Shown here one piece after another: positions 1 to 64,000 of a stretch of 64,000 nt of DNA. The position numbers and the translations under genes are program-made. Location: contig JADNYJ010000110.1 in assembly GCA_015501075.1 (NCBI GenBank), forward strand, positions 1 through 64,000, read 5' to 3'. The notes beneath the pieces were generated by a model. The model did not search any database and was not told where the DNA came from. It saw nothing but the letters and a program-made list of their open reading frames with translations. The stretch comes from Gymnopilus junonius (lineage: Eukaryota > Basidiomycota > Agaricomycetes > Agaricales > Galerinaceae). Numbering within the stretch: the first letter of the stretch is position 1; each line of letters starts with the position of its first letter.

Positions 1-2127
1 ATCTGATCCTTCTTAGGATTCAGGAACTTTTACAGGTGATTTATTAGGAAATACTCAGAAATAGCTCATGTGCTTAACAAGCTATTGAAAAAGGACTGTA
101 GCTTTGAATGGAATGAAGACACCAAGAAATCATTCGAGCTACTGAAATGGAAATTTATGGAAGAACCTGTCCTGACCATGCCAGACACTGCCAAACCATT
201 CCAGATCGAATGTGACACATCGAAATATGCGTCTGGAGCAGTACTAATGCAAATGGACAGTAACGGAGACAGGCACCCAGTAGCATTCATCTCGAAGACG
301 TTCTCTCTGACTGAGAGGAACTATGAGATTTATGACAGAGAATTACTGGCGATGATCCGATCCCTCAAGGAATGGCGACATTACATTCAAGGATTGGTAT
401 TCACAATGACAATCTATTCAGACCACAAGAATCTGACATACTTCAGAAGTACTCAGAAACTGAATAGAAGACAGGCGCGATGGTCATTATTCCTGTTGGA
501 GTATGACATTCAACTGGTACACCTCCCTGGAAGCAAGATGGTGCAATCAGATGCCCTATCAAGAAGACCAGACATGATCCCCAATGAGGATCATGACAAT
601 GAGGACAAGATTCTCCTTCCAGAGAATCTATTTATAAATTTGATTGACGCTGACCTGCAAATAGAAATTGCCCAATCAAGAAAACAGGACAAAGACATAG
701 TGGACGCATTGAAACTCCTCACTCAAGAAGGACCTAAAAGTCTCGCCAAAGACTTAGATGACTGGGAGACAATGCAAATCGAAGACGTCAGTGAATTAAT
801 CTTTTACAAGAAAAAGAATTATATTCCTGATGATCAAGAACTATGAAGGAAAATTGTCACGATGTACCATGACTCGGTCACCGCAGGACACCCTGGTGAA
901 CTGGAAACATACAATGCAGTACAGCAACTTTACTGGTGGCCCAGTATGCAAACATTCATCAAGAATTATGTGAAAGGTTGTGGACAATGTCAACAGTTCA
1001 AGATCAACCGGAACCCGGCTAACCCATCCCTCTACCCGATTGAAGGAGCAAAATCCATGAGACCATTTGCACAATGCTCCATGGACATGATCACAGACCT
1101 TCCCAGCATTGACGGGTATGATTCTTTATTGGTTGTGGTTGACCACGGGCTTACAAAGGGGGTAATTATCATGCCTTGCTCAAAAACTCTTTCACAAGAA
1201 GGAGCAGCATTACTCCTCCAGGACAACTTGTTCAAGCGATTTGGCCTACCGGATAGTATTATTTCTGATAGAGGACCCCAATTCACAGCCAGAACATTCC
1301 AGGAACTCCTCAAGCTCCTGGGAATCAAGTCAAAACTGTCCACGGCATATCACCCTCAGTCAGATGGCACCATGGAAAGGTTCAATCAGGAAATAGAAGC
1401 ATATCTCACTATCTATTGCTCCTCTAACCTGACCACTTGGAAACAACATGTTGGCACCCTAGAATTCATCCACAATGATCGAAGACATGCAGACAGGCAA
1501 AAGACCCCATTTGAACTCATGTTTGGGACTAACCCTGTCGCAATTCCCACCACATTTGAAAATACAAGGTTCCCCTCAGTGGAAGAAAAGCTAAAGAACC
1601 TTATTTTGGACAGAAAAGAAGCTTTGGCAGCACATGAATTGGCCAGAGCAAGAATGGCAGATCTACAAAAGTCCAACTTTGTACCATTCAAAGAAGGACA
1701 GAAGGTATGGCTGGACTCATGTAACCTCAAGATGCAATACAACAAGAAATTGGCACTGAGAAGAGAAGGACCATTCAAGATCAAATGCATCCTAGAACCT
1801 CTCATGTATCAGCTGCAACTGCCAAAGACGTGGAAAATTCATGACATTTTCCATGCAATGTTGCTGATGCCCTACATGGAAACACAGGTTCATGGCCACA
1901 ATTTCACACAACCACCCCCTGAAACAATTGATGGAGAATCCGAATATGAAGTTGAAACGATTCTCAACCATTGAAAGTACCGAAATGGATGCTATCAATA
2001 CTATGTCAAGTGGGCCAGTTACCCGATTACCGAAGCATCATGGGAACCTGGATCAAACCTAGCCAATGCACTGGAAAAGCTTGAAGAATACCAATGTCTT
2101 CATTCTCTTCCACCATACCAACCATGA
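1..2127 (+). pseudogene. Ty3/gypsy chromovirus pol, 3' part (RT end, RNase H, integrase, chromodomain)
   Basis: One frame runs from the window edge to the TGA at 2125-2127. It shows the end of reverse transcriptase (GFRNFYR), RNase H ([50 protein letters not shown]), the integrase zinc-binding region (GHPGELET, then CGQCQQFK), the integrase core (SMDMITDLP, ISDRGPQFTA, HPQSDGTMERFNQE) and a chromodomain (QYYVKWASYP, ASWEPGSNL) that identifies a chromovirus. Three in-frame stops interrupt it, at 37-39, 844-846 and 1972-1974. All are TGA where relatives have Arg (CGA), the signature of CpG decay. The 5' part lies outside the window. It made a polyprotein for reverse transcription and integration and is dead as it stands. 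Confidence 0.93.
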
Positions 2128-2513
2128 ACTCGAATGCCGCATCCCCCTCTTACTATGACAATATGTTTATGGCTGATCTCTTTACAATAAACTTGAATGC
2201 TGTGCCCCCCTCACACTATGATGATATATTTATGATCGATACCTTTACCTTCCTGAAACTGCTGCCCACACCCAAAGAAATGAGGATTACCTATTGGGAA
2301 TGGAAGTTCACTCGAGAACCTCCTGCACCAATACCCAAAAATATAACCTGGAAAAGTGAACAGGAATGGAATGCCATTGTGACCACCAGGATGATTGATC
2401 AAGAGAACAACAGATGGGAAACCAAAACAATCACACCCATCAAGGAGAAGGCCTCAAGGTGCCTGATCAAGAAACTGCGGACCATCCTCGAGGAGTATCT
2501 GGAGCACTTATAA
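2094..2513 (+). other. ORF overlapping the pol end, unknown
   Basis: A 139-residue open frame begins inside the last codons of pol in another frame and ends at a TAA at 2511-2513. It has a direct N-terminal repeat (SPSYYDNMFM, then PPSHYDDIFM) and a basic C-terminal half (EWNAIVTTRMI, KLRTILEEYLEHL). I recognise no family. The stop lies in a TATAAAAAGG string, so this stretch could also carry promoter information for the ORF that follows. It may be the N-terminal part of the 3' ORF, now frame-shifted away from it. Confidence 0.35.
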
Positions 2514-2517
2514 AAAG

Positions 2518-3847
2518 GTGAACCAGTCTCCCATATCCCTCAGTCTTTTATCCATCGACTACTATCATGCCTTGCTTCTCTACTCACACTCACACTGCCA
2601 CCTCAGCTCCCTCTTCATCCCCTCCAAGATTCGCAATCGCCTAGCCCAGGTGAATGCGCCGTCACCATCCCCTGCTCCTTCTTCACCTCATGCTCGATTG
2701 GGTTACTGATCGAATGTGCCACATGAACCGACCCCAGGCCCCTCATCATCTCGTCCTGGAAATACCATTCATCTGTCCATGATAGACAAATCCTCTGACT
2801 TGCCTGACCCCAATGACTACAACAATTACCCATACAACATGCATCCCCCTCGACCCCCCCCCGATGGTACATGCTCCCATTCAGTCCGTCGAGGACTTTT
2901 TGAACTTACTAGATTTTGTCAACTTTCAACAGTTGATGCATAAAGAACTGGTGCAGTTCCTTGCACACCCCCATCACTACTCCACTGCCCTAGAGGTCTT
3001 GCAATCTGACCCATTCCTCTGGGACACCCTTCACTTGTTCAAGCACAAAACTGATTGCACCACCTGCCACCATGAAATCATGAAGGCATCTTGAATGAAG
3101 TCTCTCCAAATATTCGAGATGCTGATGCACTTTCGGCTCGAGAGAGCCATCAACCCCCTCCTCATTAGCAGCAGGCGATGAGGGGAATGACCCCCTGCTG
3201 CCACCTCAGCATTCAGGTCTGACGAGGAACCTTTCCTCCCTCCTTCCACTTATGACACTGCCCCACAGACCAACCTGACCATTCCTCCTAGCAATGAATG
3301 ATTCAGACTCACCATCACCATCCCGGATAGTCCCCCAAGATCCATTCTGGAACACTCTGCTGCACCACCCCCAACCACTCTGCCTGCTGCCACCAGTCCC
3401 CTGCCAACTCGAAGGCATTATGTCGCTGCCATGCTGACGATTGCTGCCCAGAATGCTGCCAATGACAGACCTCCTGCCTACCCCGTACCTCCTCTGGTAT
3501 GAACCTGTCCCCAGACTCCCTTCTGACCCACTCACACTACCCTGGGACCTAGTCCCCAATGCCGTTGCTTTGCCTGCAACAGCGCCAACCACTGGCAGGC
3601 AGATTGTCACAGTTACAGATGCTGCCATTGCCGCCAGTATCGCCTGGGACATAATTCCATGGATTGTCCTTGATGACCAATCTGCCGAAGCAACAGGGAG
3701 TTCATAGGGTTCACCTATGAATTCACGGAAGACCAATTGGCCAACATCGACAGGATCGATGTGCCTGATGACTGGCTATACACCACACACGACAACTGGC
3801 AGGGAGAGGAGGCAGAGGTGAACATGACCAGTGAGCCATATTTTTGA
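2518..3847 (+). pseudogene. 3' ORF of the chromovirus with two zinc knuckles (Gag-like)
   Basis: Between the chromodomain and the 3' LTR lies a Pro/Ser/Thr-rich coding region, read in one frame to about 2860 and, after a shift at a run of C, in another frame to the TGA at 3845-3847. Residues encoded at 3560-3676 contain a perfect CX2CX4HX4C zinc knuckle (CFACNSANHWQADC), then a second one with wider spacing (CCHCRQYRLGHNSMDC). The C-terminus (FTYEFTEDQL, NWQGEEAEVNM, SEPYF) recurs in a second copy at 16266-16412. In-frame stops are TGA, as in pol. Zinc knuckles are the nucleic-acid-binding part of Gag, so a nucleocapsid-like protein located 3' of pol is the simplest reading. Its true start and whether the element also has a normal 5' gag cannot be seen. 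Confidence 0.6.
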
Positions 3848-3870
3848 AGCCAGGGGTTTCAAATCTTAGA

Positions 3871-4344
3871 AAGGGGGTAATGTTATGGTTTCCTTATTTT
3901 CTCCCTTATCTTATCTGGGACACATGTCTTTCTTTTCTTTTATCATTTATTGTTGGATTATTTATTTATAGATTTCTTTCTGATCATCTTTGCAGGCAAA
4001 GATGATCATTTACTTTCTTACAAGTTTGAGGACAATCTTTCTCTTTTGATCATCATCCCTTGCACAGTCCACAGCCTCTATGATGATCACCCCTTCCGCT
4101 ACCCCTTGTTTTGTTATTGTTTCATTTCTGTTTCATCTATTTTATTATCAACCACAAATAGTATATAAACCGTAGCTAGTCTACTTGTATCAGTAGCTAG
4201 TTCTTGAGAATCAACTCTCTTGTAACTACTGGAGCAAACTTGAACTCTTAAGGCATTCTTCTGTCAAAGACAATACCTTAAGAAACTTCATTGAACTGAC
4301 CTCTATGACTACTACACCAGCTCTTATCTTATCAGATTAGAGTC
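3871..4344 (+). repeat. Polypurine tract and 3' LTR of the first chromovirus (end truncated)
   Basis: AAGGGGGTAA at 3871-3880 is a polypurine tract. The LTR starts TGTTATGG at 3881, has a TATA-like TAGTATATAAACC near 4157 and matches the LTR at 16446-16911 over most of its length (shared GACAATACCTTAA and TTATCAGATTA segments). The last 20-odd bases, expected to end in TCATAACA, are missing. The sequence switches at about 4340 into the hairpin at 4345. Confidence 0.8.
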
Positions 4345-4402
4345 TTAGTTCTATGAGGTAGTGCAAGGGGATGAGCGCCCTTGCACTACCTCATAGAACT
4401 AA
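4345..4402. repeat. 58-bp perfect inverted repeat (hairpin)
   Basis: Arms of 25 bp at 4345-4369 and 4378-4402 are exact reverse complements, with the 8-base loop GATGAGCG. The hairpin sits exactly where the LTR homology stops, so it is either a small palindromic insertion or the junction product of a rearrangement. Confidence 0.85.
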
Positions 4403-5107
4403 TAAGTATATACCTATCCTAGACATATTAGCCATCCCCTGAGGGCTCAGACAAATCCTCTGTGAGGTAGACAAAATATTAAAGACACCATAATGTACTG
4501 GCCATTGCAAGATTGCAACAGCAGGAATATTAATCTGATAAAATGCCTTAAATGGCAATGAGTTAAATATTCAGCACTTGATGAATATGCCCTACCAATG
4601 GCATAATTCCCCTCACTCCAAAGCAGACCAATGATGAGATAATTAATTACACAGTGCTTATCAAATTAGCTTAGTAAGACACCCAGAGAAATAGTATAAA
4701 AACCCAGTAGAATTAGTGTAGAAAAGCAAGCAGACAGCACCCCTCAAGTCATAGCAATACAATTGAGTGTCTGGCTTCTAAACTAGATAATAGAAAGACA
4801 TTTGATTGATATAAAAGTGCAGAAGCTTCAGACAAACTAAGAATTGAGCTCAGAATAGAGATAAATTAAGCAAAGGCTTTATTATACAAGTCAGGACCTA
4901 GTTGAGTAGTTGGGAGTAGACAGAGCATCACTCAGCTACAAAAGTATGAAGTCTTTCAGTCCAAAAGCATAGCCAGAGTCTAGTTTTATCTCAAGAAGAG
5001 AATATTCAAGTTTAGAGAAGTTCTAAGCCAGAAAGTCAATTAAAGTGATCCTTTATCCAAAGAACCCCTACAATTCATTGTAAACCCATAAAAGTGAATT
5101 TAATTAA
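4403..5107. other. AT-rich non-coding stretch, possible older LTR
   Basis: There is no credible ORF. AGTATAAAAACCCAG near 4693 followed by a GA-rich leader resembles the TATA and start region of a retrotransposon LTR. The sequence continues without loss past the younger element, from 12637, which would make 4403-5107 plus 12642 onward the interrupted older repeat. No LTR ends could be fixed. Confidence 0.3.
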
Positions 5108-5112
5108 AAGAC
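5108..5112 (+). repeat. Target-site duplication AAGAC, left copy
   Basis: AAGAC lies directly before the left LTR; the identical copy at 12637-12641 lies directly after the right LTR. Five bases is the normal length for Ty3-type integrases. Confidence 0.9.
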
Positions 5113-5575
5113 TGTTATATATGCACCTCTGACCAACTCCGATCTCTGACTATACGAACTCCGACCTCATGATCCCTTGAAATACTACAAGTCCAGAACA
5201 CGTAGACACTTAGATTACACATAGCTAGGCAACTCCGAGTAACTTACACATCTGCCTGCTCACTAGTACACGTACAGTCTCTGCTTAGTTTCCTCCATAG
5301 TATAAAAACCTTAGAACTATTATTAGGTACCTTAGTTCATATATTGTTCATTAATCGATCCATGCTCTCTACTCTGCTCTCTCATTCTGATCTGACTCCG
5401 AAATTCAAGACAACGTCCAGACAATGGAGTGCAACACACACATTGAAGCTGAAGTCTCAACCCTATGTCTACATATGTTATGCTAAGACCAACTCTGATA
5501 CCAACATACTCTGATGTAGCTCCAACGTGGATCTCCTCTGCTTGCTCTGCCCTTCCTTCCATCAAGAACTTAACA
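5113..5575 (+). repeat. Left LTR (463 bp)
   Basis: It starts TGTTATATATGC and ends AACTTAACA. AGTATAAAAACC near 5299 is a TATA box. It differs from the right LTR almost only where one copy has CG, TG or CA and the other a different member of that set, which means methylated CpG decay after insertion. Confidence 0.95.
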
Positions 5576-5612
5576 GTATATATGAACTCATACTGCTTCT
5601 GGATTTCCAACT

Positions 5613-7435
5613 ATGCCCACCACAACATCCTGTACTACTGCCAACTCCTGTGCAGCCAGACAAAATGAATCTTGCACCATCATGATTCAGAATGTCAGAG
5701 ACTACCCTGACCATCCGAACACACAACCTCTGTCCAGCCTCAGCACTCTGACTCCCCTACCTTCGGGACCTTCATCAATGAGACAAACCAGTCCCAACCC
5801 ATTGCCACCTCCTGCTCCTGGTTCCCCTGGTGGTGAACCTGATCCCAATGATGATGGTGACAATTTTGACCCCCACCACTCTGATCACTCTGATCATTCC
5901 GATCACAACTCTGACCATGACCCCACTCTGAATCTCGCTGAAGCCATGATGCTCATGACCAAAGAGCTCAGGCATCGTGATAGCCCTATGGTTACCAAGA
6001 CCAAAGCCTGTGAGCCCGACACCTTCAATGGCTCTGACACCCAGAAACTTAATGGTTTTATTTTACAGTATAACCTCTACTTCCGAAACAACTGCACCTA
6101 CACTGCCAATGAAGACAAGGTCACATTCACCCTTTCCTACCTTCATGGCCTTGCAATGGAATTTTTTGAGCCTGCAATACTGGACTCAACAACTATTGAA
6201 CCATGGATGGACAACTGGCAAGCCTTTATAGGCATGCTGAAGTCCGAATTTGGTCCATTCGATCTGACCTCCAATGCCGCTGTAGCACTTGAAAACTTGA
6301 AGATGCCTGAAAACCAAAGGATCATCAAGTACAATGTTGAATTCAAGTGTTTGTCTATTCGATCATGCTGGGACAGCATCGCTCTCTGACACCGCTACTA
6401 CTTCAGTCTGGCAGAATGCATCAAGGACATTATGGCTAGCCGTGGCAAGCCACAAACTCTCGAGGACCTTCGAGAGCTCACTAGTGATAGGCAGGGGTAA
6501 CCCTGGGGTTGTTAGAGGGCTACCCTGACCCTTACCCTTGAAACCCCTTACCCTTGCATAAGGGTAAGGGGTTTCAATGATAAGGGTCAGGGGTTTTTGA
6601 AGGGTACAAATAATGGAAATCTTTGATAAAACCTGTAAAAATATCATCTCAAACCTCTTTTAATTTGAATAAAATACTGCATCTGCCATTCATAACCAAG
6701 CTTTCAAGTACATTTGGCTATTTTTGTATGCTCTTGAGATATTTTATCTGATAAAATAGAATTATATTACTATATATAGTATTTTATTGAAGCAGAGAAT
6801 CATGGTACAAAATGTTTTTTTGTTTCTAAACACTTTTTATTGAAAATTTGGCTGAAACTTCAGTAAAATCACTTCAAAAAATTTGGCATTCTATACCCTT
6901 GAAACCCTTGTCAAGGGTAAGGGTTTCTCAAGGGTAGCCAAATGCCTACCCTTACCCCTACGCTTCTTACCCTTACCCTCCACCCTTGGGGGTTTGAAAA
7001 CCCCTGACCATCACTAGAGCTCACCCAGGATATCGACACTCGTTACTGGGAATGTGTCTGTGAGAAGCCCTGACAGGACAAGAACGTGCAAAAGACCTCT
7101 GACAAAATGTCCGATCATACCTCTGACAAGACCTCTGACAAACGTTCCAACAACAACCATGTCAATAATAACAACAAGTCCTCCTCCAACCACAAGAACA
7201 ACTTGGGCAATTCATCCACTCTGAAAACCTCTGACTCTATCTCTGACAAGCTTGGCAAGGATGGCAAACTGACTGCCGAAGAATGCAAATGCTGCTTTGA
7301 CAACAATCTCTGCCTCTTCTGTGGCTCACTTGGACACCAAGCTAGTGAGTGTCCGAAGTCCACTTCCTCCACCTCCAAGGCAAAAGCATGCACCACCAAA
7401 GTTTCGAATCCCAGCACCAAGGATTCAAAAAAATA
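5613..7435 (+). pseudogene. gag of the complete chromovirus, split by a MITE
   Basis: The first part, 5613-6389, has a Pro/Ser/Asp-rich N-terminus followed by a Ty3 capsid-like region (PDTFNGSDTQKLNGFILQ, VTFTLSYLHG, WQAFIGMLKSEFG). A TGA at 6387-6389 replaces Arg, and the same frame continues as HRYYFSLAECIKDIM to 6481. There the MITE 6482-7016 is inserted. Beyond it the same reading continues (DIDTRYWECV) into an Asn/Ser/Lys-rich tail with one CX2CX4HX4C zinc knuckle (CLFCGSLGHQASEC) near 7312-7353, ending at 7433-7435. Gag packages the RNA. The MITE and its 8-bp duplication account exactly for the break. Confidence 0.88.
6482..7016. mobile_element. Nested MITE, hAT-like (535 bp, 8-bp TSD)
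   Basis: It starts TAGTGATAGGCAGGGG and ends in the near-perfect reverse complement CCCCTGACCATCACTA (14 of 16 match). It is flanked by the exact 8-bp duplication GAGCTCAC at 6474-6481 and 7017-7024. There is no transposase ORF. The interior is full of ACCCTT/AAGGGT strings, including a perfect 17-bp-arm hairpin at 6539-6576. The 8-bp duplication and TAGNG end point to the hAT superfamily, mobilised in trans. Confidence 0.92.
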
Positions 7436-7559
7436 GTCAGCAGTTTTCATCCCTTCGCACACACTGGGGCTTGCATTGACACTGGCTGTGTGCATATGAA
7501 GGAAGTAAGACTAAATGTGTCTGCTCTTTCTGACCCTGACTCTTTCCAACTTTCTCTAA

Positions 7560-10500
7560 TATCTCCAATCCGCTCCAACTTGAAGCCCTAACATTAATTG
7601 ACTCTGGTTCTAGTCATTGTTTTGTTGATACCCACTTCATGCATTCTAATAATTTACTCCCTTCTCTGATCGATCCGGTTAAGCTCAAACTGATTGATGG
7701 CTCCTATGGCAACATGATTACTGAAACCCTCTCCATTCTGATTACATTCCCTCCAGTGAAACTATTACCATTGATTTTTTGTAACCTCACTGGACTCCTC
7801 CTGTGTTCTGGTTCTAGGATATAACTGGCTCTTCTGCTACAATCCATTGATTGACTGGAAATTGGGCTGCATTGACTTCCGTTCTGAACTACTTGACAAC
7901 CCGGCTCCATGTCATCCCATAGGCCAGCTCTGCTGCCTACACCTCCATTATTGGAACCTCCGACCCCTCTGCTTCCTCTGCCAACTCCTATGGTTACACC
8001 TCTGACACCTCCAACCTCTGTAGCATCTTCTGATGCACCTCGCATCTCGCTAATCAATGCAGCTGCTTTCGCAAGAGCATGCAATTACCTGGTGCTCAAA
8101 GTTTCACAGTTCACCTCTCTGATCCTGCCATCTCTGCTCATGCCACTTCTGTCTCTGATGAAGCACCTGATCTGTCTAGTATTCCTCCTGAATACCATGA
8201 CTTTGCAGATGTCTTCAGTAAATCTAAAGCTGACACGCTCCACCCCATCAACCTTATGACCTCAAGATCAATCTCGAACCTGGCACTTCCCCTGCCTGTT
8301 GGAAATATGTACTCCCTTTCACAATCTGAACTTCAATCCCTCCAAGAATTTATTGAGAGCACCTCCGAATCAGTTTCATTCAACCTTCAACCTCTCTGCA
8401 TGGCCTCCAATCCTTTTCATTCCAAAAAGGATGGATCACTATGACTTTGCATCGACTTTAGAGGATTAAACAAGATCACGAAGAAAGACCGATACTGCTT
8501 CTGCTCATCTCTGACCTCCTGTCCACTGCTGGTAAAGCATGCATCTATATGGCCATCGACCTCTGACATGCCTATCACCTAGTCCGCATAGTGGAGGGTG
8601 ACGAATGGAAAACAGCATTCGAACATGCTATGGATGTTTGAATGGAATGTTGTGCCATTTGGACTGTCCAATGCACCTGCCATTTTTCAATGCTTCATGA
8701 ATGACATATTAAGGATTTATTAGATGTGTCTGTCATCATTTACCTGAGACATTCTGATCTACTCCGATGATCCTACCCAGCATAAGGAACATGTTCAAAG
8801 TCCTCCGACATCTCCGACAACACAGTCTGTATGCCCGCTCTGACAAATGCAATTTCTCTACAAACACGGTTAATTACCTTGGATTTATTCTTTCACCAGA
8901 AGGCCTCAAGATGGATGAAAGCAAAATCAAGACTATCCAAGATTGGCCTGAACCCAAGAAGATTAAGGATGTTCAATCCTTCTTAGGTTCAAATTTCTAC
9001 TGACGATTTATCTCTGACTACTCTGACATCATTGTTCTGCTCACCCGACTCACTAGGAAAGGAACCCCTTGGCAATTCAATGATGCTGCTCGAAAAGCCT
9101 TCAACAAGCTCAAGAAAGCATTTATGACTGCTCCAATACTTACTCACTGGGTTCCTGACCATCCAATTATTGTGGAAACTGATGCTTCTGACTACGTGCT
9201 TGAAGCAATACTCTCCATCTGCACCTCCGATGATGAGATCCACCCTGTTGCATTTCACTCATGTACTTTCACAGGTCCTGAAATTAACTATGACACCCAT
9301 GATAAAGAACTACTGGCAATTTTCGACACATTCAAAGCATGGTGACACTATCTGGAAGGCTCCACTGCTCCAATCGACATTGTCACTGACCACAAGAATT
9401 TAACGTATTTCACAACTACAAAAGTTCTTACATGCTGACAAGCCCGCTGGTCTGAATATCTCTGCCAATTCAACCTCATCATCTGCTTCTGCCCTGGACA
9501 TCTCGGTATGAAACCTGACTCTTTAACTAGATGATGGGATGTCTACCCCAAAGGGGGAAATAGCGACTATGCAAGCATTAACCCTAGCAACTTCCGACCA
9601 ATTTTCACCCAAGAACAACTCTCTGCATCCCTCCATGCCACTCAACTCTTCAAACCCACCCTCCATGCAGTATCCCTCATGGACTCTGACCTACTCTGAC
9701 ATGACATCCTCACTGCACTACCCTCTGACCTGGTTTACCTTGCTCACACAAAGGAACTAAAACCACACTGGTCCCTTGACCCAGATGGTTACCTCTGTCA
9801 TGAATCATGCATCTACATTCCTGATGCATCTGACCTCCGACTCTGCATCCTCTGACACAAGCATGATCATATCCTCACTGGACACCCTGGACAAAATAAG
9901 ATGACTAGTCTTATCCTCCATGAGTACACCTGGCCTGGACTCTGTGACTTCATTAAGAAGTATTGCAAATCATGTATGACATGTATGCATTTCAAACCTC
10001 AATGACACAAACCCTATGGATTGCTCAAACAGCTCCCAATCCCTGAATGTCCCTGGAATTCAATATCAATGGACTTTATCGAAATCCTTCCAATGTCCGA
10101 CAGACACAATGCGATCCTAGTCATTGTTGACTAACTCACTAAGCAAGCTATATTCATTCCAACCACCTCTGCTTGCACCTCTGAAGACCTCGCCATGCTT
10201 TTTGTCATTCATGTGTTCTCCAAGCACAGCATTCCCGAACATGTCACCTCTGACTGCAGACCTGAATTCATCTCCTGCTTCTTCTGATCCTTAGGAAAAG
10301 CACTTGACATGAAACTCCATTTCACTTCTGGATACCATCCTGAAGGCAATGGCCAGACTGAATGCACTAATCAAACACTAGAGCAATACCTCCAAATTTA
10401 TTGCAACTATCAGCAAGATAATTGGTCAAGTCTATTACCTCTTGCAGAGTTTGCTTACAACAATGCTCCTAGTGCTACTACTGGCATTTCACCTTTCTTC

Positions 10501-11151
10501 ACTAATAAAGGTTACCACCCTAACATGGCTATCCACCCTGAACGCAACCTCACCTCTGCTCGCACTCATGATTTTGTTGTTGATCTAGATGAATTACACA
10601 AAGAACTGAAGAATGCTATCGCTGAATCACAAAAGCATTATCAAGTCTCCACTGACCTCTGACGAACTCTGCCACCAGACTTCCAAGTCAGACAACAAGC
10701 ATTCATCAAAGTGAAATTCTTCTGCACCACACATCCCTCCAAGAAACTCTCTGAAAAATATTACAGTCCTTTTGATATTATCACCAAAGCTGGCACACAC
10801 TCCTTTACCTTATGACTGCCTGACTCCATACATGGTGTTCACCCCATTTACCACATTTCTATGCTGGAACCATTTACTCTGAATGATATTCTGAATTGGA
10901 CTCAACCTCCGCCTCCACCTGTTGAAGTCAAAGGCAAAATTGAATATGAAATCGCTGAAGTCCTTGACTCCAAGCTTGATCAATGATGCAAGTGCAAATT
11001 ATTGTACTTAATCTGCTGGTTAGGTTATGAAGGCACTGATGAAGAACAATCCTGGCTCCCAGCTACTGAACTCGAACACGCGCCCAACCTCATCTCCGAC
11101 TTTCACTCCGCTTACCCCAACAAACCTGGACCCCTTTCATCTCTCACTTAG
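7560..11151 (+). pseudogene. pol of the complete chromovirus (protease, RT, RNase H, integrase, chromodomain)
   Basis: Recognisable pieces in order: aspartic protease (LIDSGSSHCFVDTHF near 7592), reverse transcriptase (LCIDFRGLNKITKKDRY near 8446; LGFILSPEGLKMDESKI near 8880), RNase H ([34 protein letters not shown]), integrase zinc-binding part (ILTGHPGQNKM, CKSCMTC), integrase core ([35 protein letters not shown]) and chromodomain (LICWLGYEGTDEEQSW near 11010). About ten in-frame stops sit at Arg positions; nearly all are TGA, one near 10132 is TAA. At the catalytic YLDD two bases are missing, which shifts the frame. It ends at 11149-11151. Confidence 0.92.
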
Positions 11152-11237
11152 CTTATGATTCACCAAAAAATGTCATTAACAAGAAACAACAAGTATATAG
11201 AAAAGAAAAAAAAAAGACTACAAAAAACAGTAACTAT

Positions 11238-12042
11238 CTAATGATGAGCACACTTTGCTGGCACCTCATCCTCGTACTCCTTGCCCTCCTCATACTCCTT
11301 GCCCTCCTCGTACTCCTTGTACTCCTCCTCCAACTCCAACTCCAACTCCAACGACTCCTTCCTCTTCCTCTTCAACCCCACCTCTTCCTTACTCTCACTC
11401 TCACTCTCACTCTCATCTGTTTCCTCCTGTCCACCCATCACCACTCTGACTACCTTGTCCTCCAACTCCTCTGACTCCTCCAACTCTGACTCCTCCACCT
11501 CAACCTTCTTCCCCACATCCAAGGCCACCATGACCCTCTTGTACCTCTCGTTCAAATACTCTGCCTCCCTAAAAACAAATCACAAGTCAAAAAAAAAAAA
11601 ATCATAACAAAGAAACATTAAATGGGACTTACCTTGGCCATAGGCACTCTGCCCCTGCCTGCACACACTGGATGCAGATGACTCTGACCACCACCTCATA
11701 CACTCTGGCCAACTCCCACATTGCGACCACCTGCTGCTGTGTCACAGCTGCCTTCTGCACCTTCTTCTTCCCCTTTGTGGTTTTCCTCTGCTCTGCCTCT
11801 GCTGCTTTCTCTGCCTCCACTGCCTTCTGTGCTTCTTCCGCCGCCGCCTCCACCTCTGCCACCTTCCGTGCTTCCTCTGCTACCCATTCTGCCTCTGCAT
11901 GCTCCTCTGCCTCCCGTCGCCTCTGCTCCATCCATTCCTGCTTCTGACGAAGCTCTTCCCTCTGGAGCGTGAGTTGCTGCTCCTGTGCTTTGAGGTCTTT
12001 GAGGTTTTCGAAAACCTCTGAGTCAGAACCATGGTGTGACAT
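11238..12042 (-). CDS. Intact spliced antisense gene inside the retrotransposon (246 aa)
   Basis: On the strand opposite to pol, ATG at 12042 opens an uninterrupted frame. Exon 1 (12042-11633) and exon 2 (11568-11238, stop TAG) join across a canonical 64-bp intron (GTAAGT to TTTTTAG). The protein begins MSHHGSDSEVFENLKD, runs as a long Glu/Ala/Gln/Arg-rich coiled coil, has a short Cys motif CX2CX6C (CIQCVQAGAEC) followed by LWPR, then a Lys/Glu-rich acidic tail. No stop is present although pol beside it has many. Coiled-coil ORFs with such a Cys motif are, from memory, common in Agaricomycete transposon regions; their function is unknown. It could be an element-encoded accessory factor or a captured host gene. 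Confidence 0.7.
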
Positions 12043-12158
12043 ATTGATGGGGGGGGAGGTAAATGACAATAATGAAGAGAGGACCGAACAAAAATTTCAA
12101 ACAACCAAAACCAACCAGCATGTGACCATTCCCATGCACAGGCCTCAAGGTTTGGCCT

Positions 12159-12170
12159 AAGGGGGAAATA
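12159..12170 (+). other. Polypurine tract
   Basis: AAGGGGGAAATA lies directly before the right LTR, the position where plus-strand DNA synthesis is primed. Confidence 0.85.
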
Positions 12171-12171
12171 C

Positions 12172-12636
12172 TGTTATATACGTGCCTCCAACCAACTCCG
12201 ATCTCCAACTATATGAACTCCAACCTCATGATCCCCTCGAAATACTACAAGTCCCAGAACATGTAGACACTTAGATTACACGTAGCTAGGCAACTCCGAG
12301 TAACTTACACATCTGCCTGCTCACTAGTACATGTACAGTCTCCACTTAGTTTCCTCTGTAGTATAAAAACCTTAGAACTATTATTAGGTACCTTAGTTCA
12401 TATATTGTTCATTAATTGATCCATGCTCTCTACTCCACTCTCTCATTCTGATCCAACTCCAAAATTTGAGACAACATCCAGACAATGGAGTGCAACACAC
12501 ACATTGAAGCTGAAGTCTCAACCCTATGTCTACATACATTATGCTAAGACCAACTCTGACACCAATGTACTCCAATGTAGCTCCAATGTGGATCTCCTCT
12601 GCTTGCTCCGCCCTTCCTTCCATCGAGAACTTAACA
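12172..12636 (+). repeat. Right LTR (465 bp)
   Basis: It matches the left LTR end to end, with TATA box AGTATAAAAACC near 12360. Compared with the left copy, former CG sites have independently become CA or TG. Confidence 0.95.
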
Positions 12637-12641
12637 AAGAC
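12637..12641 (+). repeat. Target-site duplication AAGAC, right copy
   Basis: Identical to 5108-5112. Confidence 0.9.
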
Positions 12642-13080
12642 ATTGATACTTAACATTCCCCAGAACTTACACAAGTCAAGGATATTTGTTGGGTTCAATA
12701 AAAGTGATATATTTCATTTTTCATACCTACAAACTACCTAAACTTATCACTGATCCGATACAGTGATGGGGAGTTCATAGGTTACGATGCTTTTACATAA
12801 GTAAAACTTCGTTCTTTTAGGAGGACCTTGATGAAATGCCTGGCCGTCATGCAGCATCTCAACATTTCTGCAATCAGAGCAAATGGCGTGCTTGGGCGGG
12901 ACATATCCGGTACTTTCTATTTTTAGAACTGGCCAGTCTGATCACTGTGGCGATGCTGTACTGTATTCTGTGTGCTTGCACTATAGTTTTAGTTTGTAAA
13001 TGACTATAATGTGTAATTCCTGTATTTTATATTTGATCTACATTCCTTTGTGTTTTATTTTTACATTCTTGCTAGGCATT
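12642..13080. other. Non-coding, continuation of the older interrupted repeat
   Basis: AT-rich sequence with no ORF or RNA gene I can support. It is the direct continuation of 4403-5107 once the inserted element is removed. Confidence 0.3.
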
Positions 13081-13991
13081 TGCTGGCTGTTTAACTGAGG
13101 TGGCTATAATTGGCCAGGATTTTTATTAGCCAGAATGCTTGGTAATCATGCTTTCTGGGACAATTGTGTTATAGTAACACCCTGACTTTTGTTTAAGTGA
13201 AATGTTCTATCAATCCAGTGTAGGGTGGGTTAGTAGGTGTTATTATATAGCACATAGGTTTTATCTATGCTGTAATTGAAGATGAAGGTCATCCTTGTTG
13301 CGCTTGATTGGAAATGTAGTATCAGTGAGTGGACATATCAAATATTCTTGTCAGGTGGACAATCCTTGTTGGGTTCAGCATTTCTATTTACAGGTAAGGT
13401 GGGTAGGTTGGTATGCTGAACATGATTACTTTGCTACATTCATGTTCATCAATTATTTAGCTTAAGTAATCAAGTCCAAAAACCCGATTACTTAAGCAAT
13501 TTATTGGTGTTTAAGTGATTTATCTATAATTAGGGTGACTTATAATTAACTAGCCATTGGATACTTGGTAATTGTATTGTCCAGTATGATTGTGTTGACA
13601 AATATAAATTTTGCCTAGATAATAAATGTATACTTTACTCAGATTGGTATTTGATGCCATTTCATCTGCAACAAAGCAGACAAAACTGAACAATTTAAAA
13701 CAAAGGTCATCATTGCTGTGCTTGACTGGAACTGTGGTAGTGTTGAGTGGCATATAAACACTTTTCTGTCAAATGAATTTAAATGGACAGACATCCTTGA
13801 ATTCAGAAATGCTACTCCCATGCAAGGTGGCAGCACTGTACCCAATTGCTTAATTATATTTATCAAGTGGTTTGCTTAAGTAATTGAGTTTTTTGACCTG
13901 ATTACTTAATTGTTCTCATCATTGAGCTTGCTTAAGTAATCGTGTCTGAAAACCCGATTATATAAGCATAGCAGTTGATGGCTAAGTAATG
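13080..13991. repeat. Diverged tandem repeat (about 425 bp) with recurrent hairpin
   Basis: Two diverged units can be followed. CTTGGTAAT with GTGTT downstream occurs near 13138 and 13564, and AAGGTCATC with a GCTTGAxTGGAA box occurs near 13287 and 13711. Each unit ends in a stem of the form TTAAGTAATC, spacer, GATTACTTAA, seen near 13459-13498, 13871-13908 and 13930-13970. No ORF of interest. Likely a non-autonomous transposon or satellite-like array. Confidence 0.6.
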
Positions 13992-14121
13992 CAGCAGTCA
14001 AACTCATTTGACTGAGGTCTATGCAGATGCATGTGAAAGTTCACATAGATTATATTCATTTGGTTTTGGGCCTTGGCCTGCTCTCTTCATTATCTCGTCA
14101 TCATATATATGATCACCTCCC

Positions 14122-14521
14122 TAGGGCTGCGCACCATATTTACAGGTGTTTTTTGAAATGAGCAATTTGCAAGAGCTCAAAATGGTTTCAGCTCACGAAA
14201 AATGGCCTTGGAGACTCTCCCAAAATGCCCCATTTGGCCTTGAAAAAATTTGGGAGCAAATGTGATTTGATGAGGTGAGGGATGCAAAATATAGTTCATC
14301 CTTACGGGTGGCTTTACAGGATAACAAATACAGGTAAACTTTTGGAAAGCCAGTCTTACTTTGGCGCAAATTCCCAGTCCTTTGCCATTCAGCAACTTTG
14401 GGTCCAAAGAGCACGCGGTCATGGACCAAATTTGAAAATATGGCGGCCAAATTAGGAATTTTGGTTGCGAGGATCCAGGATCAAATTTTTATATGGGGGG
14501 TAATTACGGTGTGCAGCCCTA
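14122..14521. mobile_element. MITE, hAT-like (400 bp)
   Basis: It starts TAGGGCTGCGCACC and ends GGTGTGCAGCCCTA, inverted copies with one mismatch. It is flanked by CACCTCCC (14114-14121) and CACCTCCA (14522-14529), an 8-bp duplication with one difference. No transposase is encoded. It is inserted near the second copy of the surrounding repeat. Confidence 0.85.
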
Positions 14522-14672
14522 CACCTCCACCCTAGATAGGTTCCTCATGCCCTCTTTTCTTTATAACCATACTTGCTCAGCTTGTCATATTAGCCCTTTG
14601 TGCACTCAGTCATTTCTCTTTTACTCAGAGCTTGCTAGTCATTGGCTCGAGCTTCTCTTTTCTTTTCACTGT

Positions 14673-14825
14673 ACCTAATTGCTTAATTATATTTATCAAG
14701 TGGTTTGCTTAAGTAATTGGGTTTTTTGACCTGATTACTTAATTGTTCTCATCATTGAGCTTGCTTAAGTAATCGTGTCTGAAAACCCGATTATATAAGC
14801 ATAGCAGTTGATGGCTAAGTAATCA
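14673..14825. repeat. Second copy of the 13837-13991 repeat
   Basis: About 150 bp nearly identical to 13837-13991 (very few differences), again containing the TTAAGTAATC/GATTACTTAA stems. A further stem of the same type (GTAATCAGGG to CTGATTAC) follows at 14820-14845. The two copies flank a block that includes the MITE at 14122. Confidence 0.85.
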
Positions 14826-15263
14826 GGGTTTTGGAACTGATTACATAAACAAATCAACTAGGTCATGTAAATATAGTATGAGCGTCTGGGAGGTGCAGGG
14901 AATACTTCCATCCCATTCCATACACTGCCTATTTTGGAAAGGTCACCCACAATATGAGGAAATTCTTTCATCAATCTTGATATTCAGGTTATATGAAAGA
15001 CAAAACTTGCTTCTGGTAACCTCATTCCATAGGTGTGTCTCAATGTAATAAACTAGAAGGTTACTTGCTTTTAACAACTTACTGATATGTGGTTATCAAA
15101 GAAATTGATGTGGTTCTCAAGCACTCTGGTGAAGTCCCCTAACTCCACTATGTGGTTATTATGTGCAAAATTTTTGAACTGCAAAGTCAAATTCTCTTAG
15201 TGAATCACTGCTGTTTATTTCTCAAGATCTTTGATGACTCAAGCTCCCTGATGCAATTCTCAG

Positions 15264-15839
15264 TAGTGTTTGAAGGTCTAGTTAGGTCTGGTTTTTGGGG
15301 TCCCAGGGTTGCTAACTGAGACCAAGACTGGTTAGGCTTTCTTCCCAGACCCAAAATAACTGAAAATAACTGCAAAAAAACTGTTAACCACAGTTACTAA
15401 CAGGTTAAGACTGAAATATTAAAAACTGGTCATAACCAGCTATAACCATTGGCAATTGCATCTTTGTCACTCAGGATAACTTGTTGAAGTTTTTGTAAGC
15501 TTCAAAATGACCTCAATAACATTAAATTTGGTTAAGAAATGGCTGAGTTATGAATTTTTAACTGGTAATCTACTCTTTTGGCTGATATTTCACAGTTTTT
15601 AGCATAACTTGATGAGTTTTTGGCCTAAAAATATGATATTGGGGTTGTTTTGATGGGTAGAATTAGGGCTGCACATTAACTGGTCTTAATCAGTCACTTA
15701 CCAGTCTCATGACTGCAAAAAGACCTGTTAGTTGAAGTTCAAACTAGGCTAACCACTAACCATAGTCCAGTTATTTGTAGTTAGGGCCAGGTTAGGTCTT
15801 GGTTAATTTCCAGTTAACTAAGCTAACCCTCAAACACTA
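15264..15839. mobile_element. MITE candidate (576 bp) with TAGTGTTTGA ends
   Basis: It starts TAGTGTTTGAAGGT and ends in the inverted form ACCCTCAAACACTA. The flanks ATTCTCAG and ATTCTTGA agree in 5 of 8 positions and differ only by transitions, as an old 8-bp duplication would. The interior is built of CTGGTTAG/CTAACCAG-like inverted strings and has no ORF. Older than the other MITEs. Confidence 0.65.
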
Positions 15840-16265
15840 ATTCTTGAGCTCTCTGATGTGGGTTTCTATTGTAGCCATTTGCACAGATATATTGTGGATT
15901 GCATCTTTGTATTATAAATGTTTTACAGACCCAGATAAGCAACAATTGATATCAGAAGTTCAAGTACAATAAATCACTCAATAAGACAGGGTATTGTGCA
16001 TCTATGATAATGGACTTACTAATGCCAACCCCATTCATCACAATATGGTTGTACATGGTGTGGTTGTAGGATCTGATGTTACTGCCCCTCCCACCACTAT
16101 CTCCATTTTCTGATTTTTCTCTAAGTGTGTGTTGTTTTATTGTAATCAACATCTTACTATAGTATAATTAATACAGAGTAACTATATAGCATTCTCCCAA
16201 TGCTCTACCACTGCTTTCATAAAGCAGGAAAAGCATTGTCCTGCCACGCAAAGCGGTGGCCTGCT

Positions 16266-16412
16266 AAAACAAGTTATGCCTATGAATTCACAGAAGAGCA
16301 ACTGGTAAATGTTGATGACATCAACTCACTGAACAACTGGTTCAACGATGCCCATGACAGCTGGCAGGGAGAAGAGGCCAAGAACAACATGAGTGGTGAG
16401 CCATATTATTGA
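16266..16412 (+). pseudogene. 3' ORF fragment of the first chromovirus family, second copy
   Basis: Encodes YAYEFTEEQLVNVDDIN, then DSWQGEEAKNNM and SGEPYY before a stop, closely matching the C-terminus encoded at 3700-3847. Homology begins at CCTATGAATTCAC. Everything upstream of it in this copy is gone, so this is a 3'-truncated remnant followed by its LTR. Confidence 0.8.
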
Positions 16413-16445
16413 AGCCAGGGGCTTCAATTCTTAGCAGGGGGGTAA

Positions 16446-16911
16446 TGTTATGATTTCTTTTTCTTTCTTATCTTATTGTGAGCCCGTTCCTTTTCTCTTA
16501 TCATTTTTCATCAGATTTTACTATTTATAGTTTCTTCATGATCATCTTTGCTCACAAGATGATCATTCTCTTTCTTACATGTTTAAGGACAATCTTTTCT
16601 TTCTGATCATCACTCCTTGCACAGTCTGCAGTATCTCTGTGATGATCACCCCTTTCCAATTCCCCTTGTTTCATTATTGTTTCATCTATTTTATTATCAA
16701 ACCCAAATAGTATATAAACCATAGCTAGACTACTGTATTCTTCAGCTAGTTCTTGAGAATCTACTCTCTTGTGACTAACAGAGTGAGCTTGAATTGTTAA
16801 GGCAATCTTCTGTTGAAGACAATACCTTAACAAACTTCATTGAACAACCTCTATGACCACTATGCTTGACTTAATCTTATCAGATTAAGTTCAATTGTTA
16901 AAGTCATAACA
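16446..16911 (+). repeat. 3' LTR, first chromovirus family (466 bp, complete)
   Basis: Preceded by a CAGGGGGGTAA polypurine tract. It begins TGTTATGA and ends TCATAACA, perfect 8-bp terminal inverted repeats. TAGTATATAAACC near 16708 serves as TATA box. It defines the missing end of the LTR at 3881. Confidence 0.85.
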
Positions 16912-17187
16912 AATTGAGCACCTACATCACTGGCCTGCCTGGTGACTGTCTTGCATCTTTCTGAAATTGACATATGTGGTGCACATCTAATTTAGGGTTA
17001 TTTGTTTTTTTACTGAATTTCAAGGCCAGCACCCACCATTGAGAGAGAAGAGGATTACCAAATTCCAAGGCTTTGAAATGGGAGACTACACAAGAAGGTG
17101 TTGATCATGAAGTGGATGATATAGCCAGTAGCAAGCTGTAGTGGCACAATTAATTGTCCCCATAAATGCATCAGGAACATGAATAAG
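16912..17187. other. Non-coding stretch
   Basis: No gene, repeat end or RNA seen between the LTR and the next MITE. Confidence 0.4.
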
Positions 17188-17195
17188 GACTCACC

Positions 17196-17822
17196 TAGTG
17201 ATGTGCTGGCTCCAGCTTGGCCTGAAAGCCCCGGCTTTGGCTCAGCTTGACCTGGCTTTGGCTTTCCCAAACCTTGAGCCAGGCCAAAAGCCAAAAATCA
17301 GGCTTGGCTTGGCCCGGCTTTGGCCCAAGCCAGGGCTTTTAGCATATACAAAGAAATATTGTGTTAAAGTAATTTGATATACTATATTAAAGAATTAAAA
17401 CACTCACTGCACTGTATATACAAAGTAATGAATGATATTAAACCTTCCACGGCTTGAAATGTGCTCGAGATGCAAAGTGACGAAGGTTTTGATTAAAATT
17501 GGAACTCAGCTGGATGTTTCCGAAGCTCACCAAACAGGTTGCACCACATCCGGCAAGCAATCACGGATTTCAAACTGAGCTTTAAAATAAATATTTGCTG
17601 AACTTTCATTGAAATGTTCGAAAATTGACCATTTGCAACAGATTTTTTTTGGCTCATGCACCACCAAAAAGCCGGGACTCAGGCCCTTGGCTTTGGCTTT
17701 GGGAAATGCTGAGCCGGGCCAAAAGCCCTCCCAGGCCAACCATCAGGGCCCGGCTTGGCCCGGCCTATTTTGGCTTGGCTTGGCCCGGCTTCTGGCTTCA
17801 GGCCAGAGCCGGCACATCACTA
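17196..17822. mobile_element. MITE, hAT-like (627 bp, perfect 8-bp TSD)
   Basis: It starts TAGTGATGTGCTGGCTC and ends with its inverted copy GAGCCGGCACATCACTA (16 of 17 match). It is flanked by GACTCACC on both sides (17188-17195 and 17823-17830). Subterminal zones are rich in GGCTTTGGC and GGCCCGGCTT strings in opposite orientation at the two ends, giving long imperfect stems. No transposase. Confidence 0.92.
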
Positions 17823-17967
17823 GACTCACCGAGAGCCTTCTCTGTGATTGAGCAACAAAGTGCGCAGAAAGAATGCTGAAAAAACATCTCAGATTCTCAC
17901 CATTAAGGAAAATCATTAACGATGGACTCAAGATGATAGTTAGAACAATGATCCAAAGACTTGTCAA

Positions 17968-18919
17968 TCAGTCGAGCATCATATGCGGATCAAGGCTTGA
18001 AAATCCTTCATCGTCGATGACTTTACAGATGCGAGGATAGTCATCCCTTTCAAACCTGCATCTGGGGTAGAAAGAACCCAAATGGGGGCAATGCGCCATT
18101 GGTATCACGTGTGGCATTCCTGCCAGTGCTGCAAACTTCAAAGCGCGCGGCGACATGACGTCTGCATACTTAATCGTGTCACTGTGTTAGGTTCCTGCAG
18201 GTCGAACTGAAACCTGACCAGCACAATGCATTTAAACAGGTATTTTAGCACCGTCAAGCGATGCAAGTATAGCAGGCAAGGACAGTGGCCCTAGGATGCG
18301 AACACTGAGGCCATCAGCAAAGTGTCAAAAAAGTTTCCGGGTTTTTACCCGTTTTGGGTGGTTTTTTGGTTTCCCGGAAACCTGCCGAGATATTTTCATT
18401 CATTTCGCTAACAAATTGCTACATTTGGATTAGTGCCGAAAATTTTGCCCGCCAGGTTTTTGGAAAATCGGACCTGGGTTTCCAGGTTTCCAGATTTCGA
18501 CATTTTTGGACCATTTTGGGCTGGTTTCCATGGTTTTTTCGGTTAGAAAACCCCAAAAAACTTTTTTGCCGGTTTCCTGATGCTGTCATCGGAACCAACG
18601 AGTTCGCTCAGGCGCTCATATCTGAGGCCCATCTATCGCTCAGGGATTCCGTAAAGTTCTTTTTTGGCTTCTCGACTGCCAACGGATTATGAAGAACACG
18701 AGGCCTCCACCATCCATATTGCAGGTCATGTAAGTGTTTTTTTAGACTTTCTGGCTTTTCCTGTTTTGAGCCATCCAATGACACTCCCCAATAATAGATT
18801 GGATTCGGAGGCATATCAAATATGACATCTCGTGGTTCGTTATCATCATCCAGCAATCTACAGCCTTTCAGTCTAGCGAAACTGAAAATCGTAACTATGC
18901 GGCCTCGAGGTGCTTCCAA
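17968..18919 (-). pseudogene. Fragments of an unidentified gene, interrupted by a repeat
   Basis: Minus-strand reading gives protein-like pieces in a consistent order: PPNPIYYWG, LHNPLAVEKPKKNFTESLSD and RWASDMS (about 18850-18605), then after a repeat block DGLSVRILGPLSLPAIL (about 18310-18240), then IKYADVMSPRALKFAALAG and FERDDYPRICKVIDDEGFSS to a stop at 17968. Frames change between pieces, and a possible intron (GTTTAAATG to ACACAG) lies near 18225-18178. I do not recognise the family. The 5' end runs antisense into the first codons of the HET gene at 18822, so the true 5' end of one of the two is misplaced. Confidence 0.4.
18310..18585. repeat. GTTTCC-rich repeat with imperfect terminal inversion
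   Basis: The left end CATCAGCAAAGTGTCAAAAA and the right end (inverted) CATCAGGAAACCGGCAAAAA share about 80% identity. The interior consists of GGTTTCC and TTTTTGG strings. No target duplication could be found. It splits the gene fragments around it, so it is probably a transposon remnant. Confidence 0.45.
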
Positions 18920-21294
18920 GTTCCGAGATTATGGAGGGTTACGCGAGGACGATGGCTTTCGTGATCACGCTGGTCTGCGTGGGGATGGAGATCGCGAGGA
19001 TAGTTGGAAGCCCAAGCACAAAAGTAACAGATCGGGTGGCAGCTTCCACAGTCTTAACAGCAATCTTTGCAGTACGTGCAGAGGGCTCGACATCCGACCG
19101 GATCGATTCATCGTAGGACACTGGGACGATGACGCGGATGGCAGCGACCCAAATCAACCTCAAATATCAATAGGATTGGTGGAGGACATCAAAAAGAAGT
19201 CAAGCAGCTGTCCATTTTGCAGGCTAGTTCTCAAGTCCCTTGGACCGGGGTTGCCGTTGGTCGAAGATGGAGAACCAATCTTGGTTTCTCTGACCTGGAA
19301 TACCGATGGGCCTGTCCCTGATCCCAATAACGCGCCAGAAAAACACGAATCTCAGATTCGATATATCAGACCCCACATACAGAAGAAGAATGGAGGAATT
19401 GTCAATGCCAAAGGCCTAAATTCATTGCCAGAAATTACACTAGTCGCCGACGACGCTCCTTCATCGTACTCATCCAAGTCCTTCCTCGTCCGACTCATTC
19501 CCGAACAAGTAAATTTGGTATGATACGCGACTGGATTACTTTGTGCGACAGATGGCATGGACGCGACTGTGACAAGTCGGAGATGCTTGATCACGAAGTC
19601 AAAGACCCGGCCAGTGAAATTCCCCATTTTCGTCTCATAGATGTTATCGAAAATCGCCTAGTACATGCACCACCGGATTGTAAATACGTAGCGTTGAGCT
19701 ACGTCTGGGGTCGAATTGATCCCCAGACCATCCTTAGGGCACTCAAGGATAACGTCGCAGAGCTGGAGAGCACCGGAGCACTTAAACTTCCTAAATACTA
19801 CAACACCATGCCGAAGACAATCCGCGATGCTATTCAGGTCGTCCGAGAATTAGGGCTCCGGTATTTATGGGTTGACAGTCTTTGTATCATCCAGGATGAC
19901 ATAGGCCCTGGTGGGAGCAAGATGAGCGCTATATCAAAAATGGATCTTGTTTATGGCGCAGCGTACTTGACTATAACTGCAGCTACTGGAGTCGACTCAA
20001 ACGCTGGCCTTCCTGGTTTGTTACCGGGCACTCGGCAAGTTGCTCAGCCTGTCGAAGAAGTTTTGCCGGGGGTCAGGCTCGCTCATAAGCTGAAATATCA
20101 AGACTTCATCAGTAGCTCTGCTTACTACACTAGGGGATGGACGTACGTGAAACTTATTTGGTGTATAAAATGAAGTCAGGCTAACGAAAATTACACAGAT
20201 ACCAAGAACAGAAATTTACAAAGCGCAGTCTCATTTTCATTGGTGGCCAGGCTATCTACAAATGTAGAACTGTCGGCCAATGGCGCGAGGATGTCGTCTT
20301 CGAGGATGAACCAAGGAAGGAAATTACCCAACGCCCACCAGACCCTGATGATATAAGCCCGTATGTTGGGTTCATCCAGTCTTACACCGCGCTGTCGCTC
20401 TCCTACCAGACTGACATATACAATGCATTTGCCGGAATCGCTCGTTATCTCAAGGTGCAACTAAGCCTGAACTTGACGCACGGGATACCAGACGCTTTTT
20501 TCGATTGGTTTCTTCTCTGGGTACCAGTGGTACCTCAGACGCGGCGAGAGAACACTCCGAGCTGGTCCTGGTCGGGTTGGATTGGCGAGTCTTCATGGAA
20601 ATGGCTTGATCAAAGTCGGAGTATGAAGAATATCCGTAAGGCTCACGAAGAACGTACTTGGATTATCTGGTACCAGCGGAATGCAAATGATTCTGTTGTA
20701 TACACACGAATTTGGACGCCCAAACAGGATCCAAAGGTTTTGGCAACCAGCAACCTTTACGGTGGACAAATGAAACCCCGATTTCCTTTTGACTGCAGTC
20801 AAACCGTTCCAACGCCCCGCAGATTGGTTGGAGCACCTGAATACTTTAAGGACCGGCCGCACGATGAAAACCCTTCTTTTCTTGAACGTATATCCAGCGG
20901 TTCTGGTTTCCTGCAGTTTTGGACCGTCTCTGCTGTGTTCAGACTTGATCAACCTTCCAGCGCGGCAGACCCTCGAAGCACTGTAAACCCTAACACTCGC
21001 TTGGGCATTTTTGGCGGAGATGGACGCGAGCTCGGTGTCATCTTCGTGAATCCTGAATGGAGCGCCTCGTATGTGCCAAGCAATCAAGAGTTCATTCTTT
21101 TGTGTGAGGGTCGAGACGAGAGCACGAGTGGTGGCCGCATGGATGATGAAAAGGGGTGCAAATTTTATAAAGTAATGTTAATTGAACGGAAGGGAGACTG
21201 GGCTGAACGAGTCGCTGTAGGATCAATTGAAAAGCAAGGCTTAGACCAAGCACTGGAAAATGGTGCGGTATGGAAGGAAATTACTCTAGGGTAG
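18822..21294 (+). CDS. HET-domain protein 1 (one frameshift in this assembly)
   Basis: HET-domain proteins trigger cell death in fungal non-self recognition. The N-terminal part has a Cys module, LCSTCRGLDIRPDRFIV followed by CPFCRLVLKSLG, a candidate zinc site. The HET domain follows: YVALSYVWGRIDPQTILRAL, TIRDAIQVVRELGLRYLWVD and SLCIIQDD, then VYGAAYLTI. A 56-bp intron (20143-20198, GTACGT to ACACAG) joins GWT to YQEQ. The C-terminal half has DAFFDWFLLW and PSWSWSGWIGES. Between about 19511 and 19520 the frame changes; the paralogs have one more T here, so a one-base loss explains it. ATG at 18897 is an alternative start that aligns better with the paralogs. First of four tandem copies. 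Confidence 0.85.
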
Positions 21295-21837
21295 GATGAA
21301 CGATGTTACATAACTCTCCGCCAAATTGTTATGCATTGAAGGATGATTAATGTTCGTAGTTGTTCAAGGAAATGAGAAAGAGAAATATTACTAGGCGGTC
21401 TCAGTGGTCCGATCTATTTTTAGTTCCCTCAAATGCGTGAGCCTTGCAACTTCGACTACAACCACCATTTGACAACCACCATTGTGAGTCTTTGTTTCTG
21501 CACTATCTTAATTTGAATCTTGCTCCTCCAGCAAACTTGTGGCACCAAAAGCTATCTATTTTTATCTGCCTATTATGAAGATCAGCACTTACGCACATGA
21601 CCTCAAACTTCAGCAATCAGTCGATGAAAGAACTATACTAGAACACTTTGCTTTAGCTGCCCTCTCAATTCATTTGCAGGTCTAACAATCTTGAAAAATT
21701 GTTGTCCTGAAATCGAAAGTTCGCACATGTCCATAGACATCTCTACTTTTTCGAGGGAGGTAGGGACTTCCGTCTTCCTAGTTATGCCATATGCCTTCTC
21801 CAACAATTAACAAGGATAATTTCTATCGGTATTGAGC
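21295..21837. other. Intergenic, contains a degenerate copy of the HET upstream module
   Basis: TCTATTTTTAGT and ACTACAACCACCA near 21412-21470, then TTTCTGCACT near 21497, match the segments found upstream of the third and fourth HET genes. No ORF. Confidence 0.5.
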
Positions 21838-22275
21838 CTGACAAGGATACTTTATATTCGGAGGACTTGGACGACGTAGGAGGAAGCGATACAGAGATAA
21901 TCCTCCCCACAAACGATGAAGTTGAAGGAAACGATGACGATGATTCGGAAAACGGATCGAGGACGAGGACGGCGATGCAGAACAACTCTGAGGACGGCAA
22001 TTTTGAGCAAGGTTCCGAGAACAATAGACCTCTTGGAGTAGCAACCCTCCAGCTCCTCCCAATACCGGCATCACTCAAGAGTGGCCAAAGTCTCTGTTTG
22101 ATCTGCAAGAAGCTCGATCTCTCTCCAAGGCGATTTGTCGTATTACCTCGGGATCCTGGCGTCTATTCAAGGATTCGGAGCAGATCGACTTCGGAATGGT
22201 ATAGAGTTGGCTCAATATGTGAGGTTCATCATACGAAGCTTGACGCCATTCTGCCCCAACTTGCTTCACATTGAA
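21838..22275 (+). pseudogene. HET-family pseudogene 2 (internal deletion)
   Basis: An acidic N-terminal region (NDEVEGNDDDDSEN) and the Cys module start (LCLICKKLDLSPRRFVVLP) are clearly paralogous to the next gene. After LPRDPG the sequence jumps directly to a stretch matching QIDFGMV of the paralogs, so about 85 codons including CPFCRLV are gone. It then meets TAG and TGA stops. No HET domain remains. No good ATG is visible. A remnant of a fourth array member, not explained by single-base errors. Confidence 0.85.
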
Positions 22276-22373
22276 ACAAGATATTTGCTCCATATTTATG
22301 TGATAGCGATGTCGCCCTCTGCTGTGCCCAAAAGCAGAGTGGGTAAATTCAATATCCCAAGGACGGATCCGAC

Positions 22374-22939
22374 CTATTTTAGTCTGACTTCTACTACAAC
22401 CACATACAGCTCTGGCAGCTGCATCCAACTTTGTAGATGTTTTATTCCTGCACTTTCCGAAGATTGACAGCTTCTCCGGCGAACTTGTTGCACCGATCTT
22501 CCATGTAAATTCGCCAGATATGGAGACCTCGATCAGCATTCATTGCTTGAAAACTTGAGGGGCCTCACTGGCATAGTATGTCTGATATTTTCTTCAACAA
22601 AGCAGACTCACACATACTGACGATATACTTCATTAGGTCCCGATCTAATGCTTAGACTTGAGATACCTTTCGCTTGGCCGAAATCTATTAATGTGATATT
22701 CCAAACATAACTTTCTCCCAATTTCTATCATTGACAGGCGGAATGAATGATATGCAAATAATATGTGTTTATAGAACGCTGTGATTTGACTGTTCTCCAA
22801 ATTCGTCCACAGGATCTGCTTATCTGCAGGCTCCACTTATAATATCTTGTTGTCTTTTAGATCCAAGATCCAAGGTGCCCATAAACATCCCGACTTTCGC
22901 AAATACACCACACACAGAACGTTCAGCCTTCCCAACGAT
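22374..22939 (+). promoter_or_regulatory. Duplicated upstream module of HET gene 3
   Basis: 22374-22480 (CCTATTTTAGT, CTACAACCACATA, TTATTCCTGCACT, CATCTCCGGCGAAC-like block) and 22700-22815 (AGGCGGAATGAATGA, GTGTTTATAGAAC) recur in the same order at 25640-25745 and 25960-26060 before HET gene 4. The repeat of about 3.26 kb spans module plus gene. Shared promoter content is likely, specific sites are not known. Confidence 0.6.
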
Positions 22940-25393
22940 ATGTCCCCTCTGCCTTTCGACATACACGATTTCTTCGACACTGAGTCTGATAGCGATGTTT
23001 CCGACGCAGAGAACGAGGTTGACGAAGAAGGAAGCGACTCTGAAGGAAGCCTCCTAGAAGATGAAACCAAAGAAAGTGGTGACGACGACTCCGAAAACGC
23101 ATCGGGCAGCGGCGAAGACGATGAGGACACCGATTCAGACCGAAGCGGTTCGGAAGACGACCAACCAGCAAAGGATTTAACCATACCTCCACTTCTCCCT
23201 GTACCAACTTCGCTCCAGGAGCGAAAACCAACGCTCTGCTCCATATGCAAGAAACTCGATCTCACACCGAGGCGATTCGTCGTCTTACCTGGGGACCCGG
23301 AGACTGGAGATGAAGTCGATGATCCTAACATCGCTTTGGGTCTCCTAGAAGATATCAGGAAGAAGGCGTCAAATTGCCCATTCTGTCGACTCGTTCTCGC
23401 TGCACTTGGACCCAATGTACCTTCAGTTGGAGAGGATGGCGCCAAAGTAACAGTCACCATGACTTGGAACACAGACGGCGCATACAAAGGGCGCCCAATT
23501 ATTCGCATCCTCAGGCCCTACGCTAATACAACGAAAGGCGGGTATATTGAAATACCCCATTTGTTTCCGGAAATCACAATGCTGGCTAACGACGCCCCTG
23601 CAAATGCCAAGAAGACTCACTTGGCCCGTATTATTAAGGATCAGATTGACTTTGGAATGGTGCGGAATTGGCTTGACATATGCAAGGTCCAACATGGAAG
23701 TGCATGCGACGAAACCAAGATGATGGATCATCAAATCAATGATCCTGCCACTGACATTCCTCACTTTCGTCTTATAGATGTCGTCGATAACTGTATCGTT
23801 CCCGCGCCCCATGGTGTCAAATACGTCACACTGAGTTATGTCTGGGGTAGGATTGATCCCACAACAATCCTCAGATCGCTCTTGAATAACTACAAGCAAT
23901 TGGAGAAGCCCGGTGCGCTCTTGATTCCTCGGAACCGTGATATAATTCCTATCACGATTCGCGATGCCATGCAGGTCGTCAGAGAGCTAAAGCTTCGCTA
24001 TCTGTGGGCTGACAGTTTATGTATCATTCAGGATGACACCGGGCCTGGAGGAAGCAAGATGAGCTCCATCTCAAAGATGGATATTGTCTATGGTGCGGCA
24101 TACCTAACCATTTTCGCTGAGAGTGGATCGGATGCCAATGCAGGTTTGCCGGGAGTGCGACCCAACACACGCGGAACATTCAGCCTATCGAGGAAGTTCT
24201 GCCAAATTGAGGCTGGCTTTCAAGCCAATGTCACAAAACTATATGGCTGAAGCGGCATACTTCACCAGAGCATGGACGTGAGTGTTGCGCGTTATAGGCA
24301 TCACATTAGCTGACATGAATTTTTAGCTATCAAGAACAAGAGTTCACGAAACGCAGCCTAGAATTCATCGGAGGCCAGTTGTCTACAATTGTGTGAAGGG
24401 GAACGAATGGCGCGAGGACGTCTTTTCGAGGATGGGAAAATTAAGGAAAGAGAGGCCACAGCTTACGATGATGACGACATTGGAGAATTTGAAGGATTGA
24501 TCCAGACATACTCTGGGCGCTCTCTCACTTATGATTCGGATATTTATCATGCCTTTGCCGGGTTGAATAATTATTTCAAGAAGCGTCTGAGGGGGGACTT
24601 GGTTCATGGTATGCCAAACACTTATTTCGATTGGTTCCTTCTCTGGAATCCGATAAGCGTTCAAAAGCGTCGTGACAAGGTTCCCAGCTGGTCTTGGTCA
24701 GGTTGGATAGGTGAATCATGGCCGCATATGTGGGATTGGTACAATCGCAGCATGCTGAGAGTCCGTGGTGCTCTCCGTCAACGCACCTGGATTATCTGGT
24801 ATCAACGCAAAGCCCATAACTCCGAGGAGGTTATTCGAGTTTGGACACCCAAGAAAAGTTCACAGCCTACATCGCAACCAAGGAACTTTTACGGCGGCCA
24901 TACCAAGGACCGCTTCCCAATCGATTGCAGTCGGACGACTCCCACACCACGCAAACTAACCGGAGCTCCAGAATACTTTGAAGACTCGCACAACCCTACA
25001 CCAGGTTCAGGGTTCTTGCAGTGCTGGACGGTTTCTCTCGTGTTTAAACTTGGCAGACCAACAAGTGCCGATGAAAATGACGAACCCACAAACGGAATTA
25101 CTCGTTTCGGGATTTATGGTCGATCTAATCGTGAACTAGGGATTGTCTACCTGCATCCAGAATGGGCCAAAGCAAATCTCGGGAAAGATCACGAATTCAT
25201 CATCCTTTGCGAAGGACGAGATAAGAGGGCGGAATATGACGAAATAGACGAAGAAGAGGGATGGAGGTACAAAGTGATGCTTATTGTCTGGAAAGGCGAT
25301 TGGGCTGAGCGGATTTCTGTTGGCTCTATTGGCAAAGACGATTTGAATCAGTCGGCTTATGGGCCACAGTGGAAGGAAATAATTTTGGGGTAA
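22940..25393 (+). CDS. HET-domain protein 3 (four one-base frameshifts)
   Basis: ATG at 22940 aligns with that of HET 4. An acidic, Ser-rich N-terminus (DTESDSDVSDAENEVDEEG) precedes the Cys module (LCSICKKLDLTPRRFVVLP, then CPFCRLVLAALG) and the HET domain (YVTLSYVWGRIDPTTILRSL, LRYLWADSLCIIQDDTG, YGAAYLTIFAESGSDANAG). The intron is 24278-24326. The C-terminal part shows DWFLLWNPISVQKRRDK and PSWSWSGWIGESW, ending KEIILG at 25393. Compared with HET 4, single bases are missing near 24178, 24206, 24377 and 24424. Real decay and assembly error cannot be told apart from sequence alone. The canonical VDSLC reads ADSLC. Confidence 0.85.
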
Positions 25394-26195
25394 ATTAGTT
25401 CGAAATAGTACGAAGAATAAGCGTCAATGTAAATCCTTGGATGCACGTTGAGTCTCGCGAATAGAACACGATATGGTCGACGTAAATTCTTGAATGTATC
25501 TTTTCTTTTTCAGCAGCTTCACGGCTTCGAGTAGTTGTGGATTGAAAATTAAATATTGGGGAGCTTGCTCAATGCTCATCTCGAAAAAGCTGTATCCACG
25601 TGACCTGCGTTTGGCCAGCCGCCACCCCGTGGGAGGCTATTTTTAGTGTTTCCGCGTATTGGACCACAACCACATCCATATAAGGGCATTTTATTTCTGC
25701 ACTCTCTGACAGCATCTCCGGCGAACATATTACACCGGAATTCTATCTAACTCTATCAGCCAAGGGAATTGTCGTTTGTGTGGAGCCATGAAGGTTGTCG
25801 CTGGCAGTACTTATTTCTGATGTTTGTTCACTGAGTGTGAAGCAGAAGTCATGTACACTGAAGAGTTCGTCCTCCAGATCCTAATCTCAACGCTTGGACT
25901 TCGAAACATTTTTCTGCCTCGCCCTGGCCTATTGATATGATATTCCAAACATAACTTCCTCCCAATGTCTATCGGCCATTGGAGAGTCGGGACTTTGACA
26001 GGCAGAATGAATGATGGGTGTGTTTATAGAACAGTGGAGTCTGACCGTCTTCCTAATTCGCTGACAGCGAGCGCTTCAAGTTGTCTATTGATTCTCAGCT
26101 ATAAGATTCTGTCATCCTTAAGATAAAGATGCAAGGTGTCCCTGAACATTCCCCGACGTTGGCAGACACACCAGAGCTTCAACCTTCCCATCGAT
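25394..26195 (+). promoter_or_regulatory. Upstream region of HET gene 4 with duplicated module
   Basis: Non-coding. Contains the second copy of the module seen before HET 3: GGCTATTTTTAGTG, ACCACAACCACATCC and TTTCTGCACTC near 25640-25710, then GACAGGCAGAATGAATGA and GTGTTTATAGAACAG near 25997-26035. The leader up to the ATG is also conserved. Confidence 0.6.
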
Positions 26196-28419
26196 ATGAC
26201 CCCTCCACCCACAGTACCTTCACTTCTCCCTGTGCCAGCTTCGCTCAAGAATCGCAACCCAACCCTATGCTCTGTATGCAAGAAGCTCAATCTCACTCCA
26301 AGGCGATTCGTCATCTTACCTGGGGATCCAGAGACCAGAAATGAAGCTAGTGTCGACTTGGGACTTCTGGAAGCCATCAGGAAGAAAGCACCTAATTGTC
26401 CATTCTGTCGACTCGTTCTTGCCGCGCTTGGACCCAAAACGCCATTAGTTGGAAAGGATGGCGCTAAAGTGACAGTCACCATAGCTTGGGGCACAGACGG
26501 CTCATTCCAGCGGCGTCCCAGTATTCATACCCTCATGCCCCATGCTGAGACCACGAAAGGTGGATACATTGAAGAAACCAATATGTTTCCGGAAATCAGA
26601 ATGCTCGCCAACGACGCTCCTTCCAATGCCAAGAAGACCCAGTTGGTACGCATTATCAAGAACCGAATTGACTTTAGCATGGTACGGAACTGGCTCAATA
26701 TATGCAAGATCCAGCATGGAAGTGCGTGCGATGAAACCAAGATGATGGACCACCAAATCAAGGATCCGGCCAAAGACATTTCTCACTTCCGTCTCATAGA
26801 CGTCGTCGATAACTGTGTCATCCCCGCACCTCACAATGCCAAATACGTCGCACTGAGTTATGTCTGGGGTAAGATTGACCCCACGACAATCCTCAGATCG
26901 CTCCTGAATAACTACAAGCAACTGGAGAAGGCTGGAGCGCTCTTAGTCCCAAAAAACCACGATATAATTCCTATCACCATTCGCGATGCTATACAGGTGG
27001 TCAGAGAGTTGAACCTTCGCTACCTGTGGGTCGACAGTCTGTGTATCATCCAGGACGATATTGGACCTGGAGGAAGCAAGATGAGCTCCATCTCGAAGAT
27101 GGATCTTGTCTATGGTGCAGCATACCTAACCATCTGGGCTGCAACCGGGTCTGATGCCAATGCAGGACTGCCGGGAGTGCGACCCAACACACGTGGAATA
27201 ACTCAGCCTATCGAGCAAGTCCTGCCGACCTTGAGGCTGGCATTTATGCCAAGGTCCCAGGACTACGTACCTGAAGCGGTATATTACACAAGGGCATGGA
27301 CGTAAGTGCTATTCGTTATAGATTTGTTAAATTAGCTTACATATATCTATAGCCTCCAAGAACAGGAATTCACGAAACGAGAACTAGTATTCATCGGAGG
27401 CCAGGTTGTGTACAATTGTGTCAAAGGGACCGAATGGCGGGAAGATGTCTTATTCGAAGACGGGAACATCGAACAAGTGAAAGCTGCATCTAACGACAAC
27501 GACGACATTGGCCAATTCGAAGGATTGATCCAGTCATATTCTGGACTTTCTCTGACCAAAGAGAAGGATATTTATGATGCATTCGCTGGACTGAATAACT
27601 ACTTCAAGAACCGTTTGAACGTGAACTTGGTTCATGGTATACCAGACGCTTATTTTGATTGGTTCCTTCTCTGGCACCCGCTAGGCGTTCAAAAGCGCCG
27701 TGACAAGGCTCCAAGCTGGTCGTGGTCGGGTTGGATTGGTCAGTCGTGGCCGAATATGTGGGATTGGTACAACCCTCGCATTACAAAAATACGCTGTGCC
27801 CTCCGCCAACGCACTTGGATTATTTGGTACCAGCGCAAGGCTGATAATTCCGAGGAAGTTATTCAAGTTTGGACGCCGAAGCAGAGTTCTCAGCCTACAT
27901 CGAAACCACTAAACTTTTATGGTGGTGTTACCAAGAACCGCTTCCCGATCGACTGCAGTCGGACGGTTCCTACGCGACGCAAACTAGTCAGAGCTGTACA
28001 ATACTATCCTGACTCCCACAACCCTGCGCCAGGTTCAGGCCTTTTACAGTTCTAGACAGTTTCTCTGGTGTTTAAACTTGGCAGGCCGACCAGCGCTGAA
28101 CAAAGAGGTCCCCCAAATGCAAATACTCGCTTTGGGATCTATGGACGATCTAACCGTGAACTGGGCATCGTCTATCTGCAACCAGAATGGGCCAAAGCGA
28201 ATCTCGGGAAGGATCATGAATTCATCATCCTCTGCGAAGGACGGGATAAGAGGGCCGAGTCTGACGACAAAGTAGAGAAGAAGAGGGATGGAGGTACAAA
28301 GTGATGCTTATTGTCTGGAAAGGCGATTGGGCTGAGCGGATTTCTGTTGGTTCTATTGGAAAGGACGATTTGTATCAGTCAGCAGATGGTCCTCAGTGGA
28401 AAGAGATATCCTCGGGTAG
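26196..28419 (+). CDS. HET-domain protein 4 (premature TAG in the C-terminal part)
   Basis: ATG at 26196. Lacks the acidic extension of HET 3. Cys module LCSVCKKLNLTPRRFVILP and CPFCRLVLAALG, then an intact HET domain (YVALSYVWGKIDPTTILRSL, LRYLWVDSLCIIQDDIG, VYGAAYLTIWAATGSDANAG). Intron 27302-27352. The second exon reads DAYFDWFLLWHPLGVQKRRD and PSWSWSGWIGQSW, and meets TAG at 28053-28055 where the paralogs have TGG (Trp). The last about 120 codons remain recognisable to about 28419 with one or two one-base shifts (near 28275 and 28413). Of the array, this copy has the only unbroken first exon, so a protein with full HET domain and shortened tail is possible. Confidence 0.87.
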
Positions 28420-28478
28420 ATGATAGTGAAAATGTAATTTTTAGTTTGCACGCGAAATCAGACTTGTTCACAACAACA

Positions 28479-29431
28479 ATGTCCGAGACTGAGTTCCACG
28501 TTCGAGAGGTGCCCACTTCCCCAACCACTTCTTTGCCCAGGGTCAAACCAAGCCCAAAATCCACCAAAATCCCCGTGCCTTTTCATTACACTGCCAGCGA
28601 TGACGGCACAGATGAGAATCTTCTCATTCTATTACACGGCCTCGGTTCGACTCCTTGTTTCCTAGTCTTGTTATTCCGACCATATCTGACCTGATTACTG
28701 CAGGAGACACCGAAGTACCTTTCTGGAAACTTGGAAAGTCCCTAAGGCTTCCTCAGACAGCCGTACTTGCCCTGCGTGCGCCAGAGCAGTAGGTGAGGTC
28801 GTCCGTTGCGATAAGCCCTCTTTGATGACAGATTCTTTCCCTGGGTTTTATCAGAATCCCATACTTGTATGAGAATGCCTTCCAGTGGTACACCTCTTTC
28901 GATGAATTCGGCGAGATGATTGAGCGACCCAATCCGACTCCTGCCCTTCAGCTCCTTTCCAAAGTAATCGACCACTTAACGAAGGACTGTTCATGGCCCG
29001 TGTCGCGCATCCACTTCTTCGGTTTCGCTCAAGGAGGATCTGTGGTCACCGAGTTCGGAATAGATTGGTGGAGAACGCAGCAAAGCACAGAAGAGGGTGG
29101 AGGCCAAACTGTTCCTCCACCACTACTTTCGTTCGGATCCATCGTTACCATCTCGGGTCCCTTACTTTCCTATCCTACAATCTCAAAACCATGTCCTACT
29201 CCAGTTCTCGTTGTTCATCGCTCTCCTCCTGCTGAGACAGCGTTGCCTAATGGATCACTCAACGCATTCAAGAAAGGGTATTCACATATAGTGGAAGCCA
29301 AACTTGGTCCTAAACCAGAGGGCATGCCGGGGTCAAAGCAGGAGTGGGAGCCCATCATGCGGTTCTGGAGTGAGAGGTTGTCTAGGAGGCAAGCGAGGGC
29401 TTGTACGAGTCATGTCGGTATGAGTACATAA
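28479..29431 (+). CDS. Alpha/beta-hydrolase of the phospholipase/carboxylesterase type, nucleophile Ser replaced by Ala
   Basis: Three exons: 28479-28644, 28704-28788, 28855-29431 (introns of 59 and 66 bp), giving 275 residues. The reading LLILLHGLGDTEVPFWKLG, then LPQTAVLALRAPEQIPYLYE, matches the oxyanion-hole and core strands of the LYPLA-like Abhydrolase_2 family. At the nucleophile elbow, where active members have GFSQGG, this one reads FFGFAQGGSV, so Ser is Ala. The region where active enzymes have the HGxxD strand reads LVVHRSPPAET. It may be a non-catalytic member or use another residue. It starts about 60 bp after the end of HET 4 on the same strand. Confidence 0.85.
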
Positions 29432-29717
29432 ACTGCTTTATACTTCGAAAGCAGCAAGATGTATATTAGATATGTAAATGAAGGACAAGAAATATTATAA
29501 TTCCGAAAGGTAGATACAAGTGTACATCATGATCAAGAATATGTAGCAAATAAAGCAGGGTACGTAAATATCAAAAAGATCGTAGCAAGTTGGTAGCAAG
29601 GTCGTGTAAATAGTTAAACAGCATCATAATAACGTGAGTATCGTAAGAAACAATAGCATAGGGCGTTAGTAAGTAGTAAGAGGCTCTTACTAACACCAAG
29701 AGGTGGTCGTTAATTAA
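29432..29717. other. Intergenic between convergent genes
   Basis: AT-rich, GTAA/GTAG-rich spacer between the 3' ends of the hydrolase and the giant gene, which face each other. No terminator motif can be assigned. Confidence 0.5.
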
Positions 29718-32700
29718 TCATCGTCGGTCATACATCGAGCCGTTGGAGGGTGTTCTTGGTCCGAAGAGACCAGGGCTTTCACGGCCTGGGACTGCTAAAG
29801 TCGGCTCCACGGAAGGAGGCGTCAAAGCAGCACGATCAGCTGAAAAAATATTCAATCCTCAGTCCCATAATTCAAACTAACTTTCGCAAAGTTCACTCAC
29901 GTTGCCAAGTCGCCCAAGATCGCGTAAGCTGTCCTCTCAAATCCTGCGGAAGATGTTGCTGCATGAGGTGAACTGGCGGAGCCGAGGTGGAAGCCACAGG
30001 TTGCTGCTGCTGTGCTTGTTGTTCAGCCTTCTTCTTTTTCTTTGGCCTGGTGTGCACGGTACGCCAGCCTGGTTTGGGCATCGGCGGAGCCTCTGGCATT
30101 TCGGGCACGGGTGGCATCGGGTCAACAGGAGGAGCTGCTGGGGCTGGAGGCCTCCTGTATAGTGAATTAGCCAAAAAGTGTGATGATTTGGAAGTGAGCA
30201 AGTAAGTACCAATCAGGCTCAAATTCTCCTCCAGGGGTGTACTTGGATTTCAGGCAAAGAAGTTCACCAATTTCACTGAGAAGGTATGAATAAATGGTCG
30301 TAAGGAATGATAGATGGCGACGTACTGTTGGAGGGCCCGCCTCTCTTCACGAATCTTCCCAACTTCTCCAAGTAACATGCGGACTTCAGTCGCCAATGCC
30401 CTGCTGAACTCATCGAGGTACTAAACGATGTATGAGCATGAGATGAGGTGCCGAATTTCGAATAAACCTACGCCTTGAACATTGAAAGGGACTTGCTCAT
30501 TTGCCGTTGATTTCACGGCATTAACAGTCTCTTCATGATACCTTTCGCAATCGTCTCGCCAAGCTGATTGAGCAGGATAGATAATTAAGGGTCACCCACG
30601 GTGCGAAGAAAGTAACTTACTTTGAGATAGGGATGTAAGAAGGTCCTGTTGTTCACGGTTTTGTTGCCGAAGGTCTTCAATAACCCTTTCCAAGTCTATA
30701 ACGGCAAGGTCAAGAAAAGCAATGCTTGTTAATTGCAACACGTACCTTGTCTGGATTCTTGCCTATCAGCTTCAGCTTTCTGTTTATTATTCTCCATCTC
30801 GTCGACGACATTTTGGAGCATATCACGAAGCTCGATCATCCTCGCGTCCTTGTCCTGACGACGCTGCTGCTTTTCATCCCATCGGCTATCCATCAAGGCC
30901 TTCTTGGTCTCTAGCATATCCCGTTGGTCTTGGACAAGGTTGGTAATATCTCCAAGTTGAGTCCTGACGTAGTCATCGCGCTCTGCAAGCTCTTGCTGTT
31001 CGCGTTCCCTATTCTCAGCTTCCTCTGCAGCCCGCTGTGCCTTGTCCGACTCAAACTCGCCACGGAGTTGCTCAAGTTCTGCCTCCAAAGCTCTAATACG
31101 TGCGTCTTTTTCCTCAATCACCCGGTCCTTCTCAGCTCGCAATTCCGAAAGCAGGAGCTCCCGTTCTCTTCCTGCTTCTTCTCGTTCTCTCGCTGCTTCC
31201 TCCCTCTCCAGCCTCACAGTCTCCATGACATCAGCGGCATGCTGGGATGCCGCTTGGGTCGCGATCGCGCTAATCGTACGAATGGACTCTGCATCTCCCT
31301 CAGACACCTTCTCGGGAGTCACTTGCTGCGCAGCTTCCACTAGTTCAGGTTCGATTACAGAAGGAGCTGGACCTGGAGGGGGCAGAGCGGCAAGACGTTC
31401 TTCCAAATCATGCCAAATTCCTGCGGCTCGATCACGCGCTTCCTGAGTTCTCCTTTCCTCGTTCTCCAAGAATAACTGCTCCCTATGGTCTTCATGACTG
31501 CGGAATTCCAGTTCTCTCTGGTCTTCAGCTTCTTCTGCGGCAGCAGCAGTCAAATGTAACCGATTTGCAGCTTCATTCAGTTCCTCTAGTTGTCCACGAC
31601 TTTCATCAGCCACAGCAAAATTGAATGGTGTTGCAGTTGCTTGTCGGGCTGGCGGCACAATGTCGGGGGGACGAGGAGCTTCAGGGACCTCAGTAGCCAA
31701 AGTAGGCTCGATAGGAGGTGGCAAAGTAACGATAGGTGGCTCAGGGACATCAGCCAGTTCTGCAGCCCTGTCGCCGGGGGCCGACCTTTGTGTTTCGGGA
31801 TGAACAGGATGTTCTTCTGCAGGGTGGCTTGAAGTAGGCGAAGCAGCACGTTCACTTTCACTTCGATGAATCGGAATGACAGCAGGCAGTGGGGACCGAC
31901 GGGGTGATTCAGGGCGATCTCCATATATTGAAGGTTCAGCGCGATAATCTTCACCTAGAAGCAAATTAAGAATAAAAATCGACAAGTGCTCAACAGATGA
32001 CTAACCTCCAGATGGCCTTCTGTGCGTTGGAGTACGACTTATTTGCGGTGTTCCTTCGTCAAGAGCCACCACTGTGGGTGGTCTGTGAGTTGAAGGAACT
32101 GTAATTGTAACCGTCTCCGGTGTTCTGGGACTTTCAGAACGCGGAGAACCTTCCTCGCTTGGTTGACGACGTCTCCCTGAACTTGTCACAATAATTGGGG
32201 GGGTGCTTCGACGAGGAGGGCTTCGACGGGGGGGGCTTCGTTGGGAAAATTCACTGCGGCTACGATGGACGGGAATTGGAGGACCACCGGAATAACTAGG
32301 CGATACAGATCTTCTTGGTCTGCGACTTCGTGGAGCGCTTGGAGAGATTGTCCGTGTCGGCCTAGGAGACAGTGATCTAGATCTGGTTCTTGAAGGTCGA
32401 TAACCCGGGCGATCTCTGGGGTCACTTTCTCGAGTTGGGGTATATGATCTCCCAGGACTTCTGTAGGGAGACCTCGAGCGGTAAGGGCGACGACCTCCAT
32501 AGGAAGACGACCTTGTATAAGGTCGATGAGGTCTGTAGCTCGGAGAGGGTGATCGGCGAGGAGAGTAGCTGGGACGATCTCTTGTAGGATAGCCACGACG
32601 GCGAGGGGAATGCTCGCCGCGATATCCGTAATCAGGAGAGCGACTGTAGCGAGCCCCCCTACGACGCTCATAAGGAGAGCGAGATCTTCCGTGACCTCTA

Positions 32701-35700
32701 TCACGATCACGAGGATCGGAGACAATTTCTATTCTAGTAGGATCGCGTCTTGGAGATCGCGAACGTGAACGTGAATGCCCTCCTCTCGAATAGGGTCGAC
32801 CCGGAATCATAGGAATTGGCTGTCCAGGTATGACGGTGGGAGGAATTGTAGTAGGTACATACTGAGTACGGGGAGGAGACCGATGACGAGGAGAAGGAGA
32901 ACGGCTATGGTGATGACGGCGCGATGGAGAGCGTGATCGAGAACGAGACCTAGGTCGGTACGATGGTTGAGTAGGAGGCATAATGCGGTCGCATTTCTTC
33001 CGGGTGAACGAGAGCGAGAACGAGAGCGAGACCGTGAACCCCTGGGAAAGATGACTCCAGGCATAACTCCAGGCATAACCCCTGGCATAACCCCTGGCAT
33101 TCCTGGCATAACTCCTGTAGTAGGTGGCATTATAACTGTAGGTTGCTGTTGGGGAATTGAAGTCAATGGCTGAGGATATACAGTAGGTGGCTGGGCTGCA
33201 GGTTGATTGACAACAACCGGTGCGGGCGTGCGATGGCGGCTCCGTCGACTACTTGACCTAGATCTCGAAGGCATCACGACCATTCCTCCAGGAGGAGCCA
33301 TACCCATTGGCATAGGTTGAGATGGGACAACAGTCACACCAGGCATAGGCAGTTGCATTTGAGGTGCTGGAGGTGTGTGTCTGCGTGGTGAGCGAGAACG
33401 GGAACGATCGCGACGAGTATCACTGATAAAGATAGGCGCTGTTGGTGCAGCAGGGGCAGAAGCAGTTGGAGGCGGGGTATGGCGACGACGAGGGCTTCGG
33501 CTGTGGCTCCTTGATCTACTCGAAGACCGACTGCGTTGCGGAACAATAAATGGAGGTACCATGCCGGTCATTGGCATTCCAGGGGGCATGCCAGTCATTA
33601 CCATTCCAGGAGGCACACCAGTCATTGGCATTCCAGGAGGCACACCAGTCATTACCATTCCAGGAGGCACACCAGTCATTGGCATTCCAGGAGCCATACT
33701 CGGCGTCATTGGGATCGCGCCCATTTCACTACCGGGCATTCCTGGTGCAGAAGGTGAGATTATGATTGGTTGTTGAGGTTGCTGAGGCTGCTGGGGATTA
33801 ATGACAATAGTAGTGGGCTGCTGTTGTGGTTGAGAAGATGGGCGAGAAGGCAGCATGCCTTCATGTACTCGAGGTGAGCCAACAGAAGGTGGTACAATGT
33901 GTACGGCAGGAGTTGGGGGGTACATTGACGGGTGATGAGAAAGTCCCTGTTCTGCAGATGGATTTGCGATCACCAAAGGAACTGGAGAACTGCGTCCGGA
34001 CGGACTATCACGATGCCTTCCATAACTTCTGCTCGGACTGCGGCCTCGATCCCTTGAGCTATCACGTCGAGTCCTTGTGGGACTGCGACTATCGCGCCTC
34101 GAGCGACTGTCTCTCCTGGAACGACTGTCCCTCCTTGAACGACTTGGCCTACTAGGGCTCCTTGATCTCCGTGTGCTTTCTGACCTGGAACTGGATGGGC
34201 TCTGGTTAACGTACACAACACTTGGGCCCATTCCTTGCAGCCTAGTTGGCAATGGTTCATTGGGCCTAGGAGAACCAGTGCTCCTCGATTGAGAAAAGGT
34301 CGGGGGAATGAATGGTACTTCCTCCTGGGTATGAGGTCTGGGCGTTGGCATTGTCATTGAGGGCATTGGACCAGGTATAGGCTGACTATATCCATCCATT
34401 GGGATGCGGGGTTGAGGTATTCCGGGATTTACTATGACAGTGGGCTGTGGCATAGTGGGAATGACAGGTTGGAAGGAAGGAGGAGGAGTGCCAGTATCCG
34501 GGACTACGGGAGGAATGACTGGTTGGTCTTGACGAGGATAAGGTTGGAACGTCGGTGGTATGCCAGGGAATGGTTGCGGCATAGGCATCTGCTGGTAATA
34601 TGGCCCTTCAGACGAACTGGAGCTACTGGGTGTGCGTGCATCTAAAAACTTATGCGGTTAAATCATGAGTTTCCCCAATTCGGGAAGGCTTACCTCGCAT
34701 TTGCATTCCACGGAGATCACGACTAAGTTGCTCGACTCGAGCAACGACGCCACGGATTTCCGATTGTCGATCATGTACATCTCTTTCTAGCCATTCATTT
34801 AGACCCCTCATATATCTCATCAATTCACGTTGTTGATCCACAGTCGCCAGTTGCGCTAGACGATTTTCCTGAAATTTATGTTAGAAAAGCTAGATGACAT
34901 ATAAAAGGTTTCCCACTCGTAATATTTCCATTAAAGAATCGAATAAGGGTGGCAGCTGTACAACCGTCTACGGAGATTGTCAGCTATCAGAAACCAAATG
35001 TGCACTGCAACTTACAGGCCCAGCAGGCATTGGTATGAAATTCAGAGGTTGTTGTGGTGGTCGGCTGGGACCAGGATCAGAAGGTGGACCAGGTGGCGGG
35101 GGTGGCGGAGGAGTAGGCCCTGGAGGTCCCGCATGACCAATGGGAGGCTGTTATGCTAGTATTAGAATACCATGTTAGCACAGTAAATTAACACATACCC
35201 TGTCTCTGCCTACAGTGTCTTGTCTTGGTCGGTACCAGCTAGGACCCGTACGGTCAGGTCCGAGGCTGCTAGGAGCCGTAGGTGGTCTCTCGTCGTATAA
35301 ATTTCGTGGCTAAGGAATAACTTATGAGATGGCTACGTTGATAATATAGATGTGGTAATACATACGATTACTGGTCGAGGAGTAGGACCAGTACGAGGAA
35401 TCCTTTCCGGCGGAGCTGGTACCGGTGCGGGCGAAGGTTCTACGGGGGGGATTTGCACAGGTGGCTGAGGTGGAGGGACTGTGTGAATTGAGGATGCCTC
35501 TGACTCTGAAGGTTCTGGTCGAACAACTGATGGCCGTCCCACCTGAACTCGGAGTCCGGGACGAATGGGTACACCCGCCCAACCTGCCGGGATTGGTACG
35601 TATGGCAATGGTGCTGTCTCCGGACGACGAATATCTGGACTGGCACTCCGGGCACGAGGGCCCCTTTCCGCGGGCTGATAGACAAAAGGCACAACTCGTG

Positions 35701-38700
35701 GTGGTTCAATACCCCCTATTGGTGTCAAATTATCAGCAGATGAAAGGATTTCGTCGAGGCGCTGTGCCATAGAAGGACCCGTTTGAGCTGTTACAGGTGC
35801 AGGCATATGAGGTTCTTCTTCGGGTTCAGCTAGGTTGCGCAGGATATCACGCAAGCGACTCAAGGAATCAGACGAAGATTCCGAGATCGACTCAGTACGT
35901 GTTGAAACTGCTGCCTCGGGGGTGACTTCTGGGATTGGAGGGCCTGTAGGATGGCCCTGTTCAGCAAGAGCTCGAATAAGGTCTTCAATGCGTTGTAGGC
36001 GACCAGAAAGTTCGGCGGTGTGGTCTTCAGGTACTGGAACTTCTCGATGTTGCAGTGCGTCAAGCAGATCCCGAGCAGTCGCTTGCCCATTCTGCAATGA
36101 TTGGAGTTGCTCTTGGATTTCCCTCAGAGAGTGCTCGAGGCCATCGTCAACTTGAGGCCGTGCAGTTGCCGCACCCGAAGATTCTGATAGCGGACTCGAC
36201 GAACTCATGGAATCGCTTTCGTCGCTTTCATCCGGGCTGGACGACGATGACTCTTCCATGGACGACTGCCAAACAGCGGGAGAAATGATAGAGGCCGATT
36301 CTTCCGGTTCGTCAGCGTCTTCAAATATATAATCGTCCGAGTGGTGTGAAGAGAGGTACGAGACATAGCTGCTGGCGTTACTGCTATTACGAGATAGAGC
36401 AGCCTGTTGAGCAGGTACGTCTAATCCCATCGCGCGAGGGTCTCCACCGTACACCGACGATATAGCATCGTCACCACCAACGGCTCGTTCAGTAAGCTCG
36501 ATGACAGGCTGAGGTGGCTCGGGCGCTGGGGCAGCTGGAATCGGTGCAACAAAAACGGGAGGTGAGGCCACGGAGATAGGAGCGACAATAGAAGGTGGTG
36601 AAGGTGTGCGATGAAGGAATTGAGCCAGATCTCGTAATTCATCTCTCAGCGCCCTGACGTTGTCAGCTATGTCTTGGTTTTCAAGCCCTCTGGCGTGGTC
36701 GTAAGTGCGAAGTTCGTCAGCCAATCTGTCGATATCCCTACCAAGATCCCTCTCTGTCGCAAGGCTGACAGAGGGAACTGTTAGTAATTCAGACTGCTCG
36801 GTTTCTCCGCTGCCATGAGGGGTGCTAATGCTAACTTCTATTGTACCTTCAGGTGTTTCACCCATGCTGATACGCGGCGTCGTCGGCAGAGGTGTTGGCT
36901 GTATTAAATAAAGAAGACGATGAGCAACTCAATTACAAAAAATACAGAAAAAAAAGCCTACAGATGCCCGAGGTGTGCTTAACAGGGAAGGTTCTGTAGA
37001 AGGCGACAAGGGAACCGGAGATGGTGCCAATATTTCCTCAACCTCGATTCCCTCTGCTTCTTCCTCATCCCCTATTTCCGAGCGAGAGTCAAATATGGAC
37101 GAGCTCAGAGAAGACTGAGACATGGTCGAACGTGTCGACACAGTCCTACCCAAAGAGCTCGTCGTATCCGACTCCAGTTCCGACTCCAGTTCCGACGATT
37201 CTGAGCTCAATAATAAGCTCGTTGGTGTCGCTACATCGGAATCAGACACAAGCGAAGGCGGCAACACTGGAACAGGAGTCAATGGCTGCAGTGGAGATTG
37301 AGGAGGTGCTGAAGGCGTCGCAGCAATTGTTGGTGGAATCGTACTCATGCGCCCAATTGAAGATGGGGACCCAGTCGGCCTGAAGATAGATGTCTCAAAC
37401 GAAATCTCCTCGCCCTCCTGGAGAGCTACAGAGCGCACGGAAGGCGAAGGCATTAGAATGGAAGATTCATAAGATGCATCAGATGCAGTTGCCCATTGTC
37501 TTGGGCTAGGAGGCATCAAAGACGACGAAGTTTGTGTGAAAGAAGACAAAATTCCCGAGCTCGAAGGGGTCGATAAACTCATAGATACCGACGGAATGGT
37601 AGTGGGTGGAATAACTGGAGTCGAAGGTGGTAAAGTCGACGCCGTTGAAGCCGACGGAATATCCAGAGAAGTAGGCGTAACAACCGAAGTCGACCCCAAC
37701 GTGGACGGAGGAAGAGATGATAACAAACTCAAGCTCACACTCTCCTCCTCTTCCTCCAACAGCTCAGTGGGCGGCGCTGAAGGTTCGGAAGGCAGGGGCA
37801 TATTAAACGTAGTCGGCGTAGGTACATCAGGCTCCGAAAGCGAACTGTGCAGGGGCGTCGGAGCAGGAGACAGAGAAGGCGAGGGCGTCGGTGACGGACC
37901 AGGTGGTGGTGGCGACGGAGGCGGCATATGGAACGACGTAGGTGTGCCCACATCTGGACCCTCTTCTTCACTTCCTAAGGCTGTGGGAGTGGGCGTCAAC
38001 GAAGGAGAAGGTGACGGCTCAGGTACTGGCGCTGCCACTGGTTCCGGTGCCGTCACTGGTACTGGCTCCGGCACTGTTACTGGTTCTGGTTCTGGTGCTA
38101 TCACAGGCACTGGCACTGGTTCTGGTGCTACTATTGGCTCTGATGCTGGCGCTGGCGTAGGTATAACAACAGGCTGAGGGGGAAGCGGAGCTACATAAAC
38201 CGGAGCTGAAGGCGGGAGAGGAATCTCTTCCGGCAGCAAATCTGACAACGACGAAACAGGCGACCTAATGGACGGCACAACTGACGGAATAATCACAATA
38301 CTTCTATCATCATCTGGCTCATCCAACCTGAGAGACGACAACATAGGCGTCTCCAGCTCCTCTGACGGAATTTCTCCAATCTCGCTCTCAGGCATATCGG
38401 CGGTGATGTATTCTGAAGGCAGGGAAGCCGTCGCGTACTCTGACTCTGGTTCAGAAGCGGTACGATAGCCCATCGACCCCGAATCCGCCGTGTCGTACTC
38501 CGACCCAGGAATAGTCATCAACGACTCGAAGGAAGTGATTGAGCCTTTTGGAGACGGTGGAGGTATAATGGCAGTCGCATACTCCGTGCTTGCCAGCGAA
38601 GCAGTGACGTACTTCTCCGACGCAGCCTCAGAGACAGCTGAGAGCGTCTCCGACTCACGAGAGAAAGGTGTGGCCGTTTCCGAATCCGTCAACGTCAATG

Positions 38701-41700
38701 TCGGCCTGCTCAAGTCGCTAAGATCCGAGGAAGGGCAAATATCGTACCCAGTTTCACTTGAAGAGATGGGTGTGTGGTCGCCAACACCATTGGGCGACGA
38801 GCTTTCCACCACATTTGACTCCTCCCTCAATGAGAAAGCTCCGCTGCCAGGCGTGTAGCTGCCGCTTGGCGTATCCTCCCCACTCCCTGTATAACTTCCC
38901 GAATAACTTCCCGTATGACTTCCACTTCCCCTAGAACGTTCGCTTCCACTGTAACTTCCTGTATAACTCCCTGATGGCGTCCTGCTGTGACTCTCTGAAT
39001 AACTGTAACCTCCACTCAATGACGAGCCCGCACTCCTGGGCGTATAGCTCCCAGCAGTAGGCGTCCTAGTTCCACTCCTGCTCCCACTAACACTGCTATC
39101 ATTTTCCTTGTCCGACAGCGAATGGGAAGTATCCGTTTGATAGCCAGAGGTTTGCGGCCGAGCACCTCCAACGCGTCTTCTAATTTCTCTCGCTCTTGAC
39201 AAGGTCGAAGGCGAATCGGCAAAAGATATATCAGAGTCATCGTCCCTCAAAGAACCGGCGCTGCTCAGCCTGAACGTCGATCCAAACGTAGAAGGTGTTA
39301 CTTGGGAGGCCGAAAGCTGAGTGGGTGACGTCGCCGTTAACCCAGTCCCACTCATAGTCCCAGTCCCAGTCGTTGTTTGCATCCTCCCTGTCTCCGTAAA
39401 GCTCGTCTGCGAAAAGTATGTCGAGGATACATTTGATCTCCGCCCATCATCAGACGAACCAGCACTAAAGAAATGTTCATCCGAAACCTCAGATCGTCTA
39501 TCGCTTCCACGACCAAGACCTGTGCTCGGTGGAGGCGTAACGAAAATATTCTTGCCTAAACTCGATCCACTTGAGATCGTCACGGGCGAACCGCCGAATA
39601 ACCCCCCGGATCCCCTCGCACGATTGATCGCGGTCTTGAACTCTTCATCTAAATCCGCCATCGAGCTGCTCCTCCTCAACGAGCCACCTCGAGTGGGGGT
39701 GATCACTCTTGGGTCGCCTGGATAGACATATTCCTGATTTTGGATGACTGTATCGTCTACAGTCCGACTGTGGTGTGAAGAGACTAGGGAAGATTGACGA
39801 GATAAACCAGAAGTTTGAGAATTGAAATCTGTTATATCGGGGATTGAGCTAAGAGGCGGTACGAAGAACGTGGACCTAGAGCCGTTGCTAGCTTGGCTGG
39901 AACGACTATCAGTACTGTTGATAGAGAGGATCGTCCTGATAGATCCGGTGGGCGAGCGCGTCACTGATACAGAATCAGGCACTGCAACAGGCCTGTTAAC
40001 AGCCTCCCTGTAATCAAAACAATATCATCAGTAAATTTGAAAGAATTAAGTGAAGTAAAACCAAATATATATACCAAAGCCTGTTTACCCATCTTTGCCT
40101 CTCCAATAAACTTTCCGCCGCCAACCTCTCAACTCCATCCGCATAGAGCATATGGAATGGCACTAGCATATCCATCAACGGCTGGCCGCCCGCCTCACCA
40201 CTCTGCTGTCTCGCCGCAATAGTCCCCACATCGTCTCTTGCACTGGGGTGCGTGGGAGACGGCGCCGACTGGACGCTGGTACAGTTTAAGAGATCCAAGG
40301 CGACGATGCCGCGACCTCCTCCAGGTGCGAGCCAAGAGAGGAGGAGCATGTGTGGGTATAAGAGTGCTTGACACCTTTGCCACCTGTAAGGAGGTGAAGC
40401 ATGGACGTTGAGGTACCATAGCAGGCCAATGTGAAGAGGCTATCGAAAATAAAAGGATAAATAAGTAGAAGCCCCAGATCGACGACTCGATCAACACTTA
40501 CAGGTTCACTACTCTGTGCATAAGTACGCAGCTCCGCGATATCGAACCCAGGGGGGAGATTGTTCCCGTTCCCGCTCCTTCCGCTCACAATGCTGGCGTT
40601 ATCAGCGGCATCACCAGAAGTAGGTCTCGCGGCTATCGCAGTAAAAGCTGGATTCCCACCACTCGCCGCCCTAGACTCCCTAAGCCTCTGTCGGGCACCT
40701 TCAACTCTCCTCCGAATCCCATAAAGACCGTCATTTTCCGGTGCAGGATGCTGCGCCCGTGCTCTTGGCGGAGAAGGAGGCGAGATAGAAGAAACGCTGC
40801 CCGGAGCAGATTTTTCTCCAGCAGGTGTCCTTTCCTTCCATAGCGCTACGATATTCCTAACAGAAGCTAGCGGCGACCTTGGGGAAGCCTGCTGAGGTCG
40901 GCGCAAGCCCGAGGTGGGTGTAACCGAAGTCCTGGTAAAAGTCTCCGATTCGGTGTAAACTTTGGACTCAGAATTGGGAGTGGTATATGATCCAGTGGGG
41001 GTAACAGTATTGGCATTGGTATTGGTCGTAGAATTCCAAGTGTTGGTGTAAGTGTTGGTGAAAGTACTCGGAGCAGCCGAGTACGTTGGGCTGATATAAG
41101 TGCCTGCACCTGTACGAGTCGCAGAGGGTGTAGTAGACCTCAATCCACTGGAAGTGGTCGGGCGAGGCGGAGGCGAAAGCAGGCTTGATCGAAATTCACC
41201 ACCGGGGGCAGTCAAGGACCCCGAGGACCCCGAGCCAGATTTAGTTGGTGAAGGGGTACGCGAGCGCGAACCATGGCTATAAGTCCCCGTTCCCGTTCCA
41301 TAGCCTGTGTTGGTGAGAGACTGAGAGGGACCTGTTCCAAACATTGGACTGCTGGACCTATATCCTGGTGTTGACGCGGTGCGGGAGTGGCCGCCGCTGG
41401 GACTTTGTGTTTCGAAGACCGCGATCAGCTCATTTAAACGCCCAGGAGTTGGGAAAGTTCGGTCAGAGCTTGGGTCTGTTGAGGAGCGTATATGTGAAGA
41501 GGTGGTGGTTCCTCCTCCTAAAATTGCGGACCTTCTGAGGTTGTCTGGAGTCGCAGTATTTGCTGGTCGCGAAATATTGGAAGCTGTGAACGTTGCAGAA
41601 CTAGGACGCGAGGCTTCTGTCCTCTCTGTGATTCTACTGAGTCGAACCCTCGGGTCTATACCGTGCTGAGGTGGTGAACGAGGCGAGAAAGTGGGCAACG

Positions 41701-42146
41701 ACACAAAGGAAGGAGAGCCAGTGTAACTCCCCGTGTATGTGAACGTTCCAGTCGCTGAAGAGAACGTCGGTCCTCCTGAAGTGTAGGAACCAGTCCCAGA
41801 CCACTCCGTCAGCGCCTGCTCCGTATCATCGAGCTCGTCTTCCAAATGATTAAGAGTGGCATCAACCTCGTCGATTGAATTTCCGTCGCTGTACATGTCG
41901 TCTACGTCGTCAACATTTTGAGAAGGTGAAGGAGAAACTGCTAAGCGGCGTGTGTACCGCGCAGGATCTTCGCCATCTGAGGAAAGTCGCTGTGAATCTA
42001 AAAAAATGTTATAAATGGTGCAACAAGATAAACGGCACATAAATACCTGAGTGAGATGAATATGAGTGTCTAGAAGGCGAAAAGGTACCAGTAAATGTCG
42101 TAGTCCCCTCCCTCGGGGACCATACATCTGAAGGATTGCTGGACAT
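29718..42146 (-). CDS. Giant PH-domain, RS-repeat and coiled-coil protein (about 3,820 aa)
   Basis: Exons on the minus strand: 42146-42047, 41997-40502, 40439-40075, 40007-36962, 36898-35366, 35309-35199, 35147-35016, 34955-34917, 34868-34694, 34641-32006, 31954-30746, 30695-30621, 30563-30472, 30420-30326, 30275-30210, 30154-29901, 29839-29718. All joins keep frame except inside the tenth, where an 83-bp intron (33032-32950) or one missing base near 32990-33000 is needed. A PH domain lies near residues 530-660 (LLWYLNVHASPPYRWQRC to ERQRWVNRLWEAV). Long Ser/Thr/Pro-rich segments follow, then RS repeats (SRSRSRSPRR) and a C-terminal coiled coil (EREEAGRERELLLSELRAEK). It probably acts as a membrane-cortex scaffold; RS repeats in such a protein are unusual. 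ATG 42227 is an alternative start. Confidence 0.75.
33055..33115 (-). repeat. 12-bp minisatellite in the giant gene
   Basis: Encodes PGVMPGVMPGV, a four-residue period, near the RS-rich segment. Copy number is likely to vary between strains. Confidence 0.7.
33560..33700 (-). repeat. 27-bp minisatellite in the giant gene
   Basis: About five copies of a nine-residue unit, MTGVPPGMP alternating with MTGVPPGMV. The alternation shows that the expansion unit is a pair of 27-bp repeats. Confidence 0.8.
34060..34150 (-). repeat. RS/RRDSRS repeat tract in the giant gene
   Basis: Encodes several copies of RRDSRS, the start of a series of RS clusters that continues on and off to about 32200. RS tracts are phosphorylation targets in splicing factors. 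Confidence 0.75.
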
Positions 42147-42509
42147 GGGTATCAAAGGGTAGAGATAACCAGCACAGGCATTTCCATCAAGTAAACTGTA
42201 AGAACAGCGGACGGGCACCAAGAACACGACTTAGTGCCGTATTAGGGCAGTCAACCATCAACCCCAACTTTAGGGTGGCCTCTATCGCGACGCGACGCTC
42301 CTACACGTGACGACAGTGAATCGGATTCGGAACTGCCGAATGCCATTCCATACATCAACCAAACATAGCATTGGATCCAGACTCTTGCAATGCCCATCAT
42401 CCAAGTTCCCAATTCACTCGACTCTCCGGTTCATCCACTGCTCAAGTAAGGCGTATTTAATTTCATTAGCAGGGCAAGGGGGCAGATTGTGGAAAAGTGA
42501 CATTCGGAA
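42147..42509. other. Intergenic, 5' region of the giant gene and 3' end of GTPase A
   Basis: A GC-richer block near 42280-42305 (CGCGACGCGACGCTCC) could be promoter-related. No further gene seen. Confidence 0.4.
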
Positions 42510-43641
42510 TTAATCTCGACCCGTAAATAGTTTAAAGCCATCACTTGTCAATCCTACTGTGTTAAGTATCAGCTCTCATTGGAATTGCGACTACACCGTT
42601 TTGCTGATAACTCACCTAGGACTTGCTGGAAAATTCTGCGAAACCATTGAGCAAATGACTCGACATCCTGTCTAAGCAGCTTGTTTAGTGTTTTTTCTGC
42701 CTCGCTAAGTTTTTCCTGGGCCTTTTTAATTCTCTCTGGGTCGGCCGTGGTACCTTCAAGTTCCGCCACCTGGTTCCTCAAATCTAAGACTTTCTTCTGG
42801 ATAGCACGCATCGCTCCGTCGGCATCCGTCGCAGCTCCCAGTTCCTCCTGGAACTGAAAATAGGCGTCAATATCGAAGTCATTTTTAGAGACATTGTCAA
42901 CAACAATGTCAATAAATTTCCAAGCAGACTCCGCATCATTCTTGTCTTTGAATGACCGAACTTTTGCTCCCTCTGCGATCAACGCTTTCCAATGGTCATG
43001 TTTCAGCTCGTCTTCGTGTGCTTGAGCACGACGGTCAGAGATCCTACCCCACTTTGTCGTTCCGAGAATGACCTTTCTCAGCGCACCCTGTCCGCATAAT
43101 GCTTGAAAGATCTCCAAATTTCGCTGGGCCTTATCTGTTAAGTGATCGAGGGATACATCGTGGAGGTAAATCACGCCTCCAAGCATTGCGCCTCCATGCT
43201 TATACCTACGGTACGAAGTCAGGTTGTTTTCAATTACCAACTTTCAAACCTAGTTACGATTTCTCCAGCCATTCAGCAATCTTCTTCAAAATCATGATAT
43301 CTGCTGTGCCATCGAAGCCTGGTGTGTCGACGACGATGATCTGGTAGTTGTCCTTAAATGTTCCGGAATATCGCCTCATATCAAGGAGAGCATCGGCAAG
43401 GTCAGAGGTCTGGGGCTTCAACGTCTCGCCGCCTACTGTCATGCGTTGTTGTCCAATGAGGCTGTTTATGAACTGAGACAGCCTGTAAGCGATGACCAGC
43501 TCCAATTCGATACCGCTTCACATACCGTGCTTTTCCCAGCACCAGTGGGGCCCATAATGCTAGATTCTATGGTAAGCCGTGCTGAATTCCAAGGACAAAA
43601 TGCGCTCACGGAACCACTATTTTTCTCGTCTTTCCCGTCAT
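42510..43641 (-). CDS. AIG1/septin-like small GTPase A
   Basis: A P-loop exon (about 43565-43526) encodes MGPTGAGKST. Intron 43525-43473 splits directly after it. Exon 43472-43258 encodes FINSLIGQQRM, the likely switch I, and the G3 motif IIVVDTPGFDG. Exon 43205-42616 encodes LGGVIYLHDVSLD and a G4-like GTTKWGRISD, then a heptad-type helix (EKLSEAEKTLNKLLRQDVE). A last short exon ends at 42510. The 5' exon is uncertain: ATG at 43641 gives a phase that does not fit the next exon. GIMAP/AIG1 and septin relatives bind GTP and often assemble on membranes. Nearly identical in plan to A' at 47154, in opposite orientation. Confidence 0.82.
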
Positions 43642-44314
43642 TGAGATCCAGATGCAGAAATTACAACACTTCGGAATGAAATACGTCTCTAACAACACAG
43701 GTTCAGTGACATTTAAATGCACCCGCCGTCAACGCTTTTTTCGTTAAGCATGTGTAACATGAAGTTGTTTGTGTTCGGTTTCAATTAAGGCTTCCCGCAC
43801 GGTGTCATAGGGTAGCTTCCTTCATTCCTAACCTCATGTTGAGTGTCATCGATCATCAATCCGTCTTCCTCGTGTTCAATTTACTGCGATGTGGCGTTTT
43901 CAAAGAACTACCGTCGTGAATGTAATAATAACTAAAGATAGTACATTAATTGAAATTCTCTGAATGCGTTCGTACTAAACGTACGTGTTTGATCAGAAGA
44001 CGAACACGCCACGGATGATTATTCCTTGCAAAACGAGGCTTCAAAAATGATGCACAATGAACTTTTGAATCCATTGCATCCATTCCCGAAATCTTAGCTT
44101 GTCCATTTTTGTGAAAAAACTAATACAGATCTAATATATAAATAAGTTGCTTGTTGAATGCGTTTAACGCGAGGGCCTACACGTGTGAAAGTTGCTCTCT
44201 CTTTCCCCACTATGTTCTTGATATAGGTATCATCCCAGAGTTATTGATTTAAAAGATCGCTTGCGATGTCTCAAACGGCATGTTACCGTCTCAATATCGC
44301 AACTAGAACTACCC
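43642..44314. other. Intergenic between divergent GTPase genes A and B
   Basis: Divergent promoter region for A (minus) and B (plus). AT-rich, no other ORF of interest. Confidence 0.5.
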
Positions 44315-45281
44315 ATGGGCAGAGAAAGTCAACCCAAAATCGAGGTACCGCACTTTCGACAGAATGATATCATGATCATGTGTGTATTTATCCATGTTAT
44401 CCTTCATGGTCGCAGCTCAATGACAATACCAGTGTTACCGGTCTAACGGGCAGCGGAAAGAGTAACGTACGTAAACTGCGGTTATGCACTTTCCTCGTAG
44501 CAGTTTCGAAATGCCATTTTCTAGTTCATCAATAACCTTCCGGACTGTGACAACAAGCATATGGCTGTCGGAGATACCCTGACTCCGTGCACCACGAAAA
44601 TCGAATATAAGATACTCGACCCTATCCAGGAATTCATGCCTCATCTCAACCTGCACGCTCGACGTTTGATCATCGTCGATACCCCAGGGTTCAATAACAA
44701 AGGCTTAACTGACACCCAGATTTTGCGAGACATTGTGAATTGGGTCGATAAAAGGTAAGCATAACATGCACCCCTATGTCACCGATCGCGAATGCCCCTG
44801 ATCCATTTTCGCAAGCCGTGTCGGGGAGATTGCTGGTGTTATATATCTTTATAACATCTCCCAGGACAAATTCAGTTCAATCTCCAAAGTTGACCTTACT
44901 GCCTTGCACGCCACGTTCCATAAGTCGGAATATGTGTTCAGGAAGATTGCTCTAGTGACCACAAAGTGGAGTATCCTCAGTGAAACATCTGAAGGTGTAA
45001 CTCGGGAAAACGAGTTGAAGGATATACACTGGAACACGCTGATTCGCGATGGCTCGCAAACGATGCGGTTCGACGATTCGCCTATTAGTGCGTGGGAGAT
45101 TGTGAGCGCCATTCTTGCTCGTACTGGCGAAGACATCTTCGACATTCGAAAACACTTGACGGAGCTCCGTAAAAATCTAGGTGATGACAAAAAGGGTGAC
45201 AATAAAAAGGGAATTTTGGCCAAGTTTCAGTCATTCTTTGGAGGTTGGTGGGGAACTGCAGATAAAAAGCACGCCAAATAG
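44315..45281 (+). CDS. AIG1/septin-like small GTPase B (264 aa)
   Basis: Four exons, 44315-44379, 44433-44466, 44525-44754 and 44816-45281, join in frame without any break. Motifs: P-loop TGLTGSGKSN with the next intron right behind it, FINNLPDC, G3 LIIVDTPGFNNKG, IAGVIYLYNISQD, G4-like LVTTKWSILSE, and a Lys-rich tail ending KKHAK. This is the cleanest member of the cluster and can serve as reference for the family. It stands head to head with A and faces its diverged inverted copy B'. Confidence 0.86.
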
Positions 45282-45757
45282 AAGTACTTATCGCTTTTCA
45301 CTTCGGTACATGCTAATACACGACATTTTAAAGGTCAGAATATTCTTCAAAAGGAAATATTTCACTTAATTTTCACACATATTTTTGAAGTTTCTTTACC
45401 AACACTCACTAGTTGTGGACACTCATATACCACACCGGTTGAACGGAGGTAAATGGTGATGAATGAGAGTGAAGTCAGTCGAACAGAAAAGAAGCACTGC
45501 AAGTAGTTGCTGACATGGCTTCCACTGGTCCTGTTTTGTGCACGAATAGGGCAACAAGGGAGCACGTTATGTATACAGGCCGGTGATAGGAAATTGATAG
45601 CGATCGTGAGGAATACTAATTAGGAAATGTACTTTCCTTATATATCAGAGCGGCGGTTCTAATGAGTGATGAATACCGTGTAGGCTGTCGTCTGGACAAA
45701 ATCAGAACCTTTGTATTGCGAATGACGCTCATTCATGACGCTAATTAGAATACTGCA
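45282..45757. other. Centre of the inverted gene arrangement, non-coding
   Basis: Spacer between the 3' ends of B and B', around which the four GTPase genes mirror each other. No ORF, and no extended palindrome was noticed within it. Confidence 0.5.
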
Positions 45758-46640
45758 TCAGCACCTTTTGTCGCCAATTCCCAGCGAAAAACTTCCAAAA
45801 ATTGAATAAAGCAAAACGAAGAGGGCATCCTTGCCGCCTCCGTTTTTCTTGTTAGCATCGAGATTTGTCCGGATCTTCACTATAACTGACTGAATGTTCA
45901 AGCCAATATCTTTGCCAGCGTGCTTCAGGAGAGCATCAACAATCTCCCACGCACTGCGAGGCGAATTTTCGAACCGTTTCATCTGCGATCCAGATTTGAT
46001 CAGATCCCCCCAGAATGCGGTCTTCAACCTATTTTCACGAGCTACGGCGTCAAGTGCTTCAGATGCTCCAAGTAAGCCCCATTTTGTAGTTACGAGAGTA
46101 ACCCTTTCAAATGCTTTCTCTGAACCTCGGAATGAAGCCCGCAGGGCGGCAAGGTCGATCTTGGAAATAGAAGCGTATTTATTTCTCTTGGGAGATGTCG
46201 TAAAGGTATATGATGCCAGCAACCTCCTTTGCGGGACTTCAAGTAACGCATTGACTATCCGTGATGGGTATAATTGTATGCGATAAGACACGCCTTGTTT
46301 CAATCCAACCCGCAATGTCGCGCAATATGTCATTGTCAGTTACAGCTCTATTATTGAGGCCAGGGGTATCGACAATGACCAAACGGTGACCTCAGGAGTT
46401 GTCACCGGCGGGGATGGGACCAATTATTTCATAGTCAATTTCTGCAGTGCATGAGGCCAGGGTTTCGCCGACGGCCATACGTTCCTTTTCAAGAAGGGTG
46501 TTGATGAACTGAAAAGAAATTAGAATCCGAATCTGCCAATACTATCTTGAGAAAGGCTGCATACCCTACTCTTCTCACTGCCCGTTAGACCTGCGACGCT
46601 ATCATAATAACGGAATGTCAGTACTACGGAATGGAGCGAC
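45758..46640 (-). pseudogene. GTPase B', decayed inverted copy of B
   Basis: The P-loop exon reads AGLTGSEKSR, so the essential last Gly of GxxxxGKS is Glu. The next exon (from 46508) reads FINTLLEKERMAVGETLAS and has an in-frame TGA at 46394-46392 just before RLVIVDTPGLNNR. The 3' part (SISKIDLAALRASFRG, LVTTKWGLLGASE) is in another frame after a shift near GAGAAATAAATA that is not of the one-missing-base kind. The donor after the G3 exon is GC instead of GT. These lesions together make it a genuine pseudogene. Confidence 0.85.
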
Positions 46641-47153
46641 ACTTACTACATGACAAATACATACAGAATTATAATGTCATTTTTGCGCAATTCGCTTTTG
46701 GACCTAGCCATCGATAATGTCAATAGCAGTGTGCTTGCGGTGTACCGTACCGGTCTCAGAATTCGAGAGGGGGTACGGAGTTCGTGTTGCGAAAACATAT
46801 GTACGGACATATATATTTAAACTGACATTCGGTTCTAGAATGGTTTGCCTGTCAAGTGGGAGTTATTGGAAATGGGAGGCGTTGTTTCACCCACGCCTGA
46901 TCCCTCGTGTTGTAGTCATTTCGGACTAAGTGCAGTCAGATGGGTTTTGATTCGCAAATCACAATACCATGAGGCATACGTGCTTTAATATCGCACCACG
47001 AATCGGGGAAGTTGCTCCATGTCATCGTGCAAGCAGGTCGACTTGAAAGCGAACACGAACAACCCATGTTGTCAACAGGCACATTTAAATATTGCTGATC
47101 TCGTATAGTTAGAGACGCACTTCATCGACACATCTTTTTGCTATTACGTGTCA
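46641..47153. other. Intergenic between B' and A'
   Basis: Divergent promoter region, counterpart of 43642-44314. No gene seen. Confidence 0.4.
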
Positions 47154-48294
47154 ATGCCGATAAGTAGGAGAAAAATAGTGATTCCGTGAGCGCATTTTGT
47201 CCTTGGAATTCAGCGCGACTTACCGCAGAATTTAGCGTTATGGGCCCCACTGGTGCCGGGAAAAGCACGGTATGTGAAGCGGCATCGAATTGGAGCTGGT
47301 CATCGCTTACAGGCCGTCTCAGTTCATAAACAGCCTCATTGGACAACAACGCATGACAGTAGGCACGACGTTGAAGTCCCAGACCTCTGACCTTGCCGAT
47401 GCTCTCCTTGATATGAGGCGATATCCCGGAACATTTGGGGGCAAATACCAGATAGTTGTTGTCGACACACCAGGCTTTGATGATACGGCCAAGTCGGATG
47501 TATTAATCCTAAAGAAGATTGCTGAATGGCTGGAAAAATCGTAACTGGGCTCAAAGTTGACAACTGAAAACCAACTGACCTAGTATCGTAGGTATATGAA
47601 GGACGGCGCAATACTGGGAGGTGTGATTTACCTCCACGATGTATCCCTCGATCGCTTCACAGGCACGGCCCAGCGAAACCTCGACATGTTTCAAGCATTG
47701 TGTGGACAGGGCGCGCTGAGCAAGGTCATTCTCGGAACAACGAAGTGGGGTAGGATCTCTGACCGTCGTGCTCAAGCACACGAAGACGAGCTGAAACGTG
47801 ACCATTGGAAAACGTTGATCGCAGAGGGAGCAAAAGTTAGGTCATTCAAACATAGGAATGATACGGAGTCTGCTTGGAGATTTATTGACATTGTTGTTGC
47901 CCTCGTGAAGAAAGAAGATCTCAACGAAGTCTACCTCCAAATCCAAAGAGAACTAGGAGATGAAAAGAAGCTCATTCCGGAGACGGATGCCGGCAAAGCA
48001 TTGCGTGCTACGCTGAAGGAAATTCTTGATATGGAGAAGCAGGTGGCGGGACTGGAACGAAATATGGCTGAAGGAGGAGATGACAGAGCCCAAGCAAAGC
48101 TTCTAGAGGCCGAAGAACAAATAAACAGGTTACTCAAACAGATTGACGACTTGAAGGTCCCACTTTCCCGAAGGTTCCAGAGATTTATATCCCGCTTCAA
48201 GTTCCAGGTGCGTTGTTGGCAGGTTGTTGGTGAAAACGCCTGACTCCTCTAATGGCACTTACAGGTAGGGAGGCGACGACACAGAAGGATATGA
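47154..48294 (+). CDS. AIG1/septin-like small GTPase A' (inverted copy of A)
   Basis: P-loop exon VMGPTGAGKST ending at 47269; introns 47270-47322 and 47541-47591; exon FINSLIGQQRM to VVVDTPGFDDT; exon LGGVIYLHDVSLDRFTG with GTTKWGRISDRRAQAHED, then a coiled segment (ILDMEKQVAGLERNMAEGG); last exon 48265-48294. Very similar to A in protein and in intron positions, while its tail differs by small insertions. The ATG at 47154 has the same phase problem as in A, so the first exon of both needs transcript evidence. Confidence 0.83.
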
Positions 48295-49154
48295 TGTCGA
48301 AAGGGGGAGCGTTGGAGAGAAACGGCCGCCTTCTAAGAGTCTACAGCTTTGTACGCGACGCGTGCCTGCGGCAGCCTGTCGTATGTATATTCATTACACA
48401 ATGCAGTCCAAATGCTTGTGTAAAGGTTGCTTGAAGTTGGCTTGAAGGTAGAATTGGCCTGTACCCCTCAGACTTAGCACTCTTGCTGCAGCGTTGGGGT
48501 TAGGCATGCCAAATTCACACCTCCATATCTCCTTCTCAGCTGCAAGTCGGAGTCGCTGCTCGGTCGCAGGAATCACTCTGTCACTGTCACTATGTACCAT
48601 CAGGATGGGGAGTAATGACATTACTAATCATCATTGATCACGGCCACAACAAGTTTGTCCGAATACCTATTTATCTAACCCATGACGCAGATGACACCGC
48701 CTTTCATGACACGAACCTCCTCGTTTTGTGCATTCAATTGGTATGCGTGTGGATAGTATCACCATGTTCTTTGGACGATCAATGGACGATACCTTTCGGA
48801 CCAATGACTCAATGAAACTCAATCCAATTCGCATGACTGTCAATAATTGATAAATGCCGTCCTCATGAACAATCGATCCCTCAAGACCCGCGAAAATCGA
48901 TCTCCAAGTATCCACTTTAGTTAAGAGGAACCCTGTTTTGCATCCCTATGTGATGGCGATCTTAGGATCCACGATAACTCCCTCGAATTCGCCACAATGT
49001 GATGATTTGGGTTTGAAAGGTGCCCTACACCTGGTGCGGTATCGTGGCTTCAACGCGGTTCTGAAATTCGAAACCAAATGGGGGCAAGGGCTGTGGACGC
49101 GAGGCAAGTCGCGCTTTGCCGAGTACGCGATTAAACCTGTTTAAATGCCGTGAA
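48295..49154. other. Intergenic, nothing identified
   Basis: Several short ORFs on both strands without protein-like features. No repeat ends seen. Confidence 0.4.
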
Positions 49155-49289
49155 GATGGTGTTTTGGACGCGTAGCATCGAAGCACTCGCAATGTTCAAA
49201 TTAGACTGGCTGACGAGGTGGGAAACACTGGCGACGAAGAAGGGCATCATAATCCCGCAAGTTTTGATATTTTTTGGTTTTATGCAACT

Positions 49290-50082
49290 AACCGTAGAAT
49301 TAGGGTCATAGGTCCCAGGGGCGTCGGGAAAAGCACGGTATGCAAAAGAAATACGATCAAGAATCATTTCTAACCAACTTCTTATTTAGTTCATAAACAC
49401 CCTGCTGATGAAAGTCAAACCAACATCTATAGCCAGCACGAGTGCGCTTACTGTCGACTACATTGAAACGTTCCATGGATATGACGACCTCTTAAAGGAT
49501 CACAGAATAGTCATCATCGACACACCGGGTTTTGACGATACGTTCAGAGGAGATTCAGAGACTTTGCAGAAGATTGCAGACTTGATGGACAAGAGGTAAA
49601 CCTGACGTCTTCTCTAAGCCGAAGCCGCGACTTTGCTGACTGGCTACACAAGTTTCAAGAAAGCAGAATTAGGCGGAGTCATTTATCTTCATGATATTTC
49701 TGATCATAGTTTTCCTGGAATGGCACAACGGAACCTCGAGATGCTTCAACACTTATCCAAACGGGACATCGTCAACAACGTAGTCCTTGGAACCACGAAG
49801 TGGACGCTAACTAGTCTGGATGTTGGTGACGAGCGTCAGAAGCAGCTGCGAAATGTCTATTGGAAACCCTTGCTCGAAATGGGATCGCAAATTCGTCCAT
49901 TTCATGATTCTTTTGAATCGGCTTGGGGATTCATTGACGATATTATTGCCTCCCTCGAAGAACGTTGGGAAGCCGCCTCCGATCCTCACAAGGATCATCC
50001 TCAGGGAAGAAGTCCGTACCAGAAACCGACGTAGGCCAGATACCTCGCCTCTCTCTAACAACGAAAGATATCGTGATTCAGT
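49290..50082 (+). CDS. AIG1/septin-like small GTPase C
   Basis: P-loop exon IRVIGPRGVGKST up to 49337, intron 49338-49389, exon FINTLLMKVKP to VIIDTPGFDDTFRG, intron 49596-49652, exon LGGVIYLHDISDHSFPG with LGTTKWTLTS and SAWGFIDDIIA. Near 50005 the frame changes; with one base added the reading goes on as GKKSVPETDVGQ, which matches KLIPETDAGK of A'. The first exon is not resolved, although ATG at 49155 is possible. Same orientation as A' and D. Confidence 0.78.
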
Positions 50083-50126
50083 ATGTCTTCGTTATTTATG
50101 TATTTTACGGATATTTATCGTGAAAC

Positions 50127-51073
50127 CTAGTGTCCTTGGTCCCTCTGGTGCTGGAAAAAGCATGGCAAGTTCTTTGAACGCAGGTATAGCTTCTCTTACA
50201 GATTTTCAATTACAGTTCACAAAAACCCTCCTTGCACATAGCGTGCCAAAAGAAGACCCCGAATTGATCCAACAAGCCACCGGGCTCGACTCCAAATATA
50301 TATATATTCAGCCGATTCCTGGATATGACCACCTTGAAGATCACAGAATAGTCGTTGTCGACACCCCAGCCCTTGAAGGTTCTTTCTACAAGGACTCAGA
50401 AATTTGCGCAAGCTCTCTGAACTGACCAAGAGCAGGTATGTCTGTCGGTACGCTCAGACGATATTACCAACTAAATATACGATTTCATTTATAGCAAAGC
50501 TACCCTAGGCGGGGTCGTTTATCTTCACGACATATCCAGTGATCCTCTTACTGATATGACATGCTGGAACATCGAGATGTTTCAATCCTTTTTAGGACAG
50601 GATTTCCAAGTTGTTGTCGGAACTACCGAATGGGATCAACCTGCTGAAGGACTTGCTGACCACCAGAAGGATTTACAAGAAATTTATTCGAACGGCTACT
50701 TGATAACCGAGCACGGACTTACCGATACGAAGACACCTCCGAATGCGCCTGGGGTTTTATCGATTACATCATCTACGCTCTCGAGATGAACAAATTATTC
50801 AAGATCGCCCAGGAGGAAAGGAAAATTTCGGACACGGACGCAGGCAAAGACCTGCAGAACACTTTAGCAGAAGTACGCACACTGTACGAGGATATGGGCA
50901 AGTCCATCGAGAAATTTCCGAATGACGATGCGAAAAGGAAGCTCCAAGAAATACAGGGAAAAATGCAGAAGGTGGTTGATGCAGGAAAGAGTGCGAGACG
51001 AATGCTCCACATACCTACCATGTTCAGTGGCCAGGTACGTTCTCGTTTATACACGGTGCACTTCTGCATCTGA
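50127..51073 (+). CDS. AIG1/septin-like small GTPase D, divergent (DTPA in G3, GC-AG intron)
   Basis: P-loop VLGPSGAGKSM ends at 50164 and is followed by an intron with a GC donor in the typical GC-AG context (GCAAGT, 50165-50215). Exon two reads FTKTLLAHSVPKED to RIVVVDTPALEGSF, with Ala where the family has Gly in DTPG. Intron 50436-50494. Exon three has LGGVVYLHDISSDP and GTTEWDQPAEG (TTEW for TTKW). Two frame changes, near 50404 and 50717, are both of the one-missing-base type; the corrected reading continues as YEDTSECAWGFIDYII and MNKLFKIAQEE, followed by a helical tail. Whether it still hydrolyses GTP is doubtful. Confidence 0.75.
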
Positions 51074-51699
51074 CGATCCTTCCAGTAATGTTTGAGGATG
51101 TTCTTCGCGTTCAGTGTAGGTCTACTCATCAGCCAATCACGTAATCTACGTTGCCTAATTCGACGTCGTATTGTTAAATTCAATAACAGTGCTTAATTTC
51201 GAGTTGATTGCGATGTCGAAAGAGCGAGGCTCATAATCGATTAGGACTCCCTGAGGCCGCAGGAGGCGGATATACCCTGGAACATACTGTTGAACACGCT
51301 GAAAGAATCATCGGCGCACCGCAAACATGAGCCTATTGCATTTGCAGACTGAATTGGAACCAAGCTTTGGGCCAGATTTGGACGCTATAGACGTCCAGTG
51401 GCGTCCGTGTAGCAAGGCAAACTAAACACCGAGACATAAAAAGTGCAGCTTCGATCTGGAAGCCACGCTGCGAATACGTAAAGGTATGCGGCAACACCAT
51501 ATGTCTTCGAGTCATAGGATAGGATACATGAGTTCATGGAGAATATGAATCCGATGCAGCTCAGATTGTGCAGAAGCAATGGCTGTTGAGGTACTCAATC
51601 GTGAAAGGTCAAACGTGTTTCCAGATCGTGTGATGATGGCAGGAGTCGATTGCATTGATATTATACAAACAAAAGGATAATGAAACAAAGAAAGAACAT
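51074..51699. other. Intergenic between GTPase D and RBX1 (convergent)
   Basis: No coding or repeat feature seen. Confidence 0.4.
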
Positions 51700-52370
<671 letters not shown>

Positions 52371-52574
52371 GTTGTAGAGTATTAAACGAGTGCTTTGAAG
52401 GATGAAAGTCAAGGAGGTAGTGGTGGTAGCAGAAGAGCAAGCTGTGCTCAGTCCTCTCATCGTCAGTCATCCATGTTTGGCATGGACCTTGAAGTCAAAC
52501 TTAGCCCTTCTTTCGAACGGGAACCACCACAGTCCAGTGCCTTTGTTTCCTCCTTAATTATGTCAGGTTGGAGC

Positions 52575-52787
52575 AGGACCCTGGACAATAGACCAAAAGG
52601 TCGTTCCCCGAAAATTGACGATTTCAGGATTTTTGTCCGGACCCCAAAAAAGTTCCCACGCGTTTTGACCTCGGATTTGAACGTTTCTCGACAAGGCGCT
52701 TCAAAAAGGTCTTGACGACCCCCAAAATTTTCGGAAAACTTGTCCGGATTTGAAGGAATGACCTTTTGGTCTATTGTCCAGGGTCCT
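52575..52787. mobile_element. Short MITE (213 bp, perfect 8-bp TSD)
   Basis: Terminal inverted repeats of 33 bp with one mismatch, starting AGGACCCTGGACAATAGACC, flanked by GTTGGAGC at 52567-52574 and 52788-52795. It contains no ORF. The near-perfect ends suggest recent movement. It lies about 200 bp upstream of the RBX1 start codon. Confidence 0.92.
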
Positions 52788-52795
52788 GTTGGAGC

Positions 52796-53500
52796 ATGTG
52801 TAGGAATCGACATATGTTCGTAGAACAATCTATGCCGGCCCCAGCAGTCGAATGTCGCGTGCCAAGTTTAGCCTCCGCTCAATTCATACGAAGCAAAGCC
52901 ACTTAGTGCTCCATTCCAACCACCACTGCCTAAGATTGCATTATCTGAATTGGGCCCGGCTGTAACATGGACATGGACTCGAAATATGTTTCAAAAAGAA
53001 TAATCATCATCTTTTCCACCTGGAGCACTCTCTACAGGCCTGTAAGGCCTGTCGATATCATCCATCGAACAAGGCTGAGATTCATTTTCTGCACATTTAA
53101 ACATGGTACAACGGTCGAACTCCAGAAACACGTTACAGTAATGATTTTGACCCAGCATCCCCTTGAGCCACCAACAAACACGAGATAACCTCAATCCAAC
53201 GTGGAACACTGGGCTCGTGGTAGGAGTTGGGACTGTCCACGCATTTGATCGCTCAACGCTCAGCACCAATGAATGCAGCCACGATCTTCACATTCCCAGC
53301 TTAAATGAGCCTTCGAGGGCCCTTCTTTATCAGCGCAGCCCGTCCAAGATCGATGAGTTCAACTTGTGCTGTAAGTGGAAAAAAACGCCTTCAGAGGAGT
53401 AAATAATGAATATAGGTAGCTAGATACCTGATATAATCAGCCAGCTTTTTCATTGGCACAGAAATCCAATACCTGCTGAAGGACCTCCGACATCAGCGGT
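52796..53500. other. Intergenic, nothing identified
   Basis: No gene or repeat I can support. Confidence 0.35.
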
Positions 53501-54560
53501 TGCTTGCTGGTATCGTCATCAAGGAGCTATCTGCTCAAAGCCAGTAACCAGTCGCGGGAAGGAGAGGGGCAACAGAGGTTGCAGAACTTTTCCACAACTT
53601 TCCCTGTCGACCACAAGTCAGCACGGACCGAGCTGGACTTGGACAATTCGACTTTTTGGTGCAATGTACCATCTGTTCCGACAGGGCCCTTTCGACTGGC
53701 GCAGCTGATACCCCAAAGTCGATGACGTAAGGGTACTCGGATGGGATCAGGAGGTTGGAAGGCTTGATATCTATGAGGACAACGTTATTGTCGTGCATGA
53801 ACTTGACGACTTCAAACAGCTACGTCATGACTAGCCACAGGGATGTATCTCTGTCTTCGAGCTTGGTAAGACGGTTCCCTGTTGCTGGCATAGTGACCGC
53901 CGAGTCCCCAGAGACAGTCCCATTATGAAAGGGCCTTACGGTGTGGTTGTTCTCGGAATCAAGGTATTGGAGGATTTCCAATTCCTTCCTGCCTTTCTTG
54001 ATGAATTTCAACCATTCCACCAATTCACCGTCAATCAGACTCTGGATCGGAGCAATGTGGGGGTCCTGCAGCATCTCTCGTTAGCACAAAGCTAAGTAGG
54101 CTAAGTACAACAGAGAGTGAACGTACCTCGAAAGCAACATGTGCTACTTTGTAACCCATTCTCGCGAGATCAGCATGGATGGCCGTGTCATCAAGATACC
54201 CAGGCTGTCCTCAGACTCAGACTCTCCTTGATCTTCAACGTTGGAGTTACAGGGCGCATGCCGCTAGCCTTCCGATGATCTCCAATTCGCTGCGCTTGGC
54301 AACATCCAAGTTGGTCAACAATGGCATAATTCGGACGCGAGGTTGTGCATCTCAGGCTGGAATTCAGCATCATCATCTTCACTTGTAAGGTCAAATTGTT
54401 CTGTGAAATGTAGACCGAGGGAAATCGATACAACTACTACGCGTAACTAGGAGAACTTGTTCGTACCTCGTTCGTCGACTCCGCTTTCATCACGATGTAA
54501 CTTTCAGCAATTAGGTCGGCTGCCATGCGAGTCCAATGATGAAAGGATGAGCTGTGGTTC
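53501..54560 (-). pseudogene. Decayed protein-kinase-like gene
   Basis: Minus-strand exons can be read as LDDTAIHADLARMGYKVAHV (about 54190-54130), then after an intron (GTACGT to CTGCAG) DPHIAPIQSLIDGE and GRKELEILQYLDSENNHTV, then FEVVKFMHDNNVVLIDIKPS and NLLIPSEYPYVIDFG. The last part is a kinase catalytic loop and DFG motif, but the HRD motif reads LID, and the activation segment dissolves into unrelated sequence. Further upstream, EDDDAEFQPEMHN is followed by stops. The general plan resembles a basidiomycete kinase family with a KGRxELEIL motif. No intact reading exists. Confidence 0.6.
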
Positions 54561-55527
54561 CAGGTTTACGAAGATAAAATGTAAGCGAGCAAGGAAGACG
54601 GTTTGCAAGAGCAAACGGTTACGGTCTTGCTCATTCTCCTCAGACATTTCGTCAGCGATAACCAAAGGTATGCCGAACTGTTGAAACCAAATACTGAAAG
54701 CTATTTGCTGGAGTATACGTCAGCGGTATGTCGCTCAAGGCAGCGTTGGAGACGAACAAAGGAAACTTCCAGGGTATGTCTCTGAAAATTAGACTGAGTG
54801 AACCTCCATGCGTGATATGATAAGAAGCAGCACCAAAGGAAGGCAGAGGATAAAGTTGGCTTTCAATCCATTGGTCTTGACCCCCGACGACGACGTAGCC
54901 AGGTTAGGACCATTTTCCTCGGCCTTACAGAAACAAGAAGTCGATAAAGGCATGGGCGTAAAGATAGGAAGCCACTCACGTCGAAAGAAAGTTTTTCACG
55001 TCACGTATTCTCCAGGTTCACCATTTTGCGTGGTTGTGAACGTTCAAGTTCATCATCGTCTTCAAGATCATGCAAGTCAATCGGGTCCTTTAAAACGTAA
55101 ATTTGCAGTTGGCGCTAAGCATCTTACTGAGTTTTAGTGTATAAGTGCAAAAGCCTTCATCCAATGCAGGGATCCAGTGAGAGTGTCCTCAGTGTCCACA
55201 ACGGCGTGGATGAAGTGATCGGCAACCAGGACGAAGAATTTGGTTTGTTCAGATGCTGTTGGACTTTAAATCAATGGTTATGATGGATTCAAGAACATAA
55301 ACGAAGCTTACCTATATTCCTTACATCGCGGCCAAGCTCTTAGCTGGACGCGGAGGATTTACTACCAAGCGGAGTTTAAATCTAGCCTCTTTCTGGGTTG
55401 TCACTGCCGCTGTCACCCCAGCGATCGCCTCGACAATCCGACAGCCATCTGAAGACCTACTTCTTTCTTTCACTACTGGAATATCAGAATACCTTGATTC
55501 ATACTTTCTGTCTCATAATATCCAGAC
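54561..55527. other. Region with protein-like fragments but no gene model
   Basis: The minus strand gives FGIPLVIADEMSEENEQDR near 54640 and KDPIDLHDLEDDDELERS near 55060, both plausible protein pieces that may belong to the upstream part of the decayed kinase gene. Stops and frame changes prevent a model. Confidence 0.3.
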
Positions 55528-56721
55528 ATGGGCGACACCTTCACCTGGTCTTTCTCTCAAACATTCTCCAGCGAATTCCAAGCCATGCGCTCCGGTCTGC
55601 AACCACCCTAATCATCCTCAATCCATTCCATCTAAACAAGCAATTAGACTTGGAATTACAGATGCGACCGCTAACTCTATCCCTCCCCACCTCAGGATGT
55701 CATCCAAGGATTGTCCTTGTCGCTTGCGAAGGTTACTAAAGCACTTGCTGATGCTACTGGCTCTTTACCTACATATGATCAGAAGCAGTTCGAAGGAGTA
55801 CGTTCTCTTGATTAAGGGATCAAAAATTTCTTTATCGTAGACGATTTCTCTTCTAGCAATTGAAATCATTCGAGAAATCGATAGAACAACTTCGAGCATC
55901 AACTACCACGAAATCCAAGTTTGCGTTCAAACGCAAACCACAGTCATCAGTCACATCCATCCCAACTCCACCTTCAGCGAAGAAACCTTTTGAGCCCCGA
56001 ACCCTTACTCCCTCCACTCCTTCTACCTCCTCGCAGGTCCTACTTAGCTCGCACTCTCACAAATATCTGACAAGATCAGACCTTCCAGAGCACTCAGAAC
56101 AGCCCGATTTGTCAATCTCTGACCTTGACAGCTGCATCGTCAATCTTCTTCCGGCAAATAGCAAGGATAAGGACGACTCTTCCTCCAAAGATCTGGTCTT
56201 ATCAGCCTTGCATGCAAGGAACCTGACGCACTGTGTTATCCTTCTTCCTCTCATCACAGGAAGTGCTCTGCTTCACGACTTGATTCAGTGTACTATCGTT
56301 TTAGGGAGTCATCAGGTGAGATTGCACAGATTTGCTACTTTTTTGTCTTTAATTACAAGCTCCACGTAGTTCCGGATGCACTCTTCTAAGAAGACAGACG
56401 TCTTTCTACACATTTTCTCAAATCCGATCATCGAAGATTGTAGTGGCATCAGGTTTACTCAATATCCTACTTATTTCCTCCCTTCTTCAGCGGCGCAGAA
56501 GGTCAGATATCGCTTCCGTGTTAGCTTTTGCTATGGACTGATATCAACAGCAGGAGCAACCCCCACTTTCTGTCCAAGATTTTTCGCATATTCGACCTAC
56601 GCCATCTCCCAACTTCTCAATCATGAGCGATACGGAGAAGGTTGTTATAGAACAGAGATTGATCTCTGCACGCGATGATCCCACATATGTAACGAAATTA
56701 GCTGAGATTCTTCCTCAATGA
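55528..56721 (+). CDS. TBCC: Tubulin-binding cofactor C (TBCC)
   Basis: TBCC stimulates GTP hydrolysis on beta-tubulin in the tubulin-folding complex. Exons: 55528-55594, 55641-55797, 55857-56315, 56370-56501, 56551-56721. The N-terminal helix region starts MGDTFTWSFSQTFSSEFQ. The C-terminal TBCC domain reads NLTHCVILLPLITGSALLHD, then SHQFRMHSSKKTDVFLHIFS, SNPIIEDCSGIRF and VQDFSHIRPTPSPNF. The arginine-finger motif QxRxH is present (QFRMH). One base must be missing in the C-run near 55685-55690, because the reading moves from SIPP to QDVIQGLSLSLAKV; with it, length is 328 residues. The first intron has a weak donor (GTCTGC), so the N-terminal join is less sure. Confidence 0.9.
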
Positions 56722-57276
56722 AGAATCAACCCTGTGTGCCTGCATACAACTACCAACGTCCTCTTATGAGGTTCCAATCAGCTGGCATCTTTTCTCGCGG
56801 GGCTATATTTTCGACAACATCAATGAAGCCATGACAAGGCCATCTTACACCGGTTGTTTATGTCCAACTAAGTAGTGCCAGTTGTCTGTCACCTGCATTA
56901 AGATCTCACTTATCCGTTCACTATGTTCCGTCGCATTCAGAATTTCCTCCAGTTAAAATTTTGTTATTGAACTAGATGTAAAATTGAGACAGTACACAAA
57001 ACAGCTCAATAAGCTTATTCTTAAGGCTTTGAACTGACTTGCCAAATTATTGAAATAAAGTACCTGCGTCGCGTTTAAGAGTCCACTTTATTTATAACAC
57101 CAACACGAGGACGAGCATCCGTGATGGCGAAGGCGGTGTTCCTATTATAAACTCATCCTCTAACCTTCCAAATTTTCATTTCTCTCCTTATAAAAGCCCT
57201 AGCCAGGGCCAGTTACCTGCTCTCCTTCAACTACTTTCATTCTTTACACTTTTATACCTGAAATACTTATAATAGC
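56722..57276. promoter_or_regulatory. Intergenic with TATA box before the Cys-rich gene
   Basis: TATAAAAGCCC near 57190 lies about 85 bp before the next ATG and is followed by a pyrimidine-rich leader, a usual promoter layout. The rest is AT-rich with no gene. Confidence 0.5.
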
Positions 57277-57787
57277 ATGTCTGACGGTGCTGGAGAGGCG
57301 TGTTCATTCCTGTGCGGTGGTTGTTGTGCGTTTTCCTTCCTTTCTTCACAGTTTCGAGTTTAAGCAGCCCCCTGACCCAGTCGGTTCCGAAAAACAGGTA
57401 TTGTCTTCTTCTCAGCCCTAGGCAGCTGGTCCAATACCCGTAAGTCTCGTCAGGCAATCGTGACCAGCTTTCAATGACTAACCCGTCATGATCACCCATG
57501 TGTTTTCAGAAGCCTTCGGAGCTGGAGGATGCTGTGGAAAGAACCGAAATGCAGGATGTTGCGGTTCATGCTGTAGCGATTCATTCAACGAAGACTCATT
57601 CGACGCGCAAATCCAAAAGGATCTGGAAAACACCAGAGACCCCAACGCACCCGCACCAGTCAAACCCGCACCTACGACTGCCGAACAACCAAAGTCTACA
57701 GAGGAAATGTCGTTGCCGAACTCGCGCGAGGATCAACCGCGCTCCACTGAGGAAATGTCCTTACCAAATCCTTATGATTCAAAGTGA
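57277..57787 (+). CDS. Small Cys-rich protein
   Basis: The first exon from ATG 57277 encodes MSDGAGEACSFLCGGCC. The last exon encodes GAGGCCGKNRNAGCCGSCCS, then a Pro/Glu tail with a repeat (STEEMSLPNS, then STEEMSLPNP), ending at 57787. The splicing between 57335 and 57509 is uncertain: possible acceptors TTCACAG and GTTTTCAG leave the phase unresolved. The CC-rich plan resembles small fungal proteins of unknown function, maybe membrane-associated through the Cys clusters. There is no signal peptide, so it is not a typical secreted effector. Confidence 0.6.
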
Positions 57788-58371
57788 GAGGAGCCCGAGT
57801 TCGTAATGACCGTGGCTGTAGGTTGTGATGTTCAGCATTCACCATGCTATTGGATTGAATTCTTGGATTGTTACATAGTATGTGTTCCGTCTGCCCGCGG
57901 ACTATCGTACTGAATCTACTGCGTTACGAGTTACTCGAGGCTCTGTGTCCTTTGATACTCTCTTTACATAGGAGGTCTTATTGTGCATTACTGCATTACC
58001 ATATGGAATCGACACTATACCCTTTGGATACCTCATTTCATATCTGCGGGTTTCGATGACGTTTCTTCCGCTTTGTGCTTTTCCAACATTGTGTGTGCCC
58101 ACTAGGCAACTACGTGTTTCATGCGAAGAAAGCAGCTAGCTCTTCGTTCCCAGTGCGTGCGTGGAGCGGTTGCGTCAGTGAGGGGGTAGACGCTGGATCT
58201 TGAGGCTAGAAGCCTGAATGAAGGCTAAAGGGATGAGATACCATGCTACTGATGAGATGAACTGATTGTTCTGTCTCTTGTAGGAGTAAGATCCGAATAG
58301 TGGCTGAGGAACGCTGCAGTGCTTATAACGGAGACCTAGCCCTGACCATCCTTAAGCTCAAGGACAAAGGG
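57788..58371. other. Intergenic between convergent genes
   Basis: 3' regions of the Cys-rich gene and of the transcription factor face each other. No other feature. Confidence 0.4.
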
Positions 58372-61300
58372 TCATTGTGGCGGTCGTCGCTGCTGCTGCT
58401 GTCTTGGATCCCGCAGCATGTCATAATTCATGAACGACACCCATCGGTCATCCAAATTTGTGCCTTGTCCAGGAGGAATCTGTCCATAATAATGACCTGG
58501 TTGGCTTGTCGACGACGAAGCCGAAGCCGAAGACGACGACGCCATGTGGTGAACCTGTGGGCCTGGATGAGTGCTCCCTGGTCGATGCTGCGCTGGCCTG
58601 TGTGAGAACGATGGTTGTGGTATCTCATGTACACCCCGCTCCAGCCCCCTGGAAGGTCAGCAAACTGAGATGGGCTCATAGCGGGCACTCTGGACGACGA
58701 CAACGCCGCCTGGGATTGGGACTGGTGTTGGTAATGACCATGATCTTGAGGACGCATGGCACTTGGCGGTCGCAAGGGGTATGTTGACGTCGATGGACCA
58801 GCAGGGCCAGGGCCGGCTTCAGATAGGGACCCTGACCGTTTTGCTATCCGTGGCGGAGGCGACATGGGAGGTGTTTCTGATGGATGGCGGTTCGTGAAGT
58901 TCGGAGGTGTTCTAGGCGAGATCGGAGATGGCGTTTGCGCCTCTGCTGCTCCCTGACGAACCATCTTTGGATGCTCCAGTCCTCCGAAGTACATCAATTC
59001 TTCGACGTCTCGACCTTCTGAAGGTGCTGGTCTGCCTTGCTCGTGGTAATATTTCTGAGCTTGGTAGGCTTTCCGCAACATGGCCTGGAGAATGGGCTGC
59101 ATAGTATATGTCAAATCAGGGACTTTGCTGGAAACAATTAATCTCACCATAGCTCTGGCAGCGCGACTACTAGTCTCAGAGGCACTCTCAAAGACTTTGC
59201 ATATGGCCTCGAACTCGGTCAATGGGGGTGGCTGCAAATTCAAGTGGACTCCTCTAATAGCAATTGTACCAACGATAACCTGAAGTCAAAGAAATTGGAC
59301 CTTTTCTCATCCATAAAGCATGAATTTAAAATACTCACGGCCGCTGTGAAACCAAAGGTCCACATTCTCCATATCCTAGCGCAAAGTAACGGCTTCTTCA
59401 TAAATTGTGCTCTAGTGTCTTGTAACACCCCACATGCACTCGAATACGCTGCATGAACTGACTGGCTGTACGGACTCTGCAGCGGATTTTCTGGATTTTC
59501 TGTTACAGCTTGGGCAAAGTAGGCGCGATGAAGATACATCAGCACTAATATCAATAATAATGAAAACGCAATTCTGTGAGTTTCTTCACGGCTGTTTGGT
59601 TGCATGGTCACGTACTGAGCTCCTGATAATGCGAACGGACAAAGATACGCATAGAAATTGCCGTACGGTCCGTCTGACCTTGCATGTCGGCGCGAGGCAT
59701 AACAAGGTCCCGGATTTTGCGGTCCAGTTCCATTACCGATTCATAGTTCGGGGGCTTGGCAGCCAGTACCAGGCGGGCAAGTGGGATCAGACATTCCTGA
59801 CTTGCTTTAAAACCCCAAATTCCAACTGTCCGACGCGTCGCAGCGGAGAAAAACGTCAACAATTGACGAAAACATGAGACCCTGGTAAAATTAACTCACA
59901 GCCCAATGGGACTTCTCCTTCTTGGAATAAATTCTCGTCTTCTGCAGTCGGAATGCGGCAGTCAATGTACGTATTCACCAGGCTTGGAGGCCTCCCCGTG
60001 ACTAAACTCTGGTCAAAAAAATGAAAACGACGTCAGGATAACACAATAGCTAGCTTCCAAAAGAGGTAAGAAGTAGATAACTTCTTCTTAGACCCACCTG
60101 CCACAAAACGCCTGACATCAAATTCCAGAAATAAACGCGGCGGTCATAAGCCTCCCTGCCTTCGAATTTCCACATAGATGGGTCAATATCTTTGGTATGA
60201 AGGAGTTGTATATCAGCAAAAAAAATTTGGACACCGAGTAAATTCCGACCCACGAAAGCCAATCTATCAGAAAAGGATGCACGGGGCGATCAGATAAAGT
60301 TGTGATCGTCCAGGACCGTTTAAGAGTGACGTACCCGCATTGCGACCTGGCCAGCCAAATCGAGAAATGTATAGGATTGTTCGAGGTTGCTTTCTTTCCC
60401 ACTCATTCCGTTATATATGCTCATCAGGTGCAAAACCTGTGAATTTTGGTCAATACAGTACGTCAGTTGGAATATGGCTTTTTACTTACTTTAATGGTGA
60501 CCACTGATTGAGCGCCCAGGATGGGTTGAAGAGCTAGGGTTGCACGGGCCAGCCGGTAATAATGTTGGGCTTCAAGGTTATACGGTGGGAGGTTAAGGTC
60601 CACGAGCGAACCTACCCCTAAAACGATAAGCAGCAAGGCGAGATCATGTGGACCATAAGGCGAGGCGACCTGCTTGTATATGACGGGTATGAGTTCATTT
60701 ACCATTTTATGCCGAGATACGATGTGAAACATCCACGACAGGTGCTCGAGAAATGTATCGCAAAGCGTAATGGCTCGGTCTATTGACGGCAGAAAAGATT
60801 CTATCGCCTGCTGCACAGAAGAAGTGACAACGTTAGGCGGTGCGAGGGGAAAGGATTGATAGCAGTTGTTGATTTCCTGAGGAAAATAAGACGGGTCAAG
60901 ATCCTGGAGTACGGGACCGGATTTTCTGGAATGTGGCATGCTCGAAGACTGGCTATTGAAGTGAGTAAACGATTATAGGAATAATTAGGAACGATGAGCT
61001 GACAATTAAAAGGCTCTTTCAAAAGGTCGGAGGTTAGTCGAGATACAAATTGTCAAGTCAATGAAACCACTGACTTCCACTCCTCCTGAAGGGCCGAAGA
61101 ATCGGGAGCCTCCTTGCTCATCCGTCCAAAGCGTTCCACTAGCTTGTGGGAGTACCGGAGAAGATGATTGGGGGAATTCTTCAGAAAAAGCCTGAAGTGT
61201 TGGGCCCTCGTCTCCTTCAAGTTCTTCTCTAGAACTGAGTAAGGGATGCTGTTGATCTGATTCGGAAATCTGGATAATAGCCAGAGCGTCTTCCAACGAA

Positions 61301-61773
61301 CGCATCCGCGCTTCCATCCTTGTCATCTTATGGCGTAGGTGGTCTGTAGCAGCAAGAACAAACCTATGATCCTAGATCCTTAGATGCTAGTGCGAGCCTT
61401 TGTAAATAACATGCCACGAACCGACTCCCCTCTCCAGGCGGGATAGTTTCTGAATATCCATTTGTGAGGAAAAAGGCTCCATAATTTAAAGTAAATAAAG
61501 AGAAGTCACCGTTCGGACAGAGGGCGCCACATCCTCGCTTAACACATGTCGAGCACGGAATGGTCCTGTCGCATCGTATTTTGAGCCTTCGGCACTCCGC
61601 ACATGCTATCTCACCCCTCCGGTTCTGTCAGGGGCCAGTTTGAAATTTTTTAAAAGCGGAAACCCTCACCTAATCCTTCTCGTGGCCTTTGAGGGTACCC
61701 TACTTCTGGCGGAAAAAATTGGATCGGGAGGAGGTTCGCTACTTCCTCCGGAAGAAGGATGAGAGGGTTGCAT
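58372..61773 (-). CDS. Zn2Cys6 transcription factor with fungal_trans domain
   Basis: ATG at 61773 (MQPSHPSSGGSS); the first intron ends so that RRIRGEIACAECRRLKIRCD and CSTCVKRGCGALC form a complete six-Cys zinc cluster for DNA binding. After short exons comes a coiled segment (TRMEARMRSLEDALAIIQIS). The middle region reads LARATLALQPILGAQSVV, a helix with SIYNGMSG, VYFWNLMSGVLWQ and the hallmark SLVTGRPPSLVNTYIDC of fungal_trans domains. The C-terminus is Pro/Ser/Gln-rich. Near 58630-58660 the frame changes beside runs of G; adding one base gives QPSFSHRPAQHRPG and LDDRWVSFMNYDMLRDP and a stop at 58372. Without it the stop is at 58428. The target genes are unknown. Confidence 0.88.
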
Positions 61774-64000
61774 GTGCTAGTAAAGAGGGGCTTCAAAGAT
61801 GATCACCCCTTTGATGGGCGGACGAATATGAAAAACTGTGGCAACCTTCGAGCTGGTTAAATATGTAGAGAATTTAGCTTCTAGATGAATTCCATGTATC
61901 GAGGACGATGCATAATTTAACCTGGTTTGTGCCGGATTGTCAAGAAGAGGAAGCGATGACATATGGCATCAAATGCGAGGCGCTCTTTGCAGATTATGTC
62001 GCGACAACATCTAGCACCCACACGTGCCGATCGCTTTTCATTTCCCCGCTTTCTACTCAGCGACCGCAGCGACTCGCGTTCCGGGCTCCGTCAGCTGCTG
62101 ACGTCCATCACCAATACTGGAAATTTCATTTTCGTTCCCCACGAGCTATTTCTTCTATTCGACCAACTGCGCCAAGAAGCGTTCACTCAACCTACTGCTA
62201 GATCCACTTGTTATTCCTATGTGCAAATTAGCTTCAGCCGCGTGCTCGTCATCTTCAGAAGGCGATCCTCACAACATCTGGCATATTTTTTGATCCAATC
62301 CGTAGTTCCTTCACTACCCTCTCATTAAATAGCGAAGGAGACCGGACATAGGCAGCCAAAAAGCACTCTTGAAAAAATAAAGGTCGGATATTTTCGGCCC
62401 TGGGCGCGCATGGTGGTCGATTATGATCGACGACAACAGCTGCGGAGATCTTCAGATCAGTTTTGATTGGACCTGATTGTACTTATGGGCGATTGTATCC
62501 TCGACTGACACTCGCAACAAAGCAAGGACGCTTAAATCAGTTATTAAATGACGGAATTTGAGCCAGATAGATAAGACTTGCTGACTCGAATGTTTGGGCA
62601 TCTGTAATATGTACCAAGTTGCAGTTTACAAGGTCATTCGTGTTCATGACGTATACATCAGCGATCCTTGCCGACCAGGTGCGCAGCCAAGTTACTTGCC
62701 AACACAAGCTTCTTGACTGAAGTATACAACTTCTTTATTAATTGCCTACATGTCGTAATGTAAGCGGCGGCCTCGGTATATCTTCATCAGGTCAAATATT
62801 GAATAGGTCAACTATAGAGTATACATAGAGCCTTTTAATTCTGGGAGTCTGCTATTAATATCATTCTGCTTGCACCTTATCGATCTCATTCATTTCACTG
62901 TCCTTAAGTGCGTCGAATTTTTTGGCCTGAATTCAGAATCCTTCAAACGAATATTACGTCTTCATTTCTATGGTGATTGCCCATGACATCACGCACGCTA
63001 CGTATTTTGAGTAGCTGCGTTCCTTTTTTTTTTGCTTTAGTCTATCTACACGGTCAACGGTTTGCACGGAAATTTCCCGCGGGCACCGGCGCAAGCAGCC
63101 TGAGGGCCAGCCTAAAGGTTACTTACAGTTTGATCTGGGCGCAACTCACATTTTCAAAGCTCAGTCAGCTGATGGTCACTGAGCATAGGCAGCTTGCAAT
63201 CTCGGCTAACAGCTTGTGGGCAGCTTGAAGGTCGATTAGCATGCACTATGCCGCATTTGGTAAACTCTCCGAGACCACAATCCTGGTCTATTCACGAAAA
63301 TGAGCTTAAATTCAATATTTATTGCACCTGTATGGCATATGCACTACAAGAACAGGAGGGAAATAGCAACCGGGACATATTGTAATATAAATATGGCAAT
63401 GCTAGGAACTTCCAGCGAAGATAAATCAAACTGGGTCGAGGCGGTATTGTGACGTGGCACCGTTCGAGAATGACCTCTCGCCATTGCTTGAAAGTGTGTC
63501 TATAGAATGGTGAGACATGATATGAGACCTCTATCTATCTTACACTGGGGTGGATGCCTTCGATGTCCATAATTGAAGGTCTTCCGAGCCAAGCTTGTGC
63601 TCGACTCCTTGGGGCCAAAAGCGATACTGTCAGAGGTCATAAGAGGGGGCTGAAGGCTACTCAAGCAGGGAGGGAGGGAGGAAGGATGGGCAGCGGAAAG
63701 CGACGGGAGGAGGGAGTTTGAACCGAAGGACTTGAGCGTTGGTTGAAATTCAACATGGAGGGAGAGGACAAGTTTGCTGGCAGTCACAGCGTGATGTGAA
63801 GGCGGAAATTTCTCCAAGTCCACAAGCGACGCGCTGCCCGGAGCTAGCCATGCATGGGAACGGCAGTCTGTAGGCAGAGTACAAGCAAATATACACGATA
63901 CGTACAAGCACAGTCCGTAGGTGATGTACTGGTCGTGTTTGCTGGCAACCAATGGTTTGAATACACGAGAAGCGTGTAGGTCAATTTACGCTCTGCTTGG
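61774..64000. other. Intergenic end of window, nothing identified
   Basis: Short ORFs on both strands (longest 150 codons at 63500-63952, minus) have no recognisable domain, and codon choice looks random. No repeat ends, tRNA or LTR noticed. Confidence 0.4.

Follow-up and report, generated by a model that had tools for sequence, protein, structure and literature searches.

The stretch of DNA analysed here (the window) comprises 64,000 nucleotides of the 58 Mb genome of the fungus Gymnopilus junonius and carries a complete, roughly 7.5-kb insertion of a Ty3/gypsy chromovirus. The insertion begins with a 5′ LTR (5113–5575), which has TG...CA ends and a TATAAAA sequence at about 5301–5307, and ends with a 3′ LTR (12172–12636), both on the plus strand and flanked by an AAGAC target-site duplication at 5108–5112 and 12637–12641. 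Between the LTRs, the plus strand encodes a gag piece with a DUF4939 domain (5586–6389; PF16297, E 1.1e-7), the end of gag with a CCHC zinc knuckle (7074–7436; PF00098, E 6.5e-5) and a pol piece with RNase H (9004–9345; PF17919, E 1.1e-25). A further pol piece (10288–10662), without a Pfam match of its own, was assigned to the integrase region by its match by eye to a piece of another copy of the element, L002, which has a C-terminal chromodomain (PF00385, E 8.8e-9). It is the paired LTRs with their AAGAC repeats, the gag, CCHC and RNase H matches and the chromodomain of L002 that identify the element as a Ty3/gypsy chromovirus. Directly before the 3′ LTR, at 12159–12171, lies the sequence AAGGGGGAAATAC, which by its position would be the polypurine tract. 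The pol gene of the window is in pieces and in more than one frame.

On the opposite strand, between pol and the 3′ LTR, there is a second gene. Its exon 1 (12042–11633, 410 bp) starts with an ATG at 12042 and contains a coil-like stretch and the first half of a zinc cluster; the intron (11632–11569) is 64 bp long and of the GT..AG type (GTAAGT...TTTTTAG); and exon 2 (11568–11238, 331 bp including the stop codon) has kept a KRKR motif and an acidic tail. The original prediction of a minus-strand, stop-free frame of 246 residues with a canonical 64-bp intron thus proved right in coordinates and translation, and its placement between pol and the 3′ LTR is borne out by the mapped LTRs and the AAGAC on both sides. 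The long coil, the CX2CX6C motif and the acidic tail that had been described are also present, the coil being a Glu/Ala/Arg/Lys-rich stretch judged by eye.

The two LTRs of the insertion are identical at 432 of 471 positions across the aligned stretch, six flanking bases counted in. Within the LTR pair proper, 36 of 463 aligned sites differ, with two gap columns, and these differences comprise 13 CpG transitions, 22 sites in TG/CA pairs—apparently one CpG mutated on both sides—one other transition and no transversion, i.e. 35 of the 36 are of the CpG type. CpG has an observed/expected ratio of 0.32 in the element, whereas a HET-gene region elsewhere in the window reaches 0.94. This marks the insertion as young yet strongly affected by CpG mutation of the methylation type, and raw LTR identity would date it far too old. 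Elsewhere in the window, a second, different Ty3 element at 40–2127 has RNase H, integrase and a Tf2-type SH3 domain in long open pol pieces; no comparable antisense frame was seen in the sequence beyond these pieces. Three genes that are similar by eye lie in a row at 18798–28055, and a HET domain was confirmed in the gene at 22790–24250, which is in keeping with a filamentous fungus.

The undeleted gene and its place in the element family

At least 74 stretches matching the antisense gene were found in the genome to which the window belongs, and their comparison does not uphold the description of the window gene as intact. Relative to the undeleted copy L012, 318 bp are absent from exon 2 directly after the intron acceptor, following the first bases of the exon, and most copies have about 310–320 bp more than the window at this point. 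The deletion takes out a second CX2CX6C motif as well as the best-conserved stretch of the protein, leaving only the first half of a six-cysteine pattern, and since 318 is divisible by three, the frame stays open. To judge from these alignments, the window gene is an internally deleted copy of an accessory gene belonging to a family of Ty3 chromoviruses.

In two undeleted copies, L011 and L012, the whole frame is open and encodes 336 amino acids, with a coiled coil-like stretch, the pattern CX2CX6CX12CX2CX6C, KRKR and the acidic tail. The motifs originally read from the window are thus real, but they describe a truncated version of a protein that in full has a six-cysteine cluster. This cluster is divided by the intron: exon 1 ends in the first CX2CX6C, and exon 2 opens with the second, twelve residues further on, which includes a conserved lysine (Lys147). 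Conservation is highest in residues 191–232 (YLREI.DLLEDMSW..., mean 0.92, compared with 0.82–0.89 elsewhere). Of 42 long copies, 34 retain all six cysteines, as do L081 and L082 of the divergent subfamily B, where the spacing is also unchanged; frameshifts occur in L079 past the fourth cysteine and in L083 inside exon 1. The long charged stretch of exon 1, read by eye, would form a coiled coil.

Searches for relatives of this protein were negative. In Pfam, the undeleted protein matched nothing, bZIP and zinc cluster families included (PF00172 gave no match up to E 10), and the window exons gave only matches below the cut-offs. No relative of the undeleted protein was found in a large protein collection, in which one pass was confined to the 7992 candidates with the most shared words, probably from the coiled coil, and in which a control search with gag found six relatives, i.e. 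such elements are present there but thin, and spliced genes may be split. IMG/VR held no match to part of the protein or to a pol piece, and a sequence search of the PDB returned no solved structure. AlphaFold, given exon 2 alone, predicted three helix segments, two of them long, at low confidence (pLDDT 58).

Where the gene lies within the element was determined for 60 non-redundant loci taken from among the matches listed, namely the window and 39, 14 and 6 fetched loci (the batch of 14 being what remained of 30 after 16 places already counted had been dropped). A pol tail lies downstream of the gene and antisense to it at 49 of the 60, in 36 of these at a distance of 107–145 bp; it is on the same strand only in L073, and at 10 loci none was detected in the sequence stretch examined. 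An LTR is found upstream in the expected orientation at 55 loci; its distance to the beginning of the gene match is 127–131 bp at 47 of them and 110–111 bp in the four subfamily B copies. The upstream LTR is absent in three loci and reversed in two (L061 and L073). At least one element part is in the expected orientation at 59 of the 60 loci, the exception being L073 with both reversed. With its near-constant distances to pol tail and LTR, the antisense gene is a regular part of the element family, and the homologous frames that had been sought in other copies do exist in this genome, antisense and at a regular place.

The intron and the question of coding constraint

The GTAAGT donor, together with an acceptor region 60–69 bp further on, is kept in 38 of 40 loci (39 fetched loci and the window). 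Both exceptions, L043 and L047, have lost the donor through deletions, and in two of the 38, L045 and L046, the acceptor reads TTTTTAAG. The latter two are very similar element copies on two contigs, with more than 1 kb extra between the exons of the antisense gene. Allowing up to three mismatches, the acceptor-junction pattern occurs at 68 places genome-wide and the pattern of the spliced exon–exon junction at none; intron loss by splicing was looked for and not seen among the copies. Since the genomic RNA strand offers no splice signals, the intron is carried along by retrotransposition. The absence of a spliced-out copy and splice signals that exist only in antisense imply that the gene should be made from a spliced antisense transcript. 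The argument that this intron is incompatible with the genomic RNA strand, and hence points to antisense transcription, has therefore gained from the comparison of copies, which bear the intron at a constant place. If the intron were retained in the transcript, translation would run into an in-frame TAA one codon on.

Another argument for function, the open frame next to a dead pol, fares less well: the frame is open and pol is broken, but the contrast carries little weight. Across the 42 long copies, 51 of the 73 in-frame stop cells are TGA where other copies read CGA. For the portion retained by the window, the estimated chance of having no stop of this CGA-to-TGA type is 46%, and adding indels at the rate of the window's LTR–LTR comparison leaves a chance of about 9% for a fully open frame without selection. 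Because the damage is near-purely of the CpG type and the frame would stay open in about 9% of cases anyway, the openness of the window frame beside a broken pol is mildly unusual and no strong evidence of function; intactness as proof of function was rejected on these estimates. At codon 167 of L012 and its counterparts, CGA reads TGA in 19 of the 42 long copies and also in L081–L083 of subfamily B, which is a recurrent stop through CpG mutation.

Constraint was also assessed across the family. Subfamilies A and B share the cysteine spacing and the splice signals at about 60% protein identity, and the frame has been kept through this divergence. Exon indels found in at least four of the 42 copies are multiples of three in 7 of 12 cases; for the intron and the UTRs, the figure is 1 of 11 (p 0.027). 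At a cut of at least five copies, which was chosen afterwards, the figures are 5/5 and 0/8. Exon indels in two or three copies are multiples of three in 20 of 50 cases, and the difference between shared (at least four copies) and private exon indels, 7/12 versus 32/105, is not significant (p 0.10). The indels of eight hand-picked near-open copies (38/51 versus 30/124 private multiples of three) were rejected as a proof free of bias, because choosing open copies means choosing for frame.

Substitutions give a mixed picture. Between subfamilies A and B (the latter represented by L081 and L082), dN/dS is 0.31–0.46 for the antisense frame in eight pairs, with 0.63–1.38 for shifted frames. When CpG transitions are left out, the ratio for A against B is 0.54–0.80 for transitions and 0.64–1.08 for transversions in six pairs, and over the 11 pairs tested 0.44–0.80 and 0.08–2.03, respectively, with one value undefined. 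Non-CpG variants present in at least two copies are distributed over the three codon positions as 46/31/64, private ones as 92/74/74, so that third positions account for 64 of 141 shared but 74 of 240 private variants (p 0.0057), 31 of the 141 being of single origin and 110 recurrent on the tree. Transversions alone (13/13/19 shared versus 36/39/41 private) show no clear excess at third positions (19/45 versus 41/116). A tree test on single-origin changes found no synonymous excess, with 8:23 synonymous to nonsynonymous on internal branches versus 47:178 among private changes (p 0.34), and purifying selection on the basis of this test alone was rejected. The comparison of dN/dS among copies that the original prediction had proposed is favourable between the subfamilies as a whole and less so once CpG transitions are removed. 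Taken as sequence evidence, we read these patterns as a constraint that is real but moderate, diluted by decay after insertion.

A putative regulator of the LTR

The LTRs of the family contain a motif array of their own. In the LTR of L018, CTCCGA is the most frequent hexamer and occurs nine times in one orientation, a count reached by none of 2000 dinucleotide shuffles; the top hexamer reaches a count of 7 in L010 (2/2000 shuffles) and 6 in L012 (3/2000). The nine CTCCGA of L018, at hexamer positions 15–420, flank the TATAAAA of this LTR on both sides. The same six ACTCYRA sites recur in 12 subfamily A LTRs out of 14 examined, with the two window LTRs counted apart, and the three subfamily B LTRs could be compared in partial sequence only. 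In the 5′ LTR of the window, the strict motif is about seven times and the degenerate motif about twice as dense as in the internal region of the element. TCGGAG, the reverse complement of CTCCGA, contains a CGG core. Read on the minus strand, the 3′ LTR contains TATATAACA at its inner edge, some 130 bp before the antisense start codon; this sequence is found in 50 of the 51 loci (of 60) with the surrounding context kept. It is a candidate antisense TATA box, LTR ends being constrained by integration too.

Our preferred reading, to which we give a probability of roughly 0.55, is that the window contains a truncated copy of a chromovirus antisense accessory gene and that the protein it encodes in undeleted form is a nuclear LTR regulator produced from a spliced antisense transcript. 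Such a transcript would probably be driven by a promoter located where the 3′ LTR borders the internal region and be spliced once, giving a product of 300–350 amino acids with an N-terminal coiled coil, the six-cysteine zinc cluster, basic stretches and the acidic tail. The most likely role of this protein would be that of a nuclear DNA-binding regulator acting on the CTCCGA/TCGGAG array of its own LTR (up to nine repeats) and balancing sense transcription, i.e. replication, against antisense transcription, in a manner similar to HBZ of HTLV-1. Control of the element, one of the two options raised in the original prediction, is plausible on this reading. Considerably more tentative is the idea of a complete HBZ-like switch, in which an intron-gated antisense gene supplies a zinc-cluster protein of reversed order that reads the TCGGAG array and determines how far the element replicates or stays silent. 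If this were true, translation of a transcript retaining the intron would stop after the first half of the cluster, and splicing would thus decide whether the full DNA-binding protein is made.

Other readings share much of this evidence. The gene may be a genuine element gene whose protein acts after transcription, for example as a nuclear tether for the pre-integration complex or for RNA, or as a structural partner, and not through binding of the LTR. Its position and the coding evidence are equally compatible with such a role, coil, KRKR and acidic tail would suit an adaptor, and an element with a chromodomain may need targeting partners; a six-cysteine pattern with a conserved Lys147, however, looks like DNA binding, and the LTR motif array also argues against this possibility, which we consider rather unlikely. 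Clearly less probable still is that the antisense RNA itself acts as a non-coding brake on sense expression, the frame being incidental or a relict. That non-CpG dN/dS is just mildly below 1 and that the tree test is not significant would fit a non-coding RNA, but the widely shared exon indels tend to keep the frame when those in intron and UTRs do not, and cysteine spacing and splice signals are common to subfamilies as far apart as A and B.

Capture of a host gene by the element, which the original prediction had offered as an option, appears just as improbable as a non-coding brake. A gene inserted in antisense would retain its intron, and introns and zinc clusters are ordinary features of fungal host genes; yet the near-universal association with correctly oriented element parts at the 60 loci inspected speaks against capture, as does the lack of relatives in a protein collection that holds only six relatives of gag, so that this option found no support.

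Relation to known antisense genes

As a putative LTR regulator, the protein invites comparison with antisense genes of other LTR elements, previously known from a few retroviruses and plant Retand-type elements. Transcripts of HBZ are described as starting in the 3′ LTR of HTLV-1 and as alternatively spliced (PMC1459196), and HBZ is reported to lower sense transcription and perhaps to raise antisense transcription (PMC3185765); APH-2 of HTLV-2 is a further case named in the literature (PMC11963269). Like HBZ, the fungal gene lies in antisense at the 3′ end of its LTR element and has a splice-type structure and, as predicted from sequence, a transcription factor-like product. It differs in belonging to a fungal chromovirus, in having a zinc cluster in place of a bZIP match and an ATG outside the LTR, and in being known here from its sequence. 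Antisense ORFs between pol and the 3′ LTR are also described for the plant Ty3/gypsy elements Retand, Grande and RIRE2; that of Retand is said to occur in nearly all recent families, to have a TRP28 domain and to be thought to bind DNA and regulate (PMC11963269). Here, too, an antisense frame occupies the interval between pol and the 3′ LTR of a Ty3/gypsy element in most copies, but the Retand elements are not chromoviruses, and the conserved intron and the six-cysteine cluster set the fungal gene apart.

By its spacing, the cluster of the undeleted copies fits the pattern CX2CX6CX5-12CX2CX6-8C given for fungal Zn2Cys6 proteins (PMC5542705), which are described as typically recognizing CGG triplets in homodimeric form, with a coiled coil (PMC5559640). 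The likeness to Gal4-type proteins extends to the coil-like stretch, but in the fungal element protein the coil lies before the cluster and not after it, and the cluster is not recognized by PF00172. Compared with Gal4, the two halves of the cluster appear to be in reversed order, the DNA-reading basic half (CxxCR..K type) presumably coming after the other one. Additional ORFs have also been captured by LTR retrotransposons of bdelloid rotifers (PMC5408684), in the available description of which antisense or spliced genes do not occur.

In the openly licensed full-text literature, we found no report of an antisense accessory gene in fungal chromoviruses, and the word ‘antisense’ is absent from the fungal retrotransposon papers checked there. 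A conserved intron that can work solely in antisense gives direct evidence, at the sequence level, that a retrotransposon carries an antisense gene, and self-regulation by such genes thus becomes testable in culturable organisms. By the tests made, the protein belongs to none of the HBZ, Retand or Zn2Cys6 systems; by analogy, we take it to work like the antisense proteins of HBZ and Retand type.
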